Shown here piece by piece: positions 1 through 64,000 of a stretch of 64,000 nt of DNA. Positions within the stretch are counted from its first letter, which is position 1, and each line of letters starts with the position of its first letter. Under the pieces are notes generated by a model. That model searched no databases. It was not told the DNA's origin and saw only the letters and a list, made by a program, of their open reading frames with translations. Made by a program: the position numbers and the translations under genes. Source of the stretch: Veillonella sp. R32. Lineage in GTDB: Bacteria > Bacillota > Negativicutes > Veillonellales > Veillonellaceae. Location of the stretch: NCBI RefSeq assembly GCF_010093125.1, contig NZ_NMZQ01000003.1:1-64000 (forward strand). The letters run 5' to 3'.

Positions 1-416
1 CGTTGCCCCGTCAGACTTTCGTCCATTGCGGAAGATTCCCCACATCTGCCTCCCGTAGGAGTTTGGGCCGTGTCTCAGTCCCAATGTGGCCGTTCATCCT
101 CTCAGACCGGCTACTGATCATTGCCTTGGTGGGCCGTTACCCCTCCAACTAGCTAATCAGACGCAACCCCCTCCTTCAGCGATAGCTTATACATAGAGGC
201 CACCTTTCATTAAACTTCGATGCCGAAGCTTAATCGTACGCGGTATTAGCAACGGTTTCCCGTTGTTATCCCCCTCTGAAGGGCAGGTTGGTTACGCGTT
301 ACTCACCCGTTCGCCACTAAGATTGATAGAAGCAAGCTTCCATCGCTCTCCGTTCGACTTGCATGTGTTAAGCACGCCGCCAGCGTTCGTCCTGAGCCAG
401 GATCAAACTCTCCAAG
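1..416 (-). rRNA. 16S ribosomal RNA, 5' part (cut by window start)
   Basis: The minus strand reads as the 5' third of a bacterial 16S rRNA. The universal 27F primer region (GAGTTTGATCCTGGCTCAG on the minus strand) lies at about 391-411, and the conserved ACTCCTACGGGAGGCAGC segment lies near 45-62. The gene is transcribed leftward and continues beyond position 1, so only about 415 nt are present. The exact mature 5' end, near 414-417, is estimated from the usual distance to the conserved motif. Short open frames inside it (for example 263-463 on the plus strand) are not genes. Confidence 0.97.
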
Positions 417-623
417 ATATCTTGGAGCTATTTGCTAGCTCGTTTTTGTTGTTGTTAGTTTAACCGAAGTTATCTAACTTAGAATTTATTTGGTTGGTTT
501 CAACGTTGTTGAAACCCGCACTCTGGCTATGTTCATTTCGTTAGAAATGATTACCTTACATTGTTCAGTTTTCAAAGATCTGTGTATCAGGCTTTTCAAC
601 TTTCATCGCCTGACGACTTAATT

Positions 624-652
624 AGTTTAACAGTGAATGTTAATTATGTCAA
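624..652 (-). promoter_or_regulatory. rRNA operon promoter and leader
   Basis: On the minus strand TTGACA (647-652) is followed by a 17-nt spacer and TAAACT (624-629), about 200 nt upstream of the mature 16S end. The leader between contains TTTGAAAACTGAACA (about 563-577), a motif commonly seen in Firmicute rRNA operon leaders near processing or antitermination sites. The stretch 417-788 holds nothing else that I can support. The promoter is inferred from spacing and consensus only. Confidence 0.6.
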
Positions 653-788
653 CCACTTTTTTACAACTTTTTTACTAATTTTGTACCTTCTAGCTAAAAC
701 CCTTATAAACAAAGGCTTTCTGACTACTCAAACATAGTTTTATGCTTGTTAAAGCCAACTAGCAAGTACATTTCAATAAAAGAGTTAG

Positions 789-818
789 AAAAAGCACCGT
801 CAAAAGACAGTGCTTTTT
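789..818 (-). terminator. Rho-independent terminator of the tRNA operon
   Basis: A 13-bp stem (806-818 with 789-801, one G-T pair) closes a 4-nt loop. The A-rich and T-rich flanks are part of the stem, giving a U-tract on the minus-strand transcript. It sits directly downstream of tRNA-Lys and separates the tRNA genes from the rRNA promoter. Confidence 0.8.
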
Positions 819-821
819 ACA

Positions 822-897
822 TGGTGACTCACCCGCGACTCGAACGCGGGACACCCTGATTAAAAGTCAGGTGCTCTGCCAACTGAGCTAGTGAGTC
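822..897 (-). tRNA. tRNA-Lys (anticodon UUU)
   Basis: The minus strand folds as a standard cloverleaf. The acceptor stem GACTCAC pairs with GTGAGTC, with discriminator A and encoded CCA at 822-824. The anticodon loop is CTTTTAA with anticodon TTT, and the T-arm is CGCGG-TTCGAGT-CCGCG-like. It is the last gene of a three-tRNA transcript (His-Gln-Lys). Confidence 0.95.
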
Positions 898-901
898 ATG
901 T

Positions 902-976
902 TGGCAGGGGCGGCTGGGATCGAACCAGCGCATAATGGAGTCAAAGTCCATTGCCTTACCACTTGGCGACGCCCCT
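902..976 (-). tRNA. tRNA-Gln (anticodon UUG)
   Basis: The acceptor stem AGGGGCG pairs with CGCCCCT, with discriminator G and encoded CCA (902-904). The anticodon loop CTTTGAC gives TTG. Length is 75 nt and it lies 4 nt from tRNA-Lys in the same transcript. Confidence 0.95.
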
Positions 977-981
977 ATAAG

Positions 982-1058
982 TGGGGTGAGTAGTGGGGAT
1001 CGAACCCACGCGTAACGGAGCCACAATCCGCCGTGTTAACCGCTTCACCATACCCACC
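982..1058 (-). tRNA. tRNA-His (anticodon GUG)
   Basis: The anticodon loop ATTGTGG gives GTG. The acceptor stem is extended by an encoded G at -1 opposite discriminator C73, the identity pair of histidine tRNAs, and CCA is encoded at 982-984. It is the first gene of the His-Gln-Lys transcript. Confidence 0.95.
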
Positions 1059-1082
1059 ACTGTGATTGTGTCGGGGAATTAT

Positions 1083-1117
1083 CCCCCGTTGAATGATATT
1101 GTATCATTCAACGGGGG
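1083..1117. repeat. Perfect 16-bp inverted repeat with 3-nt loop
   Basis: Positions 1083-1098 are perfectly complementary to 1102-1117, with a TTG loop. The repeat lies 13 bp beyond the speE stop codon. It has no T-tract on its downstream side for speE, so it is not a canonical intrinsic terminator. It overlaps the spacer and -10 box of a good promoter for the tRNA operon. Confidence 0.9.
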
Positions 1118-1127
1118 CAACTGTCAA
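1098..1127 (-). promoter_or_regulatory. Promoter of the tRNA-His-Gln-Lys operon
   Basis: On the minus strand TTGACA (1122-1127) is followed by an 18-nt spacer and TACAAT (1098-1103). The predicted start lies about 30 nt upstream of tRNA-His. The -10 box coincides with the centre of the 16-bp palindrome at 1083-1117. Assignment rests on consensus and position. Confidence 0.6.
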
Positions 1128-1130
1128 CAA

Positions 1131-1970
1131 CTATTTTTTAATTAAATAATCTTTTACAAAATTAGGTAATGCAAAGGCTGCTTTTTGAATATCATCATTG
1201 TAATATTTAGTAGCAAAACCCTGCTTACGATTAGCTTCCCAAGTCAATGGATCGTATTTTTTAGACCCCATGGTGAAGCAATGCATACCAGTTGGATAAA
1301 TAGGAATATACGCTGTATATAAACGTGTAATAGGAAAATGATTAGCTACATAGCCAAATACTTTTTCCACTAATGGCTGATGCATCATAGGGGATTCTGT
1401 TTGCTGTACAAACAAGCCGTCTTCTTTAAGCGCTTTGTAGGTATTAGCATAAAACTCTTCCGTAAAGAGACCTTCCCCTGGCCCAATCGGATCAGAACAG
1501 TCAACGATAATTACATCAAATTTATTGTCACAGTCTGCTACATAACCAATGCCATCACCAATTGTTACTGTTAATTTAGGATCTTTACGAATCATAGCAT
1601 CAGCAATGGATGGCAAGTATTCTTTAGCTAATTCAACTACTTTACCATCGATTTCAATCATAGTAACGGATTCAACGCATTCATGGCGCACGCATTCCCG
1701 TGCTACACCACCGTCACCACCACCAATAATTAGCACATGTTTAGGATTAGGATGCAAAAACAATGGAATATGTGACATCATTTCATGATAGATAAACTCT
1801 TCTCGTTCAGACGTTTGAAATACGCCATCAAGCGCTAACATATTACCATATTCTAAACTGTGCACTACTTCAATTTTCTGAAATTCAGAAGCACCAGAAT
1901 ATAATACTTTGTCAATTTTTGCACTTAATTTCAAATTTTCAGACTGATTTTCTGTAAGCCACTCTGCCAT
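1131..1970 (-). CDS. speE: Spermidine synthase (polyamine aminopropyltransferase)
   Basis: Transfers the aminopropyl group of decarboxylated S-adenosylmethionine to putrescine in the cytoplasm. The 279-aa product is of normal family length. It shows the small N-terminal beta domain, the substrate motif LDGVFQTSEREEF near residues 47-59, the nucleotide-binding glycine-rich GGGDGGVARE near 83-92, and the VDCSDPIGPGEGLF segment near 156-169 that carries the catalytic aspartate and substrate-binding residues. The start is an ATG with an AGGAGG ribosome site 6-7 nt upstream. In Negativicutes polyamines decorate peptidoglycan and help bind SLH-domain outer-membrane proteins, so the gene may connect with the SLH-bearing adhesin in this window; that link is inference. 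The 16-bp palindrome follows its stop. Confidence 0.95.
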   Translation of the reverse strand: MAEWLTENQSENLKLSAKIDKVLYSGASEFQKIEVVHSLEYGNMLALDGVFQTSEREEFIYHEMMSHIPLFLHPNPKHVLIIGGGDGGVARECVRHECVESVTMIEIDGKVVELAKEYLPSIADAMIRKDPKLTVTIGDGIGYVADCDNKFDVIIVDCSDPIGPGEGLFTEEFYANTYKALKEDGLFVQQTESPMMHQPLVEKVFGYVANHFPITRLYTAYIPIYPTGMHCFTMGSKKYDPLTWEANRKQGFATKYYNDDIQKAAFALPNFVKDYLIKK

Positions 1971-2009
1971 AATTAGCCTCCTAAATTACACAATACCTGC
2001 TTTGTACGA

Positions 2010-2636
2010 TTATTTACGCACTACATAGGCAAAACCGCCACCTAGCATAGTATCTTTTAACCATTTTTGCAAGGAAAACGTACGTTCAATCTCCTCATCA
2101 TATACCACGCAACGGATATCATCATTGTTTTCCATTAATTTTACAATAGGTACCCAGTGCCACGTAGATAATTCTTTTTCACGACCACGGTGACGATTTA
2201 AAAACGCCACTGGTGAATCGCTAGCTAGCCCTTGCTTAATAAATTTTACAACTTGTTGCAACGGTGGACGGCACACTGCAAAGGGATAAATGCCCATCAT
2301 TTTTACAGTATAAGGTAATGTATGATCTTTAATATAGGCATTTAAACCTTCTTCCAGCCACTGTGTTTTATATAAGCCACCACCAAAACGAGGTCGCACA
2401 TACTCAAACACATCTTCCATACGTTTTAAAGCCGCTTCACCATCGGCACTATGAGCTGCATCTAACAGGCCATCACGAAATTGTACATAGCTAATCAACT
2501 GGGTAGCCGTCGTAGGCCCACAACCAGCTAAGCGCTGCCAATCATCATGATACCACTCTTGATTATACCCATAAGAAAAACGACCGTCTTTTTTCACCTG
2601 CAACCATTCGGGATGTGTGATTGTCAAGCTCTCCAT
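2010..2636 (-). CDS. Uncharacterised C39-peptidase-like protein
   Basis: A 208-aa soluble protein with no signal peptide or membrane segment. Near residues 38-44 it has GCGPTTA, which resembles the nucleophile motif of C39-type papain-like cysteine peptidases. A WHWVPIV segment near 165 could supply the histidine. I do not recognise a named family; similar uncharacterised proteins occur in anaerobic Firmicutes. It may be a peptidase or a peptidase-fold protein that binds a ligand. The start is an ATG preceded by a modest AGGATTAAGAG site. It lies between speE (39 bp gap) and the cyclophilin gene (94 bp gap) in the same orientation; the context gives no clear job. Confidence 0.75.
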   Translation of the reverse strand: MESLTITHPEWLQVKKDGRFSYGYNQEWYHDDWQRLAGCGPTTATQLISYVQFRDGLLDAAHSADGEAALKRMEDVFEYVRPRFGGGLYKTQWLEEGLNAYIKDHTLPYTVKMMGIYPFAVCRPPLQQVVKFIKQGLASDSPVAFLNRHRGREKELSTWHWVPIVKLMENNDDIRCVVYDEEIERTFSLQKWLKDTMLGGGFAYVVRK

Positions 2637-2730
2637 ATATCTCTTAATCCTCTATTACTTAACTATTAACTATAAAAACTCAATCTGTTAATGCAGTAAT
2701 AGATGCCTTGCAAAGAAAGCCCCCGTAAGC

Positions 2731-3162
2731 TTAGTCTTCTACGACTTCCACTTTTGTCATGCGGTCACCTTGCTGAATCGCATCTACTACATCCATACCT
2801 TCAATAACTTTACCAAATACAGTATGAACACCATCTAAATGAGGCTGTGGTTCATAGACAATAAAGAACTGGCTACCACCGGTATTAGGTCCACGATGAG
2901 CCATAGATAAGGCGCCCCGTTCATGTTTATGAGGGTTACCAATTAATTCATCTTTAATTGTATAGCCAGGACCACCTGTACCATTCCCATTAGGGCAACC
3001 GCCTTGTGCTACGAAACCAGGAATCACTCGATGGAAAGTTAAACCATCATAGAAACCTTCTTTGATTAATTTTTCAAAATTAGCTACTGTACCTGGTGCT
3101 TCTTTATCAAACAATTCAATCGTAATATCGCCTTTTTCCATATGGATAATCGCTTTTTTCAT
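2731..3162 (-). CDS. Cyclophilin-type peptidyl-prolyl cis-trans isomerase
   Basis: Catalyses proline cis-trans isomerisation during protein folding. The 143-aa cytoplasmic form has no signal peptide. It shows the cyclophilin core: [13 protein letters not shown] near residues 43-55 with the catalytic arginine, NTGGSQFFI near 93-101, and [11 protein letters not shown] near 108-119. Its ATG follows the tcdA stop directly (TAA-ATG), and the GGAGG ribosome site lies inside the end of tcdA, so the two are translationally linked. It is short but complete for a bacterial PpiB-like protein. Confidence 0.93.
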
Positions 3163-3864
3163 TTATTCTACCTCCAATAATGTACGTAATACATAACTTG
3201 CTAACATTAAACCAGAAACGGATGGTACGAAACCACAAGACCCTGGGCTACGTGAATCATCATCACGATTAGGAGTCATAGGTTTTTCTGTTGAAAATAC
3301 AACGGTTTGTTTTTTAATACCACGCTTACGCAATTCACGACGCATCACTTTTGCCAGTGGACAGGTGTGAGTTTTACTAATATCCGCAATGGTCAATAAT
3401 TCAGGATGCATCTTATTCCCCGTCCCCATGGACGAAATACAAGGAATCTCTAATTCCTGACACGTTTCAATAATGGCTAACTTAGCTGTTACCATATCGA
3501 TCGCATCAATAACGAAATCAACCTTAATATCTTTAAGAAAATTAGGATACGTTTCTTTTGTATACACAATATCATACGTATCCACTTGCATATCTGGACG
3601 AATAGACAACGCACGTTCTTTAGCTACTTCTACCTTCCGTCGACCAATTGTCGCTTGGGTGGCAATTAATTGACGATTCAAATTACTTACCGTCACTTTA
3701 TCGCCATCAATTAGCACTAAACGGCCGATACCGGTACGTACCAAGGCTTCCATGGCAAAGCCACCAACGCCACCACAACCAAATAGGGCTACTGACTTCG
3801 TCCCCAAATTCTCTAATTTCTCTTTCCCCACTAACCATTCTAAGCGGGTTAACATATGTTCCAT
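3163..3864 (-). CDS. tcdA: tRNA threonylcarbamoyladenosine dehydratase
   Basis: An E1-like, ThiF/MoeB-superfamily enzyme that uses ATP to cyclise N6-threonylcarbamoyladenosine at tRNA position 37. The 233-aa product has the Rossmann glycine motif ALFGCGGVGGFAMEAL near residues 26-41, the IDGDKVTVSNLNRQ segment near 53-66 typical of this superfamily, and a D-x-V-x-A-K-based ATP site (AIDMVTAKLAII). It is near the usual length, slightly shorter than the Escherichia coli protein. It is chosen over ThiF or MoeB because there is no neighbouring sulfur-carrier gene and the end matches TcdA (GSCGFVPSVSGLMLASYVL). It is translationally linked to the cyclophilin gene. Confidence 0.88.
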   Translation of the reverse strand: MEHMLTRLEWLVGKEKLENLGTKSVALFGCGGVGGFAMEALVRTGIGRLVLIDGDKVTVSNLNRQLIATQATIGRRKVEVAKERALSIRPDMQVDTYDIVYTKETYPNFLKDIKVDFVIDAIDMVTAKLAIIETCQELEIPCISSMGTGNKMHPELLTIADISKTHTCPLAKVMRRELRKRGIKKQTVVFSTEKPMTPNRDDDSRSPGSCGFVPSVSGLMLASYVLRTLLEVE

Positions 3865-3891
3865 TCAGAAAAACTCCAATTCAATATGATA

Positions 3892-4263
3892 TTAACGATG
3901 TAACGGAATAATTTCTAACCAATATCCATCTGGATCAGCAATAAAGTAAATGCCCATATTAGGGTTTTCATATACGATGCAACCCATTTCTTTGTGCTTT
4001 TTATAAGCCCCTTCATAGTCATCCACTTTAAAAGCTAAATGGAATTCGTTATCCCCTAGATTATAAGGACGATCCCAATCGCGCAACCAAGTTAATTCTA
4101 ACTGATGATTACTAGCGCCATCTTCAAGATACACAATTTTAAAAGAACCATCTTCTGGTTCAATACGACGACCTGGGGTTAAACCAAGCGCCTCTTTATA
4201 AAAATCTAAACTTTTGTCTAAATCACGCACATTAAAGTTATTATGTACCATTACAAATTTCAT
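3892..4263 (-). CDS. gloA: Glyoxalase I-like VOC-family protein
   Basis: Probable lactoylglutathione-lyase-type enzyme that detoxifies methylglyoxal. The start is placed at the ATG at 4263 because the upstream in-frame ATG lies inside the AAAGGAGAT ribosome site. That gives 123 aa. Two beta-alpha-beta-beta-beta VOC modules are visible. The candidate metal ligands are His near residue 7 (MVHNNFNV), Glu in NHQLELTW, His in NEFHLAFKV and Glu in YWLEIIPL, the four-ligand pattern of metal-dependent glyoxalase I. The thiol cofactor used in this organism is unknown. It precedes tcdA by 27 bp and is probably co-transcribed. Confidence 0.85.
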   Translation of the reverse strand: MKFVMVHNNFNVRDLDKSLDFYKEALGLTPGRRIEPEDGSFKIVYLEDGASNHQLELTWLRDWDRPYNLGDNEFHLAFKVDDYEGAYKKHKEMGCIVYENPNMGIYFIADPDGYWLEIIPLHR

Positions 4264-4453
4264 AGAGCCATCTCCTTTCACGTATAACCATCAACTAGTC
4301 TACTCACCATTACACAAGCTGTGAATAGACTTATACTATAAGAGGATTTCTAAAACTCCTCTACAATTTACTTAATACTGCTATTTAATAGTATCACAAA
4401 TCTCGATATATGGCTATATAAGGGAAAAAACTTTGCTCTATCCCTCGGCCTAG

Positions 4454-7400
4454 TTACGGCACTACAAACTGTGCTTCACTCCCCCGCTCCGTAGCCCGCA
4501 CTTCTAAGTGGGCGGGAATACGGCTTTTTAATTCAGGCACATGAGAAATAATCCCCACCAAACGGCCAGACGCCTGCACCTCTACTAAGGTTTGCATGGC
4601 TACCTCTAAGGTATCTGGATCCAAGGTACCAAACCCTTCATCGATGAAAATCGTATCTAAATGGATTCCCCCCGCATAAGCTTGAATAATATCAGCCAAT
4701 CCCATGGCTAACGCTAAAGACGCTAAGAACGTTTCACCTCCTGATAACGTATTAGCCGGTCTTGCATAGCCTGTATACGTATCTAAAACGGCAAGGTCTA
4801 AACCGCGATGACCACGACGAACACTTTCTAAATCAGCTCGTTCTAAACTATAACGACCACGACTCATATGTCGCAAACGGACATTGGCAGCCACCACTAC
4901 TTCTTCCAAAATAGCGCCCAAAACATAGCGTTCAAAGGTAACCCCTTTTAAACCGGTATCACCGCCAATGGCCAAATCATATAAATTAAAAATAAAAGTG
5001 CTCCGCTTAGTAATCGCTTCATTTTGAGTAGCTAACGTTTCATACTCATCAATAACCTTAGCTATGCGCTCTGCTTCCTTACTTTGAACAGCCGCCTCAC
5101 GAACAGCTGCCGCATAAGCGACCATCGCCGCCGTTGTATCCGCCTCCGTTACTATGCGACTCGGTGCAGGCAAAGCTGCCAACTGTGCTTGCGCCGCTTC
5201 TAATAAAGCGTTGGTCTGCCCCCACATATCCTCAAAAGCACGCACTTCATTAGCTAATGCTATAGCGTCCCCCGTAAAGGCCTGAATATTTGCTATATCA
5301 GTGTCCGTTAATTTAGATTGGCGCACAGCAGTTTCATACCTAACCTGGGCTTCCTCAATGCTAGTAGCCAACTCTGCCAGTTGCTTCCTTAAATTTGCCA
5401 GCGTAGTTTCATTAGCACTGACCGCTTCAATATGTTGAGTATATGCTTCTTCGTACGCTCGCTTAGATACTTCATAAGCACCTAGCCATTCCTTTTGCGT
5501 CGCCAGCTCCGCCAACCAAGTCTCCTTATCAATGGAAGCAACTTCACCTTGCAAGACGGTAAGCGCTTCTTCTTTTCGGCCTAAATCAGATTGCAAAGCC
5601 TGTATGGTAGACATAATCTCTTGATAAGCTTTTTGAGCAGTCTGCAAAGAGCTTTCCGCTTCCACTAAGCTACTATCCAGCTTTTGTACTTCTTTCTCTT
5701 TATGTTGTAATTGCTGCCATTCACTAGCTAAGACTTGATCCTTTACTTCTGCTTCTGCCAAAAACTCCGAACGAGTGCACGCTGTAATCCCCAGTCCAGT
5801 ATTATGAGTTACCCACTCATCAATAGCCCTGTCTATTTCAGAAAGTCGCTGCTGGGCCGTAGCTTCCTCTATTTCGGCTTGACCAAGCTCCGTCTTAGCT
5901 ATGGAACTCTTTTTGAGAGCTTCACTATATGCCACCTCAGCTTTACTTAAACCTTCTTGTGACATATCTTCAGGCATGCTAGCTATTTGCGGATGATGTT
6001 TAGAACCACATACGGGACATGGTGCGCCAGCCTCTAACGCAAGCCCCAAGGTAGCCGCTTGATATTGTGCTTGTAAATGAAGCTGATGCGTTCGCTCTAG
6101 CTGAGCTTCTATTTCCGCTTGTTGTGCCAAGTCATAAGCTCGTCGTTTCACCCCTACAGTACCTACGGCTGCTTGGTACGTCGCCAAAGCCGTTAAAGCC
6201 TCTTGCCCTAATCGAACAGCTTCTTTTACAAGTTCACGTTGTTGCAGCCATTCGTGTTGTTGACTTAACGCTCCTCGTAACGCGATAAGACTTTCTTTCA
6301 AAGTAGCCACTTTACTAGTCAACTCTGAAACGGAGCATCTTTGAGCTTCTTCCTGCATAGTTTGCGCCTCTAACTTAGTAACTAATTGCGTCCGCTCCAC
6401 CTCTAATTGACCGATTCGTTCAAAGCGCTCCTCAATTTGTTGTGCTTTATTGACATTCAATTCATATTCACTTTGCTTGCCCTTAGCTTGTTGTAATTCT
6501 TCTAAGTTTTCTTTTAAAACCTGTGAGGCGCCTTGTAATTCCTGTTGCACCGCTACAGCCTGTTCATACCCTTTACGAGCTGTAAGCTCCTTTGCCACTA
6601 ACTCTTGCCAAGCCGCTTGCTGACGTTGAATAGGCTCATAAGCTGCCAGCTGTGCTAATACGGTTTTAGTCTCTCCTATAGCTTCTTGTTTTGCCCTTAA
6701 ATCAGCTAACTTTGACTCATGTTCTTTAAGCTGTGTGGCTAATGCCTGGCGCTGTTCTGCTAATTTATACGCTTCCGTAATGCTTCGTTGTTCTTCTTGA
6801 GCCTTTTCAAGGGCCTTATTAGCCAATTCTACTAACTCTTGTTGCTTTACCCCCTGTTTGCGCAATTCACCAATCGTTACGACCTCTTCATTACTCAATA
6901 AATACCTCTGTCGATCAATGACTTCTTTCGCATCCGCACTGACCGAATCATATTCATCTTTTAAGAGCCCTTGTAAACGACTATAAATTTCAGTGCGAAA
7001 CAAACTATGCATCAAGTCTTCTCGTTCTGACGTAGGGGCTACTAATAATTTACGAAACTCCCCTTGTGGCAATAAAACAACCTGCAAAAACTGCTCCGCT
7101 CTAAACCCTAAAATTTCATGGACTTTATCTTTAATGGCTTGAGACCGCGTGCTATATTCAACCCAGTCATTCTCTTGCCAGCTTAATAATCTTGCTTGGG
7201 CCCCTTGTTCCCGAAAGCCGTCCCCTCGTTTTTTCTTCACTTGTTGCTTAGGACTGCGCTCCAATTTATATTGCTTGTCCCCTACTGCAAATGTAAACAC
7301 TACTTCCGTTGGGACGGTAGGTGTCGCATAATCACTACGCATAGTAGTACCACTGCGTAGACCTCCACTGGATTCACCGAATAAAGCATATACCATAGCA

Positions 7401-7537
7401 TCTAAAATCGTCGTTTTACCAGAACCGGTAGAGCCTGTAATGAGAAATAAACTTTGCCCTCGTAGGTCACTAAAATCTAAGTGGACCGTCCCTGCATAAG
7501 GGCCAAAGGCTGTCATTGTTAACGTCAAAGGTCTCAT
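4454..7537 (-). CDS. sbcC: Exonuclease subunit SbcC (Rad50-like ATPase)
   Basis: ATPase of the SbcCD nuclease that cleaves hairpins and processes protein-blocked DNA ends. The start at 7537 is chosen because AAAGGAGG lies 7 nt upstream and the ATG overlaps the sbcD stop (TGATG); a longer reading frame would begin before that site. The 1027-aa product has Walker A GSTGSGKTT near residues 34-42 and long coiled coils on both sides of a CPVCG zinc hook near 505. Near the C terminus are the ABC signature TLSGGETFLASLALAMGL and Walker B TIFIDEGFGTLD. Length and order are typical. It is the third gene of the nfo-sbcD-sbcC transcript. Confidence 0.96.
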   Translation of the reverse strand: MRPLTLTMTAFGPYAGTVHLDFSDLRGQSLFLITGSTGSGKTTILDAMVYALFGESSGGLRSGTTMRSDYATPTVPTEVVFTFAVGDKQYKLERSPKQQVKKKRGDGFREQGAQARLLSWQENDWVEYSTRSQAIKDKVHEILGFRAEQFLQVVLLPQGEFRKLLVAPTSEREDLMHSLFRTEIYSRLQGLLKDEYDSVSADAKEVIDRQRYLLSNEEVVTIGELRKQGVKQQELVELANKALEKAQEEQRSITEAYKLAEQRQALATQLKEHESKLADLRAKQEAIGETKTVLAQLAAYEPIQRQQAAWQELVAKELTARKGYEQAVAVQQELQGASQVLKENLEELQQAKGKQSEYELNVNKAQQIEERFERIGQLEVERTQLVTKLEAQTMQEEAQRCSVSELTSKVATLKESLIALRGALSQQHEWLQQRELVKEAVRLGQEALTALATYQAAVGTVGVKRRAYDLAQQAEIEAQLERTHQLHLQAQYQAATLGLALEAGAPCPVCGSKHHPQIASMPEDMSQEGLSKAEVAYSEALKKSSIAKTELGQAEIEEATAQQRLSEIDRAIDEWVTHNTGLGITACTRSEFLAEAEVKDQVLASEWQQLQHKEKEVQKLDSSLVEAESSLQTAQKAYQEIMSTIQALQSDLGRKEEALTVLQGEVASIDKETWLAELATQKEWLGAYEVSKRAYEEAYTQHIEAVSANETTLANLRKQLAELATSIEEAQVRYETAVRQSKLTDTDIANIQAFTGDAIALANEVRAFEDMWGQTNALLEAAQAQLAALPAPSRIVTEADTTAAMVAYAAAVREAAVQSKEAERIAKVIDEYETLATQNEAITKRSTFIFNLYDLAIGGDTGLKGVTFERYVLGAILEEVVVAANVRLRHMSRGRYSLERADLESVRRGHRGLDLAVLDTYTGYARPANTLSGGETFLASLALAMGLADIIQAYAGGIHLDTIFIDEGFGTLDPDTLEVAMQTLVEVQASGRLVGIISHVPELKSRIPAHLEVRATERGSEAQFVVP

Positions 7538-8721
7538 CAATCCGCCTCCTTTAAAAGTCGCTCCCACAACTTATTCATATAAGACTTTTCCGTTTCACTC
7601 AAAGGTTTTTCACGAACAGCGGCTGCAAATTGTTCAAATAATTCTCGCTCTGACAATTGTTTATACGCCACTGTATTCACATCCGTTACTTCTGTTGCCA
7701 TACGCCCCGTTAATTCTAAAGACATCGCATAAGGCAATACTTCACGAAGACGCGCCATACCATCAATAACAGGTGCCGTATCCAATAACTGCACTTGTAC
7801 ATAATCATTAGCATGTTGTTTATGCAAGGTTTCATCTTGCAAAATATCATTAAAATACCCTTTTATATTGACTACATCATGAAGGGCCTCAATGGGCACT
7901 TGTTCTAAGGCGCATTGCCCCTTACCATCCATATCCACAATAGTAAAGGATTTCTTATGATCTGCTTCGTCAAAGGAATATTTCAATAAGGAACCGCTAT
8001 AACGAATATGATCAGCCCCCATGCGCTGTGGCCGATGAATATGACCTAAGGCGGCATAATTAAAAGATGTGAATACATCTACCCCTACATTAGCGGAACC
8101 ACCAATAACTAAAGGCCGTTCCGATTCACTGGTTTCACTACCAGCTACCATAGCGTGAGCAATAGCAACAGTACGCACCTTTGGTTGTACTAAACTACGC
8201 AAATAAGTGGCCCAAGCATCATATATAGGCCCATAGGCTACGGTTAATTCTTGCCAAGCGTCCCGTTGTTGCACTGGTGCCGGCTGTTCTAATAGATGGG
8301 TAAGCACCGTACGAGGTTCAGCAAATGGCATAGGACAAAAAGCGACTGCTCCCTGTTGATCTTCCAAATATAAAGGATTCCAACTTCGTTCTAAACGGCC
8401 CCACACATGTAACCCCGACTGGGACCACAAATCACGCCCCACTTCAAGCCGCTCCGCACTATCGTGATTGCCCCCAATAACTAAAAAGGGAATTTTAAAA
8501 TCAAGTGTTAGCTTCGTAATAAGAGCATCCCATAACTCCACTGCTTCTACAGGTGGCACGGCTCGATCAAATACATCCCCTGCCAATACAATGGCATCCA
8601 GCTTCGCCTCTTTCACCAAAGGGTATAGCTGATGCTCAATCACATAGGCTTGGTCCTCTGTTAAATGACGAGCATAAAAAATACGCCCTAAATGCCAATC
8701 AGCCATATGAAGAATGCGCAT
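7537..8721 (-). CDS. sbcD: Exonuclease subunit SbcD (Mre11-like nuclease)
   Basis: Manganese-dependent phosphoesterase partner of SbcC. The start at 8721 (MRILHMADWHLG) is supported by GAGGTG 5-6 nt upstream inside the 3' end of nfo; the longer open frame begins with residues foreign to the family. The 394-aa product has the calcineurin-like motifs in order: ADWHLGR, LAGDVFDRA, GGNHDSAER, a histidine in VAIAHAMVAG, and LGHIHRPQ. The stop overlaps the sbcC start by one base. nfo, sbcD and sbcC form a compact repair operon. Confidence 0.95.
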   Translation of the reverse strand: MRILHMADWHLGRIFYARHLTEDQAYVIEHQLYPLVKEAKLDAIVLAGDVFDRAVPPVEAVELWDALITKLTLDFKIPFLVIGGNHDSAERLEVGRDLWSQSGLHVWGRLERSWNPLYLEDQQGAVAFCPMPFAEPRTVLTHLLEQPAPVQQRDAWQELTVAYGPIYDAWATYLRSLVQPKVRTVAIAHAMVAGSETSESERPLVIGGSANVGVDVFTSFNYAALGHIHRPQRMGADHIRYSGSLLKYSFDEADHKKSFTIVDMDGKGQCALEQVPIEALHDVVNIKGYFNDILQDETLHKQHANDYVQVQLLDTAPVIDGMARLREVLPYAMSLELTGRMATEVTDVNTVAYKQLSERELFEQFAAAVREKPLSETEKSYMNKLWERLLKEAD

Positions 8722-8722
8722 A

Positions 8723-9559
8723 TTACACCTCGCGATATACACTGCGAAGTAAAGCAATTTCCTTCGCATAACCTTCTAATTCATTGGGTGTTTCTAAATA
8801 AAATGGCTTATCTCGTAATGCTGGATGGTTAATGATAGCCGTAATAGCAGTTAAACCAATATGCCCTTCGCCAATTTTTTCATGACGATCTTTATGAGCG
8901 CCTCGCGGATTTTTAGAGTCATTCAAATGAATCGCATGTAAACGATCTAAGCCAATACTGTGATCAAAGGATTCCATAACACCATCTAAATCATCAATAA
9001 TATCGTAATCGCCTTCATGGATGTGGCAAGTATCCAAGCAAACGCCAATATATTCTTTTAATTTAACGCCATCAATAATCCGGGCAATTTCTTCAAAGGT
9101 TCGTCCCACTTCCGTTCCCTTACCCGCCATCGTTTCTAGTAAAACAGTGGTCTGCATACCTTCAAATAAAACTTCATTTAGCGCTTCTACAATATACTCA
9201 ATCCCTAGGTCAACGCCTTGTTTTACGTGACTACCAGGATGAAAATTATATAATTGATTTGGCAAATATTCTAACCGTTCTAAATCTTCACGCATCATGT
9301 TCTTAGCAAATTGACGTAAGGACGGATCAGCGGCACAGGCATTTAAAGTATAAGGTGCATGACCTAAGACTTTACCAAAATTATGTTCCTCCATAAATGC
9401 CAACAACGCTTTCATATCCCCTTCGTCAAAGGTACGCGCTTTACCGCCACGCGGGTTGCGCGTGAAATATTGAAACGTATTACCACCCAAAGACAGGGCT
9501 TCTTGACCCATATGTAAATACCCTTTACTAATCGATAAATGACAACCAATCGTTAGCAT
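8723..9559 (-). CDS. nfo: Endonuclease IV (AP endonuclease)
   Basis: Zinc-dependent apurinic/apyrimidinic endonuclease of base excision repair, also active on oxidised DNA ends. The 278-aa product is of usual length and has the family signature segments: GCHLSISKG at the start, NFHPGSHV near 104, LLETMAGKG near 140, [13 protein letters not shown] near 174, [24 protein letters not shown] near 210, and LETPNE near the end. These hold the nine zinc ligands. The ATG is preceded by AAAGGAGAAG. It heads the nfo-sbcD-sbcC operon and lies just after the terminator of a PerR-like regulator gene, which fits an oxidative damage theme. Confidence 0.95.
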
Positions 9560-9593
9560 ATTCTTCTCCTTTACTTACTAAACATCTAAGTAC

Positions 9594-9664
9594 AAAAAAA
9601 GAGCCTCATCCAACTACTACCAAAAGTATAACTTTTAGGCCTGCAGTTCATGACGGCTCTTTTT
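9594..9664 (-). terminator. Terminator after the perR-like gene with nested hairpin
   Basis: A basal stem pairs 9655-9664 with 9594-9605 (AAAAAGAGCC with GGCTCTTTTT), giving a U-tract on the minus transcript. The enclosed segment of about 49 nt holds a second hairpin (9621-9640, AAAAGT-ATA-ACTTTT core). It separates the regulator gene from nfo. The long enclosed region is unusual for a simple terminator. Confidence 0.65.
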
Positions 9665-9666
9665 AC

Positions 9667-10107
9667 TTAATGCGCTTCTCTACGTTGGCATTCAGGACAA
9701 ATTCCTTCAAAGGTAATCTGTTGTCCTGTTACCTTGTATTGACTAAGAGCTTCCACCTTAGCCAAGGTATCATCCATATCCATACCATCTAAATCATCCA
9801 CGCGTTTACATACTACACAACGCATGTGAGGGTGATTATGTGTATCCCAATCATAACGACTGCAATCATCACCCGTATCGAGAACTTTTACAAGACCAAT
9901 TTTTTCAAAAATTTCCATTGTCTTATAAACGGTTGCTAGACTCATAGTTGGATGGTCACGGCGTAAACTTTGATAAATCATTTCTGCCGTCGGATGTTCA
10001 TTTTGACCATAAAGCACTTGATAAATCGCAATACGCTGTGGGGTTACTTTGTAACCTTCGGAACGCAATTTTTGTGCAATATCGATAGCAATCAATCCTC
10101 TCTCCAC
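9667..10107 (-). CDS. Fur-family metal-dependent repressor, PerR-like
   Basis: DNA-binding repressor that senses metal and possibly peroxide. The 146-aa protein has an N-terminal winged helix (VTPQRIAIYQVLYGQNEHPTAEMI, SLATVYKTMEIFEKIGLV) and a C-terminal dimer domain. Two CXXC pairs (CVVC near 97-100, CPEC near the end) would bind structural zinc. The regulatory ligand set resembles PerR: His in HPTAE, Asp in RYDW, His-Pro-His before CVVC, and an aspartate five residues after CVVC where Fur usually has glutamate. The annotated start is GTG with a weak ribosome site; a slightly shorter protein is possible. A Fur/PerR-like box lies upstream, suggesting autoregulation. The downstream gene is nfo. 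Confidence 0.88.
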   Translation of the reverse strand: MERGLIAIDIAQKLRSEGYKVTPQRIAIYQVLYGQNEHPTAEMIYQSLRRDHPTMSLATVYKTMEIFEKIGLVKVLDTGDDCSRYDWDTHNHPHMRCVVCKRVDDLDGMDMDDTLAKVEALSQYKVTGQQITFEGICPECQRREAH

Positions 10108-10178
10108 TCGGATTTAATCTACCTATTGTGCTACTCAGCACATTCTTATTCATATAGTCTTACTAACTATTTATCAAC

Positions 10179-10193
10179 CAATAATAATTATTA
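10179..10193. promoter_or_regulatory. Fur/PerR-like box upstream of the regulator gene
   Basis: The core ATAAT-A-ATTAT (10181-10191) is a perfect dyad and matches 11 of the 14 defined positions of both the 7-1-7 Fur and PerR consensus boxes. It lies about 70 bp upstream of the PerR-like gene. Autoregulation is inferred. Confidence 0.5.
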
Positions 10194-10210
10194 GTTAAAT
10201 AATTATAGCA

Positions 10211-10248
10211 AATTCGGTATGGTTTTGCAAGTAAAGCCATACCGAATT
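10211..10248 (-). terminator. Terminator after the DEAD-box helicase gene
   Basis: A perfect 12-bp stem (10211-10222 with 10237-10248) encloses a 14-nt loop. It is just downstream of the helicase stop. The U-tract is short on the minus strand and better on the plus strand, so termination may be partial or bidirectional. Confidence 0.6.
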
Positions 10249-10267
10249 TTACGTTCACTATATGTAA

Positions 10268-11824
10268 TTAATCTTTAAAGTACGGTTTAAAAGCACCGCT
10301 TTTTTGGTTTTCTTGACCACTGCGACGACCTTGACCTTCTTGATTGCGACGTTTAGGGCGACTGCTACTAGAACGACGATCATCACGATTATTGCGACTA
10401 CGCGAAGAGCGGTCATTGCTACGACGGTCACCATTACGGCTATTACGTTGACCATCACGACGACGGCCATCTTTACTAAAGTTGCGTTTCTTACGCACTC
10501 GAAGTGGCGCTTCTTCCGTAATATTAACTGGTGTTGTATCTGGCTCTTTAGTCAAGAGCTTAATAGCCGCAGCTACTAAAGTTACAGAGTCTAAATCATT
10601 CAATAGTTCTTCCGCACTAGCACGATACTCTTTTAAGTTTTCTGTATCATCAGCCATATTAATTAAGCTTTGCACCGCTAATTTTTGTTGACCTTCCAAT
10701 ACTTCACCTAAAGATGGCGCTTTACGACGAGCAATTTTACGTTTCGTCAAACGTTCAATAGCATGTAAATGTTCCATTTCACGAGGAATAACGAAGGTAT
10801 TAGCCATCCCCGCTTTACCAGCACGACCAGTACGACCTACACGGTGTACATAGCTTTCAGGGTCTTGTGGCAAATCATAGTTATATACATGAGTTACACC
10901 ACTAATATCAAGGCCACGAGCCGCTACGTCGGTAGCTACTAAAATATCAATAGTCCCTTCACGGAATTGACGGATTACACTATCCCGTTTTTGCTGAGAT
11001 AAATCCCCATGAATCCCTTCGGCCATGTAGCCACGTTTTTTAAGGCCTTCCGTCACTTCGTCAACACGACGTTTCGTACGACCAAATACAATGGCTAGTT
11101 CTGGTGCTTGCATATCTAACAAACGGCAAAGTAAGTCAAATTTCTGACGATCCTGTACTTCAATATAGTACTGTTCAATCAAATCCATCGTTACTTGAGT
11201 TGGTTTCATGCGAATCAAACGAGGTTCTTTTAAATAATTTTCAGCCAACGTCTGAATAGCTGGTGGCATAGTTGCCGAGAACAACAAAGTCTGACGTTCT
11301 TCTGGCACAGCCCCTAAAATTTTATTAATATCATCGATGAAGCCCATGTTTAACATTTCATCTGCTTCATCAAGTACGATCACTTTCACTTTATCAAAGC
11401 TAATGGAACCACGTTCCATGTGATCCATTAAACGACCTGGAGTTGCGACGATAATCTGTGGATTTTTACGTAAGCTACGGAATTGGCGCTGAATATCTTG
11501 GCCACCATAAATTGGCAACGCTTGGATATGCGTATGTTGTGCCATTTTATTGAGTTCTTCCGCTACCTGAATAGCCAATTCGCGTGTTGGTGACAAGATT
11601 AATACTTGCACAGCTCGTAAATGTTCATCCACCTGTTCTAAGGCAGGAATACCAAAGGCAGCTGTTTTACCAGTACCGGTCTGAGCTTGACCAATCATGT
11701 CAAGACCTTCCATAGCTACTGGAATTGCTTCCTTCTGAATTGGCGTAGGTTCTTCAAACCCCATATCATTTAAAGCCCGTAAAATAGGCTCGCTAATCTG
11801 TAATTCTTCAAATTTTTCAAGCAT
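10268..11824 (-). CDS. cshA: DEAD-box ATP-dependent RNA helicase (CshA-like)
   Basis: Unwinds RNA duplexes in ribosome assembly and mRNA decay. The 518-aa protein has the full motif set: Q motif (GFEEPTPIQ), Walker A AQTGTGKT near residue 46, PTRELA, TPGR, DEAD near 154-157, SAT, ARGLD near 307, and [10 protein letters not shown] near 330. After residue about 435 comes a long tail of Arg, Asn, Ser, Gly and Asp ([20 protein letters not shown] and onward), a low-complexity RNA-binding tail typical of CshA/DeaD relatives. The ribosome site AAGGAGG is 13-14 nt upstream, rather far. The neighbouring tex gene ends in a similar tail. Confidence 0.93.
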
Positions 11825-11904
11825 GAACTATATGAGTCCTCCTTATTAAATCAACCTTAATTATTTTCTATGATTCGTCGGCGCATTCTAATATTATAAC
11901 ACAT

Positions 11905-11958
11905 AAAAAAGAAGATAGCCAAATCAGAAGATTGAAAATTTTCTAATTTAGCTATCTT
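11905..11958 (-). terminator. Terminator after tex
   Basis: On the minus strand a stem of AAGATAGC (11951-11958) with GCTATCTT (11912-11919), extended by AAAT/ATTT-like pairs, is followed by CTTTTTTATG. It separates tex from the helicase gene. Confidence 0.75.
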
Positions 11959-12009
11959 ATGCAGATACCCTAATCAAATATCAACGAATTTTCTTATTAG
12001 TGTAGTATA

Positions 12010-14457
12010 CTACTTTTTCTTACTATACACAATAGTAATATTATTATTTACAAAAGGTGCCGGCTCATTACGTTTCTGGTTGCGACGCTTTTGCTGATTT
12101 CGTTCATTATTGCGCTGGTTATAATTACGCTGATTATTATTACGTTGCCCATTACGCTGATTATTTCTCGAATTGTCACTGCGCCCCTCATTAACCTTAC
12201 GCAAAGAATCGTTTTCTTTGGTAGCACGGCCAGCGCCTACTTTGGACCCAGCGTGTTCCCTTTGATTAGCATTAGTCTTATCCCGCAAAGATTTCATGGA
12301 TAAGCCAATTCGATTTCGTTCTGGCTCAACGGAAATAATTTCTGCCTCAATAATATCACCCACTGCCAACACATCTGAAGGATGTTCATTGCGACGGCAG
12401 AATTCACTGCGATGCAATAAGCCATTGACTTTAAGTCCAAAATCAACAAAGGCCCCAAAGTCTACTACATTGTGAACCGTCCCTTTTACTACGGTCCCCA
12501 CTTTTACATCTTCTAAACTCATTACATGCTTACGTGTCATCGGTGCTGGTAAATCCTCACGAGGGTCACGACCTGGCTTAGCTAAGGCTTCTAAAATATC
12601 GCGCACCGTTGGTACACCAGCCTCTAAATTAGCAGCTACTGTTTCGGCATCTACAAGGGCTAATTTTTCATGAAACTGAGCTAGCGTTGCTTTATCATTC
12701 AATTGATCTAAAGTAAAACCTAAATCTTTAATAATCGTTTCCGCTAATTCATAGGACTCTGGATGAACTGGTGTATTGTCCAATGGATTTTGACTATCTT
12801 TAATACGCAAGAAACCGGCGCATTGTGTAAATGCAGCTGGCCCCAACCGTTTCACCTTGAGCAATTCTTTACGATTGTGGAAAGTTCCATTATCCTTGCG
12901 GTAAGCTACAATATTATTAGCTACAGCACTACTAATGCCCGCCACATGCTGCAAAATAGCGGGCGATGCGGTATTCAATTCAACCCCTACATGGTTTACT
13001 ACGGTTTCAACCACTTGGTCTAAGGTAGCACTTAATTGCTTCTGATTAACGTCATGCTGATACTGCCCTACACCAATTGATTTAGGATCAATTTTAACAG
13101 ATTCTGCCAATGGATCTTGAACGCGTCGTGCAATGGAAACAGCTCCACGAATAGACACATCTAAATCTGGCAATTCTTCAATCGCTAATTTGGAAGCCGA
13201 ATATACAGAGGCACCCGCTTCATTAGTAATAATATAATGGCAATCTAATTGCTCCGCTTCAATCAATTGTGAAACAAATTGTTCCGTTTCATACGAAGCT
13301 GTCCCATTGCCAATCGATAATAAGGTAACTTTCCATTTGCGAATACGATTGGCCATATCCACTTTAGCCGCTTCTTTGCCTTTTTCACCAGACGTAAGAT
13401 GATAAATACCTTGATCAAGTACATTCCCTTGCGCATCGATGATGGCCATTTTACAGCCCATGCGATACCCTGGGTCAAGCCCCATAATCACATGACCCGC
13501 CAATGGTGGTTGCAATAACAAATTTCGCAAATTAGTACCAAATACTTTAATCGCTTGTTCGTCAGCATTCTCCGTTAACGTCTTGCGGATTTCACGTTCC
13601 ATCGCAGGGAAAATAAGCCGTTTATAGGCATCAGCAACAGCCGCTTCTTTATAGGCTACTAAACTGGTAACCGCTGGCACTGGTAATTTACCAATCATAT
13701 ACGCAATATATGTATCATCAGGTGCAACTAAACTCACCTTCAATACGCCTAATTTTTCACCACGGTTAATAGCTAAAATACGATGAGACGGCATTTGATG
13801 AATTGGTTCTTCATGGTCTTCATACTGTAAGAATCCCTGACGAACTTCTTTATTCTCAGCCGTTTCCTCTACTAACACCGCTTTTACTTTGCCTTCTTGC
13901 CAAATGGCGTCACGTAAATACGCACGGAAATCAGCCCGATTGCTCACATCTTCAGCTACAATATCCATAGCCCCCTGCAAAGCTGCTTCCACAGTAGGTA
14001 CGTCTTCTGAAACGAACGGCGCCGCTAAAATTTCAGCACTAGCGGCTGGATTGTCAGCGCTCTCACTTAACATCAGCGTAGCCAATGGCTCTAACCCTTG
14101 CTCACGGGCAATAGAGGCACGGGTTCGCTTCTTAGGACGATATGGTAAATACAAGTCTTCTAATTCTTGTAATTTCATAGCTCCTTCAATTGCAGTCGCC
14201 AATTCAGGCGTCATTTTTTCTTGTTCGGTAATCGAACGAATAATTTCTTCACGGCGTTGTTCTAAATTACGCAAATATTTAATGCGTTCTTCAATCTCAC
14301 GGAGCTGTTCATCTTTAAGCTCGCCGGTCTTTTCTTTACGATAACGGGCAATAAAAGGCACGGTATTGCCTTCATCTAACAATTCAACTGCCACCTTAAC
14401 TTGCCACCCTTTAACACCTAACTCTGTGGCAATATATTGGGACATTTTTTCTAACAT
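12010..14457 (-). CDS. tex: Tex-family RNA-binding protein with S1 domain
   Basis: Conserved nucleic-acid-binding protein linked to transcription, RNA decay and ribosome rescue; its exact role varies between species. The 815-aa product has the N-terminal Tex helices, the YqgF/RNase-H-like domain (VIMGLDPGYRMGCKMAIID near 325), helix-hairpin-helix repeats (VAGISSAVANNIVAYRKDNG, LLKVKRLGPAAFTQCAGFLRI) and one S1 domain (VGTVVKGTVHNVVDFGAFVDFG near 650). The last 80 or so residues form an Asn/Arg/Gln-rich tail not part of the normal Tex core of about 720 aa. Its ATG is 3 bp after the folA stop, so it is the distal gene of a thyA-folA-tex transcript. Confidence 0.94.
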   Translation of the reverse strand: MLEKMSQYIATELGVKGWQVKVAVELLDEGNTVPFIARYRKEKTGELKDEQLREIEERIKYLRNLEQRREEIIRSITEQEKMTPELATAIEGAMKLQELEDLYLPYRPKKRTRASIAREQGLEPLATLMLSESADNPAASAEILAAPFVSEDVPTVEAALQGAMDIVAEDVSNRADFRAYLRDAIWQEGKVKAVLVEETAENKEVRQGFLQYEDHEEPIHQMPSHRILAINRGEKLGVLKVSLVAPDDTYIAYMIGKLPVPAVTSLVAYKEAAVADAYKRLIFPAMEREIRKTLTENADEQAIKVFGTNLRNLLLQPPLAGHVIMGLDPGYRMGCKMAIIDAQGNVLDQGIYHLTSGEKGKEAAKVDMANRIRKWKVTLLSIGNGTASYETEQFVSQLIEAEQLDCHYIITNEAGASVYSASKLAIEELPDLDVSIRGAVSIARRVQDPLAESVKIDPKSIGVGQYQHDVNQKQLSATLDQVVETVVNHVGVELNTASPAILQHVAGISSAVANNIVAYRKDNGTFHNRKELLKVKRLGPAAFTQCAGFLRIKDSQNPLDNTPVHPESYELAETIIKDLGFTLDQLNDKATLAQFHEKLALVDAETVAANLEAGVPTVRDILEALAKPGRDPREDLPAPMTRKHVMSLEDVKVGTVVKGTVHNVVDFGAFVDFGLKVNGLLHRSEFCRRNEHPSDVLAVGDIIEAEIISVEPERNRIGLSMKSLRDKTNANQREHAGSKVGAGRATKENDSLRKVNEGRSDNSRNNQRNGQRNNNQRNYNQRNNERNQQKRRNQKRNEPAPFVNNNITIVYSKKK

Positions 14458-14460
14458 GTA

Positions 14461-14952
14461 CTACTCCTTCCGACGATACGTAACAAAACTAAATGGCCAA
14501 GGATTTTTCTCATCCACTTCACCGGCTATAGATTCTACCACTTCAAACTGGTTTAAATCAATAGTTGGAAAATGGGCATCCCCTTCAAACTCTTTATCAA
14601 TCTCCGTTACATACAGAGTTTCTGCATATGGCATAAATGACTCATACATCTGAGCGCCACCAATACAATAAGCTACTTCTAATGCTTCTGCCACCTTTAC
14701 GGCTTCCTCAGGTGAATGAAATACGCGAACCCCTTCATATGGCGGTTTATAATCTGCTTGTCGTGTCACTACCCAATGTTCTCTATTAGGTAATAAAAAT
14801 GGCAACGACTCCAAGGTCTTACGGCCCATAATAATCACATGGCCGGTGGTTAATTTTTTAAAATATTGTAAATCTTTTGGTAAATGCCAAATAAGTTGAT
14901 TATCTTTGCCAATCACATTGTTCTTTGCTTTTGCCACAACCATTGCTAACAT
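14461..14952 (-). CDS. folA: Dihydrofolate reductase
   Basis: Reduces dihydrofolate to tetrahydrofolate with NADPH, regenerating the cofactor consumed by thymidylate synthase. The 163-aa product is of usual size with MVVAKAKNNVIGKDNQLIWHLPKDLQYFKKLT at the N terminus split into the folate site (WHLPKDLQYF), the cofactor motif HVIIMGRKTLESL near 40-52, and YCIGGAQMYESF near 93-104. Its ATG overlaps the thyA stop (TAATG), showing translational coupling. A second in-frame ATG three codons later is possible. Confidence 0.95.
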   Translation of the reverse strand: MLAMVVAKAKNNVIGKDNQLIWHLPKDLQYFKKLTTGHVIIMGRKTLESLPFLLPNREHWVVTRQADYKPPYEGVRVFHSPEEAVKVAEALEVAYCIGGAQMYESFMPYAETLYVTEIDKEFEGDAHFPTIDLNQFEVVESIAGEVDEKNPWPFSFVTYRRKE

Positions 14953-15743
14953 TATACAGCCACCTCCATTGGTAACTTTCCTAGATGCTCATAGCCTTCG
15001 AGTTTCACATCTTCAGCCGTAAAGTCATAAAACGTCTGCACCGATTCATTAAGCCACAAGGTAGGTGCTGCTTTAGCCTCATCACGACGCGCTAATTGTG
15101 TTTGCAACGCTTCTACATGATTTTCATAAATATGAGCATTATTAATAATATGGGTAAACTGCCCTGGTTTCAAACCACTTACATGTGCAATCATACACAC
15201 AAGCACTGCATATTGAGCCATATTAAAAGGAACACCTAAGCCCATATCCCCACTGCGCTGTACGAGCATACAATTTAACTTGTCCCCAGCCACGTCCCAT
15301 AAGGTTTCATACGCACAAGGCTGTAAGGCCATATCTGGTAAATCTTCAATATTCCAAAGTGTCACAATCATGCGACGACTTTGAGGGTCCTCTTTGAGCA
15401 TGCGCAATAAATTATCTACTTGCTTATATTTAGCTAATTGGTAGCCATAGGCCTTGCCAATGGTGCCATCTTCACGCATCCACTCATCCCATACATGAAC
15501 CCCCATAGCCTGTAGTTCTTTTACATCATTGCTTTGCTTCTGCCAAATCCATAGCAGTTCTTTCACCGCCGTTTTGAAGGCTACGAATTTTGTGGTTAGA
15601 ATAGGAAATTCTTTACTCAAATCAAATTGCATCACTTGATGAGGCAATTTATACGTTGGCACACCCGTGCGATTATTGGCATAATACCCATCTTTTAAAA
15701 TTCGTTCTACAATGGCTAAGTATTGATCATCTGCCCGACTCAT
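14952..15743 (-). CDS. thyA: Thymidylate synthase (ThyA type)
   Basis: Methylates dUMP to dTMP using methylenetetrahydrofolate. The 263-aa product has [19 protein letters not shown] near residues 22-40 (phosphate-binding Arg loop), [10 protein letters not shown] near 125, the catalytic cysteine in [12 protein letters not shown] near 141-152, [20 protein letters not shown] near 165-184, and NNAHIYENH near 205. The cysteine motif reads PCAYE instead of the more common PCH, and the protein appears to belong to a divergent ThyA branch; function should be kept as the Cys, Arg and Asn residues are present. AGGAGG lies upstream of the ATG. It is coupled to folA. Confidence 0.93.
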
Positions 15744-15831
15744 GAGAACCTCCTAGGTAAAATAACTTACATTGATATTAGAACAAAAATAATTCTATAT
15801 TAAAACAAAAATAAACCAAACGAGCTAACTG

Positions 15832-17682
15832 TTAATCTTCTTTTGAAAAGGTATTAATTACCTTTAAAAAGGATAAACCAAAACGTTGTAATTTCGTTTC
15901 CCCAATTCCTTTAATTTTATACAAATCAGCTAAGGTTTGCGGTTTCATAGAAGCCATATCTATTAGCACTGTATCAGGAAAAATCAAATACGGAGGCACT
16001 TTTAATTGAGCACTTAACGCTTTGCGATGCTGACGTAAGGCTTCAAATAAATTAGGCTTATTAGTTCCCACTTTACTATTTGAGCCTTTACTGAAACGAC
16101 TACCGCCAGAAGAAACGGCCTGCCTTGGACCATCAGGGCGTACTGTCACTAATTGACGGCGCACTTCGGTTACCCTAGCACTACCATCAAGCACCGCTTC
16201 ACCAGCTGGGGTAATACTTAAAATAGGATATTTACCAGTGGCACAAGCTAAATATCCCAGCGACGTAAACTGACGAATTAACCCTTTTATTTCTCGGTCT
16301 TCCATATCTTGCAAAGCGCCAAACACGGGTAAACGATCCCAACCATAACGAACAATTCGATCCGTACGATTGCCCCCTACAATATCCGTAATCATAGCCG
16401 CCCCATAACGTTCTTCCGTATCTAGTACGGCTTTAAAAATATACTTTGCTTCTTTTGTCAAATCTCGTAAAGCTCCTTTATGGTGACAAGTACCACAATT
16501 ATCACAGCGAGACCAAGACACCGTTTCACCAAAATACGTAAGCATATATTTACGCAGACACTCGCTAGTAAAGCAATAATTAATCATTTGCTGTAATTTT
16601 GACATTTCAATGCGTCGGCGCTCAGGCTCATGGACGGATTCATTAATTAAGTATTTGTGAATCATCACATCCCGCCCACTATATAAGAGCACGCATTTAG
16701 AGGGCCCCCCATCACGCCCTGCACGGCCCGCTTCTTGGTAATAACTTTCCATATTACGTGGCATTTGATAATGCAATACATAGCGTACATTACTTTTATC
16801 AATGCCCATGCCAAAGGCACTCGTAGCTACCATAACCTTCACTTTATCATACGCATAACGCTCTTGCTGTAATTTCCGCACCTCATCACTAAGACCGGCA
16901 TGATAGTAGCCCACTTCCACACCGCGCTTAGCTAGTTCGCCATATACATTTTCTACATCTTTACGAGTGGCGCAGTAAATAATCCCATTCTCCTCGCTAT
17001 GTTGTGCAACAAACTGCAATACATAAGGTAGTTTACGCTCTGGCTGTACCACTTCAAAAGACAGATTGGGCCTATCAAAACCAGTCACATGAACCGTTGC
17101 CTCTTGCAGGCCTAGTAGCCGTTTCATATCGGCCTCTACTTCGCGCGTTGCACTAGCCGTAAAAGCACCAATAACAGGTCTCTTAGGCAAGGTATCAATA
17201 AACGGTGCAATCAACTGATAAGACGGTCTAAAATCATGGCCCCACTGCGATACGCAATGGGCTTCATCAATAATAATTTGCTCGATAGGTAATTCTTTCA
17301 AAAAATTCTGAAACCATTCTGAACTTAATCGCTCTGGTGCTAAATATAATAATTTAACTCGATTTGCACGCAACGCCCGTAATATTTGAGTCGACTCTTC
17401 TTGCTCTTGCGTACTATTTAAATAGGCAGCCGGAATTTTTTGCATCCGCAATCCATCTACCTGATCCTGCATAAGGGAAATGAGCGGTGAAAAAACAATA
17501 GTAAGGCCCCGTTTCAAAAGAGCCGGTATTTGGAAACAAATCGATTTGCCTGCTCCCGTAGGCATAATCGCTAAAATATCTTTATTCGCAAGCAGTGAAG
17601 CTACTGGCACCTCTTGGGCCGGACGGAACGTGGCATACCCAAAATAATGTTGTAAGGCCGCCTCAGCAGCAGGGTGAGCCAT
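15832..17682 (-). CDS. recQ: RecQ-type ATP-dependent DNA helicase
   Basis: 3'-5' DNA helicase of recombination and fork repair. The start at 17682 (MAHPAAEAAL) is chosen because AAAGGATG lies upstream inside the longer GTG-initiated frame; the product is then 616 aa. Motifs in order: FRPAQEVPV (motif 0), Walker A MPTGAGKS, DEAHCVSQWGHDFRPSY, SAFGMGIDKSNVRYVLHY, QEAGRAGRDG. A cysteine zinc cluster follows (CLRKYML, CDNCGTC), then the winged-helix RQC region and a C-terminal HRDC domain (LFEALRQHRKALS... IKGIGETKLQRFG). It is complete and typical. It is separated by about 88 bp from thyA. Confidence 0.95.
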   Translation of the reverse strand: MAHPAAEAALQHYFGYATFRPAQEVPVASLLANKDILAIMPTGAGKSICFQIPALLKRGLTIVFSPLISLMQDQVDGLRMQKIPAAYLNSTQEQEESTQILRALRANRVKLLYLAPERLSSEWFQNFLKELPIEQIIIDEAHCVSQWGHDFRPSYQLIAPFIDTLPKRPVIGAFTASATREVEADMKRLLGLQEATVHVTGFDRPNLSFEVVQPERKLPYVLQFVAQHSEENGIIYCATRKDVENVYGELAKRGVEVGYYHAGLSDEVRKLQQERYAYDKVKVMVATSAFGMGIDKSNVRYVLHYQMPRNMESYYQEAGRAGRDGGPSKCVLLYSGRDVMIHKYLINESVHEPERRRIEMSKLQQMINYCFTSECLRKYMLTYFGETVSWSRCDNCGTCHHKGALRDLTKEAKYIFKAVLDTEERYGAAMITDIVGGNRTDRIVRYGWDRLPVFGALQDMEDREIKGLIRQFTSLGYLACATGKYPILSITPAGEAVLDGSARVTEVRRQLVTVRPDGPRQAVSSGGSRFSKGSNSKVGTNKPNLFEALRQHRKALSAQLKVPPYLIFPDTVLIDMASMKPQTLADLYKIKGIGETKLQRFGLSFLKVINTFSKED

Positions 17683-17766
17683 ACCATTCACATCCTTTCT
17701 AAAATCATCACTCACATATTGTGTATCATATTATTTTAACATTATTTACGAAAAATTACACTACTA

Positions 17767-17823
17767 CTCTATTGAAGAAATATTATACTACTGAGGAAAT
17801 ATTATACTACTGAAGAAATATTA
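17767..17823. repeat. Three tandem 19-bp repeats
   Basis: Units at 17767-17785, 17786-17804 and 17805-17823 share the consensus TACTACTGARGAAATATTA. The second and third differ at one position and the first is more diverged. They lie in the gap between the divergent recQ and sulfurtransferase genes, upstream of both. Confidence 0.85.
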
Positions 17824-17978
17824 CGGTGCACCTTTAAATGTCTAAAAAAATACACTATTACCTAAATATCTGTTAAAATAGTAGATATACATTCTATAGT
17901 ATTTACGCATTCTTAATAAGGTAAGCATAACCTAATTTAGACTTAATACAGCGTATATCCACAAACGAGGTGACTCAG

Positions 17979-18797
17979 ATGAAACATTTTATTACCCCCA
18001 CTGAATTAAATACACAAGGTCATGACTATATATGCTTAGATATTCGTGGCCCTAAGCCCTATGAAGCAGGCCATCTACCCCATGCTTTTGTATTAGATGT
18101 AACCGATGACTTATCAGGTGTGGTAGGACCTCACGGTGGGCGTCATCCTTTGCCAGATTTCGACGTACTCGCTGCTAAATTAGCGTCTTTCGGAATTACA
18201 CCCCAAAGTAAAATTGTCATCTACGACTCCTGGCTATTTCTAGCCGGTCGCCTTTGGTGGACCTTGCGCTATATGGGCTTTACCCATGTGAAAGTATTAG
18301 CCGGTGGTATTGAACGTTGGACCCGCGAAGGATTCCCCCTCACCCAAACAGCGCCCCCATTACCAACGATACCAACGCCCTTCCATTATACCCTACAACC
18401 ACACATGGTAATGACTCGTGACGAAGTCTTACAAAGTAGCAACAGCCAAAGTCATGTGATAATTGATGTCCGTGCACCAGAACGCTATGCTGGCACTGAT
18501 ATCGATACCATGGATGGCATGACAGGTCATATTCCTACAGCTATCAACCACTTCTGGGCTGACGGCTTCGACGCCAATGGCCCCTTGCCAACTGCTCAAC
18601 TGAAAAAGTTGTTTGCCGATATTAGCGCGACTACAAGGCCAATTGTTACCTATTGTGGGTCTGGTATCACAGCCTGCCTTACCATGCTCGCCATGAGTGA
18701 AGTGGGTATTGAATCAGCCCTTTATGTGGGAAGTTCTAGTGATTGGGTTACCTATCCAAACTTCCCAATTAAAACGGGCGTTGAAATACTTAAATAG
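17979..18797 (+). CDS. Sulfurtransferase with tandem rhodanese domains
   Basis: Two-domain thiosulfate or 3-mercaptopyruvate sulfurtransferase-like enzyme moving sulfane sulfur onto acceptors such as cyanide or thiols. The ATG at 17979 is chosen since GAGG lies 8 nt before it; a GTG three codons upstream overlaps that site. Of 272 aa, the N-terminal domain (ICLDIRGPKPYEAGHLPHAFVLD, IYDSWLFLAGRLWWTL) lacks the active cysteine, as is normal for this family. The C-terminal domain has VRAPERYAG and the active loop TYCGSGITACL near 227-237. It is plus-strand and divergent from recQ; putP follows 199 bp later. Confidence 0.9.
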   Translation: MKHFITPTELNTQGHDYICLDIRGPKPYEAGHLPHAFVLDVTDDLSGVVGPHGGRHPLPDFDVLAAKLASFGITPQSKIVIYDSWLFLAGRLWWTLRYMGFTHVKVLAGGIERWTREGFPLTQTAPPLPTIPTPFHYTLQPHMVMTRDEVLQSSNSQSHVIIDVRAPERYAGTDIDTMDGMTGHIPTAINHFWADGFDANGPLPTAQLKKLFADISATTRPIVTYCGSGITACLTMLAMSEVGIESALYVGSSSDWVTYPNFPIKTGVEILK

Positions 18798-18996
18798 CAC
18801 AATTTTCAGCCTATCTACCTTTTAGCTTATAGTCTATCTAATTTTCAGCTTATCTATGAAATTTATATTATTCAAGCTATAAATTATATTTTTTCTAAAA
18901 TTTCTATAGAAATTTTCAGTTCCTGTATAGTAGGCTTACCTATTTTATGATAAAATATAACAATATATCTATAATGAAAAGGGGGTGCATCTACGT

Positions 18997-20478
18997 ATGC
19001 ACACACAAATTCCGATTATCATAGCCTTTGCACTTTACTTAGGACTTATGATGTACATCGGCATCTATTATTATCGTAAATCACGCAATTTAAGTGATTA
19101 CATTTTAGGGGGCCGTAAATTAGGACCTTGGCTCACTTCTATGAGTGCCGAAGCTTCCGATATGAGTGGTTGGATGCTCATGGGCTTACCTGGTTTCGCT
19201 TACAGCACTGGCATCTCAGCGATTTGGATTGCCTTAGGTCTTGCTGGTGGCACCTGGCTCAATTGGGCCTTCGTATCAAAACGGTTACGAAATCATACAG
19301 AAGTGGCTAACAATAGTTTGACCATTCCTGATTACTTGAAAAATCGCTTCCGCGATACCTCAAGAATTCTACCAATTGTATCTGCTATTTTTATCATTAT
19401 TTTCTTCTTGATTTATACCTCTTCAGGTTTCGTAGCCGGGGGCAAACTATTTACAACTATTTTCGGCTTAGATTATACCACGTCACTCTTAATCACCGCC
19501 GGAGTCGTTATTTTCTATACCTTCCTAGGTGGTTTCTTAGCTGTAAGCTGGACTGATTTAATCCAAGGGACCATGATGTTCTTTGCCATCTTAATCATTC
19601 CTATTACCGCTACCATTATGATGAATGGACCTGTAAATACGGCGCAGCTCATTGCCACAGAATTTCCTCAAGGCTTATCCATCTGGGGGCCTGAATCAGA
19701 TACCTTTACCTTAGCAATTGGAATCATTTCTTCCTTAGCGTGGGGCCTAGGCTACTTTGGGCAGCCCCATATCCTAGTTCGTTTCATGGCTATTTCTGAT
19801 GCACGGGAACTAAAAAAAGCAACAAATATTGCTATGGTCTGGGTAGTTATTTCCCTCGTAGCAGCTGTTATTGTTGGCCTAGTAGGTAAAGTATATTTAA
19901 CCACCCCATTAGCAGGGGCTGATGTAGAAAAAGTATTCTTAGTGATGAACGAGCAATTATTCCCACCATTCGTAGCTGGTCTTATTTGGTCTGCAGTACT
20001 AGCTGCTATTATGAGTACCGCTTCTGGCCAGTTATTAGTAACAGCCTCTTCCGTATCTCAAGACCTATATAAAAATATTGTCGGTCATCGCACAAGGGAC
20101 CAAGAATTAGTATTAATCAGTCGCATTACTGTACTCATCATTTCAGCCATTGCCTTATGGTTAGCTCTAGACCCTAATAGCTACATCTTAACCATGGTAG
20201 CCTATGCGTGGGCGGGCTTTGGGGCCGCCTTTGGCCCGGCCATTCTACTCTCCTTATTCTGGCGTCGCATGACCTTGAAAGGTTGCGTAGCTGGTGTTAT
20301 TGTAGGTGGCTTAACTGTTCTTATTTGGAAACAATTTGCTTGGTTCGGATTATATGAAATCGTTCCTGGTTTCCTCTTATCTTCCCTCGCTATTTATATT
20401 GTGAGCCTATTGGATAATCCACCGTCCAAAGAAATTACCGATGAATTTGATGAAGCACAACAAATGCATATTTTGTAA
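18997..20478 (+). CDS. putP: Sodium/proline symporter
   Basis: SSS-family transporter importing proline with sodium across the inner membrane. The start at 18997 (MHTQIPIII) has AAAAGGGGGTG upstream; the earlier GTG lies inside that site. The 493-aa protein has about 13 membrane segments. It carries PutP hallmarks: SDYILGGRKLGPWLTSMSAEASDMSGWMLMG near residues 31-61 split across helices, GGTWLNW, WGLGYFGQPHILVRFMAI near 247, and an IMSTASGQLLV sodium-site helix near 341. A strong bidirectional terminator follows. Proline specificity is inferred from similarity. Confidence 0.9.
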   Translation: MHTQIPIIIAFALYLGLMMYIGIYYYRKSRNLSDYILGGRKLGPWLTSMSAEASDMSGWMLMGLPGFAYSTGISAIWIALGLAGGTWLNWAFVSKRLRNHTEVANNSLTIPDYLKNRFRDTSRILPIVSAIFIIIFFLIYTSSGFVAGGKLFTTIFGLDYTTSLLITAGVVIFYTFLGGFLAVSWTDLIQGTMMFFAILIIPITATIMMNGPVNTAQLIATEFPQGLSIWGPESDTFTLAIGIISSLAWGLGYFGQPHILVRFMAISDARELKKATNIAMVWVVISLVAAVIVGLVGKVYLTTPLAGADVEKVFLVMNEQLFPPFVAGLIWSAVLAAIMSTASGQLLVTASSVSQDLYKNIVGHRTRDQELVLISRITVLIISAIALWLALDPNSYILTMVAYAWAGFGAAFGPAILLSLFWRRMTLKGCVAGVIVGGLTVLIWKQFAWFGLYEIVPGFLLSSLAIYIVSLLDNPPSKEITDEFDEAQQMHIL

Positions 20479-20540
20479 ACTAAATTAAATTTTGTAACAA
20501 ATATATGGAATAAAACAAACAGTTTAATACCTAACATATA

Positions 20541-20567
20541 AAAAAGAGGCCCTAGGGCCTCTTTTTT
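20541..20567. terminator. Bidirectional terminator between putP and adhesin 1
   Basis: A perfect 12-bp stem (20541-20552 with 20555-20566) with A- and T-tracts on both sides. It lies 60 bp after putP and about 95 bp after the convergent adhesin gene, so it can serve both. Confidence 0.85.
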
Positions 20568-20662
20568 ATATAGTCGTTAAACTAATTTATGCAGTTATAG
20601 GACAATTTATACGCACGTAAACATATAGCGGTTAGGCTTGTGCCTGTTAAATAACTATAAAA

Positions 20663-22189
20663 TTATTTAGCAGCTAGTAAGGCTTCTAATTTTGCTAACC
20701 GTTCATTTAAGGCAGCATTTTCAGCTTTAACAGTATCTACTTCACTTGCTTTTGCTTTCAATGCTTCAATATCTTTACCTTGATTTTCTAAAGCATTTAC
20801 TAATTCAGCTTTAGATAAACCTTGGTATGGTGAAGATTGACCAAAACGGAAAGATAAACCTGCATTGTACATATTTTCAGAGTTGCCTACTGCCGTAGCA
20901 AAACTTACCATTAAGTTTTCATTAGGACGATAGAAGGCACCAAGAGCGGCTGCTTGTTCATTTTTATATGCACCAAAACCTGCTGCAAAGGTTAATTTAG
21001 AGTCATCATCGAAATCAAGCGGATGTAAACCTGCTAAAGCGGCGGCACCAGCACCAATTTTATTTACACGTGTGCTTAATTTATCTACACGATTATTTAA
21101 GCCAGAAATAGCTGTATCACTATTATTCATGCGATCTGTTAAATCAGTAATAGCATTGGTGTTGTTTGTTACACGACCGTCTAAATCGTTAATAGATTGG
21201 GTATTGTCAGATACACGATTATCTAAATCTTCAATTGTCTTACCTTGATTATTTACTTCAGTTTTAATATTAGTAATTTCCGTAGAATTACTGCTTCCAT
21301 TAGTTACTAAATCACCAAGGGTAGTTTCAATCGTTGACACACGTCCATCTAATGCAGTTACACGGTTATCTACAGATTTTAATTGCGCCACATTAACGGC
21401 ATCAGTAGATGTACTACCAGCTGCTACATTTGTAATCTGACGCGTAGCCGTTGCATTACCTACCGATACGGCACCATATGTACCTTTCACGGTATTAGCA
21501 ATCGCTGTTTTATCTTTATCACTTGCTGCGTCAGCCGCATATACTTTACTAGAATCTGAAGCGGAGCTACTTGTAGTAACGGAAGTAACATTAGTTGAAA
21601 GTAGTGCACCGCGCGTAGCTTTTGAGCCACTACCTAAAGCTACTGTATAATTATTATTGGCAACAGCATCACTCCCTAATGCAACACCCCAAAAATTAGA
21701 ATTAGCTCCCGTACCCAAGGAGGTACCAAACAGACCACTCACTGTATTAGCACCAATAGCTACCCCTTTTTCACCTGCGGTAGCGTTTGCCTTAGCATTA
21801 TCACCAATAGCAATACTATCTGTACTACCTGCCGTAGCCGCGTTACCAATAGCTACCGCTTTCAGCCCATAAGTTACATCACTACCAATACCAACAGAAT
21901 AACTAATAGCAGGAGATAATGCATGTACGCGATTACCAATTGAAATATTTTCTGCATGAAGACTAACATTATTTCCATCATCCTTGGTGCCATTAAATAC
22001 ATCATTACCAATGGCAATACCATTATGACTAGCCTTAGCATTATGACCTACCGCTACACTATTGTAATTATCAACTGTTGCCGAATCACCTAACTTAACA
22101 GTATCAGCCTGTACCACCATCGTCACACTAGACATCATTAAAGCAGATAAAACAAAGCCTTTTAAAAGATTACTTTTTTTGTTACTCAT
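20663..22189 (-). CDS. Trimeric autotransporter adhesin (YadA/Hep_Hag type) with C-terminal coiled coil
   Basis: Predicted outer-membrane adhesin. The start at 22189 (MSNKKSN) has AAGGTG 6-8 nt upstream. The 508-aa protein has a signal peptide ending near residue 29 (VTMVVQA). A left-handed beta-roll head follows, of repeats such as SVAIGNDV, GIAIGND and SIAIGDNAKA (about 40-230). Next come a neck (NVAAGSTSTDAVNVAQLKS), a coiled-coil stalk with repeated NRV/DLDGRV heptads (270-370), and a YadA-like anchor (GAGAAALAGLHPLDF to LSFRFGQ, about 375-452). Instead of ending at the barrel it continues with about 55 residues of predicted coiled coil (EALKAKASEVDTVKAENAAL). The promoter has a G7 tract shared with the second adhesin gene. 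Confidence 0.92.
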   Translation of the reverse strand: MSNKKSNLLKGFVLSALMMSSVTMVVQADTVKLGDSATVDNYNSVAVGHNAKASHNGIAIGNDVFNGTKDDGNNVSLHAENISIGNRVHALSPAISYSVGIGSDVTYGLKAVAIGNAATAGSTDSIAIGDNAKANATAGEKGVAIGANTVSGLFGTSLGTGANSNFWGVALGSDAVANNNYTVALGSGSKATRGALLSTNVTSVTTSSSASDSSKVYAADAASDKDKTAIANTVKGTYGAVSVGNATATRQITNVAAGSTSTDAVNVAQLKSVDNRVTALDGRVSTIETTLGDLVTNGSSNSTEITNIKTEVNNQGKTIEDLDNRVSDNTQSINDLDGRVTNNTNAITDLTDRMNNSDTAISGLNNRVDKLSTRVNKIGAGAAALAGLHPLDFDDDSKLTFAAGFGAYKNEQAAALGAFYRPNENLMVSFATAVGNSENMYNAGLSFRFGQSSPYQGLSKAELVNALENQGKDIEALKAKASEVDTVKAENAALNERLAKLEALLAAK

Positions 22190-22248
22190 TTCAAACACCT
22201 TCTACTTAAATACAACACTTCACTTGAATACTATATTTATGATATTGA

Positions 22249-22277
22249 ATTATATCACTAATGTCCCCCCCGCAAGA
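22249..22277 (-). promoter_or_regulatory. Adhesin 1 promoter with G7 tract in spacer
   Basis: On the minus strand a perfect TATAAT (22249-22254) lies 17 nt downstream of TCTTGC (22272-22277). Seven consecutive G residues (22265-22271) fill the upstream half of the spacer. AAATGTCTTGYGGGGGGGA is shared with the promoter of the second adhesin. The predicted start site is about 53 nt before the ATG. The -35 match is poor, so activity may depend on a regulator or on tract length. Confidence 0.65.
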
Positions 22278-22401
22278 CATTTATCCATGTTTCCTCATCT
22301 TATTTTCATTCTTGTTTTCCTCTAGCTATTATTCAAAATTTTCAAGCAAATACTCTTCTAGCTCTATATCCTCCTAAACTCGCCCCATCCCTCATAATAT
22401 G

Positions 22402-22441
22402 AAAAAGAACGGTCATTGCCTACAGCAATAACCGCTCTTTC
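22402..22441 (-). terminator. Terminator after the WG-repeat gene
   Basis: A 15-bp stem with G-T pairs (AAGAGCGGTTATTGC on the minus strand with GCAATGACCGTTCTT) and a 5-nt loop is followed by a T-tract. It lies about 80 bp after the WG-repeat gene, upstream of the adhesin 1 promoter. The rest of 22278-22519 shows no gene. Confidence 0.8.
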
Positions 22442-22519
22442 TTATTTACATATTCTATTTCCAATTAACTTCACAAGTGACTTAGGATTTCCTTAGTAAA
22501 ATCTTATTTGTCTAATCCC

Positions 22520-24091
22520 TTATCTCCCTAGCATTATGCCACTACCTGTAGGAATCACAAAGTTCACATCTTTATAAATTGGCTCTACTATCCATTTACC
22601 AGTTGTATCCATAATGCCCCATTTACCATCCACACGAACAGCCGCATAGTACGCATAAAAATTAGTTACATCTTGAATCGCTATATCCTTAGCTTCAAAT
22701 ACAACCTGTCCTTCACGATTAATTATCTTATAGCCAGTAAAACCATCACCCAGTTCAGAGTCACCTACCACCCACGCGAAGCCTTCAGCACCGAAGGCAC
22801 TTTGCATAGCTGTTTTCGATAAACGGAACATCTCTTTGCGAGTTGGCTCCATTTTATACACTCGTTTGCCATCAGCAGCCGTAGCTACTACATAGCTATC
22901 ATTCATAAAATCTACACTTTCATACAGGAATGGTAAAACTTGTGTATTAATCAAGTAATTCATAACACCACGTTTTTCCGTAGTCTTATCTTTAAGTGCA
23001 ATATATGGATCAGCTAAACTTATTTTTTCTAATTCATAATCGCCATAAGGAATCAAGAAATTACCTTGTCGATCGACAACGGCCAACTTTTTATCGTTTT
23101 CCACAACAGTGCCAAATGACATCATAGGATATACATGATCTAATTTACTATCTATAACTACCTTACCCTCTCGATCAATATAGCCACGTTTTACTTTATC
23201 CTTAGCAACGGTAATTCCACTGAAGAAATGCGAATGATGTCCATAATCCCAGAAATCATCATAGCCGTAGCCATAACCAACGCTAAGACCAATTCCATCA
23301 CGGCCAACGCTTATACCAATCCCTGTATCATGGCTCCCACCAAAACCGGCCCCTAGGGCTACGCCAGCAATCGCACCTAACAGATTAAACCCAGAAGCTT
23401 TACGCTGAATTTCAGCCAAGCCATTATGGTATGGATATACGTAATCCGCATCTACAGTAAACAATTCAGTGCCCGTACCATCAATAGCTACTCGTTTGCC
23501 ATTTTTATTCTTTACAAACGCCCTATCTTCACTAAAATCAGTCAATACATCTTTAAATTGAGGTGCAATCACAATATCATCGTTTTGATTCTTAAATCCA
23601 TAACGTTTCGTTTGTTTATCTTTAAACGGATAATATTGACTAGACACATAATTAATATCTTCCGTAACAGGACTCGCTAATTTTACACCTACAAAGCCTT
23701 CCTCTTTTGCTTTCGGATTATTAAATACAATAGCTTGCCCTTTTTCGCGAGCCACTACGCGTTTATATTTAGGTTCTATTACCGTGTGTCCCTGAGAATC
23801 GACTAAACCATAGCTATCCTTTGTTTCAACAATGGCTAACGCTCGATTCAAGGTTTTTAATTGAACTGGATCTTCCCCTTTTACGGCGCTGTCCTCAATA
23901 GCTACACCATTATTAGGCAAAACAGCTAAGGGCGTACCATTTTGTACAAAATCTACGCCTTCACTTTGTAATACACTATTAGGTAAATAATTAATCGATT
24001 CTGAAATAGCCGCCTCACTAGAGCTTATGCCCAAGCAAAAAGAGCATACCGCCGCGACTAACAAGGTTTTAGAACGTTTGGTTACTTTCAT
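22520..24091 (-). CDS. Exported WG-repeat protein
   Basis: A 523-aa exported protein of unknown function. The signal peptide (KTLLVAAVCSFCLGISSSEA) ends near residue 27. The mature part is built from WG-type repeats of about 35-60 residues, recognisable as YGLVDSQGHTVIEPKYKRV near 94-112, KRYGFKNQNDDIVIAPQFKDV near 161, KRGYIDREGKVVIDSKLDHV near 302, and KWGIMDTTGKWIVEPIYKDV near 490-509. A Gly-rich insertion (about 235-280; GVALGAGFGGSHDTGIGISV) interrupts the repeats and ends in a Tyr/His-rich patch (YGYGYDDFWDYGHHSHFF). Such proteins often sit in the envelope. The ATG has GGAGG 7 nt upstream, and a heptamer array makes up its 5' UTR. Confidence 0.85.
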   Translation of the reverse strand: MKVTKRSKTLLVAAVCSFCLGISSSEAAISESINYLPNSVLQSEGVDFVQNGTPLAVLPNNGVAIEDSAVKGEDPVQLKTLNRALAIVETKDSYGLVDSQGHTVIEPKYKRVVAREKGQAIVFNNPKAKEEGFVGVKLASPVTEDINYVSSQYYPFKDKQTKRYGFKNQNDDIVIAPQFKDVLTDFSEDRAFVKNKNGKRVAIDGTGTELFTVDADYVYPYHNGLAEIQRKASGFNLLGAIAGVALGAGFGGSHDTGIGISVGRDGIGLSVGYGYGYDDFWDYGHHSHFFSGITVAKDKVKRGYIDREGKVVIDSKLDHVYPMMSFGTVVENDKKLAVVDRQGNFLIPYGDYELEKISLADPYIALKDKTTEKRGVMNYLINTQVLPFLYESVDFMNDSYVVATAADGKRVYKMEPTRKEMFRLSKTAMQSAFGAEGFAWVVGDSELGDGFTGYKIINREGQVVFEAKDIAIQDVTNFYAYYAAVRVDGKWGIMDTTGKWIVEPIYKDVNFVIPTGSGIMLGR

Positions 24092-24105
24092 AGGTCTACC
24101 TCCTA

Positions 24106-24189
24106 GTTACTGCTAACTATTAACTGTTAACTGGGTACTGATTACTGGTTACTGGTTACTTGTTACTTGTTACTTGTTACTTGTTACTC
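24106..24189. repeat. Twelve tandem heptamers upstream of the WG-repeat gene
   Basis: The plus strand reads a run of 7-bp units with consensus GTTACTK: GTTACTG, CTAACTA, TTAACTG (twice), GGTACTG, ATTACTG, GTTACTG, GTTACTT (four times), GTTACTC. The central and promoter-proximal units are identical, while those near the gene have decayed. The array begins 2 bp before the GGAGG ribosome site and ends 2 bp before the -10 box. Confidence 0.9.
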
Positions 24190-24191
24190 AT

Positions 24192-24220
24192 ATTATAGTG
24201 TTTGTCTTTCAAATTGGCAA
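24192..24220 (-). promoter_or_regulatory. Promoter of the WG-repeat gene
   Basis: On the minus strand TTGCCA (24215-24220), a 17-nt spacer and a perfect TATAAT (24192-24197). The predicted start near 24185 falls at the edge of the heptamer array, so nearly the whole leader of about 94 nt consists of repeats. Confidence 0.7.
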
Positions 24221-24254
24221 TTAGCGAATCGTAATGCTTAAATCGTAGTACATA

Positions 24255-24293
24255 CAAAAACCGCAAGGCACTCTTACGAGCAACCTTGCGGTT
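24255..24293 (-). terminator. Terminator after nifJ
   Basis: AACCGCAAGG on the minus strand (24284-24293) pairs perfectly with 24259-24268 around a 15-nt loop and is followed by TTTTTG. It lies about 95 bp past the nifJ stop. Confidence 0.8.
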
Positions 24294-24387
24294 CTATGTT
24301 TAGACATTATGGCTACTTAGACCTTCATAGTCACTACTTACCTCATTGTAAGCTTAACCTCATAAATATCTATGTATTTTTTTTGAA

Positions 24388-27300
24388 TTATTGTACTTCG
24401 TCAAAACCTTTTTGAAGACGAACGTAGGATTTACGACGTTCGATAGCATCTTTTTCAGTTTTTTCGAATAATTCTTCAGCCATTTCTGGTGCAGCTTTCT
24501 TCAAGGAAGCATAACGAACTTCGTTCATTAAGAAGTCGCGGAAGTTTTCAGTTGGTTCTTTGGAATCCAAGCTGAATGGGTTCTTACCAGCTTCTTTAAG
24601 AGCTGGGTTGTAACGGTAAAGATCCCAGTAACCAGCAGCTACAGCACGACGTTGTTCTTCCTGAGCATTACCCATACCGCCTTTAATACCATGGTTGATA
24701 CATGGAGCGTAAGCGATAATTAAGGATGGACCTGGATATGCTTCAGCTTCAGTGATAGCTTTCATTAATTGGTTTTTATCAGCACCCATGGAAACTTGAG
24801 CTACATATACATAGCCATAAGTCATAGCCATCATGCCAAGGTCTTTCTTCTTAGTACGTTTACCAGAAGCAGCGAACTGAGCTACAGCAGCTGTATGAGT
24901 GGATTTAGAGGACTGACCACCAGTGTTGGAGTAAACTTCAGTATCGAATACGAATACATTGATGTCTTCGCCAGAAGCTAATACATGGTCAAGACCACCG
25001 AAACCAATATCGTAAGCCCAGCCGTCACCACCGAAGATCCATTGAGAACGTTTTACTAAGTATTGTTTCTTAGCAAGAATTTCTTTAACTTCTTCAGTTT
25101 GTTCAGCAGCTTCTAATTCTTTTACCAATTCAGCTACGCGTTCACGAGAACCTTCACCTTGGTCTTTGCCTTCGATCCAGTTTTCGATAGCTGCTTTTAA
25201 GCTTGGAGCTGCTTTTTCAGCAACAACTTGAGCTGTTTCAGCTAATTGAGCACGAACTTTTTGTGCACCAACGAACATACCATAGCCATATTCAGCGTTA
25301 TCTTCGAACAAGGAGTTGCCCCATGCAGGACCTTGACCTTGTTGGTTAGTTGTGTATGGAGAAGCTGGCATGGAAGCACCCCAGATAGAGGAACAACCAG
25401 TAGCATTAGCAATCACCATGCGGTCACCGAATAATTGAGTGATTAAACGAGCGTATGGAGTTTCACCACAACCTGCGCAAGCGCCGGAGAACTCAAGAAG
25501 TGGAGTTTCGAACTGGCTACCTTTAACAGTTTCTTTCTTCATTGGGTTAGCTTTTACTGGTAATTTAACTGCATAATCCCAAGTTTCAGCAAATTCCATT
25601 TCGCCGTCGATAGGACGCATTTCAATAGCTTTGCCTTTAGGGGAAGGACAGATATTAACACAGTTGGAACAACCTAAGCAATCAAGTGGAGATACAGCAA
25701 TACGGAATTGAAGATCTTTAGCACCAAGAGCTGGAATTGCTTCGAAGTTATCTGGACCAGCAGCAACTTCTTCAGCAGTTGCTAATACAGGGCGAATCGT
25801 AGCATGTGGACATACGAACGCACATTGGTTACATTGGATACAGTTTTCTTTGATCCAGTGTGGAACGAATAAAGCAGCACCACGTTTTTCGTAAGCAGCT
25901 GTACCAGCAGGTAACGTACCATCTTCATAACCAGCGAATGTACTTACAGGTAAGTCATAACCAGCTTGAGCATTTACAGGTTTACAGATGTTTTCAACAT
26001 AACTTGGGCAAGATGCGCAACCTGGTTTTTCTTCTTTAGCAGCGTTGTCAACAGCATCTTTCCAAGAAGCTGGAACGTCGATTTTAACAAGAGCGTCAAC
26101 GCCTTTGTCGATAGCAGCATTGTTCATGTCAACAACGTTTTGACCTTTTTTACCGTAAGTTTTTTCTACGGAATCTTTAAGGTATTCAATAGCTTTATCA
26201 ACAGGGATGATGTTTGTCAATTTGAAGAAAGCAGCCTGACAAATCATGTTGATACGACCACCTAAGCCGATTTCACGAGCAATTTCAGCAGCGTTGATGA
26301 TGTAGAAGTTTAATTCTTTTTCAACAATTGTACGACGTAAGCTTGCTGGTAATTTTTCTTCCAATTCTTCTGGAGTCCAAGTACAGTTCAATAAGAATGT
26401 GCCGCCTTTTTTGATACCACGAAGAAGGTCATATTCATGAACATAGGACTGACGATGACAAGCAATGAATTCAGGTTCCGTTACAAGGTAAGGTTTGTTG
26501 ATAGGAGTCTTACCGAAACGAAGGTGAGACATTGTTACGCCACCAGATTTTTTGGAGTCATAGTCAAAGTATGCTTGAGCATACATATCAGTGTAGTCAC
26601 CGATGATTTTGATAGCGGATTTGTTAGCACCTACAGTACCGTCAGAACCGAAGCCCCAGAATTTGCAGCCAGTTAAACCTTCAGCTGTAATGGAAACGCC
26701 TTCAGCGCGTTTCAAGGACAAGTTCGTAACGTCATCTTCGATACCTAATGTAAAGAAGCGTTTAGGAGCATCTGCTAACATGTTATCGAATACAGATACG
26801 ATGTCTGCAGGGATAACGTCTTTGGAGCTTAAGCCATAACGACCGCCATATACTTTAGCGTTAATGTCGTTTTGTACTAAAGCAGCCTGTACATCTAAGA
26901 ATAAAGGTTCAGCCAATGCGCCTGGTTCTTTCGTGCGGTCTAACACAGCAATACGTTCTACTGTTTTAGGTAAAGCAGCTACGAAACGATCAGTTGCGAA
27001 TGGACGGAACAAGTGAATTTTAACTAAACCAACTTTGCGGCCTTGTTTGTTTAAGTAATCAACAGTTTCTTCTACTACCTGGCAGCTAGAACCCATAGCT
27101 ACGATAACGTCAGTAGCATCTGGAGCACCTACGTAGTTGAATAATTGGTAGTTACGACCAGTTAATTTGTTGATTTCAGCCATGTAATGTTCTACTACAT
27201 TTGGCACTTCAAGATAGAATGGGTTAGATGCTTCACGATGCTGGAAGTAAATATCAGGGTTTTCTGCAGTACCACGAGTTACAGGTGCATCTGGATTTAA

Positions 27301-27918
27301 AGCACGTTTACGGAATTCTTCAACAGCTTCCATATCTACTAATGGTTTTAATTCTTCGTAGTCAAGAACTTCAATTTTTTGAATTTCATGAGAAGTACGG
27401 AAACCATCAAAGAAGTTGATGAATGGTACGCGTGTTTTAATAGCTGTTAAGTGAGCTACTGGAGCAAGGTCCATAACTTCTTGTACAGAAGCTTCGGAGA
27501 GCATTGCACAACCTGCTGCACGAGCGGCCATAACGTCTTGGTGGTCACCAAAAATGGCTAATGCGTGAGCGGCAAGAGCACGAGCTGCTACATGGAATAC
27601 ACCTGGTAATAATTCACCAGCTACTTTGTACAAGTTTGGAAGCATTAACAATAAACCTTGAGAAGAGGTAAATGTAGTTGTTAAAGCACCTGCTTGTAAG
27701 GAACCGTGTACAGCAGCGGCAGCACCAGCTTCAGACTGCATTTCTACAACCTGTACTTTGTGGCCGAAGATGTTTTTACGGCCAGTGGCAGCCCAGTCAT
27801 CAACGTGTTCTGGCATTGGAGAAGACGGTGTGATTGGATAGATAGCTGCTACTTCGGTAAAACCGTATGCAACGTGAGCTGCGGCCTGGTTGCCGTCCAT
27901 AGTTTTCATTTTACGCAT
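24388..27918 (-). CDS. nifJ: Pyruvate:ferredoxin (flavodoxin) oxidoreductase, single chain
   Basis: Oxidises pyruvate and CoA to acetyl-CoA and CO2 while reducing ferredoxin, the central step of lactate and pyruvate fermentation. The 1176-aa homodimer type is complete. N-terminal domain with YPITPSSPMPEHVDDWA near residue 25; domain III with FWGFGSDGTVGANKSAIK near 425; two 4Fe-4S motifs, CIQCNQCAFVCPHA near 690 and CLGCSNCVNICPSPKG near 745. The thiamine-diphosphate region follows, with ACAGCGETPYARL near 815 and GGDGWAYDIGFGGLDHVLA near 965. The ATG has AAGGAGG 10 nt upstream. A LysR-type gene is divergent, with a long intergenic region and a dyad between them. Confidence 0.97.
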   Translation of the reverse strand: MRKMKTMDGNQAAAHVAYGFTEVAAIYPITPSSPMPEHVDDWAATGRKNIFGHKVQVVEMQSEAGAAAAVHGSLQAGALTTTFTSSQGLLLMLPNLYKVAGELLPGVFHVAARALAAHALAIFGDHQDVMAARAAGCAMLSEASVQEVMDLAPVAHLTAIKTRVPFINFFDGFRTSHEIQKIEVLDYEELKPLVDMEAVEEFRKRALNPDAPVTRGTAENPDIYFQHREASNPFYLEVPNVVEHYMAEINKLTGRNYQLFNYVGAPDATDVIVAMGSSCQVVEETVDYLNKQGRKVGLVKIHLFRPFATDRFVAALPKTVERIAVLDRTKEPGALAEPLFLDVQAALVQNDINAKVYGGRYGLSSKDVIPADIVSVFDNMLADAPKRFFTLGIEDDVTNLSLKRAEGVSITAEGLTGCKFWGFGSDGTVGANKSAIKIIGDYTDMYAQAYFDYDSKKSGGVTMSHLRFGKTPINKPYLVTEPEFIACHRQSYVHEYDLLRGIKKGGTFLLNCTWTPEELEEKLPASLRRTIVEKELNFYIINAAEIAREIGLGGRINMICQAAFFKLTNIIPVDKAIEYLKDSVEKTYGKKGQNVVDMNNAAIDKGVDALVKIDVPASWKDAVDNAAKEEKPGCASCPSYVENICKPVNAQAGYDLPVSTFAGYEDGTLPAGTAAYEKRGAALFVPHWIKENCIQCNQCAFVCPHATIRPVLATAEEVAAGPDNFEAIPALGAKDLQFRIAVSPLDCLGCSNCVNICPSPKGKAIEMRPIDGEMEFAETWDYAVKLPVKANPMKKETVKGSQFETPLLEFSGACAGCGETPYARLITQLFGDRMVIANATGCSSIWGASMPASPYTTNQQGQGPAWGNSLFEDNAEYGYGMFVGAQKVRAQLAETAQVVAEKAAPSLKAAIENWIEGKDQGEGSRERVAELVKELEAAEQTEEVKEILAKKQYLVKRSQWIFGGDGWAYDIGFGGLDHVLASGEDINVFVFDTEVYSNTGGQSSKSTHTAAVAQFAASGKRTKKKDLGMMAMTYGYVYVAQVSMGADKNQLMKAITEAEAYPGPSLIIAYAPCINHGIKGGMGNAQEEQRRAVAAGYWDLYRYNPALKEAGKNPFSLDSKEPTENFRDFLMNEVRYASLKKAAPEMAEELFEKTEKDAIERRKSYVRLQKGFDEVQ

Positions 27919-28033
27919 GTTAAAAAAGCCTCCTTAAGCATTAAGAATGAGTTTTACACTTGCTTACCCTTATTATCTCAGGAACAAATTCCCCCGCACC
28001 TAGCGCATATCTATGTCTTAGCATGTGAATACC

Positions 28034-28058
28034 CTATAGTATATTGAATACACTATAG
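28034..28058. promoter_or_regulatory. Dyad-symmetric operator candidate in the nifJ leader
   Basis: Two 12-nt arms, CTATAGTATATT and AATACACTATAG, match as an inverted repeat at 11 of 12 positions around a single G. It lies about 115-140 bp upstream of nifJ. The neighbouring LysR protein is a natural candidate binder, but this is inference. Confidence 0.45.
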
Positions 28059-28469
28059 GATTTTATACTGCATATAAATTTTTGACATACATATTGGCAA
28101 ATCGCTTCTAAACCGCACTACTTCACGACATAAGCAACAAAGGATGTTAAAATTTAATGCATTCTTTGTCGTATTTTTCGTAAAAGCATTGCCTATCTTG
28201 CAAAAATGTAATAATATAATACTATTAAAACTCTTTTGCATTTGGAGGACCTATTTCATTCCTAAAATAACAAATCGATATAGCCTCATGTCTTAATTAT
28301 ACAATTATAGATTGCATATAGCAACTGAAACAGGCGTATCTAATTTGCTAATTATGAGATAATAACTTGACATTTTTTCATAGGTTCTCAATATTGCGAA
28401 TGCTTTTCAATAAGGTTATTTTTCAACATTTTCGAGCCATCCTTGACAATGCATGAGTCTAACGCATTC

Positions 28470-28498
28470 TTGAAAAGTAGTTTCGAGTTTTTTATATA
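28470..28498 (+). promoter_or_regulatory. Promoter of the LysR-type gene
   Basis: TTGAAA (28470-28475), a 17-nt spacer and TATATA (28493-28498), with the start codon 25 bp further on and GAGGTG 4 nt before it. Assigned from consensus and spacing. Confidence 0.55.
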
Positions 28499-28522
28499 TT
28501 ATTTAACTAGCTGAGGTGTACT

Positions 28523-29452
28523 ATGGATTTTCATCATTTAAAATACTTCGTAGAAGTAGCCGATCAAAAAAGTTTCAGTAAAGCAGCGCGCAACTTGCAC
28601 ATCTCTCAATCCGCTATTAGTCGTACGATTAAAGCCCTAGAAGATGAGTTAGGTGTTGTTTTATTCATGCGTAACGCTAAATCAGTAGAATTAACTGACG
28701 GCGGTACCATCTTCTTAACACACGCGAAACGTGTCGTATTCATGTTTGAACACTTAAAAGTAGATTTTGAGAATGAATTCCGTTTAGAGCAAGGTTCCAT
28801 TTTAATTGGTCTACCACCAATTACCGATGCGCCTATTTTTGCTCAATTATTGGGTGAATTTAAACGAGCTTACCCACAAATCGATTTAGAATTATATGAA
28901 CATGGTTCTAAGAAAATCGAGCTTAGTGTACAAGAAGGTCTTATTGATATTGGTATTATTTGTACAAAACCAAATCCAAAAGAATTTGAATCCTTCTATC
29001 TTACCAGTGACCCTCTCTGCGTTATTTTACCGCGAGATAATCCATTGGCCAAAGAAAAAGAAATTTCTCTGGATATGTTATCAGAAGAATCTTTTGTACT
29101 TCACAAAGATGATTTCAATCTTCATGATGAAGTTGTTAAATCTTGTAAACACGCTGGGTTCCAACCACATATTGTATTTGAAACGAGTCAACGTGACTTA
29201 ATGTTACAAACCGTAGGTGCTCACTTGGCTATCGCCTTATTGCCTAGTCGCCTCTGCCCTACAAAAGGAGAAAACACAAAAGTTGGTACTAGTGTGGTCG
29301 TTCGTCCATTAGTGCGTCCTGAAATTACTCATACCTTATATGTAATTTGGAAAAAAGGTCACTATCTCTCCCATGCGTCTCGCTTATGGTTAGATTTTGT
29401 TACTGCTAAATTACCATTACCAACTGGTTCTATTTCTGTAGAAGGGAAATAA
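28523..29452 (+). CDS. LysR-type transcriptional regulator
   Basis: DNA-binding regulator of the LysR family, 309 aa. The N-terminal winged helix (MDFHHLKYFVEVADQKSFSKAARNLHISQSAISRTIKALEDELG split over residues 1-44) is canonical. Residues about 90-295 form the ligand-binding domain of two alpha/beta lobes (GSILIGLPPITDAPIFAQLL onward). It is transcribed away from nifJ, the arrangement in which LysR proteins commonly control the divergent gene, so a role in pyruvate or redox control is possible but unproven. The ATG has GAGGTG 4 nt upstream. A small membrane protein gene follows after 5 bp. Confidence 0.92.
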   Translation: MDFHHLKYFVEVADQKSFSKAARNLHISQSAISRTIKALEDELGVVLFMRNAKSVELTDGGTIFLTHAKRVVFMFEHLKVDFENEFRLEQGSILIGLPPITDAPIFAQLLGEFKRAYPQIDLELYEHGSKKIELSVQEGLIDIGIICTKPNPKEFESFYLTSDPLCVILPRDNPLAKEKEISLDMLSEESFVLHKDDFNLHDEVVKSCKHAGFQPHIVFETSQRDLMLQTVGAHLAIALLPSRLCPTKGENTKVGTSVVVRPLVRPEITHTLYVIWKKGHYLSHASRLWLDFVTAKLPLPTGSISVEGK

Positions 29453-29457
29453 GTATC

Positions 29458-29931
29458 ATGAGTGAGGAACGCCCTCGCAATTCAGAACATCCCCACGGCC
29501 GTTTTAAGGTCGTAACTACGCTAAAAAAACTTTGTAAACGTACAACGACTTGGCTTTGGTTACTCATCTTTTGCCTAGCCGGTTATATAGCCTATCAGCA
29601 AGCGCAAATTGATGAATTAGCGACTAGAGTTTATGGTCAATACAACATGAGCGATATGGATAGCTTTGACTATCGCATTACGAACTTAGAGCATATTAGT
29701 AACGCTCATGCAGCTCGCTTAAAAGCTGCGGAAAAGGATATATGGTACTTGCAAAAAGAGGCCAACGCCTTCCAGTGGCGCCTTATGCAATTAGAATGGC
29801 TTCACCCTGAGTTAGCAGTACCACAAGCGGCGCCAACGGTGCCTTCTTTAAAGGATTTTGACAGCAATCCTGGTAAAGTACCTTCGCCATTACAACCTGG
29901 CGAAAGTATTTTCAATGAAGAAACACCTTAG
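29458..29931 (+). CDS. Small bitopic membrane protein, unknown function
   Basis: A 157-aa protein I do not recognise. A basic N terminus (about 35 residues) is followed by one membrane helix (WLWLLIFCLAGYIAYQQ, about 38-54). Then comes a probable extracytoplasmic part with a short coiled-coil-like stretch (HISNAHAARLKAAEKDIWYL, about 80-100) and a Pro-rich, acidic tail. The start lies 5 bp after the LysR stop; the ATG overlaps no clear Shine-Dalgarno site apart from the AAGGGAAATAAG region at the end of lysR. It is likely co-transcribed with lysR and ends before a strong terminator. Confidence 0.75.
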   Translation: MSEERPRNSEHPHGRFKVVTTLKKLCKRTTTWLWLLIFCLAGYIAYQQAQIDELATRVYGQYNMSDMDSFDYRITNLEHISNAHAARLKAAEKDIWYLQKEANAFQWRLMQLEWLHPELAVPQAAPTVPSLKDFDSNPGKVPSPLQPGESIFNEETP

Positions 29932-29985
29932 TTTAGTACACCTCACAGCTATGGTGTTGTCTTCATACACAACAATATATAAAAT

Positions 29986-30050
29986 AAAAAGCACTCAACC
30001 AAGTTACGCCTTACCTTATAACGGCTAACTCTCTAGGTTGAGTGTTTTTA
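29986..30050. terminator. Bidirectional terminator between the membrane protein and the 28-aa ORF
   Basis: AAAAAGCACTCAACC (29986-30000) pairs perfectly except at one wobble with GGTTGAGTGTTTTTA (30036-30050), enclosing 35 nt. A- and T-tracts on both sides make it usable for the plus-strand lysR transcript and for the minus-strand small ORF. Confidence 0.75.
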
Positions 30051-30107
30051 TTCCCTTATATATTTTGATTAACCTAACAAGCCCTTGCTAGGGCTCCCCT
30101 CACGACA

Positions 30108-30194
30108 TTAGCGACTAGCCAATATAATCAGGCTCGCAATAATCGCTAATTGCGCCCCTAAGGAGCGCATGATTCTTCCCTTATACACTGCCAT
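30108..30194 (-). CDS. Predicted 28-aa small membrane protein under a Fur-type box
   Basis: Too short for routine gene calling. ATG at 30194, stop TAA at 30108-30110. The ribosome site AAGGAGG (30203-30209) lies 8 nt upstream of the ATG, an excellent match. The product begins MAVYKGRIMRSLG, a basic start, and continues as a hydrophobic helix (AQLAIIASLIILA) with a final Ser-Arg, so it looks like a single-pass small membrane protein. A perfect 7-1-7 Fur box lies 80 bp upstream and a terminator about 60 bp downstream, giving a transcript of roughly 250-280 nt. Function unknown. The RNA could also act as a small regulatory RNA. Confidence 0.6.
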   Translation of the reverse strand: MAVYKGRIMRSLGAQLAIIASLIILASR

Positions 30195-30272
30195 ATACGC
30201 TACCTCCTTGTCCCTAAAATACCTCCTAACTTCACTGTACCTAACTGATATCCATACCGTCTCAATAGTTTG

Positions 30273-30289
30273 TTGATAATAATTATCAA
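30273..30289. promoter_or_regulatory. Perfect Fur-type box (7-1-7)
   Basis: TTGATAAT-A-ATTATCAA is a perfect palindrome whose inner 15 bases match all 14 defined positions of the Fur consensus TGATAATNATTATCA. It overlaps AT-rich promoter-like sequence upstream of the 28-aa ORF on the minus strand; no plus-strand gene starts nearby. Iron or peroxide control is inferred. Confidence 0.75.
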
Positions 30290-30364
30290 TCTTTATTTAT
30301 ATAATATCATAGGCTTTTCATTTTGTAAATTATACGACCTATACATTTTTGTAAACTATTACCA

Positions 30365-30412
30365 CAAAAGGCTGTAAGCGAATCGATAGATCATCGTTCA
30401 CTTACAGCCTTT
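30365..30412 (-). terminator. Terminator downstream of the CitMHS transporter
   Basis: A stem of about 16 bp pairs AAAGGCTGTAAG on the minus strand (near 30401-30412) with CTTACAGCCTTT (near 30366-30377), with a 14-nt loop. It ends in TTTTG. It lies about 110 bp after the transporter stop. Confidence 0.7.
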
Positions 30413-30423
30413 ATAACAGCTTA

Positions 30424-30510
30424 CCTATTAAACTAGAAAGTTTAATTTTAACTATTAAACCTTAATTTTACCTATTAAACTAAAATTTTAACTATTAAAT
30501 CTTAATCGTA
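30424..30510. repeat. AT-rich 20-bp direct repeats after the CitMHS gene
   Basis: Units at 30451-30470, 30471-30490 and 30491-30510 share ACTATTAAACCTTAATTTTA-like sequence with exact 20-bp spacing, and a fourth, longer degenerate copy lies at 30424-30450. They fill most of the space between the transporter stop and its terminator. Confidence 0.7.
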
Positions 30511-30521
30511 ATGAATAAACC

Positions 30522-31850
30522 TTAAATATGGAATAAACCTAACATAGCGCCACAGGCCAAGGAAATCAAGGACATGATGAATAAACGAGGCGCACAGAAT
30601 TTTAATAAATCTTTGATTTCAATACCAGCCAAACCACAAGCTAAGAAAGTAGTAGCTGCATGAGGTGTTACAAGTACACCATAGTTTTTAGAAATCAACA
30701 TCGCCATAGCCATATCGTGTGGATTTACCCCAAAGCGTTCCCCTACACTAATAGCCAATGGTACTAAACCAAAGAAGTAAGAGTCAGTACCAAGTAACAT
30801 ACCAATTGGCACCCCAAGAATACCAAAGATAGTTTGAAGATGACCACCTAAGAAGTCTGGAACTAACGCAATAAGCATAGTGGCCATAGCATCCATCATT
30901 TTAGTACCGCTTAATACACCTAAGAATACACCGGATGCCAATAAAATCATAGGCATAGTTAAGGCTGTATCAGCATGCATTTTAATAGCTTTAGATTGCG
31001 CTTTAGCACCTGGGAAGTTAACAATCAAAGCAATAGCTAAACCAAACATAAAAGCCCCATAGAGCGGAATTTTAGTAAAGCAAAGTAAACCAATAACAAC
31101 TAAAGTTAAAATACCGTTGAACCATAATAATTTAGGGCGTTTCAACGCTTCCAAATCTTCAGACGTTACATTGCCATCAGTTGGTACTAAAGAGGAATCT
31201 AATAAAGCAGCTTCCCCAGTTGGATTTAAGCCAGCACCACGACGTTTTTCAACAATACCCATATAAGCGGCAAATACAAGTAAAATAACTAAGCCTACCC
31301 CTTGTAATGGGATTAATTCTTGCCATAAAGCATTTACATCCGCATTCAAAACAACGCCAGTACGAGCAACTGGACCACCCCATGGTACCAAGTTCATAAT
31401 ACTCATAGCGGCACCAATAATACATACTAAGGTTACGGGGCGCATATGAAGCTTCTTATAAATTGGAAGCATAGCTGGAATTGTAATCAAAAGCGTGGAT
31501 GCTAACGCACCATCCAAATGACCTACAACAGCAATCATAGCGGTAGCAATGGTAACTAACATAATATTATTGCCTGCTTTTTTAGCTAAATAGTTTACTA
31601 ATGGATCAAAAAGGCCTACATCACTCATTAACGAGAAATATACAATGGAGAATACAAATAATACCGCCGTAGACCAAGTCTTGGACACACCTGTTTGAAT
31701 AAATGTAAAAATATCAGATGGGCCAAAGCCAGCAATAACAGCTGCAATAATAGGTACGATAACAAAAATAGGTACAGGATTTGTCTTAGACTGAATTAAT
31801 GCCCAAACGATGATGACAATCATCAATAGGCCAAGAATACCTAATAACAT
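30522..31850 (-). CDS. CitMHS-family citrate/divalent cation:proton symporter
   Basis: Inner-membrane transporter that in characterised relatives imports citrate complexed with Mg2+ or Ca2+. The 442-aa product has about 12 membrane segments. It shows family-typical stretches: KTNPVPIFVIVPIIAAVIAG near residues 22-41, GHLDGALASTLLITIPAMLP near 110-129, and LVPWGGPVARTG near 152-163. ATG with AAGGAG 9 nt upstream. It lies after citF but is separated from it by a terminator, so it has its own promoter. Citrate as substrate is supported by the adjacent citrate lyase genes; related acids are possible. Confidence 0.88.
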   Translation of the reverse strand: MLLGILGLLMIVIIVWALIQSKTNPVPIFVIVPIIAAVIAGFGPSDIFTFIQTGVSKTWSTAVLFVFSIVYFSLMSDVGLFDPLVNYLAKKAGNNIMLVTIATAMIAVVGHLDGALASTLLITIPAMLPIYKKLHMRPVTLVCIIGAAMSIMNLVPWGGPVARTGVVLNADVNALWQELIPLQGVGLVILLVFAAYMGIVEKRRGAGLNPTGEAALLDSSLVPTDGNVTSEDLEALKRPKLLWFNGILTLVVIGLLCFTKIPLYGAFMFGLAIALIVNFPGAKAQSKAIKMHADTALTMPMILLASGVFLGVLSGTKMMDAMATMLIALVPDFLGGHLQTIFGILGVPIGMLLGTDSYFFGLVPLAISVGERFGVNPHDMAMAMLISKNYGVLVTPHAATTFLACGLAGIEIKDLLKFCAPRLFIMSLISLACGAMLGLFHI

Positions 31851-31939
31851 AGAAGAACGCTCCTTTCAAATATACAGATGCTACATAACAAAGGACTCTC
31901 TCTCATTTAGTAAGCCTGCCTATTATTGCGCTATACAAA

Positions 31940-31969
31940 GAAAAAGGGATTGCCGCAACAATCCCTTTT
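31940..31969 (-). terminator. Terminator after citF
   Basis: AAAAGGGATTG on the minus strand (31959-31969) pairs with CAATCCCTTTT (31942-31952) around a 6-nt loop and is followed by TCTTTG. It separates citF from the transporter gene. Confidence 0.8.
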
Positions 31970-32048
31970 CAAAAATACTATTAGCAATTCTAGTCAAGCT
32001 TCGTAACGCAGATTTAATAATTAAATTGTCTTAACTACTTCAGTTTAA

Positions 32049-33602
32049 TTAATCTAATGGTTTACGTACAACGTCGATAATGGTACCATCACGATATTCA
32101 ACGATAGCCACTACATCTTCATCTTTTTCACTTACAGTAATACCTTCTGGTTTACCTACAAGATCAAAGGCTAATTTTTGCAATTCTTCAATTGTGTAAA
32201 TTGGTAAGTTAGAATCTTTGAAACGTTCAATTAAGTCAGTACGACGAGGATTAATAGCAATACCACGTTCTGTTACAATTACGTCAACAGATTCACCTGG
32301 CGTAATAACAGTTTGAACACTATCTAAAATCATTGGCAAACGGCCACGTACTAATGGACAAGTAATAACTGTACATTTAGCACCAGCAGCTGTATCACTA
32401 TGACCGCCAGAAGCACCCATAAGCACCCCATTGGAGTCAGTCATACAGTTAACATTGAAATTAGTATCAATTTCAGTAGCCCCAAGGAACACTACATCAA
32501 GATAGTTAGTCATGTTGTCAGTCCAAGGATCCGCATACATGGATGCGCTCATTTCAATGTGAGCTGGGTTTTTATGTAAAGAAGCAGCTGCTACCGTATC
32601 AAATGTTTGAGTATCATAAATAGCATTGATTAAACCGTCTTCTAACATACCTGCTAAGATACCAGTGGCACCACCAATACCAAAGCCTGCTTTAACACCC
32701 TGTTCTTTAAGTTTTTGACCAATAAATTTAGCCACAGTTAAAGGCGCTCCACCAGCACCAAGCTGGAAGCTGAAACCTTCTTTAATAATGCCTGCTTGAT
32801 CAAGGAATTCAGCAGCCATTTCAGCGATTTTAATCTGTACAGGGTTCTTAGTGAAACCAACGGCCCCAGAAGCAATGCCTTCTGGATCACCAATCGCTTC
32901 TACTTCAACGATGTAATCTACATCTGTTTGAGGTACGGAGTAAGGATATACATAGTCAACCAAGTTGTCAGTAATAGCCACTGTTTTATCAGCATAGTGG
33001 GAATCTACCATAGCATAGCCAAGCGCGCCACAAGCAGATTTACCTTGCATGCCTGTGAAATTACCACGGCGGTCACAAGTAGGCGCACCCATGAAGGCTA
33101 CGTCAATATGCACTTCACCAGCAATGATAGCACGAGCACGGCCACCATGAGAACGAATAACTACAGGGCGTTTTAATACGCCAGGATTCTTCGTTAAGAA
33201 TTTGCCTAGTGCATCACGAAGACCAGACGTTTCAATAGCCGTTACTGTACCGTCTTTAATCATATCGATTAAGAAGTCATGGCAAGGGCTAAGAGAACTG
33301 GAAGCAACAGTAATATCTTTAATACCTTTAGCTTGAATGCGTTCCATAACCATTTTCATAACATAGTCACCATTACGGAAATGATGGTGGAAAGAAACAG
33401 TCATACCATCTTTTAAGCCAGTTTTTTCAATGGCTTCATCGATGGAAGATAATAATTTATCAGCGCCACCTTGATTATATTTAGCAACAGGACGGCCTAC
33501 ACGACGTACTTTAGGCTCAATAGCGAACTCGCCTTGATATACTTCACGACCCGCAAGAGCTGGTAAATCCATTGGAATTTCGCGATTTGCTTTATTTAAC
33601 AT
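32049..33602 (-). CDS. citF: Citrate lyase alpha subunit (citrate:acyl-carrier transferase)
   Basis: Swaps the acetyl group of the carrier for citrate, forming citryl-carrier for the lyase subunit. The start at 33602 (MLNKANREIP) is chosen because the earlier ATG lies in the AAGGAG ribosome site. The 517-aa protein is of usual length and keeps the family motifs SFHHHFRNGD near residues 73-82, IRSHGGRARAI near 145-155, and a glycine-rich GVKAGFGIGGATGILAGML near 300. It overlaps the citDE stop by 11 bp, so it is translationally coupled. citC, citG and citX are not in the window. Confidence 0.93.
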   Translation of the reverse strand: MLNKANREIPMDLPALAGREVYQGEFAIEPKVRRVGRPVAKYNQGGADKLLSSIDEAIEKTGLKDGMTVSFHHHFRNGDYVMKMVMERIQAKGIKDITVASSSLSPCHDFLIDMIKDGTVTAIETSGLRDALGKFLTKNPGVLKRPVVIRSHGGRARAIIAGEVHIDVAFMGAPTCDRRGNFTGMQGKSACGALGYAMVDSHYADKTVAITDNLVDYVYPYSVPQTDVDYIVEVEAIGDPEGIASGAVGFTKNPVQIKIAEMAAEFLDQAGIIKEGFSFQLGAGGAPLTVAKFIGQKLKEQGVKAGFGIGGATGILAGMLEDGLINAIYDTQTFDTVAAASLHKNPAHIEMSASMYADPWTDNMTNYLDVVFLGATEIDTNFNVNCMTDSNGVLMGASGGHSDTAAGAKCTVITCPLVRGRLPMILDSVQTVITPGESVDVIVTERGIAINPRRTDLIERFKDSNLPIYTIEELQKLAFDLVGKPEGITVSEKDEDVVAIVEYRDGTIIDVVRKPLD

Positions 33603-34836
33603 TAATTTCAGCTCCTTCATCTACTTCTACTTTAATACCGGCTGCACGTGCTTTATCTACAATGCGTTGTGCACGAACTACGATAGGACCATCAATCATC
33701 TTACCATCAACAGCAATAACGCCTTTATTGTTTTTCAAAGCATCTGCATAGCTATTCAATACTTTAACGGAATGAGCAATTTCTTTTTCATCTGGTGTAA
33801 ATACTTTATGAGCCAATTTAATCTGGCTTGGATGGATACAAGATTTACCATCAAAGCCAAGTGCTTTAATGTATTGTACTTCTTCTACGAAACCATCTGG
33901 ATCTTTAACGTCGGAGAATACGGTATCTACGCAACGAATACCGGCTTCACGAGCAGCCAATAAGATGGACTGACGAGCAAAAGTCAATTCAACGGCTGGT
34001 TTAGATTTACCAGTACGAAGGTCAGCACGATAATCTTCAGCGCCAAGAGCGATACCTACTACGCGAGGACCATGGCAGATTTCACGCACATTGTAAAGAC
34101 CTTTAACGGATTCAATAGCTACGATAATATTAATGGTACCTTCTTCCCAACCATTCGCTTTTTCTACTTCTTCAATTTTACGAGCTACGATTTCAACTTC
34201 AGATACATCTTCAGTTTTAGGAATACGAATCAAGTTTGGTTTAGCTGGTACGATTACATCCAAGTCATCATAACCATATGGTGTCTGCGTTGGATGGTTA
34301 ATACGTACTACTGTTTCAGAGCGGAAAGTCATGCTTTTTAAAGCTTCCGCTGTCATCAAACGAGCTGTATCTTTTTCTGTTACAGGAATGGAATCTTCAA
34401 TATCAAACATCAAACTATCAGCACCGTGAATGTCTGCACTGTTGATCATTTTAGGTGTATTACCTGGCACAAACATCATGCTACGAGAAATACGAGCTTT
34501 AGCAGCTTCTGATAAAGGTAAGTTTTTAACTTCTACAGGACGAGTTTCGTCATGAGTAACAGCTGGTTTTGGTTCAGAACCACGTTCTAACGCGCCCAAT
34601 ACACGAGCTTTAATAGCATAATCCCAAGCGGCTTTATCGTCGGCAATAACTTTTACCCCATCATAACCAGCTTCTTTTACTGTCTTTACGATTAATTCTT
34701 CGATATGTTTACCATACTGACGTTTTACTTTTGAAGTTAACTCTACTTCAATACCAGCTGCGATTGGTTCTACGGTTACAAGACAATCTTGTTTTTCGTC
34801 AAAACCAGCTGTCGCTGCTTTTACTAATTTGTTCAT
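33592..34836 (-). CDS. citE: Fused citrate lyase acyl-carrier-like (CitD) and lyase (CitE) protein
   Basis: A 414-aa protein. Residues about 1-95 align with the citrate lyase gamma subunit CitD (TVEPIAAGIEVELTSKVKRQ, VIADDKAAWDYAIKARVLGAL), and residues about 115-414 form CitE (SRSMMFVPGNTPKMINSA, LMFDIEDSIPVTEKD, VVRINHPTQTPYGYDDL, GIALGAEDYRADL). Normally these are separate proteins of about 95 and 290 aa. The CitD motif GTLESSD, whose serine carries the prosthetic group, reads GFDEKQD here, so lysine replaces the modified serine. The CitE part keeps its metal and substrate motifs. It cleaves citryl-thioester to oxaloacetate and acetyl-thioester if it acts as CitE does. It precedes citF with an 11-bp overlap. 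Related activity, such as citramalate cleavage, is possible. Confidence 0.88.
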   Translation of the reverse strand: MNKLVKAATAGFDEKQDCLVTVEPIAAGIEVELTSKVKRQYGKHIEELIVKTVKEAGYDGVKVIADDKAAWDYAIKARVLGALERGSEPKPAVTHDETRPVEVKNLPLSEAAKARISRSMMFVPGNTPKMINSADIHGADSLMFDIEDSIPVTEKDTARLMTAEALKSMTFRSETVVRINHPTQTPYGYDDLDVIVPAKPNLIRIPKTEDVSEVEIVARKIEEVEKANGWEEGTINIIVAIESVKGLYNVREICHGPRVVGIALGAEDYRADLRTGKSKPAVELTFARQSILLAAREAGIRCVDTVFSDVKDPDGFVEEVQYIKALGFDGKSCIHPSQIKLAHKVFTPDEKEIAHSVKVLNSYADALKNNKGVIAVDGKMIDGPIVVRAQRIVDKARAAGIKVEVDEGAEINVK

Positions 34837-34963
34837 AGCTTCGCATCCTTTCTCAACGAATCATAGCTAATAAAGTAACTAACACTAAACCTAAAAAGAA
34901 CTAAAATATATAATTTACTAACACTCAAGGGGAGCTAAGCTCCACCTGAGTTAATAACAAAAC

Positions 34964-36394
34964 TTATTTAATGAGGCCAATAGCGGACCAGTAACCGTAA
35001 CCAACTGTCATCGTTAATACGAAACATACGATAGCTACTAAGCCACCAACAATCCACCAAGTCTTAACATCATTAAAGCCTTCACCAAAGATAATTGGCG
35101 CTGCGGCCCCGCCGTAGTGAGTTAAAGCACCACCATAAGAGTTAGTCGCTGCTAATACAAGTGCAAGCCCCATTGGATCAATACCTGCTACTTTACCAAC
35201 TGTTAAGAATACTGGTAACATAGCTACTACATAGGCACTACCAGAAGCGAACAAGTAACGTACTACTACGCTGATAAAGCCGATAATCACAAGCGCAATG
35301 AATGCGTTTTCACCGAAGTGAATATGGGTTTCCATGAATTTAGCTAACCATTCAAAGAATTTTACTTTGCTCAACGCACTAGACATACCAATGATACCGC
35401 CGAACCAAATGAACGTGTTCCAAGCACCATTACTTTTAAGTACATCATCCCATTTAATAACATTACATACGATAGATAAACACATCGCTGCTACCGCTAC
35501 AGCTGTCGCATTGATGGAGAATTTAATACCAAAACCTTGTTCTAAAATAGAAGGCATCGCCCAACCAAGTAACGCAAGGATGAAGATAGCAACCAAGATT
35601 TTTTCACTTAATTTCATTGGCCCTAAATCTTCAAGACCTTGTTTAGCAATCGTGTGATTGTCAATCTTAGTCAAAGTAGGACGTTCAAAAATGTAAGTAA
35701 CAAATGGTACTGCCAATAACATAACAAGACCTGGAATAACCATGGCTAACGCCCATACACCCCAGTTAAGATCAACACCTAAAATCTTATTCATGAAGTC
35801 AGCAGCCAATAAGTTTGGCGCCATAGCAGTGGCGAACATAAAGGATGTAACTTTAGTTACCATGTAAGTATTAGCACTTAAGTAAGCACCCGCTTTTTTA
35901 GCCGTTTCACCTGGTTCAGAACCAAGCGCACGAGCCGTCGCATTGATGATTGGGTAAACGATACCACCAGCACGAGCTGTATTGGATGGTGTTACTGGGG
36001 AGATGATAAAGTCTAAAATAGCGGTTACATAACCCAAACGTAACACAGTAGAACCAAACATCCCAATTAGATGATACGCAATACGGCGTCCAAGGCCCGT
36101 TTTTACAAAGGCAACAGACAAAGCAAACGCCGAGAATACCAACCACAAAGTGGAAGAAGCGTAACCAGATAATACGGCAGACGTATTATTCAAGAAAATA
36201 GAAGATGCTGCAATCGATACTAATAAGACTACGGGAGCACCCCAAGGTTTAATAACAAGGCCTACAATGGCGGTCAAATAGAACCCAAATAAACGCCACG
36301 CATTTACTTCAAGTCCTTCTGGCGGTGGTGTAAACCAAATGATTAACGGAATCAACGCCATAACTGCAATTTTAATTAATTTGCTGCTGTTCAT
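34964..36394 (-). CDS. DASS-family dicarboxylate/citrate transporter
   Basis: Anion:sodium symporter or exchanger family member, probably moving citrate, malate, succinate or 2-oxoglutarate across the inner membrane. The start at 36394 (MNSSKLIK) has AAGGAG 10 nt upstream; the longer frame passes through that site. The 476-aa protein has 12-14 membrane segments and the paired SNT-type motifs SPVTPSNTARAGGIVYPI near residue 130 and NSYGGALTHYGGAAAPIIF near 420. It lies upstream of citDE-citF in the same direction. Citrate/succinate antiport, as in CitT, would suit a fermenting cell; that is inference. Confidence 0.87.
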   Translation of the reverse strand: MNSSKLIKIAVMALIPLIIWFTPPPEGLEVNAWRLFGFYLTAIVGLVIKPWGAPVVLLVSIAASSIFLNNTSAVLSGYASSTLWLVFSAFALSVAFVKTGLGRRIAYHLIGMFGSTVLRLGYVTAILDFIISPVTPSNTARAGGIVYPIINATARALGSEPGETAKKAGAYLSANTYMVTKVTSFMFATAMAPNLLAADFMNKILGVDLNWGVWALAMVIPGLVMLLAVPFVTYIFERPTLTKIDNHTIAKQGLEDLGPMKLSEKILVAIFILALLGWAMPSILEQGFGIKFSINATAVAVAAMCLSIVCNVIKWDDVLKSNGAWNTFIWFGGIIGMSSALSKVKFFEWLAKFMETHIHFGENAFIALVIIGFISVVVRYLFASGSAYVVAMLPVFLTVGKVAGIDPMGLALVLAATNSYGGALTHYGGAAAPIIFGEGFNDVKTWWIVGGLVAIVCFVLTMTVGYGYWSAIGLIK

Positions 36395-36486
36395 TCTGTA
36401 AAAACTCCTTAATTCATACATATAACAAACTTAAAACACAACCTACAAGTTCGTGCAAGTTATGCTCTTGCTCAACCTGTAAGCTC

Positions 36487-36515
36487 ATTATATCGGTCTA
36501 TAAGTCATCTGAAAA
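36487..36515 (-). promoter_or_regulatory. Promoter of the DASS transporter gene
   Basis: On the minus strand TTTTCA (36510-36515), a 17-nt spacer and a perfect TATAAT (36487-36492). The leader to the ATG is about 85 nt. The weak -35 suits an activator-dependent promoter. Confidence 0.55.
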
Positions 36516-36527
36516 ATAAAAAGCTTA

Positions 36528-36540
36528 TATGCGCTGCATA
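36528..36540. promoter_or_regulatory. LysR-type binding box candidate (T-N11-A)
   Basis: TATGC-GCT-GCATA is a perfect dyad of the T-N11-A type recognised by LysR regulators. Its centre lies about 54 bp upstream of the predicted start of the DASS transporter transcript, the usual place for a LysR recognition site. The LysR gene 200 bp away is the likely binder. Confidence 0.5.
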
Positions 36541-36607
36541 AATTTTTTATCGACATTTTTTCATGCTTTACATTACTTTGAGTAATACCCTTTAAAATAG
36601 CATAAAA

Positions 36608-36642
36608 AAAGAATCTTTTCGATTTTTTCGAAAAGATTCTTT
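36608..36642 (-). terminator. Terminator after the second LysR gene
   Basis: A perfect 15-bp stem (36608-36622 with 36628-36642), 5-nt loop, followed on the minus strand by TTTTATG. It ends the transcript from the LysR gene ahead of the DASS promoter. Confidence 0.85.
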
Positions 36643-36732
36643 AAATATATCGTATAATTTGCAATATCAGCATAAGTCAGTGCTTTTACTTATGAAGTAA
36701 TTATTCACGATTACAACTTGATTAACTCAGCA

Positions 36733-37626
36733 CTAAAATTCAATATCCACGGGTGTGTAATCCTTATAATGTTCACACACATAGTCAATAAAGGTTTTAG
36801 CGGCAATTAGCTTAGTGCTGACTTCACTAAAATGCAATAAAGTACTACGCATAAATGGAGTTCCATCCTTGTGATAAATCGGTGCCACATGGATGCCCTC
36901 ATCTTTACAAGAACCTAGACCTAAATAAGGTAAAATAGCCCAGCCTAAGCCTTCCCGCACAAAGTGACGGCAAGTTACCATGGAGTCAAGCTCCATAGCC
37001 GGTTCTAAACTGGTAGGTAAGTTTTCACTGCGCCAGCTTTCTACAATGGACGAAATGGAGCCATCCGTACGATATTGAATCCAAGGCAAGGAGGCTAAAT
37101 CATCGATACTAACCTTATCTTTGTAGACCAGACAATAAGGCTCTTCAAAGAGTTTAATAGAATTCGTAGATTCTTTAAAATTACCACGAGTAATGGCAAT
37201 CATAACTTCGCCCCCATTAAACATCTTATTAACATGAGAACTATAACCTGATTTTACCTGCATATGAATATGAGGATATTTTTCAGTAAATAAACTCAAT
37301 AAATGCGGCAATTGATAGTCTGCAAAGTTAATGGACGAAGCAATTTTCAAAGTACCTTGAATCTCGCCGCTCATTTCACCAATGGATTGCTTTAAACTTT
37401 CCGTTTCTTCTAGCATACGCCGACAATAAGCATGAAATACTTCCCCTTGAGGCGTCAAGGTAATCCCTTCATTAGTACGTAATAACAAAGGACAGCCTAA
37501 ATCTTCTTCTAAATGGCGCAAGCGATAACTTAGCGCTGGTTGCGAGAGAAATAGCTTATCCGCTGCTTTGGTAATATTCCCTTCCGCCACAACAGTAACA
37601 AAGGTTTGCCACTCTTTTTCATCCAT
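36733..37626 (-). CDS. LysR-type transcriptional regulator (citrate cluster)
   Basis: A 297-aa LysR protein. The DNA-binding helix-turn-helix occupies residues 1-60 (WQTFVTVVAEGNITKAADKL, LSQPALSYRLRHLEEDLGCP). The effector domain covers about 90-290 (GTLKIASSINFADYQLPHLL onward). Its ATG is 12 bp after the BI-1 family gene stop, with a GGGGGCC-type weak ribosome site (AAGGGGGCCTTGTTATG). It is transcribed towards the citrate cluster and ends in a strong terminator. Together with the T-N11-A box in the DASS promoter, it is the probable regulator of citrate or dicarboxylate use. Confidence 0.9.
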   Translation of the reverse strand: MDEKEWQTFVTVVAEGNITKAADKLFLSQPALSYRLRHLEEDLGCPLLLRTNEGITLTPQGEVFHAYCRRMLEETESLKQSIGEMSGEIQGTLKIASSINFADYQLPHLLSLFTEKYPHIHMQVKSGYSSHVNKMFNGGEVMIAITRGNFKESTNSIKLFEEPYCLVYKDKVSIDDLASLPWIQYRTDGSISSIVESWRSENLPTSLEPAMELDSMVTCRHFVREGLGWAILPYLGLGSCKDEGIHVAPIYHKDGTPFMRSTLLHFSEVSTKLIAAKTFIDYVCEHYKDYTPVDIEF

Positions 37627-37638
37627 AACAAGGCCCCC

Positions 37639-38337
37639 TTAGTCTCTGCGGAAAAAGCGCAAGATGGATAAGAAAATATTAATAAAATCTAAATATAGCA
37701 TTAAAGCGCCGATTAATTCAATGCGTTCCAACACATCATCATCTTCTAGTGCAGCTACGGTCAATAAGCCTTTAATCCGGTTTACATCCACCGCTGTAAA
37801 AATGGTGAAAATAATAACCCCCAAGGCGCCTAGACCTAAATTAACAATGCCACTATTGAAGAAGAACATGTTCAATAAGCTCACAATAATAAGGGCTACC
37901 ACCGCACCAATTAAGTACGTAGACCAAGAGGTCAAATCCTTTTTAATCACGCCCCCAATAATAGCGAAGCTACCAAAAAAGGCTACAGTACCTAGAAAGG
38001 CGTAGAAAAAGGCGCTGCTACCATAGACCACACTTAGTACGGCTAAGGTTAAGCCATTAAGAATAGAATACACAAAAAACATCGCTTTGAGTGCGGTCAA
38101 ACTAGCACTCATCTGACGAGCACTAAATAGAATCACCACACCCAATTCAATGAGTAATATAATATTATAATTGGACGCTGCCATATTGAGCCATTGAGGA
38201 TTAAATAAAGCTGCTAATAAGGTGACAAAGGTCGTTAAAATCCCCCACCCCATCCATAGCATAGAATTGCGCAACTTACGCGCTACCACTTGAGAAACTA
38301 CCGATTGCTCAGCATTCACTGGCATAGAGTAATTCAT
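37639..38337 (-). CDS. Bax inhibitor-1/YccA-family membrane protein
   Basis: A 232-aa integral membrane protein with seven predicted helices. The start at 38337 (MNYSMPVNAEQ) has AAGGAGG 5 nt upstream. The family signature appears in LGTVAFFGSFAIIGGVIKKDLTSW-like sequence (about residues 128-150) and near the end in LGVIIFTIFTAVDVNRIKG and LIGALMLYLDFINIFLSILR. Bacterial members associate with FtsH or act as channels; the exact role is unknown. It lies between pyk and a LysR gene in one direction, with gaps of about 60 and 12 bp. Confidence 0.9.
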   Translation of the reverse strand: MNYSMPVNAEQSVVSQVVARKLRNSMLWMGWGILTTFVTLLAALFNPQWLNMAASNYNIILLIELGVVILFSARQMSASLTALKAMFFVYSILNGLTLAVLSVVYGSSAFFYAFLGTVAFFGSFAIIGGVIKKDLTSWSTYLIGAVVALIIVSLLNMFFFNSGIVNLGLGALGVIIFTIFTAVDVNRIKGLLTVAALEDDDVLERIELIGALMLYLDFINIFLSILRFFRRD

Positions 38338-38396
38338 AAAAACCTCCTTAATTCTGACTGTCATGGATATATGGCACACTGACTCCAATGAACTAA

Positions 38397-40145
38397 CTAA
38401 CGAGCATTAGCAATTCCTTCAAAGACTTTACCACGGGATCCATCAACAGTAATCACTTCACCATCTTTAATTGTTAATTCTGCATTTGCCACGCCCAATA
38501 CTACAGGAATACCAAAGTTAATCCCTGCAATAGCAGCCGCTGATGTAAAACCATCTTCGGCGGCAATAATAGCACTGGCCCGTTTAGCAAATGGCATTAA
38601 GTCCGCTTCTAACGTACGAACTACTAAAATATCACCATCGCGGAATTTAGCTTGTGCTTGAGCGCCCTCATAGGCAATACATACTCGGCCTGTAGCCGCT
38701 CCTTTGCCTACACCATTGCCAGCTAATACGGCTTGCCCTACCACATGAACGCGAATCATATTGGTTGTCCCTGCTGTACCAGATGGTACCCCAGCCGTGA
38801 TAACTACTAAATCACCAGACTCAATCCGATTTTCTGCTAAAGAAGCACTAATCGCACTGTGTACCATTTCATCAGAATTAGCATGAGCCATGCCTTGCAC
38901 TGCTTCTACGCCCCAATATAATTGTACACGTCGTACAGTTTCTTCATGTGGTGTTACCGCTAAAATCTTTGCCAATGGACGATTACGAGAAATGCTCATC
39001 GCCGTTTTACCTGTTTCTGTGCAAGTAATAATAGCGGCAGCATCCAAATTCTTAGCAACGGTTACGGTAGCAGCACTAATAGCTTCCGTAGTTTGCACCG
39101 TATCAGCCACAAATGGGTGTTCCATATTGCAATACAAGGTGGAATGCTCCGTCACTTCCGCAATGCGAGCCATAGTCTGCACCGCTTCTACTGGATATTT
39201 ACCGCCTGCGGTTTCACCAGACAACATGACTGCATCGGTGCCATCTAAGATTGCATTAGCTACATCACTCGCTTCAGCACGAGTAGGACGTGGATTATTC
39301 GTCATAGACTCTAACATCTGGGTCGCCGTAATAACAGGCTTAGATGCCTTATTACATTTGCTAATCATCATTTTTTGAAGCACTGGTACTTCTTCAGCAG
39401 GAATTTCTACCCCTAAATCACCACGTGCTACCATAAGGCCGTCGGACATGCGTAAAATATCATCTAAGTTATTGATACCTTCTTCATTTTCAATCTTAGA
39501 AATAATCTTAATATCCTTGCCTTCTTCTTCTAAAATGCGACGAATGGCTACTACATCACTGCCCCGTTGCATGAAAGAAGCCGCTACATAGTCAACCCCT
39601 TGCTGACAGCCAAAGCGCAAATCTGCCATATCACTGTCTGATACAGGTGGCAAACTAAGTGGAATCCCTGGCACCGCAACGCGTTTGCGATCACTCATAG
39701 GACCACTATTTTGAATCGTTGTATAAATTTCAGTACCTTCAATTTTTTCAACATTCAACGTAACCAATCCATCAGATAACAAAATCTGACAACCTACCGT
39801 TACATCATCAACTAGGCCTTTATGATTGACAGAGCAAATGGTAGCATCCCCTTCTACATCACGCATAGTCAAAGTAAACGGTTTACCTGCTTCTAGCATA
39901 ACTTTACCGTCTTTGAAATGACCTAAGCGAATTTCAGGGCCTTTGGTGTCAAGCATAAGCGCTACCGGAATCCCCGTCTTGCGAGATGCTTCGCGCACAG
40001 CATTCATACGCTTCGTATGTTCTTCATAGGAGCCATGGGAGAAGTTAAAACGAGCCACATTCATGCCCGCTTCCAACATATGTTCCAACACATCTGGTGC
40101 GTCTGTGCTCGGTCCGATAGTACAAACAATCTTAGTTTTCTTCAT
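38397..40145 (-). CDS. pyk: Pyruvate kinase with C-terminal PEP-utilizer domain
   Basis: Makes pyruvate and ATP from phosphoenolpyruvate and ADP. The start at 40145 (MKKTKIVCTIGPS) has GTGAGG 9 nt upstream, and the earlier GTG lies in that site. The 582-aa product includes the TIM-barrel and B domain (ARFNFSHGSYEEH, LDTKGPEIRLG, KIENEEGINNLDDILRMSDG, MVARGDLGVEIP, TATQMLESM, SGETAGGKYP). It also has the C domain to about residue 470 and an extra domain (about 480-582) like the PEP-utilizer domain of Bacillus-type enzymes. That extension reads GFTSAAAIAG where a histidine is usual (TSHAA), so it should be catalytically inert. dnaE lies upstream. Confidence 0.94.
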   Translation of the reverse strand: MKKTKIVCTIGPSTDAPDVLEHMLEAGMNVARFNFSHGSYEEHTKRMNAVREASRKTGIPVALMLDTKGPEIRLGHFKDGKVMLEAGKPFTLTMRDVEGDATICSVNHKGLVDDVTVGCQILLSDGLVTLNVEKIEGTEIYTTIQNSGPMSDRKRVAVPGIPLSLPPVSDSDMADLRFGCQQGVDYVAASFMQRGSDVVAIRRILEEEGKDIKIISKIENEEGINNLDDILRMSDGLMVARGDLGVEIPAEEVPVLQKMMISKCNKASKPVITATQMLESMTNNPRPTRAEASDVANAILDGTDAVMLSGETAGGKYPVEAVQTMARIAEVTEHSTLYCNMEHPFVADTVQTTEAISAATVTVAKNLDAAAIITCTETGKTAMSISRNRPLAKILAVTPHEETVRRVQLYWGVEAVQGMAHANSDEMVHSAISASLAENRIESGDLVVITAGVPSGTAGTTNMIRVHVVGQAVLAGNGVGKGAATGRVCIAYEGAQAQAKFRDGDILVVRTLEADLMPFAKRASAIIAAEDGFTSAAAIAGINFGIPVVLGVANAELTIKDGEVITVDGSRGKVFEGIANAR

Positions 40146-40222
40146 AGTAGAATACCTCACTTATAATGGATTGATATAAAGCCTATGTTTTCCCTTCATA
40201 ATACCCATTATACACCAGTGTT

Positions 40223-43200
40223 CTACATAATTTCCACACTATCAGGGCCTAAAATTTTTTCGATAGCTTGGCAAATTTGAGTCCCAGGTTGAATAAAATA
40301 TTCCTTCGCCACATCAATTCGTTTGCGCTGTCGATGTAGGTAGAAAGAGACTGGAACCGTCCCATCCGTTTCAAGCAATACTTTTTTTAAGCGATTACTT
40401 GCTTCAGCCGTATCAAAACCAGGGCGAATATGAATAATGACTTGCTTAGCCTTTTCATAATTCACCTTCAAAGGCTTCACTGAATCCGCAATAATTTGCA
40501 CGCCCTTTTCATCGGCATCAATACGCCCTGTAATACGCACCGCCATATCAACGGCTAAATAGGCCTGACTCTGCTGGAATACCTGTGGAAATGCTACCAC
40601 AGCAGCCGAACCAGAGAAATCTTCCACCCGTATAACGGACATAATATCATTACGCCGCGTAACTTTATCGGATTTTTCCACAATGAGACCACCTATAACT
40701 ACTGTCTGCCCATCGTATTGTTCGGGATTATCATTGAGCTTACCTAATTCAAACAAGCCGTTTAATTCTTCAGCAAAGGCATTTAACGGATGGCCCGTAA
40801 TATAGAACCCAGTATATTCTTTTTCATCACGCAGTTTTTCTTCTGAAGGCAAATCGGGTAAGTCAGGCACCTCAATCGTTTCCTCAACAGTTACGTCATC
40901 GCCAAAGAGACTCATCGTACCACGCGCTTCCTCTTTTTGTAATCGTTGCCCTAAACTTTGCGCCCCTTCATACATAGCTAACAATTGATTACGGTTTTCC
41001 TTGAAACTATCCATAGCGCCACAACGAATTAAGCTTTCTAATAAGCGTTTATTAATAACCTTTGAATCAACGCGCTTACAAAAATCTAAGAGAGACGTAT
41101 ACAAACCACCCTTTTGCCGTTCAATTAAAAGCTGTTGAATCGCATTATCGCCTACACTTTTCACGCCACCTAAACCAAAACGAATAGCCCCATTCTGTAC
41201 AGCAAAGGCTTGTTCCCCATAGTTAACATCGGGACCTAAGACCTTAACCCCATGTTTCTTACAATCATTAATGTAATAGGTTAGCTTATCCACATTAGCC
41301 ATAAAACTAGTCATGGTAGCAGCCATAAATTCAGGATAATAATGAGCTTTTAAATACGCCGTCTGATAGGCAATATAAGCATAGGCCGCACTATGGGATT
41401 TATTAAAGCCATAGCCTGCGAAATATACGAGCAAATCAAATACTTCATTCGCAATGGCTGGATCAATGTCGTTCTTCGTGGCCCCTTCAATAAAAGATTC
41501 CCGCTGTGCTTTTAGCACCGATTCCTTCTTTTTCCCCATGGCACGGCGCATTAAATCGGCTTGCCCCAAGGAGAAACCGCCCATGGCGGAGGCAATCTGC
41601 ATAACCTGTTCTTGGTATAAAATAACCCCAAAGGTATCTTTCAAAATAGGCTCCAACAGTGGATGTAAATAGGTAATGTCCATTTCACCGTGACGGCGTT
41701 TAATAAAGTCTTCTACCATGCCACTGCCCAAAGGGCCTGGCCGATATAGAGCCACTAAAGGAATTAGATCTTCAAAATGAGTAGGCCGTAAGTCCATGAC
41801 CAACTTAGTAATTCCTTCCGATTCGAGCTGGAACACCCCTGGCGTATCCCCTTTAGTGAGCAATTCACAGGCTTCCTTATCATCGAGCGGAATCGCATCT
41901 AAATCTAAATCAATACCTCGATTAGCTTTAATTAACGCTAGGGCGTCGCCCATAACCGTTAAGGTACGCAAGCCTAAAAAGTCCATTTTTAATAGGCCTA
42001 ATTCTTCAATATTATCTTTATCATACTGCGTCACAAAGCCACTATCATTGGCATTTTGAATCGGCACATGATCTTCTAAAGGGGCGGCTGAAATTACGAC
42101 CCCCGCTGCATGAGTAGATGCATTACGCACAATACCTTCTAGCTTACGGCCATAATCAAATAGCTGTTTCACCTGCGGACTGCTTTCGTAAGCCGCTTTC
42201 AATTCTTTACCTTTTAAAGCCTTATCTAAGGTAATGCCTAATTCATTAGGAATCATCTTCGCCAAACGATTCACTTCTGGTAACGGATGATTCAGCACGC
42301 GCCCTACATCACGAATAACGGCCCGTGCGGCTTCCGTACCAAAAGTAATAATCTGTGCCACCCGCGCTTGCCCATATTTCTGCGTTACATATTCAATGGC
42401 TTTGCCACGTTTTTCGTAGCAAAAGTCAATATCAATATCAGGCATGCTAATACGCTCTGGATTCAAAAATCGTTCAAAGAGCAAATTATATTTTAATGGA
42501 TCTAAGCCCGTAATACCAAGCAAATAGGCCACTACCGAACCAGCCGCACTACCACGGCCAGGACCTACTAATATGTCGTGCTCCCTTGCATAGCGCACAT
42601 AATCCCAAACGATAAGAAAGTAATCATCAAAACCCATTTGCGCAATAACGGACAATTCATAATCTAATCGTTGCTGCAACTCTGGGGTCACCACCCCATA
42701 GAGGCGTGGAATTTCTCGTTCACACAAATGACGTAAGTAAGTAGTTGCATTTTCCCCTTCCGGCACATCAAAATGTGGCAAATGATGCTCGTCAAAATTG
42801 AAGGTAACATTACAGCGCTCCGCAATGGCTAAGGTGTTTTCCATAGCTTCTGGAATATGGCCGAATAAAGCAGCCATCTCATCGCCACTTTTCATATAAA
42901 ACTCGTCATTAGGGAATTTTAAACGATTCGGTTCGTCCACTTTGGCCCCTGTGGCAATGCAGACTTTAATATCTTGTGCATCCGCATCTTCTTTTAAGAC
43001 ATAGTGAAAATCATTGGAGCAAACAAGGCCTACACCATACTCTTTAGCCAAGGCTACCAAGGCTTCTTGGGCTTTTACTTCCGCCGGTAAGCCATGATTT
43101 TGAATTTCTAAGAAAAAGTTATCTTTCCCATATATATCAAGATATGTTTCCAAAGCACGGCGCGCCCCTTCTGGATTATCCTGTAAAATACACTGTGGAA

Positions 43201-43633
43201 TTTCCCCTTGAATACAAGCACTCAACGCAATAATCCCTTGGCTATGCTGACGCAATAATTCATGATCCACTCTAGGTTTACGATAAAAACCTTCCGTGAA
43301 ACCACGGGATACAATTTTCGTTAAATTTTGATACCCTTCCATCGTTTCAGCTAACAAAATTAAATGCTTCAAACGCTCCTGCTTGGCATTACTTGCGTCT
43401 TTATCAAAACGACTCCCCGTCGTTACATACACTTCGCAACCAATAATAGGTTTGATCCCCGCTTTAACGGCTTCTTTATAAAAATAAATGGCCCCACACA
43501 TGTTCCCATGATCCGTAATGGCCAAAGCTGGCATGTTTAGTTCTTTGGCGCGAGCTACCATCTGGGGTAAACGACTAATCCCATCTTGCAAGCTATATTC
43601 AGTATGACCATGCAAATGAACAAATGGTTTCAT
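40223..43633 (-). CDS. dnaE: DNA polymerase III alpha subunit (DnaE)
   Basis: C-family replicative polymerase catalytic subunit, 1136 aa. N-terminal PHP domain (FVHLHGHTEYSLQDG, ITDHGNMCGAI). Palm motifs GPGRGSAAGSVVAYLLGI near 360 and the catalytic aspartates in PDIDIDF near 402; fingers including GVFQLES and YRPGPLGSGM; RRAMGKKK near 700. Helix-hairpin-helix (GVKSVGDNAI) near 825 and an OB fold near 990 (QTVVIGGLIVEKSDKVTRRN). Length and order match DnaE rather than PolC. ATG preceded by AAAGGAGGGAACCT. It likely heads a dnaE-pyk transcript (77-bp gap). Confidence 0.96.
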   Translation of the reverse strand: MKPFVHLHGHTEYSLQDGISRLPQMVARAKELNMPALAITDHGNMCGAIYFYKEAVKAGIKPIIGCEVYVTTGSRFDKDASNAKQERLKHLILLAETMEGYQNLTKIVSRGFTEGFYRKPRVDHELLRQHSQGIIALSACIQGEIPQCILQDNPEGARRALETYLDIYGKDNFFLEIQNHGLPAEVKAQEALVALAKEYGVGLVCSNDFHYVLKEDADAQDIKVCIATGAKVDEPNRLKFPNDEFYMKSGDEMAALFGHIPEAMENTLAIAERCNVTFNFDEHHLPHFDVPEGENATTYLRHLCEREIPRLYGVVTPELQQRLDYELSVIAQMGFDDYFLIVWDYVRYAREHDILVGPGRGSAAGSVVAYLLGITGLDPLKYNLLFERFLNPERISMPDIDIDFCYEKRGKAIEYVTQKYGQARVAQIITFGTEAARAVIRDVGRVLNHPLPEVNRLAKMIPNELGITLDKALKGKELKAAYESSPQVKQLFDYGRKLEGIVRNASTHAAGVVISAAPLEDHVPIQNANDSGFVTQYDKDNIEELGLLKMDFLGLRTLTVMGDALALIKANRGIDLDLDAIPLDDKEACELLTKGDTPGVFQLESEGITKLVMDLRPTHFEDLIPLVALYRPGPLGSGMVEDFIKRRHGEMDITYLHPLLEPILKDTFGVILYQEQVMQIASAMGGFSLGQADLMRRAMGKKKESVLKAQRESFIEGATKNDIDPAIANEVFDLLVYFAGYGFNKSHSAAYAYIAYQTAYLKAHYYPEFMAATMTSFMANVDKLTYYINDCKKHGVKVLGPDVNYGEQAFAVQNGAIRFGLGGVKSVGDNAIQQLLIERQKGGLYTSLLDFCKRVDSKVINKRLLESLIRCGAMDSFKENRNQLLAMYEGAQSLGQRLQKEEARGTMSLFGDDVTVEETIEVPDLPDLPSEEKLRDEKEYTGFYITGHPLNAFAEELNGLFELGKLNDNPEQYDGQTVVIGGLIVEKSDKVTRRNDIMSVIRVEDFSGSAAVVAFPQVFQQSQAYLAVDMAVRITGRIDADEKGVQIIADSVKPLKVNYEKAKQVIIHIRPGFDTAEASNRLKKVLLETDGTVPVSFYLHRQRKRIDVAKEYFIQPGTQICQAIEKILGPDSVEIM

Positions 43634-43667
43634 AGGTTCCCTCCTTTACGCTAGATTTATTTTATAT

Positions 43668-43695
43668 AAAAAGGACCGACCAAGAGGTCAGTCCT
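43668..43695 (-). terminator. Terminator after the metallopeptidase gene
   Basis: AGGACTGACC on the minus strand (43686-43695) pairs with GGTCGGTCCT (43672-43681), one wobble, and is followed by TTTTTAT. It sits 35 bp upstream of the dnaE start. Confidence 0.8.
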
Positions 43696-43753
43696 AATTC
43701 TGTACCTTATTTAATTATATCACATACACCAAATGTATGGTTGCTATATAAGC

Positions 43754-44533
43754 CTAATACCCACGGAAATAGGCTGTCAATTCATGACGTACAGTCTGCC
43801 ACTGTGGCATAAATTCAGCCACAATTTGCCAAAACTTAGGCGAATGATTTGGTTGCATAAAATGAGCAAATTCATGAATCATTACATATTCCAGGAAATG
43901 ACGAGGCCCCCTAAGTAATTGTTGATTAATCATAATGCGCTGTGTGCGCAACGAACAGGAACCCCAACGAGTCTTGGCTTGGCGAACCCGCAGACTAGGA
44001 TATGGTACATCATAGCCTGCAGCGATATAACGATTATATACATAATCGCACATATCCTTCACCGCCGATTCGCATAAGTCTAACCAAAAACGCATCATCA
44101 GTTGCGCCCTATCCATCACGGTACTCCCCGGTTTCACATACATATATACCCGCTCTGGCTCAGACTCGCTCCAAGTCACATAAGGCGCATGTTGTGGTTC
44201 ACACAGTTCTACTTGTAACCGTGCTGTATACCCCAAAATGTGAAATAGCTCACCCGTTTCATAGGTGGTAGTGACTTCGGGCCGCTGGTAAGCTGCGAAC
44301 CGTTGTCGCGCCTTAGCAATGAAGCCCTTATGCTCATCAACAAACCGAGATATAACCGTCGCTGGCGTGCGCCAAGGGGCCGATACTTTTACAGCGCCAT
44401 TGGGCATGACCCGCAAATTGATGTTTTTAATAGCTTTCCACGTCACCGTATAGGCTAAGGTTTCCCCTGTTAAACGCAACTCATAGGTCTTTGACTCAGA
44501 CTTGCGCGTCGAACGTCCTGACCATCGATTCAT
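43754..44533 (-). CDS. YgjP-like (DUF45/WSS1-type) metallopeptidase
   Basis: Predicted zinc peptidase, 259 aa, soluble. The core contains VRQAKTRWGSCS near residues 182-193 and the zinc site MIHEFAHFMQPNHSPKFW near 213-230 (HExxH plus a third histidine), the hallmark of YgjP and SprT/WSS1-like proteins. The N-terminal part has the beta-rich family region (KNINLRVMPNGAVKVSAP). Substrates are unknown; relatives are linked to protein-DNA crosslink repair or general proteolysis. It lies 9 bp after typA, so likely co-transcribed, and ends in a terminator before dnaE. Confidence 0.88.
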   Translation of the reverse strand: MNRWSGRSTRKSESKTYELRLTGETLAYTVTWKAIKNINLRVMPNGAVKVSAPWRTPATVISRFVDEHKGFIAKARQRFAAYQRPEVTTTYETGELFHILGYTARLQVELCEPQHAPYVTWSESEPERVYMYVKPGSTVMDRAQLMMRFWLDLCESAVKDMCDYVYNRYIAAGYDVPYPSLRVRQAKTRWGSCSLRTQRIMINQQLLRGPRHFLEYVMIHEFAHFMQPNHSPKFWQIVAEFMPQWQTVRHELTAYFRGY

Positions 44534-44542
44534 AACAATCGC

Positions 44543-46354
44543 TTAACGTGCGTTTTTAGCCGCTTTAGCACGAGCTGCGCGATCTAAGATAGCTTTACGC
44601 ATACGAATGCTCTTAGGCGTTACTTCTACCAATTCGTCGTCGTTAATCCATTCTAAGGCTTGTTCTAAGCTGAAAATACGAGGTGGTACTAAGCGTACCG
44701 CTTCATCAGAGGAGCTGGAACGCATGTTAGTAACATGTTTTTTCTTACATGGGTTAACGTCCATATCTGTTTCACGAGCATTTTCACCAATAACACGACC
44801 TGTATATACTGGTTCATTTGGTCCGATGAATAAAGTACCACGGTCTTGAATGGAGTTCAAGCCATATGGTGTAGTTTCACCATCTTCGAAAGCTACTAAA
44901 GCACCACGGGTACGGCCTGGGATTTCCCCTTTAAATGGAGCATAACCGTGGAATACATGGTTCATAATACCATTCCCTTTAGTGCTTGTTAAGAATTGAG
45001 CACGGAAACCGATAAGGCCACGAGCTGGAATGATAAATTCCATACGTAAGTAACCAGCCAATTCCGTCATGTTAATCAATTCAGCTTTACGAGCCCCTAA
45101 GTTTTCCATAACGGTACCCATAAATTCTTGTGGTACGTCAATGGTTAAATATTCTAATGGTTCGCACAATTGATCATTGATGCGTTTATAAATTACGCGA
45201 GGTTTACCTACTTGTAATTCATACCCTTCACGGCGCATAGTTTCAATTAAAACGGCCAAATGAAGTTCACCACGACCGGATACTTTGAACGCATCTGGTG
45301 ATTCTGTTTCTTCTACTTTCATGGATACGTTGGTTTCCACTTCTTTGTACAAACGGTCACGTAAATGACGGCTTGTTACATAATCCCCTTCGCGACCAGC
45401 AAATGGCGAATTATTTACAGAGAACACCATAGATAAAGTAGGTTCATCAATGGTAATCGCTGGTAATGCTTCTGGATGTTCTGCATCAGCTACAGTTTCA
45501 CCAATGTTAATATCTTCAATACCTACAAAAGCGGTAATATCACCCATAGCCATTTCGTCAGTTTCTACACGGTTCAAACCATTATAAGTGTATACACGGC
45601 CAATTTTAGCTTTGCGAGTGCTTTCACCATTCATGATAACCACTTGTTGATTCGTTTTCATGCGACCACGCACGATACGACCAACCGCAATTTTACCTAC
45701 ATAATCATCATAGTCAAGGGTTGTTACCATGAACTGTAATGGGCCATCAATATCGCCTTGTGGCGCTGGAATTTCTTTAAGCAATACTTCAAATAAAGGC
45801 TGCATATCTTTGCCTTCATCCTCCATGCTAGCTTTAGCAATGCCATCACGAGCTGATGCATATACTACAGGGAAATCCAATTGATCATCGTCAGCTTCAA
45901 GCTCCATGAATAATTCTAATACTTCATCTTCTACTTCATGAACACGTTGATCTGGACGGTCAATTTTGTTAATAACTACGATTGGTTTTAATTTTTGTTC
46001 CAAGGCTTTACGAAGTACATATTTGGTCTGTGGCATAGGCCCTTCAAAAGCATCAACCAATAATAATACGCCGTCAACCATGTTAAGTACACGTTCTACT
46101 TCGCCACCAAAGTCAGCATGGCCTGGGGTGTCAACGATATTAATTTTAACACCATTGTGCATAACAGCCGTATTTTTAGACAAAATGGTAATCCCACGTT
46201 CTCTTTCCAAATCATTAGAGTCCATTACGCGTTCTGCCACTTTTTCATTCTCTCTAAAAATATGGCTCTGTTTTAATAAAGCGTCTACCAAAGTTGTTTT
46301 ACCATGGTCAACGTGTGCAATAATTGCAACATTACGAATATCTTCGCGAATCAT
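44543..46354 (-). CDS. typA: Translational GTPase BipA/TypA
   Basis: Ribosome-associated GTPase involved in assembly and stress adaptation, 603 aa, usual length. G1 [15 protein letters not shown] near residues 13-27, G2 region with [10 protein letters not shown] near 54, G3 [12 protein letters not shown] near 77, G4 NKIDRP near 132, G5 YASARDG. These are followed by domain II, the EF-G-like domain III/V region ([18 protein letters not shown] near 356) and the BipA-specific C terminus ([41 protein letters not shown]). ATG with AGGAGGCATACATAC upstream. A promoter lies near 46500-46528. Confidence 0.96.
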
Positions 46355-46499
46355 GTATGTATGCCTCCTGTTTCGCTACAAATCAAAAGTATATGTGTGA
46401 AATGAAGCGTGCAGGCACGATTCATTACGCAGCAGTATAAAGCGTTATCCCTGCCCTTGCCAAGCCTTTGCCTGAAACAGCTTACAGTGATAACGCTTA

Positions 46500-46528
46500 A
46501 TTATAACACAAAGAATAGGTTTTAACAA
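46500..46528 (-). promoter_or_regulatory. Promoter of typA with leader hairpin
   Basis: On the minus strand TTGTTA (46523-46528), a 17-nt spacer and a perfect TATAAT (46500-46505), overlapping the end of the cupin gene. The transcript would begin at a 10-bp stem (46490-46499 with 46441-46450) enclosing about 39 nt, in a leader of about 140 nt. Confidence 0.6.
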
Positions 46529-46965
46529 CTTTCTAAAAATTCTTTTATCGCTGGATTAGCTTTTAATGCTTCAATTTCCTCAGCACTCGGAATTTTTACT
46601 TTGTCCCGTTCCACATTCACTAGACATAAAAAGCCTACATAATCCCCCTTGTTGGCCCGGAATTGATGAATGGTGTGGCTTGGAATTTCAATGAAATCGC
46701 CTACTTTTACATCTACAATGGCATCCCCCAATAAGCATTGACCATGACCACGGAAAATCATAACCATATGGGTATGTTCGTGATGTTCTAAGGTAGAATA
46801 GCCACCAGGCTTTACTTCAAAATAGCGAAACTGACAAGGAATGTCAAAGGCCCCATTGAAAAGGACCTGACGGGTCACATCTTTGAAAGGACTGCCATCT
46901 TGTTTATACACTAAGGTATCCACGCCGTCCCAAGTATAATTTTCTTCATCAAAGGTTTTAATCAT
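46522..46965 (-). CDS. Cupin-domain protein
   Basis: A 147-aa single-cupin protein of unknown substrate. The start at 46965 (MIKTFDEENYTW) has GAGGTGAAGCG upstream; a longer frame runs through the preceding terminator and is rejected. The cupin metal site is visible as LEHHEHTHMVMIFRGHG near residues 67-83 and PSHTIHQFRAN near 104-114, giving several histidines and a glutamate for a bound metal. Such proteins may be metal-dependent enzymes or small-molecule sensors. It follows an HMA-domain gene in the same direction with a terminator between. Confidence 0.82.
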   Translation of the reverse strand: MIKTFDEENYTWDGVDTLVYKQDGSPFKDVTRQVLFNGAFDIPCQFRYFEVKPGGYSTLEHHEHTHMVMIFRGHGQCLLGDAIVDVKVGDFIEIPSHTIHQFRANKGDYVGFLCLVNVERDKVKIPSAEEIEALKANPAIKEFLESC

Positions 46966-46978
46966 TCGCTTCACCTCA

Positions 46979-47007
46979 AAAAAAATACGTCCGTTCTGCA
47001 ACGGACG
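46979..47007 (-). terminator. Terminator after the HMA-domain gene
   Basis: CGTCCGTT on the minus strand (47000-47007) pairs perfectly with AACGGACG (46988-46995), 4-nt loop, followed by TATTTTTTTTGAGG. The U-tract runs directly into the ribosome site of the cupin gene, so cupin expression by read-through would depend on this hairpin. Confidence 0.75.
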
Positions 47008-47016
47008 CATCGCATC

Positions 47017-47328
47017 TTACTTAAATAAACGTTTAAGCGTACCCATGAGACCGCCGTGCTCATGAGCATGTGTAGCTGCTGATACCGAAGCCACTTCAAA
47101 GCCAGTAGCATCAATAGCTTCTTTAATAGCATCAGCATTTACTTTATTACTATCATAGGAAATTGTTACATCTTTAGATTTTAAATCCACATCTGCTGAC
47201 ATAACACCTGGTAAACCTAGCACTGCTGTTTTAACTGTATTTTCACAGTTACTGCACATCATCCCTGGTACATTGAAAACTTGTTGATGAGCATGGCCTG
47301 TACTGCCACAGCCGCAATCTTTACACAT
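47017..47328 (-). CDS. Heavy-metal-associated (CopZ-like) protein with extra metal-binding ends
   Basis: A 103-aa protein with one HMA domain (FNVPGMMCSNCENTVKTAVL, about residues 18-37), fold beta-alpha-beta-beta-alpha-beta, with the CXXC metal site typical of copper chaperones. The N terminus adds a Cys/His cluster (MCKDCGCGSTGHAH), and the C terminus a His-rich stretch (HAHEHGG), so it may bind additional metal. The ATG has TTGGAGGAA 6 nt upstream. No copper ATPase is present in the window. Copper or zinc handling is inferred. Confidence 0.85.
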   Translation of the reverse strand: MCKDCGCGSTGHAHQQVFNVPGMMCSNCENTVKTAVLGLPGVMSADVDLKSKDVTISYDSNKVNADAIKEAIDATGFEVASVSAATHAHEHGGLMGTLKRLFK

Positions 47329-47402
47329 AAAAGTTCCTCCAATCTCTGATTCATCTTCTCAACTATGAATCAGCTCACAATATATTACCTAGCTAACGGC
47401 AC

Positions 47403-47440
47403 AAAGACCTCCCTCGGCCTGACGGCATAGGGAGGCCTTA
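47403..47440 (-). terminator. Terminator after tatA
   Basis: CCTCCCT on the minus strand (47429-47435) pairs with AGGGAGG (47408-47414), extended by flanking pairs, and is followed by TCTTTG. It separates tatA from the HMA gene. Confidence 0.65.
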
Positions 47441-47449
47441 ACAGATTCA

Positions 47450-47686
47450 TTATTCTGCGTCTTTATGCTTTTTATCGTTAATAGCGCCCGCTTCCACATC
47501 AATCGTTTCCACTTTGGCTACATCAGATACTTTTTCTTCTTTTTTCTTGTCAGAACTTACTGCATCTTTAAATTCATTAATGCCCTTACCAATGGCTTTG
47601 CCTACTTCTGGTAGCTTACCTGGTCCGAACACAACCAGTGCGATTACTAGCACTAAAATCAATTCTTGTGTTCCGAAATTAAACAT
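47450..47686 (-). CDS. tatA: Twin-arginine translocase subunit TatA/TatE
   Basis: Pore-forming small subunit of the Tat protein export system. The start at 47686 (MFNFGTQELI) has GAGGTG 6 nt upstream; the earlier GTG overlaps this. The 78-aa product has one membrane helix (ELILVLVIALVVFG), the FGPGKLPEVGKAIGKGINEFK hinge and amphipathic helix split over residues 21-41, and a charged Lys/Asp/Glu tail. No tatC or tatB lies in the window, so its partner must be elsewhere. Confidence 0.93.
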   Translation of the reverse strand: MFNFGTQELILVLVIALVVFGPGKLPEVGKAIGKGINEFKDAVSSDKKKEEKVSDVAKVETIDVEAGAINDKKHKDAE

Positions 47687-47805
47687 AATTTTCACCTCGT
47701 TTAGCTACAATACAATCGTTTCTCTTTACAGTGTAACACGAAAAGAGCCTAAATAGCTATAGATTAGTCATAGCAAATTGTCAAAATATATATACCTTTA
47801 GTAAA

Positions 47806-48552
47806 TTAGTTTTTTGCTGCCTTATCCACATACCATACAACTTCGTCTTGAGATAGGACAGCGCCAGGCAAGACATGACCAATCCGATTTTGCCAAGCTT
47901 CATCAGCATAATCAGCCCGTTGCCGTAGCACACGACCCAACGCAGCCGCTTTTGACTCGCCCACTACCGTAAACCATACCTGTTTAGCTTTCGCTAAGAA
48001 CGGAAACGACATGCTCACACGTTGCCATACTTTGCCATCCGTTACAGGAATAACGGCACGGCTCGTTTCATCAAGGGCACGGGAACGAGCAAATAAAGAG
48101 GCCGTATGACCATCATCACCAAGCCCTAGTAACGCTAAATCAACCCCGTCTTTTTCACAAGCGCGAAGCACCATAAGCACTTCTTTTTCATACGCTTCGG
48201 CCGCTTCTTCTACAGTGCCGCCATTGGTAGGTACTGGATAAAAATGGCTACTGCCACCAATATAAGCAAATAGTCGTTCTTTAGCACGGAAAAAATTATT
48301 ATCAGGGTCTGTTTGAGGTACAAATCGTTCATCTACCCATAGGAAATAAATGCGTTCCCAGTCCAATTGGGTCCGATAGGTATCAGTATTCAATAATTCA
48401 AATAAAGTATTAGGAGTTGTGCCACCTGAAATGGCTACTACACAAGAACCGGTCTGAGCAATACATTGATTTGTCAAAGCCACAAAGGCATTAGCTACCG
48501 CTTCAGCCACTTCTTGTGGCGTTTCAAAAGCATGAATTAAATCTTGCGCCAT
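47806..48552 (-). CDS. pgl: 6-phosphogluconolactonase (DevB type)
   Basis: Hydrolyses 6-phosphogluconolactone, second step of the oxidative pentose phosphate pathway. The 248-aa product shows the SugarP-isomerase-like fold motifs AISGGTTPNTLFELL near residues 43-57, FLWVDERFVPQTDPDNNF near 70-87, LLGLGDDGHTASLF near 142-155, and a C-terminal WYVDKAA. It overlaps the upstream zwf gene by 16 bp, with AAGGAGG 9 nt before the ATG inside zwf. The two are clearly one operon. Confidence 0.95.
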   Translation of the reverse strand: MAQDLIHAFETPQEVAEAVANAFVALTNQCIAQTGSCVVAISGGTTPNTLFELLNTDTYRTQLDWERIYFLWVDERFVPQTDPDNNFFRAKERLFAYIGGSSHFYPVPTNGGTVEEAAEAYEKEVLMVLRACEKDGVDLALLGLGDDGHTASLFARSRALDETSRAVIPVTDGKVWQRVSMSFPFLAKAKQVWFTVVGESKAAALGRVLRQRADYADEAWQNRIGHVLPGAVLSQDEVVWYVDKAAKN

Positions 48553-50069
48553 TGTAAGGAACCTCCTTCCAAAATTTCATTTGTTTCTTTAGGTCCTTCA
48601 CTGAAAGCGGGATAGAAACAAAGAGGCACATTTTCTAAATTAGCCTCCCACGCACGCAATAATGGCATGAATAATTGCCACGATGCTTCCACCGTATCAT
48701 TGCGTACAAACAGGGTCTGGTCCCCTAATAAAGCATCTAAAATAAGACGTTCGTACGCATCTGGAATATCTTCCCCTTGCATAAAATCGCTGTAAGAGAA
48801 ATCCATATCCAACGTATTCACACATAATTTAGAGCCAGGCGACTTAACTTCAATGGATAAGCCCATCCCTTCATGAGGCTGCATGCGTAATAACAACACA
48901 TTCTGGTTAAAATCTTTAGGGCGGATAGGTTTGAAAATCGAATGGGGAATTGGCTTAAAGGTAATGGCAATTTCACTGGATTTCTTTGGTAATCGCTTAC
49001 CCGTACGCATATAGAATGGTACACCACGCCAGCGCCAATTATCGATAAATAATTTTAACGCCACATACGTTTCTGTTTGTGACCGTGGTGAAACGCCTTC
49101 CTCTTTACGATACCCAGCTGCCGGTCGCTCAGGATCTACCGATTCCACATATTGACCACGGACAGAAATATGCCCTAAGTCCTGCCCATCCAACGGACGA
49201 ATCGAGGAAATTAATTTAGCAATTTCATCACGATACGCATCCGCTTCAAATACGGCCGGTGGTTCCATAGCAATCAAAGATAACATCTGTACCATGTGAT
49301 TCTGGAACATATCCCGTAAGGCACCAGCCTTATCATAGTAACCAGCTCGTTTTTCAACGCCTAATTCTTCCGCTACCGTAATCTCTACTTTTTCAATATA
49401 GGTATGATTCCAAAGCGGTTCAAAAATAGAATTAGCAAAACGGAGCATCAAAATATTCTGTACCGTTTCTTTACCCAAATAATGGTCAATACGGTAAGTC
49501 TGCGATTCTTTAATATAACGCTTTAAGGACTTATCAAGAGCTACAGCACTTTCTAAGTCATGACCAAATGGTTTTTCAATAATTACACGGGCCCAAGCAT
49601 CCTCTTCAGCCAGCAAGCCTTGCTCAGCTAACCCCTTTACAATCGGTTCAAACATAGTAGGCGGCATAGCCAAGTAGAAAAGAGCATTCCCTTCTGTGCC
49701 ATGTTCCTCACTGACACGCGTAAGCTCCGTTTGCAAACGCTTAAACGTATCTGCTTCCGTATATTGCCCTGCCACATAGGAAAAACGATGTAAGAACTCC
49801 TCTGTTACGGTATCACCATTCGCCAACATGGCCTCACGAACTTCCTCTTGGAAGTCTTCATTACTCATTTCCGTACGAGCTACACCAATTACGGCAAACT
49901 TTTCTGGCAATAATTTCCGCTGAAATAAAGCATATACAGCAGGTAACAATTTTCGTTTCGTCAAATCACCAGAAGCCCCAAAAATCACAATAGCTCCTGG
50001 TCCTGGCGCCGCTTCAATACAAAGCTGTTCACGGCAATTATACGAAACTGTCATTGGTTTTGCACTCAT
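48537..50069 (-). CDS. zwf: Glucose-6-phosphate 1-dehydrogenase
   Basis: Oxidises glucose 6-phosphate to the lactone and reduces NADP. The 510-aa protein has the coenzyme-binding GASGDLTKRKLLPA near residues 31-44, IIEKPFGHDLESA near 168, the active site YRIDHYLGKETVQNI near 197-211, and the MRTGKRLPKKSSEI segment near 357. Length is normal. The start ATG at 50069 has AGGAGATTTGTAACG upstream. A 6-phosphogluconate dehydrogenase gene is not in the window. In organisms that do not ferment sugars this pathway would run from gluconeogenic hexose phosphate to supply NADPH and pentose; that is inference. Confidence 0.95.
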   Translation of the reverse strand: MSAKPMTVSYNCREQLCIEAAPGPGAIVIFGASGDLTKRKLLPAVYALFQRKLLPEKFAVIGVARTEMSNEDFQEEVREAMLANGDTVTEEFLHRFSYVAGQYTEADTFKRLQTELTRVSEEHGTEGNALFYLAMPPTMFEPIVKGLAEQGLLAEEDAWARVIIEKPFGHDLESAVALDKSLKRYIKESQTYRIDHYLGKETVQNILMLRFANSIFEPLWNHTYIEKVEITVAEELGVEKRAGYYDKAGALRDMFQNHMVQMLSLIAMEPPAVFEADAYRDEIAKLISSIRPLDGQDLGHISVRGQYVESVDPERPAAGYRKEEGVSPRSQTETYVALKLFIDNWRWRGVPFYMRTGKRLPKKSSEIAITFKPIPHSIFKPIRPKDFNQNVLLLRMQPHEGMGLSIEVKSPGSKLCVNTLDMDFSYSDFMQGEDIPDAYERLILDALLGDQTLFVRNDTVEASWQLFMPLLRAWEANLENVPLCFYPAFSEGPKETNEILEGGSLQWRKI

Positions 50070-50154
50070 CGTTACAAATCTCCTATACTATAGAATATCA
50101 TTATATGCTTACTCTAGCACAAAATGAGAAGAACTTCAATATATGGGTATAAGA

Positions 50155-50191
50155 AAACGACTGCATAGAAGGCACTTCTATGCAGTCGTTT
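50155..50191. terminator. Terminator after adhesin 2
   Basis: A perfect 16-bp stem (50155-50170 with 50176-50191) and 5-nt loop. The minus-strand flank TTTTCTTAT serves the adhesin transcript ending at 50210. Confidence 0.85.
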
Positions 50192-50209
50192 CTAAAAATT
50201 ATAGCCGTC

Positions 50210-53200
50210 TTATTGAGCTACTTCTTCTTTTTGAATTTTACTTCCGTAAATATCGCGATAATCACCAGTTTCTGCATTATCTTTGTTATTTACACGAAGA
50301 CGTTCAATCTTGAAGCGATCATTATCTTCACCAGCCACACGGTCAACACGACTGTGGTCAAGGCCTTCAAGACGAGCCAACTCTGGACCAAATTCATCGA
50401 TAGCACGAGCCATACCACCATCAATTTCAGCACCATTTTTGAGGGCACGATATACAACCGCTGCAAATTCATAACGAGTAAGGGTACGATCGCCTTTGAA
50501 TTCGCCATCAGGATAGCCGATTGTGAAGCCTTTCTTAGTGATAGTATCCACATATTCATAAGCCCAATGGTTCTTAGGTACATCTGGGAATTCACGATCA
50601 GAAATATCTGGATAGCCCGAGGTCATGCCATTACCGCCACGACGCAATTGTTCATTTTCAGCCACTAACTGTTGAACAATACGTTTCAAGGATTCTACGT
50701 CCTTAGCAAGCGCTACGCGCGACGTAGAGACGCCATTGGATTGACCAAAGCGGATACTTACACCAGCATTAATCATTTCATCGCCATTGCCTAAGGTACT
50801 ACCAATACTGAAACGAGTATCTTCATTTGGCTGATAGTAAGCACCAATGGCAAAGGCATCCGCATTTTTATAATTACCATAGCCTACGGCAAAGTTCCAT
50901 TTATCATCAGGATTGAAATCTAATGGATTTAACGCCGCTAACGCAGCCGCACCAGCACCAACTTCGTTAACACGGTTATTCAATTTGTTCACACGGCCAT
51001 TTAAATTACCTAAATCACCGGTTAACCCATCTACACGATCGCTTACCGCATCTAACTGACCACGATTTACTGCATCGCTTGGCGCTTCCCCTGCGCCAAC
51101 ATTGTGGATTACATTACCACCCATGTCAACCTTATCGCCTTTAACAACGACTTTATCTTTACCATCTTCACCTTTAATAGCAAGGCCATCATTAGTAATA
51201 ACAGCACCATCTTTGCCATCTTTACCTTTTACGGCAAGACCATCATTGTTAATAGTCGTGTTACCAGTGGTTACAGAATTTAAACCAGTTAAATCTTTAG
51301 CTAATTTAATATCAAAGCCATTACCAGTCTCATTACTGATTACTCCAATATTACCATCAGACAATTGTTTTTTATCCGTTACGCCACCGGCTAAACCTAA
51401 TATTCCACCATCACCAATAGCAACTTTATTGCCATCATCTCCAACAAAGCCTAAACTAATATCGCCAATAGCTTCACCAATCTTATCAGTTAATTGGCCT
51501 AGGTTTACCGCATCAGACGTTTCTGTGCCAGCTGCAACATTTTTAATTTGCTGACCACCATTATTTAAACCTTTATCTGTAATGGAAACTTCTTTGCTCT
51601 TATCGCCGTCAGGACTTTCAATGCGTAAGCCATCATTACCTAAACTTGAACTTGGTTTATCATCGCCAGCACTTACTTTAATTCCATCAGATTTAATCGA
51701 TGTATTGTTACCATCTTTATCTGACATACTCATTTCGCCACTGCTAATTTCCGCTTTCTTGTCAAAAGATGCACCATCAGCTGATTCATTTTCAGTCAAG
51801 GTTAACTTATCTCCTGCTAGTACGCCTTTTGTTTTCTCCTCTGTATTAGACGTCGTTACACTGCCATCAGTTAAACCAATGTCTTTTGCCAATTTAATAG
51901 CTAACTCACCAGATTTAGCATCTACTACTACGCCAATATTGCCTTCACTCAATTGGCTAGTATCTGTAATCGCTTGAGCACCACCAGTAATTTTAATCGT
52001 TGTGCCTGATTTTCTTGCAAAAAATTTATGCCCATCTTCATCTGCAATATCACCAGCAAAATTCAAGCTAATATTTCCTACAGCTGTACTTAAAGACTCT
52101 TTTAACTGGCCTACATTAACTGCATCAGAGTCGTCTTTACCTTTAGCTACGCCGCTAATCTTTTTGCCTCCTGCATTAATACCAGTAGCATCCATGCTTG
52201 GTCCACCAGTTATGGCGATTTTATTCGTAACAACACCACTACTATTAATTGTTGTATCACCTACCGCTACATGGTCCTTGTCAACAACTGTTTTCCCAAT
52301 AGTAATGGAACCCTCTTCAGATAAATCAATATCTTTAGCTAATTTAACTGCTAATGTACCCGTTGTGTCATCTACTACTACCCCAATATTACCTTCAGAT
52401 AAATCAGATTTTGCGGTAACTGCCTTAGCGCCTCCTGTAATAGTAATTTTTTGTGTATTAGTTCTTGTAAATTCTGTTTTGCCACCATCTGCATTAGCTA
52501 CATCACCAGCAAAATCAAAGCTAATATTAGCAACAGAGCTCTGAACCGTTGAAGTTAATTGATCTACATTAACTGCGTCAGTACCTGCTACACCTTTCGC
52601 TACACCAGAAATCTTTTTATTTCCTGCATTAATTCCAGTTGCATCCATACTTGGTCCACCAGTTATGGCGATTTTATTCGTAGCAACACCACTACTATTA
52701 ATTGTTGTATCGCCTACCGTTACATGGTCCTTGTCAACAACTGTTTTTCCCATAGTAATGGAACCATCTTCAGATAAATCAATATCTTTAGCTAATTTAA
52801 CTGCTAATGTACCCGTTGAGTCATCTACGACTACCCCAATATTACCTTCAGATAAATCAGATTTTGCGGTAACTGCCTTAGCGCCTCCTGTAACAGTAAT
52901 TTTTTGTGTATTAGTTCTTGTAAATTCTGTTTTGCCACCATCTGCATTAGCTACATCACCAGCAAAATCAAAGCTAATATTAGCAACAGAGCTCTGAACC
53001 GTTGAATTTAATTGATCTACATTAACTGCGTCAGTACTTGCTACACCTTTCGCTACACCAGAAATCTTTTTATTTCCTGCATTGATTCCATTTGCATCCA
53101 TCGATGGACCATTAGTAATCGCTAACTTATTGGTTGTAATTCCACTTGCATCTATAGTCGTGTCAGCAGCTTTCACTTCATTGTTTTTGATAGTAGTAGT

Positions 53201-55048
53201 GCCTACTGTTAAGCCACCATCAGCAGTGAGATCTAAATTTTTAGCCAGCTTAACAGCCAATCCTTCGCTACCAGCTACAACACCAATATTGCCGTCAGTT
53301 AACGCAGTGGCTGTTGTATTACCACCAGTCACAGAAATTTTGTCGCCTAATTTTTTAAGAGTCTCTGTGCCGCTATCACCAGCAAATGTTATGCCTTTAG
53401 TATCTACTGCAGTAGCTGTAGATGTAGCCGTAGAAGTAGTGGCTTTAATATCCGCTGCATTTTGTACTACTTGATCCGCCACAACATACAATTGAGAGCC
53501 ATTAATAGCATCTGTAGACGTAGCCGATACTTCCCCTGGGGCTACATTAATAATTTGACGTTCAGAAACATCACTAGAACCACCAACAGATACTACACTA
53601 ACAGCTGTACCTGCATACGTTCCAAAAGTCTTGCTTACCTCACCTTTTGTAATCGTTGTATCACTTATCTGAGCAGCCTCTTTATTTGTTTCTGAATAAT
53701 TACCTAAAGCTACACCATTATCTTTAGTAGCAACCGCCCCATAACCTAACGCCGTACCAAACGCATTCTCAACTGAAGCTATACCACCAATAGCTACAGA
53801 ATAACTAGCACTAGCTACCGTACTATTACCAACTGCTATAGCATAAGAAACACCATTATCAATTTTACTATCAGGGCCTAATGCTATAGATCCTTGTGCA
53901 TTATTACCGATATTAGCAGATTGACCGATAGCCATTGAAAGAATTGAATTCGTACCAATTTGTGTAATATTATCACTTTGAGACTGTCCACCAATTGCAA
54001 TAGTTTTACCTGATAAAGTTTTAGTCTTATTCCCAATAGCGATAGCCTCTTCACCATCTGCACTAGAAGTATCACCAATACTAATCGCTGAATTTCCTTT
54101 AGAATTGGCATGAGTTCCCATAGCAATGGATTTATCCCCTTCAGCCTTAGCACCATTCATCATCGCAAGTGAGTCTTTGCCTTCTGCAGTAGTTCTTTCT
54201 GAAAGCCATACCAACCTAGCTGCTTCCTTCTCATCTGGAGAAATTTTTTCACCATTTGCTTCTCGTTCAAGTAATGCATCCCACTCCGTTGCACCTGTCG
54301 CTCCTAGAGCCATGGATCGCTCACCGTCTGCCAAAGAGTGCTCTCCTATTGCTATCCCAGAGGCACCAACAACAAAGGCCTTTTTCCCCAACGCAACAGA
54401 ACTATCACCATTAGCTACTGTATTATTGCCTAAAGCAGTACTATTTTTTCCTCTAGTTATTGCAGATGAGCCTATCGCTACAGAATTTTTACTGTTTGCC
54501 TGAGTATCTGTTCCTAGGGCGATTGCATTTTCAGCCAAAGCTCCCGAATCAGTACCTATATTAATAGAATTTTTAGCTTTATCTGTAAAAGTACCACCAG
54601 TCCCCGAACCTGCCCATTTACCTATACTAATAACACCATCAGAATGTGTTTCACTATATCGACCAATTGCTAACGATTCGTCACCATTAGCCTGACTACC
54701 ATTTCCTAATACAATAGAGTTATCACCATTAGCAAGAACCTGATAAGTAACATTCTCATATTGGTCAGTCCAACCTATAGCAATTGATTTCTCACCTTTT
54801 GCCATCTTGTAGCTAAGTGCTGGTTGACCTGCAATAGCAATCCCATTTTCATCGTCAATAAAATTCCCCGCAGCAGCAACTTGTCCTACTGGAATTACAC
54901 CTACTAGAGCCAGTGCCACACCTAACGCTAATGCTGACTTCTTAACAGCACTGACCGACTTATTGCGGCTTTGCCCTTTAGCCAACTCAGAAGCTACCAC
55001 ATAACAGTTCTTTGTGCGGCTCCAAATAATCTTGTAAATCTTATTCAC
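50210..55048 (-). CDS. Giant trimeric autotransporter adhesin with YadA anchor and SLH domain
   Basis: A 1612-aa predicted outer-membrane adhesin. GTG start with AAAGGATG 8 nt upstream. It opens with an extended signal peptide region (MNKIYKIIWSRTKNCYVVAS) and signal sequence ending near residue 60. A head of Hep_Hag beta-roll repeats spans about 60-480 (SIAIGDTSSADGEEAIAIGN type). Neck and stalk modules follow, including two near-identical 151-aa repeats (662-812, 813-963), each with a DAVNVDQL neck motif. A YadA-like anchor covers about 1360-1436 (GAGAAALAALNPLDF to SIRFGQ), then a coiled coil (about 1440-1472) and an SLH domain (about 1479-1537; FPDVPKNHWAYEYVDTITKK). The SLH part would lie in the periplasm and bind peptidoglycan. 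The promoter has a G7 tract shared with adhesin 1. Confidence 0.93.
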   Translation of the reverse strand: MNKIYKIIWSRTKNCYVVASELAKGQSRNKSVSAVKKSALALGVALALVGVIPVGQVAAAGNFIDDENGIAIAGQPALSYKMAKGEKSIAIGWTDQYENVTYQVLANGDNSIVLGNGSQANGDESLAIGRYSETHSDGVISIGKWAGSGTGGTFTDKAKNSINIGTDSGALAENAIALGTDTQANSKNSVAIGSSAITRGKNSTALGNNTVANGDSSVALGKKAFVVGASGIAIGEHSLADGERSMALGATGATEWDALLEREANGEKISPDEKEAARLVWLSERTTAEGKDSLAMMNGAKAEGDKSIAMGTHANSKGNSAISIGDTSSADGEEAIAIGNKTKTLSGKTIAIGGQSQSDNITQIGTNSILSMAIGQSANIGNNAQGSIALGPDSKIDNGVSYAIAVGNSTVASASYSVAIGGIASVENAFGTALGYGAVATKDNGVALGNYSETNKEAAQISDTTITKGEVSKTFGTYAGTAVSVVSVGGSSDVSERQIINVAPGEVSATSTDAINGSQLYVVADQVVQNAADIKATTSTATSTATAVDTKGITFAGDSGTETLKKLGDKISVTGGNTTATALTDGNIGVVAGSEGLAVKLAKNLDLTADGGLTVGTTTIKNNEVKAADTTIDASGITTNKLAITNGPSMDANGINAGNKKISGVAKGVASTDAVNVDQLNSTVQSSVANISFDFAGDVANADGGKTEFTRTNTQKITVTGGAKAVTAKSDLSEGNIGVVVDDSTGTLAVKLAKDIDLSEDGSITMGKTVVDKDHVTVGDTTINSSGVATNKIAITGGPSMDATGINAGNKKISGVAKGVAGTDAVNVDQLTSTVQSSVANISFDFAGDVANADGGKTEFTRTNTQKITITGGAKAVTAKSDLSEGNIGVVVDDTTGTLAVKLAKDIDLSEEGSITIGKTVVDKDHVAVGDTTINSSGVVTNKIAITGGPSMDATGINAGGKKISGVAKGKDDSDAVNVGQLKESLSTAVGNISLNFAGDIADEDGHKFFARKSGTTIKITGGAQAITDTSQLSEGNIGVVVDAKSGELAIKLAKDIGLTDGSVTTSNTEEKTKGVLAGDKLTLTENESADGASFDKKAEISSGEMSMSDKDGNNTSIKSDGIKVSAGDDKPSSSLGNDGLRIESPDGDKSKEVSITDKGLNNGGQQIKNVAAGTETSDAVNLGQLTDKIGEAIGDISLGFVGDDGNKVAIGDGGILGLAGGVTDKKQLSDGNIGVISNETGNGFDIKLAKDLTGLNSVTTGNTTINNDGLAVKGKDGKDGAVITNDGLAIKGEDGKDKVVVKGDKVDMGGNVIHNVGAGEAPSDAVNRGQLDAVSDRVDGLTGDLGNLNGRVNKLNNRVNEVGAGAAALAALNPLDFNPDDKWNFAVGYGNYKNADAFAIGAYYQPNEDTRFSIGSTLGNGDEMINAGVSIRFGQSNGVSTSRVALAKDVESLKRIVQQLVAENEQLRRGGNGMTSGYPDISDREFPDVPKNHWAYEYVDTITKKGFTIGYPDGEFKGDRTLTRYEFAAVVYRALKNGAEIDGGMARAIDEFGPELARLEGLDHSRVDRVAGEDNDRFKIERLRVNNKDNAETGDYRDIYGSKIQKEEVAQ
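52160..53065. repeat. Two 453-bp tandem repeats within adhesin 2
   Basis: Units 52613-53065 and 52160-52612 encode 151-aa modules that differ at about 9 residues, and long stretches of the DNA are identical. A diverged partial copy follows on the gene's 3' side and another precedes. The period is an exact multiple of three, so gain or loss of a unit would keep the frame. Confidence 0.92.
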
Positions 55049-55489
55049 ACTTCATCCATCCTTTCCTCGTACGCCCTGCCTACTCAGTCACAACCTTATA
55101 GTAGTACAGTACCTACACCTTAAAAGATTCACTACAAAACACACTATATAAACACGGCTCTACAATCAACACTCATAGAGTATCCATGCTATATACTTCT
55201 AATAAAGCCAAAAGTATAGTGACACAGTATATTATCAGCTACAAAAAAAGCCCATTCATGAGGTGTCTCACAAATGGGAGCCTCTACGATTCAATACACC
55301 TTATCACAACTAAACCTATGGCCGACATTTAGAAAACAGAAGACAAGGTGAACACTGTATGGGTCAGTAGATACACAAAGTGTTGTGTGTGTGTTGTGTA
55401 TTAACCGTTAGTTCACGTAACGATTATTTAGGGGGGCGTATCTACCGATAGGGTTGTTTAGCACTCACAGGGCTTGTCCTCTGCTTTAC
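55049..55489 (-). promoter_or_regulatory. Long 5' leader of adhesin 2
   Basis: From the predicted start near 55489 to the GTG is about 440 nt, against about 53 nt for adhesin 1. It contains a GT-rich stretch near 55379-55400 and the terminator-like hairpin at 55243-55278. I see no open frame with a ribosome site and no riboswitch family that I can name. Confidence 0.5.
55243..55278 (-). terminator. Intrinsic-terminator-like hairpin inside the adhesin 2 leader
   Basis: On the minus strand CCCATTTGTGAG (55267-55278) pairs with CTCATGAATGGG (55251-55262), two wobbles, 4-nt loop, then C and seven T (55243-55249). No gene ends just upstream, and the adhesin promoter lies 220 bp upstream, so this would terminate the adhesin transcript before its coding region unless overcome. 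Confidence 0.7.
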
Positions 55490-55495
55490 AAGAAA

Positions 55496-55524
55496 ATAAT
55501 AGCACAAAAATCCCCCCCACAAGA
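55496..55524 (-). promoter_or_regulatory. Adhesin 2 promoter with G7 tract in spacer
   Basis: On the minus strand TCTTGT (55519-55524), a 17-nt spacer containing seven G (55512-55518), and TATTAT (55496-55501). The layout, box and tract length equal those of adhesin 1. A small dyad TTTCAG-N6-CTGAAA (55530-55547) lies just upstream. Confidence 0.62.
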
Positions 55525-55703
55525 CATTTTTTCAGTATTTTCTGAAAGAGCTATACTTTTAACTCATACATTATTCATTTTTATGTCCGTCAACACACTA
55601 TATTTTCAGCACTAAAAATCAAATTCAATAGATACTTATGGCGTTCCTTCTTGCTCCGCTTCCAAAATTTGTTATGCAAATTTCACAATTAGCTTACAAA
55701 CAA

Positions 55704-55749
55704 CAAAAAAAGACTACCAGGGACTCCTAAGAATCCCTGATAGTCTTTC
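55704..55749 (-). terminator. Terminator after cstA
   Basis: AAGACTATCAGGGA on the minus strand pairs with TCCCTGGTAGTCTT, 10-nt loop, followed by TTTTTG. It lies 60 bp after the cstA stop. Confidence 0.85.
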
Positions 55750-55808
55750 TATGAACAATGTCATTCAAACCAAGTTTACACTGTCATTCAAACCAAATTT
55801 CCAATATA

Positions 55809-57650
55809 TTATTTTACTTCTACATTGGCAGCTGTGCCATATTTTTTAAGGCTTTCTGCTTCGATTTCAGCCTGTGTACGATAGCTTTGAGGCATCTTAG
55901 CCAAACGAATCCAGCTACGTACGGCTTCTACCAACACGATAACAATCATGAGGAACATAACAACACTGAAGGCAACGAGTGTCCATTTACCAGCAGGAAT
56001 ATAGCTGTAGAACACGTTTTCAAAGTCCGCTGCAATAGCAATGATAGCCATGAAGAAGCAAGGCACGCCCGTTACCCAAGCGTAACGTTTGTGACCAAGG
56101 CGCATAATAACGGTAGTACCAACAGCTAAGGTCATAGTGCCAAGTAACTGGTTGGATACGCCAAATAATGGCCAGATAATACCGATGTTACCTTGTAATA
56201 CGAGGTAACCCCACATGATACAGATAAGAGCCGCACAGCCATATACGCCAGGTGCCCAGTTAACATTTTCAAGTGGTTTGTAGAAACGGCCTAATAGTTC
56301 TTGTAATAAGTAACGACCTACGCGTGTACCAGCATCGATTAAGGTCATGATGAATAAAGCTTCAAACATGATACAGAAGTGATACCAGTAACCCATTAAG
56401 TGGTCCATATTAGGCAATTTGGAGAAAATATGAGCCATACCAACAGCAAGGGATACAGCACCACCTGGGCGATGCATTAAGTCTTCCCCAACCATAGCAG
56501 ATAAGGCTGGTAATTCGTGAACCTGTAAGCCTAAAGCTTTGAAGGATTCAGCGGTAGAGTTAATAGCGAAATAATCATCAGGATGTAATGCAGTAGCGGC
56601 AATCAAAGCCATCATAGCAATGAAAGCTTCTGTAAGCATTGCACCATAACCGATAGGTAAAATTTCCCGTTCGTTGGTAATCATCTTAGGCGTCGTACCC
56701 GTAGCAATAACGGTATGGAACCCAGACAACGCACCACAAGCGATGGTAATAAAGATGAATGGGAATACAGAGCCTTTTAAGACAGGGCCACCACCATGAA
56801 TAAATTGAGTAACTGCTGGCATCTGAATTACAGGCATTACAATGATAATACCAAGAGCTAAAGCGCCAATAGTACCAATTTTTAAATAAGTGGATAAATA
56901 ATCACGAGGGGCTAACAATAACCAAACTGGTAAGGCAGCCGCAAAGAAACCATACACAGCTAGCATGATTTCAATTGTTTGTAAATCATAAGTAAACCAA
57001 GACGCATATTGAGAAGCTGCTACTTCTGGGCCATAGAAAATGGCTGCAAAAATGAGGGCTACCCCAATAACAGTGGCTTCTTGAATTTTACCAGGACGTA
57101 ACCAACGTAAATAAATCCCTACGAAGATAGCGATTGGAATTGTCATACTTACGGAGAAGAAGCCCCAAGCAGAATTGTGGAGGGCATTAGCCACAACTAC
57201 CGCCATCCCTGCTAAGGTAATGATAAGCAAGAACAAGGTAGCAAGCATAGCGCCTACACTCGCTAAATTAGAAATTTCTTCTTTGGCAATATCCGCAATG
57301 GATTTACCATCATAGCGAACGGATGCAAATAAGATAACCATATCATGCACCGCACCAGCTACTACAGAACCAATTAAGATCCAAAGTAAACCTGGTAAAT
57401 AGCCGAATTGAGCAGCAATAACAGGACCAACAAGTGGACCAGCGCCTGCAATAGCGGCAAAGTGATGACCAAATGTTACCCACTTATTAGTCGGTACATA
57501 GTCGTGGCCGTCATTGTGAACGACCGCTGGTGTAGGACGGAATTGGTCCAACACCAATACCTTCGACGCGAGGAATGCCCCGTAAAAGCGATACGCTAAG
57601 ACGAGGATACACGCCGAGGCGATTACAAGATACAAACCATTCATTTCCAC
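55809..57650 (-). CDS. cstA: CstA-family transporter (carbon starvation protein; pyruvate or peptide uptake)
   Basis: Large inner-membrane transporter; characterised relatives import pyruvate (BtsT/CstA) or have been linked to peptides. The 613-aa product has about 16 membrane segments. Family landmarks are YVPTNKWVTFGHHFAAIAGAGPLVGPVIAAQFGYLPG split over residues 50-87, the cytoplasmic DYLSTYLKIGTIGALALG near 245, and FGVSNQLLGTMTLAVGTTVI near 490. GTG start at 57650 with GGAGG 9 nt upstream; an ATG two codons later is less well spaced. The ribosome site lies inside a terminator hairpin. With nifJ in the same region, pyruvate uptake is plausible. Confidence 0.92.
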   Translation of the reverse strand: MEMNGLYLVIASACILVLAYRFYGAFLASKVLVLDQFRPTPAVVHNDGHDYVPTNKWVTFGHHFAAIAGAGPLVGPVIAAQFGYLPGLLWILIGSVVAGAVHDMVILFASVRYDGKSIADIAKEEISNLASVGAMLATLFLLIITLAGMAVVVANALHNSAWGFFSVSMTIPIAIFVGIYLRWLRPGKIQEATVIGVALIFAAIFYGPEVAASQYASWFTYDLQTIEIMLAVYGFFAAALPVWLLLAPRDYLSTYLKIGTIGALALGIIIVMPVIQMPAVTQFIHGGGPVLKGSVFPFIFITIACGALSGFHTVIATGTTPKMITNEREILPIGYGAMLTEAFIAMMALIAATALHPDDYFAINSTAESFKALGLQVHELPALSAMVGEDLMHRPGGAVSLAVGMAHIFSKLPNMDHLMGYWYHFCIMFEALFIMTLIDAGTRVGRYLLQELLGRFYKPLENVNWAPGVYGCAALICIMWGYLVLQGNIGIIWPLFGVSNQLLGTMTLAVGTTVIMRLGHKRYAWVTGVPCFFMAIIAIAADFENVFYSYIPAGKWTLVAFSVVMFLMIVIVLVEAVRSWIRLAKMPQSYRTQAEIEAESLKKYGTAANVEVK

Positions 57651-57690
57651 AAAAAAACACCTCCAGTGTTTTATAACAACACTGAAGGTG
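57651..57690 (-). terminator. Attenuator-like hairpin containing the cstA ribosome site
   Basis: A 13-bp stem (57678-57690 with 57658-57670; one wobble, 7-nt loop) is followed by exactly seven T on the minus strand (57651-57657), and the GTG start codon comes next. The 3' arm of the stem contains the GGAGGTG ribosome site. The structure could stop transcription just before the gene and also hide the ribosome site. Confidence 0.75.
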
Positions 57691-57974
57691 ATGGCTCACA
57701 TTCAAAATAAATAATAGCAAAATAATAAACGATGTGTCCCCACAAGCAATGTTGTTATTAAGGGAGAGTATATTCTTCAAGGCATATAGTCTATATCTCC
57801 GCTCATAAACAACAACCACTACCGTTCACAAGCTGACATTGTATAGACCTATGTCTAGCTGTGATCACATCCTCCCGATGACACTCGTCGGAAAATTTTC
57901 AACAGACTCCCACAACGTTCCCTTAAAAGTCTTTAATCATTTTTACACGCTTATGCCAAAATGCAATCTTTCAT
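57691..57974 (-). promoter_or_regulatory. Structured 5' leader of cstA, riboswitch or attenuator candidate
   Basis: About 280 nt lie between the predicted start and the terminal hairpin. Several local pairings are visible on the minus strand: CCGACGA with TCATCGG near 57875-57895 (one mismatch), and CACAGCT-GACAT with ATGTC-AGCT-TGTG near 57830-57865. A further one is ATATAG with CTATAT near 57780-57800. No named riboswitch consensus was recognised. A 102-codon frame crossing it is not convincing. Confidence 0.5.
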
Positions 57975-57980
57975 ATACCT

Positions 57981-58009
57981 ATTTTAACATCGTTTCATTT
58001 AGCTGTCAA
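57981..58009 (-). promoter_or_regulatory. Promoter of cstA
   Basis: On the minus strand a perfect TTGACA (58004-58009), a 17-nt spacer and TAAAAT (57981-57986), with AT-rich sequence upstream. The predicted start near 57974 gives a leader of about 320 nt. Confidence 0.7.
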
Positions 58010-58072
58010 TTATCATTTACGAATAATAAATTAATAATATTACATTTTAGTATACAATCGTCAAAAAATCGA

Positions 58073-59062
58073 CTATTCGGCTTCTCCTACAAATTCAGTA
58101 GGCATCATAGTTTTTGACAATCTATGCCTTTGACGTATAGACGCAAAAATCGCCCCTGAAATATTGTGCCATACGCTAAAGATTGCGCCTGGCAAGGTCG
58201 CCAATGGATTCATGGCAAAATGCAAGGTAGCTAACGATACAGCAAGGCCACTATTTTGCATACCCACTTCAATGGCAATGGCTGTCGCTTTAGGATAGGT
58301 CGTGCGCAATACTTTAGCCGCCAACAAACCTAAGCACATGCCAATTATATTATGGAGCATAACGACTGCTAATACTAACAGGCCTGCCGTAAAAATCTTA
58401 GTTACATTAACGGAGATAATGCCAGCGATAATCATTACAATAACTACTGACGATACTAATGGCATGCAAGCCAGTAAGGCTTCTAGTTTTTTACCAAAGA
58501 AATGGTGAATCGCGATACCGATTAATACCGGTAAGAGTACGACTTTAACTACGGATATAACCATAGCTAAAAAGGATACTTCTACCCAAGTACCACCGAG
58601 GGAGAAAATCAAAAACGGCGTAATCAAAGGGGCTAATAAGGTAGAAGCAATCGTCATCCCTACTGATAGAGCTACATCGCCTTTGGCAATGTAGGTAATT
58701 ACATTACTAGCTGTACCGCCTGGGCAACAGCCCACTAAAATGACACCAATCGCAATATCCGTAGGCAACTGCAAGGCTTGACACAAAACATAAGCGGTAA
58801 TGGGCATAATCGTGTATTGCAATAGTACCCCACCTAACAAAATTTCTTTAGGATGGGCCCATACAATTTTAAAATCTTGCGCTTTGATAGATAAACCCAT
58901 GCCAAACATAGCAATACCTAAAAATACGGAGGTATAGCTAACAGTCCAGCTAAATAGGTCCGGTGTCCAACAAGCCCAAATCGTAAACGCGATGATGATA
59001 GCACCAATGTACTTGGTAATCACCCCTGTAATCCGTTGTAATACGCTTACCAGTCCGTTCAT
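58073..59062 (-). CDS. panS: BASS-family sodium symporter, probable pantoate/ketopantoate transporter
   Basis: A 329-aa membrane protein of the bile acid:sodium symporter family with about 10 helices. Family motifs: VFLGIAMFGMGLSIKAQDF near residues 43-61, ILVGCCPGGTASNVITYIAKGDVALSVGMT near 108-137 split over the sodium-binding crossover, and IAIEVGMQNSGLAVSLATLHF near 268-288. It lies 20 bp after panC with AAGGAGG before the ATG, so it belongs to the panD-panC operon. PanS in Salmonella was described as importing ketopantoate; no panB or panE gene is here, which fits import of the pantoate moiety. Specificity is inferred from context. Confidence 0.83.
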   Translation of the reverse strand: MNGLVSVLQRITGVITKYIGAIIIAFTIWACWTPDLFSWTVSYTSVFLGIAMFGMGLSIKAQDFKIVWAHPKEILLGGVLLQYTIMPITAYVLCQALQLPTDIAIGVILVGCCPGGTASNVITYIAKGDVALSVGMTIASTLLAPLITPFLIFSLGGTWVEVSFLAMVISVVKVVLLPVLIGIAIHHFFGKKLEALLACMPLVSSVVIVMIIAGIISVNVTKIFTAGLLVLAVVMLHNIIGMCLGLLAAKVLRTTYPKATAIAIEVGMQNSGLAVSLATLHFAMNPLATLPGAIFSVWHNISGAIFASIRQRHRLSKTMMPTEFVGEAE

Positions 59063-59082
59063 AGTTCCTCCTTGGCGCGCGC

Positions 59083-59937
59083 CTACTGCTTACTTACGTT
59101 CGGATCAAAACTAAAGTTATCAATTAGACGTGTTTTACCAATATACACAGCCATAGCCACCAACACTGGTCGGTCAATAATTGTCACATCATCCATAGTC
59201 AAAGCGTCTACAACTTTGACATATTCTATTTTTGCCAAAGGCTCTTTGACGATAATATCTTCCATCGCTGTTTCTAACTCTTTGGCTGCCATGCCCACGG
59301 CAATATGGTCACGGCCATAGAAAATGCTACGGGATAAGCAAAGCGCTGCTTCCCGTTCAGCCGGTGACAAATAGGTATTGCGCGAAGATTTGGCAAGACC
59401 ATCGGCTTCCCGCACAATAGGGCAACCTACAATTTTAAGTGGCATATTCAAATCAGCCACCATCTTACGAATAATCGCCAATTGTTGCGCATCTTTTTCG
59501 CCAAAATAAGCGGTATCTGGCGTTACAATGTTAAATAATTTAGTAACCACCGTACAAACCCCATGGAAATGAATAGGGCGACTGAGACCACAAAGATGTT
59601 CATTCATATCTTTAACAACAACCGATACTTTAGGATTGTCATACATTTCTGCTGGATCGGGACGGAACATAATATCGGCACCGATACTTTCACAAAGGGC
59701 CGCATCACGAGCTTCATCACGAGGATACGCGTCTAAATCCTCCGTAGGGCCAAATTGAGTAGGATTGACAAAGGTAGATACCACCACATGATCATTTTCC
59801 GCTACAGCGCGACTAATCAAAGAGGCATGGCCTTCGTGCAAGAACCCCATGGTAGGCACGAAGCCTACCGTTTCACCAGCCTGACGCCAAGCCTTAACGG
59901 TGGCGCGTACATCTGCAATTGTTGTTACGATTTTCAT
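59083..59937 (-). CDS. panC: Pantothenate synthetase (pantoate-beta-alanine ligase)
   Basis: Joins pantoate and beta-alanine with ATP. The 284-aa product is of normal length. The nucleotidyl-transferase HIGH-type motif appears as FVPTMGFLHEGHASLI near residues 22-37. FVNPTQFGPTEDLDAYPRD near 57-75, YFGEKDAQQLAIIRKMV near 150, and the KMSKS-equivalent AKSSRNTYLSPAER near 181-194 follow. It receives beta-alanine from PanD encoded 58 bp upstream and is followed by panS. Confidence 0.96.
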   Translation of the reverse strand: MKIVTTIADVRATVKAWRQAGETVGFVPTMGFLHEGHASLISRAVAENDHVVVSTFVNPTQFGPTEDLDAYPRDEARDAALCESIGADIMFRPDPAEMYDNPKVSVVVKDMNEHLCGLSRPIHFHGVCTVVTKLFNIVTPDTAYFGEKDAQQLAIIRKMVADLNMPLKIVGCPIVREADGLAKSSRNTYLSPAEREAALCLSRSIFYGRDHIAVGMAAKELETAMEDIIVKEPLAKIEYVKVVDALTMDDVTIIDRPVLVAMAVYIGKTRLIDNFSFDPNVSKQ

Positions 59938-59995
59938 AGTATTTCGTCCTTTCGTTGTTCACGTTTGCGAAGATAGCTCTGCTCTGACAGCACAA

Positions 59996-60388
59996 TTACT
60001 TCATATCCGCTAACAAACCATGTTTTTCATAGTTCGTCACTCTTACGATAGCGTTCTTCTCATCCACAAACACAACGGACGGTTTATGACTTTCAATTTC
60101 GTCGTCAGCTAATTGACCATAGGCCATGATAATAATCATATCTCCCGTACAAGCACAACGAGCGGCCGCGCCATTCAAACAAATTACACCACTATTGGCT
60201 TCCCCACTAATAGTATAGGTCTGAAAGCGTTCCCCATTGTTAATATTAACAATATCTACTTTCTGGTATTCATAGATACCAGCGGCTTTCAATAATTCTG
60301 AATCAACGGTAATACTTCCTACATAATCAAGCTCAGCTTGCGTCACCGTAGCACGATGAATTTTGCCGGCTAACACTTCACGTATCAT
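59996..60388 (-). CDS. panD: Aspartate 1-decarboxylase proenzyme
   Basis: Makes beta-alanine from aspartate with a pyruvoyl cofactor formed by self-cleavage. The 130-aa proenzyme has the cleavage site YVGSITVD near residues 22-29, where Gly-Ser is cut and the serine becomes pyruvoyl. [18 protein letters not shown] near 43-60 and [19 protein letters not shown] near 73-91 follow. ATG preceded by AAAGGAGATTAGA. It heads the panD-panC-panS operon, and a leader with a strong terminator lies before it. I see only the C-terminal AMVDEKN-like segment changed to VVFVDEKN, typical for the family. Confidence 0.96.
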
Positions 60389-60433
60389 TCTAATCTCCTT
60401 TACTGTTACGCCTTATTCTAGTCGTTAAGGCCA

Positions 60434-60474
60434 TAAAAAAAAGGTGTTCGTGGAGATGTATCCATCGAACACCG
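60434..60474 (-). terminator. Terminator-like hairpin in the panD leader
   Basis: GGTGTTCG on the minus strand (60466-60473) pairs perfectly with CGAACACC (60443-60450), with further ATGGA/TCTCCA-like pairing inside. Eight T (60435-60442) follow. It lies 46 bp before panD. It could end the GNAT/ABC transcript, or attenuate a panD transcript that starts near 60611. Confidence 0.75.
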
Positions 60475-60623
60475 AAAATAGTCAAACTAAGCCTCCCCGT
60501 CTTGTATTGGACATCCTAAAGATTGCCCCTACACGGTGAGACCAATTGTTGTCTATGTACATGAAGCATTGTGTGTCAGATAGAGTATAGTTTCCACAGA
60601 ATACTATCTCCCACTGCAGTATA
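60475..60623 (-). promoter_or_regulatory. Possible panD leader with extended -10 promoter
   Basis: On the minus strand TGGTATACT (-10 at 60618-60623 with TG extension) lies about 180 nt upstream of the terminator-like hairpin. The segment between forms at least one good hairpin: AGATAG (near 60602-60607) with CTATCT (near 60580-60585) around an inner stem. No named riboswitch consensus was recognised; I could not match it to the known pan RNA motif by eye. Confidence 0.4.
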
Positions 60624-60653
60624 CCATAAATTTTAGCTAACACCTAGTCTTCC

Positions 60654-61250
60654 TTAACATATTTTCTTTTCAAAATAAATTGTTTGATGGCTTAGCCCAG
60701 GCAATTGAGTCACCTTCGTAATAGTGAAACCAAGGCTCAAATACATATCTTTTAGCCAAGGATGCGTATCAGCGGTGCCCAAGGTAACGAAGGGTGCTTT
60801 CAGTTGATCCCGTAAAATCACCGTTTCTATCCATTGAAGCATCTGTTTGGCATAGCCTTGCTTTTTAAAACGAGGGGACGTTACAAAGTGGCCAATGTGA
60901 GGAAATTCACGCGGTCCTGGCTTTGGCCCCCAAGGCATGCGCAACGTAATAGAACTAGCCAACTGGCCATCCACAAAGAGACCATATGTAGGATGGATCT
61001 CTACCCAAGCTGTTACGTCCCCTTCCGTCATATGACTGGCCGAAAAATCCACACCATAATCTAAATTACTAGCATAGCCTTCGTGAAGGACTTCATAATA
61101 GGTCGGCCCATCCGCTTTAGTAAGTTGCCGATAGGTAATCTCCTTTTGGTCCTTTTGGGCATTTTGGGCATTTTGGGCATTTTGAGCATTTTGAGCATTT
61201 TGAGCCTTTTGAGCCTTTTGAACATTTAGAGCATTTTGCAATTGACTCAT
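60654..61250 (-). CDS. GNAT-family acetyltransferase with N-terminal tripeptide repeats
   Basis: Predicted N-acetyltransferase, 198 aa, substrate unknown. The start at 61250 overlaps the ABC ATPase stop (ATGA), with GGAGG 10 nt upstream; an earlier GTG passes through that site. Residues about 5-38 are repeats of Gln-Asn/Lys-Ala type encoded by 9-bp DNA repeats. The GNAT fold follows: [16 protein letters not shown], the acetyl-CoA loop [20 protein letters not shown] near 130-149, and [25 protein letters not shown] near 165-190. The repeat segment is not part of the family and may be a flexible linker. Confidence 0.85.
61142..61237. repeat. 9-bp tandem repeats inside the GNAT gene
   Basis: On the plus strand about ten units of TTTTGRGCA and close variants (TTTTGAGCC, TTTTGGTCC) run in tandem. 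The three TTTTGGGCA and three TTTTGAGCA copies are exact. Each unit adds one Ala-Gln-Asn/Lys triplet, so length changes keep the frame. Confidence 0.9.
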
Positions 61251-62005
61251 ATTACATAATCCTCCCACTGCCCTAAATAGCGATTTAAGAATTGTCGTGT
61301 CCGATCTTCTCGTGGATTGCTAATCACTTCTTTAGCAGTGCCTTGTTCCACAATAACGCCTTGCTCCATAAAAATAACTTGGTCGGCTACTTCTTTAGCA
61401 AAGGCAATTTCATGAGTCACTACAATCATGGTAACATGCATTTCACGGGCAATATTCTTAATAGCCCCTAATACTTCGCCCACTAATTCAGGGTCTAAGG
61501 CACTCGTCGGTTCGTCAAATAAAATGACCGCTGGATCCATAGCAATGGCACGAGCAATCCCCACGCGCTGTTGTTGGCCCCCCGATAGTTGCACGGGATA
61601 ATACGCTTCAAAACCTTTCATACCTACCGCTTCTAAGCACTGTTCCGCTTTGGCACGAGCTTCTGATTGCTTCATATGCTTAACCGTCACAAGCCCTTCC
61701 ATAACATTTTCAAGGGCTGTCATATTAGAAAACAGATTATACATCTGAAATACCATGGATGTATGACGACGAATATTTAATATTTCCTTCTTTGAGGCCT
61801 TGTGCAAATCTACCGTTATGTCATTTAAGGTCATCTGACCAGCATCAGCTTTTTCTAAAAAGTTAAGCGTCCGTAAAAACGTTGTTTTACCGCTCCCCGA
61901 CGGGCCTAAAATAACGGTCACCGAACCGGTCGGCACCGTCATATCAATACCTTTTAAAATTTCACGGTCCCCAAAGGATTTTCTTACATTTTGTATCTCT
62001 ATCAT
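61247..62005 (-). CDS. Polar amino-acid ABC transporter, ATP-binding subunit
   Basis: ATPase powering amino-acid import. The start at 62005 ([12 protein letters not shown]) has AGAGGATTCT upstream. The 252-aa protein has Walker [13 protein letters not shown] near residues 33-44, Q-loop [17 protein letters not shown] near 86, signature [15 protein letters not shown] near 139, Walker [15 protein letters not shown] near 159 and the H-loop VVTHE near 197. It is of the GlnQ/TcyC/HisP class. It forms an operon with two permeases and a binding protein and overlaps the GNAT gene by 4 bp. Substrate is not determined; glutamine, cystine or another polar amino acid is possible. Confidence 0.93.
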
Positions 62006-62027
62006 AGAATCCTCTAATCTCAATTAA

Positions 62028-62750
62028 CTACACAGCATTGCCGCGCTTATATTTACTCATCATATGTTCTAGTCGTTCAAAGATAAATTCAAAAACTATA
62101 CCTAGGCCCCAATAAATGAGCGCTACCACGATATACGCTTCAAAATACGCCGAATTATCTTCTACATACAGCTTGGCGGCCCCTAATAATTCCACTACCG
62201 TAATAACAAAAACGATACTAGTACTTTTCATAGTATTTAAAAACTGATTGGCAAACAAAGGCAAGGCAAATACAGCTGCCTGTGGTAATACAACCCGGCG
62301 AAAAGCTTGTGCCCAAGTCATGCCAATAGCTAACGCTGCTTCCACCTGTCCCTTAGACACAGATTGAATGGCCGCGCGGAAAATTTCACTCAAATAAGCC
62401 CCTGTATGTAAGGTTAAGCCCACAACAGCAACTAGCGAAGCCGGTACTTTTTCATAGGGTACATGCACGCCAGTTTGATCTTCTAAGGCTAAGAACAAAA
62501 TAGGCAGGCCGTAATAGACTAAATACAAAAGCACCATGTTTGGCAGGCTACGACAAACGATGACAAACACATCAGCCAACTGGCTAAGCACGGGAATGCG
62601 ATTAAGTTGTGCCACCGAACTAATAAGACCTAGCAAAATACCAAACCCAACGCTAGCAAAGGTAAGCCACAAGGTTACTTTTACATAGCCTAGGACATAC
62701 CAAAAAGTCCCGCTTATATATTGAAAACTAATTATACTGGTTGATTCCAT
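62028..62750 (-). CDS. Polar amino-acid ABC transporter, permease (second)
   Basis: HisM/GlnP-type inner-membrane permease, 240 aa with about five helices. The start at 62750 (MESTSIISF) has AAGGGG 8 nt upstream. Near residues 135-165 it has the EAA loop (QVEAALAIGMTWAQAFRRVVLPQA) through which it contacts the ATPase. YYGLPILF and the KSTSIVFVITVVELLGAAK segment are typical of the class. It starts 6 bp after the first permease gene and is 22 bp upstream of the ATPase gene. Confidence 0.92.
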   Translation of the reverse strand: MESTSIISFQYISGTFWYVLGYVKVTLWLTFASVGFGILLGLISSVAQLNRIPVLSQLADVFVIVCRSLPNMVLLYLVYYGLPILFLALEDQTGVHVPYEKVPASLVAVVGLTLHTGAYLSEIFRAAIQSVSKGQVEAALAIGMTWAQAFRRVVLPQAAVFALPLFANQFLNTMKSTSIVFVITVVELLGAAKLYVEDNSAYFEAYIVVALIYWGLGIVFEFIFERLEHMMSKYKRGNAV

Positions 62751-62755
62751 GTGCC

Positions 62756-63484
62756 TCACCCCTTACTTGCTACGGTGCGTGCTACTGTATGCCGTCCTAC
62801 TCGTTCACTAATGGAGTAACGACGCTCTAAGAACCGCCCAATTAACGAAATAATCAATACTAACATACCATAAATAATGGCTACATCCACAAAGAGTTCT
62901 AAACTTCGCTGTGAGTTAGCACCCATCAAATCAGCACGGCGCATAATGTCTACTACGCCTACGATGAAAATTAACGAAGTTCCTTTCATCATGCCAATCA
63001 CACCATTAATGAGGGGCGGAATGGCCATAGTAAAGGCCTGTGGTAAAATGACCCGACGATAGCTTTGAAAGCTCGTCATTCCCAAGCTCATAGCCGCTTC
63101 TTTTTCACCTTGTGCTACTGCTTGAATGCTACTACGCAGAATTTCAGAACTATACGCCCCTATATGTAACGTAAATACAACGATAACAAATAACAAACCA
63201 GGCACATTTTTGGTACTAATGCCCATATGACTCAAAATTTCTGGTACTCCAAAATAAATCAAAAAGAGTTGTACTAAAAAAGGTGTACCCCGCATAAAAG
63301 AGACATAAACAGTAAGTGCCTGTCTTAAAACAGGCACTCGATTAACACGGGCAATGGCGATTAGGCATCCTAAGAGGATGCCTAAAATAGTTGCCACAAT
63401 CGTAATTGTTAAGGTTATATTGAGCGATGTTAATAGGATTGGAAAGGACTTCACCATATAGGCTACGTCAAAATACTGTCCCAT
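62756..63484 (-). CDS. Polar amino-acid ABC transporter, permease (first)
   Basis: HisM/GlnP-type permease, 242 aa, paralogous to the next gene. RGTPFLVQLFLIYFGVPE near residues 66-83, the EAA loop (EKEAAMSLGMTSFQSYRRVILPQA) near 130-153, and KGTSLIFIVGVVDIMRRADL near 170 are diagnostic. ATG with GGAGG 7 nt upstream. Two different permease subunits suggest a heterodimeric channel. Confidence 0.92.
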   Translation of the reverse strand: MGQYFDVAYMVKSFPILLTSLNITLTITIVATILGILLGCLIAIARVNRVPVLRQALTVYVSFMRGTPFLVQLFLIYFGVPEILSHMGISTKNVPGLLFVIVVFTLHIGAYSSEILRSSIQAVAQGEKEAAMSLGMTSFQSYRRVILPQAFTMAIPPLINGVIGMMKGTSLIFIVGVVDIMRRADLMGANSQRSLELFVDVAIIYGMLVLIISLIGRFLERRYSISERVGRHTVARTVASKG

Positions 63485-63504
63485 ATTACTGCCTCCATTA
63501 ACGA

Positions 63505-64000
63505 TTATTTCTTGGCTGGCTCTACGGTGTAATCGCCACCTAAATACTGCTCAGATAATTTTTTAAGTGTACCATCTTCACGCATTGCTTTCACTTGTGC
63601 ATCAATTTTATCGGCTACTTTTTGCATTTCAGGGTCTTTACGAAGTAAGAAATAGGTTGGCACATCTGTTAATGTGTCACCTACCGCTTCAACTGGTAAG
63701 TTACGATCTTTTTGTGCTGTTGTTACCATGTATTCATATTCGCCAGCCGCATCAGCACGACCAGTGGCTACTAAATTCAAAGTTTCTACAGTACCTTTAT
63801 CAGTATAGATAATGTTAATTGGTGTGGTCGCCGTTTCGTTATATTGTTTTAATAAATCTACAAACTCAGAGTTAGTCGTAGCAGCTACGGTTTTCCCTTC
63901 TAAATCTTTTAAGGAGTGAATATCAGTACGACCTTTTTTAACAACTAATTTACGAACTGTATAGTTGTTAATTTCTTTTGTATAAATATATTTAGCCGCT
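63505..64000 (-). CDS. Amino-acid ABC transporter substrate-binding protein, C-terminal part (cut by window end)
   Basis: The frame stays open from the stop at 63505 to the window edge at 64000, so about 165 residues of the C-terminal part are present and the N terminus with the signal peptide or lipobox is outside. The TTG at 63780 is not the real start. Recognisable parts are VVKKGRTDIHSLKDLEGKTV, VAATTNSEFVDLL, a GRADA segment typical of SBP_bac_3 proteins, and the C-terminal KLSEQYLGGDYT. It binds the imported amino acid in the periplasm. Gap to the permease gene is 20 bp. Confidence 0.9.
   Translation of the reverse strand, partial: AAKYIYTKEINNYTVRKLVVKKGRTDIHSLKDLEGKTVAATTNSEFVDLLKQYNETATTPINIIYTDKGTVETLNLVATGRADAAGEYEYMVTTAQKDRNLPVEAVGDTLTDVPTYFLLRKDPEMQKVADKIDAQVKAMREDGTLKKLSEQYLGGDYTVEPAKK

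Follow-up and report, generated by a model that had tools for sequence, protein, structure and literature searches.

Bacterial citrate lyase (EC 4.1.3.6; citCDEFXG in E. coli) is among the closest described relatives of the locus analyzed here, and the phosphoribosyl-dephospho-CoA carried by a serine of its acyl carrier, CitD, is treated as essential for the enzyme. Stand-alone CitE-like enzymes (malyl-CoA lyase, CLYBL, RipC and the citryl-CoA lyase Ccl) are also related, and those that have been characterized act on free acyl-CoA (PMC3832036). A third related system is biotin-independent malonate decarboxylase (MdcA/C/D/E), in which the serine of the carrier MdcC is loaded by the enzymes MdcB and MdcG, and which has no CitE-type C-C lyase.

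The locus resembles each of these systems in part. With canonical citrate lyase it shares a three-subunit gene order, homologous CitF and CitE, and a CitD domain whose profile score lies above the cutoff. However, the attachment serine (GTLES[S/G/N]D) is gone, the genome is devoid of citC, citX and citG, CitD is fused to CitE in the clade of the window, and CitE reads IHPxQ where the canonical protein reads INPRQ. With the stand-alone CitE-like enzymes it shares the CitE fold, the catalytic-type residues, the histidine in IHPxQ and, as we propose from sequence, the use of free acyl-CoA; unlike the set described here, those enzymes have not been described as parts of a citDEF operon that also supplies CitF and a CitD domain. 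The likeness to malonate decarboxylase concerns the predicted MdcC fold (5vit_C) and the architecture of acyl transferase plus carrier. Lastly, the locus resembles pseudo-acyl-carrier proteins in general, as a carrier domain is kept and its attachment residue is lost. No earlier description of a pseudo-acyl-carrier CitD or of a carrier-free variant was found in the open-licence literature, outside which most subscription papers lie.

The window, a stretch of 64,000 nucleotides from Veillonella sp. R32, carries the fused citDE gene, citF and their neighbors on the minus strand (Table 1). Residues 6-85 of the fusion match PF06857 (CitD/MdcC) with an E-value of 9.9e-20 in a profile search. The score on the TIGR01608 citD model (67.8 bits) exceeds the cutoff of 63.5, which explains why proteins with the lysine described below are annotated as 'citrate lyase acyl carrier protein'. 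For the CitE part, matches were obtained to PF03328 (residues 118-336) and to the TIGR01588 citE model (residues 115-401), with 339 bits on the latter compared with 167 on RipC. In the alignment columns of CitE, the catalytic-type (metal/catalytic) residues R178, E242, D268 and D382 are intact and invariant, and the catalytic residues are retained when the protein is aligned to malyl-CoA lyase; residues homologous to these four are named in PMC3832036. The start of citF overlaps the end of citDE by 29 bases. A LysR-type regulator also adjoins lysine citDEF sets in relatives. A match to the Rfam family Ysr283, a Yersinia antisense sRNA, scored 78.9 bits at 35702-35950 (+), on the strand opposite the DASS gene; it probably reflects conserved DASS coding sequence, not RNA.

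Table 1. Features of the citDEF locus, with positions in the window.
Feature	Position	Strand	Basis or remark
Fused CitD(Lys)-CitE protein	33592..34836	-	Uninterrupted ORF, 414 aa
CitD-like domain, putative pseudo-acyl-carrier, residues 1-90	34567..34836	-	PF06857; AF2; 5vit_C fold match
Lys15 codon at the prosthetic-group serine position	34792..34794	-	Alignment to CitD
CitE (citryl lyase) domain	33592..34494	-	TIGR01588/PF03328; R178, E242, D268, D382 invariant
His335 codon in CIHPSQ	33832..33834	-	Position occupied by Asn in most serine-type CitE
citF, alpha subunit (acyl transferase)	32049..33620	-	TIGR01584, 671.9 bits vs cutoff 501.45
CitMHS-family citrate:proton symporter, downstream	30522..31850	-	TIGR00784, 278 bits vs cutoff 259.7
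DASS-family anion symporter, upstream of citDE	34964..36421	-	TIGR00785, 427 bits
LysR-type regulator, upstream, adjoining the cluster	36733..37626	-	Profile search

A gapless alignment with E. coli CitD pairs AGTLESGD with AGFDEKQD, placing Lys15 at the serine position and bearing out the original prediction of a CitD-CitE fusion with lysine in place of the prosthetic-group serine. Because the lysine recurs in all 28 genomes of the family and in 23 related loci of named genomes, a sequencing error is excluded. The prediction had also noted that no citC, citG or citX lies nearby, and this holds for the entire genome (2.24 Mb, 99.9% complete). CitX and CitG gave no match anywhere in it, the E. 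coli control being positive, and a PF08218 profile search found no true citC: the sole weak match is CoaD, which scores 196 bits on the coaD model. This weak match is universal, and those outside the genome of the window were judged by size and score. The absence of CitX, CitG and CitC means that no recognized route to make or attach the prosthetic group is present. The genome does contain a second PF06857 protein, an unfused CitD on contig C19 with the motif GSENKGD, but this too has lysine, so that a serine CitD was not found by the PF06857 search of the whole genome. The search for another citD with its loading genes, suggested as a check on the prediction, thus failed to refute it. The citD of contig C19 heads a separate citD-citE-citF set (locus L003, 7757-10462) adjoined by a LysR gene and a DASS carrier. 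Genes for an RraA-like aldolase and an amidohydrolase, the DASS carrier and a transposase are close to that set. A near-identity search of plasmid records gave no match. A Si-type citrate synthase (PF00285) was not found in the Veillonella sp. R32 genome either, and cleavage of internally made citrate was discarded on this ground, Si-type enzymes alone having been searched.

The family sample (28 genomes of four genera, mostly Veillonella) provides a natural control. Lysine CitD is found in every genome, mostly unfused: citD stands apart from citE throughout three of the four genera and in a single member of the window's genus, and only the other members of that genus carry the fusion. Among named Veillonella records, the fusion was seen in V. 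ratti, V. seminalis, V. intestinalis and a fourth strain, and not in V. parvula, V. atypica, V. magna and others. Both the fusion and the lysine are real, but the tie between them suggested by the prediction does not hold, as in most relatives the lysine citD is a gene of its own. The fusion arose late, within one Veillonella subclade, and is unrelated to the loss of the serine; as an explanation of that loss it was rejected since unfused relatives carry the identical lysine. In every family locus read, citE and citF adjoin the lysine citD. CitX, CitG and true CitC were found in only two family genomes (G026 and G027), and these are the ones that carry an additional, canonical citD (GTLESSD) beside the lysine CitD. 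Each has a single cit cluster, with citD-citE-citF-citG on one strand and LysR-citC-citX on the other.

A wider survey covered 300 Negativicutes genomes, 120 of which contain a PF06857 protein and 77 CitX. Outside the family, lysine CitD was detected in G145, G146, G148, G294, G295, G065, G046 and G055. Lysine CitD occurs without a citrate-lyase-type serine CitD in 33 Negativicutes genomes, family included, and CitX is found in none of them. The lysine-only genomes outside the family also lack true CitC, and CitG appears among them in G055 alone, about 5.5 kb from a malonate decarboxylase ACP gene. Both kinds of CitD are present in G295, where CitX and CitC share a contig with the serine set. 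Serine CitDs of CitX-bearing genomes were read residue by residue in part of those genomes, and few serine sets occur in genomes that lack CitX. One of these, in G230, can be explained by the position of citD at a contig end; G047 and G048 are apparently real exceptions. Malonate-decarboxylase-type ACPs with the motif GVTGSGD were also observed in genomes without CitX (L105, L106, L108-L110, L112-L115, L120 and L123). The search for lysine-type CitD outside the Negativicutes comprised plasmid records and the E. coli chromosome and found none: the Fusobacterium, Azospirillum, Peptoclostridium and Enterococcus records, as well as the E. coli chromosome, all have serine.

When 47 CitD-CitE-CitF sets were aligned, CitD position 14 separated them perfectly, with lysine in 20/20 lysine-type and serine in 27/27 serine-type sets. 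The clearest other column lies in CitE, where histidine (I/VHPxQ) occupies the position in all 20 lysine sets and asparagine (INP[RK]Q) in 24 of the 27 serine sets. CitE of the window reads CIHPSQ, and IHPxQ is also found in five solved stand-alone CitE-like proteins. Serine-type CitE has asparagine at this position in Azospirillum, Enterococcus and E. coli, and serine in Fusobacterium and Peptoclostridium. The three serine sets with a His-type CitE are L138 (G048), L139 (G047) and L134 (G078). The CitD motifs of L138 and L139 are GTEESGD and GTEDSGD, respectively, and their genomes lack CitX and true CitC; possibly these two sets are a third carrier-free lineage that still holds the serine. 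L134 keeps the serine (GMLESCD) in an operon without accessory genes, its genome contains CitX, and it groups with the first lysine lineage. Such a set looks like an intermediate between the serine and lysine forms. Another locus of G047, L137, combines proline at the CitD serine position (GTMEPSD) with a His-type CitE. The two markers are thus imperfectly coupled, given that G047 and G048 keep the serine without CitX and that L134 pairs serine with histidine in a CitX-bearing genome. After correction for kinship the Lys-His coupling was not significant in a phylogenetic pair test with two or three evolutionary events, a result attributable to the small number of independent events.

The trees of CitE and of CitF divide the lysine sets into two lineages, one with the motif GF[DEN]EK[NQ]D (lineage 1) and the other with a looser G[ST]xxK[GS]D (lineage 2), and the best trees require at least two changes at the Ser/Lys site. 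A single lysine clade was rejected for CitF (AU p 0.001), although not when the serine row L134 was counted in (p 0.231); for CitE, the test did not reject a single lysine origin (AU p 0.139). The existence of two lineages suggests that the site has changed two or more times, and we consider a repeated origin of lysine CitD likely, albeit not proven. Purifying selection acts on the CitD domain, whose dN/dS between Veillonella species is about 0.04-0.17 at saturated dS. The original prediction had suggested that the domain might be kept for assembly only; an invariant lysine that has probably evolved repeatedly hints at a role beyond scaffolding.

The CitD domain, modeled alone, gave an AF2 model with a mean pLDDT of 95.9, in which Lys15 falls within the loop that links strands 8-10 and 18-24. 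When AlphaFold was applied to the whole fusion, with no more than five fused rows to draw on, confidence in the CitD part was low for that reason. Among solved structures, the best whole-length fold match to the domain is MdcC (5vit_C; TM 0.79/0.74, rmsd 2.2 Å), although several larger proteins with lower TM-scores outrank it by E-value. The domain is therefore predicted to retain the MdcC fold. MdcC Ser25 occupies the tip of a loop that joins two antiparallel strands, about 10 Å from the modeled ribose 2'-OH of CoA; furthermore, the malonate decarboxylase holoenzyme assembles with apo-MdcC, and MdcD-MdcE accepts free malonyl-CoA, though poorly (PMC5534430). A lysine at the site equivalent to Ser25 might come within reach of a phosphate group on free CoA.

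From the loss of the serine, the absence of the loading genes, the accompanying change in CitE and the conservation of these features, we infer that CitD-CitE and CitF probably form a citrate-lyase-type enzyme that has lost its covalent arm and uses free CoA thioesters, with a pseudo-acyl-carrier as one of its subunits. With lysine in place of serine and no loading genes, ordinary free CoA is the probable cosubstrate. The original prediction of a citrate-lyase-type enzyme without a covalent carrier is thus well supported, no intact citD with citX or citG having been found genome-wide, and its suggestion of free CoA thioesters gains indirect support from the histidine in CitE and from malonate decarboxylase biochemistry (PMC5534430). 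The lost arm would be 2'-(5''-phosphoribosyl)-3'-dephospho-CoA, replaced by CoA as a free cosubstrate. The partial reactions of citrate lyase are established, and the proposed steps are modeled on them. CitF would move the CoA of acetyl-CoA onto the entering acid, which is most likely citrate, with release of acetate and formation of citryl-CoA; CitE would then split citryl-CoA into oxaloacetate and acetyl-CoA, which would prime the next round. Because CitE would regenerate acetyl-CoA, the ligase CitC would not be needed. The CitD domain would keep its fold as a pseudo-acyl-carrier and probably hold the complex together, while its lysine, at the former tether point, may touch the phosphates of bound free CoA. 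One may go further and speculate that the lysine grips the 3'-phosphate or the diphosphate of free CoA, so that a swinging arm became a non-covalent clamp on more than one occasion, together with an Asn-to-His change in CitE; this is an idea that we regard with slightly more doubt than confidence.

The nature of the acid admits more than one explanation. The assignment of the locus to citrate lyase in the original prediction stands as far as the type of enzyme is concerned, while citrate as the substrate is uncertain in view of a review, one passage of which states that Veillonella does not metabolize citrate and is silent on cosubstrate testing (PMC8757872). A carrier-free enzyme of the kind proposed might therefore act on citramalate or another 2-hydroxy acid, and lineage 2 especially might belong to a different CoA-ester pathway. 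This alternative, which we consider rather unlikely, is consistent with the gene neighborhoods of the lineage-2 lysine operons (L131, L132 and L133), where an HMG-CoA-lyase-like protein, a family III CoA transferase and amidohydrolases are found alongside; these sets may serve another acid. Lineage-1 sets, however, are adjoined by CitMHS, CitS-like (2HCT) carriers and PEP carboxykinase, and CitF is a full citF equivalog. Lineage-1 sets other than that of the window also have as a neighbor a probable pyruvate carboxylase, judged by eye from its sequence, which together with PEP carboxykinase and the CitS-like carrier fits oxaloacetate as the product. The lineage-1 neighbors thus transport or use up citrate and oxaloacetate. 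The genes around L131-L133 might encode an as yet undescribed route for degrading a branched di- or tricarboxylic acid.

Other explanations concern the arm itself. Lipoyl and biotinyl domains have a lysine at a hairpin tip, and the CitD lysine, invariant, located at a loop tip and present in two lineages, might likewise be modified and bear a lipoyl or another acyl-accepting group, in which case the protein would still be a carrier. We find this highly improbable: the LplA/LipB family (PF21948) is present in 0/28 family genomes compared with 13/14 controls, and the absence of lipoate ligase makes a lipoyl-lysine carrier, which was discarded, very unlikely; biotin has no thiol, and the predicted fold is MdcC-like. 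It is also conceivable that the prosthetic group is still attached, through another residue or by unrecognized replacements of CitX and CitG, as non-homologous replacements are invisible to profile searches and G047 and G048 keep the serine without CitX. Very little weight can be given to this view, however, because no conserved serine substitutes for Ser14 in the loop, and CitX, CitG and CitC are missing together and return only with a serine CitD. Finally, the disappearance of both the active serine and the loading genes, along with the reported lack of citrate use (PMC8757872, in the passage mentioned above), would be expected of an inactive, decaying remnant of citrate lyase. Such an interpretation is scarcely credible for a lysine CitD that is universal in the family, with citE and citF adjoining in each locus read, low dN/dS and invariant catalytic-type residues; moreover, citrate lyase genes are regulated in V. 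dispar (PMC10100942).

Our best reading of these sequences is that they represent a two-marker, carrier-free variant of citrate lyase that is general in Veillonella and reaches well beyond the window. If this is true, a common human-associated genus has a carrier-free form of an enzyme whose covalent arm has been viewed as indispensable, and some relatives hold the serine and lysine forms together in one genome. Such a variant would offer a natural system to study the purpose of the covalent arm and its loss from a swinging-arm enzyme, and simple markers (Ser/Lys in CitD, Asn/His in CitE) would predict cofactor need.
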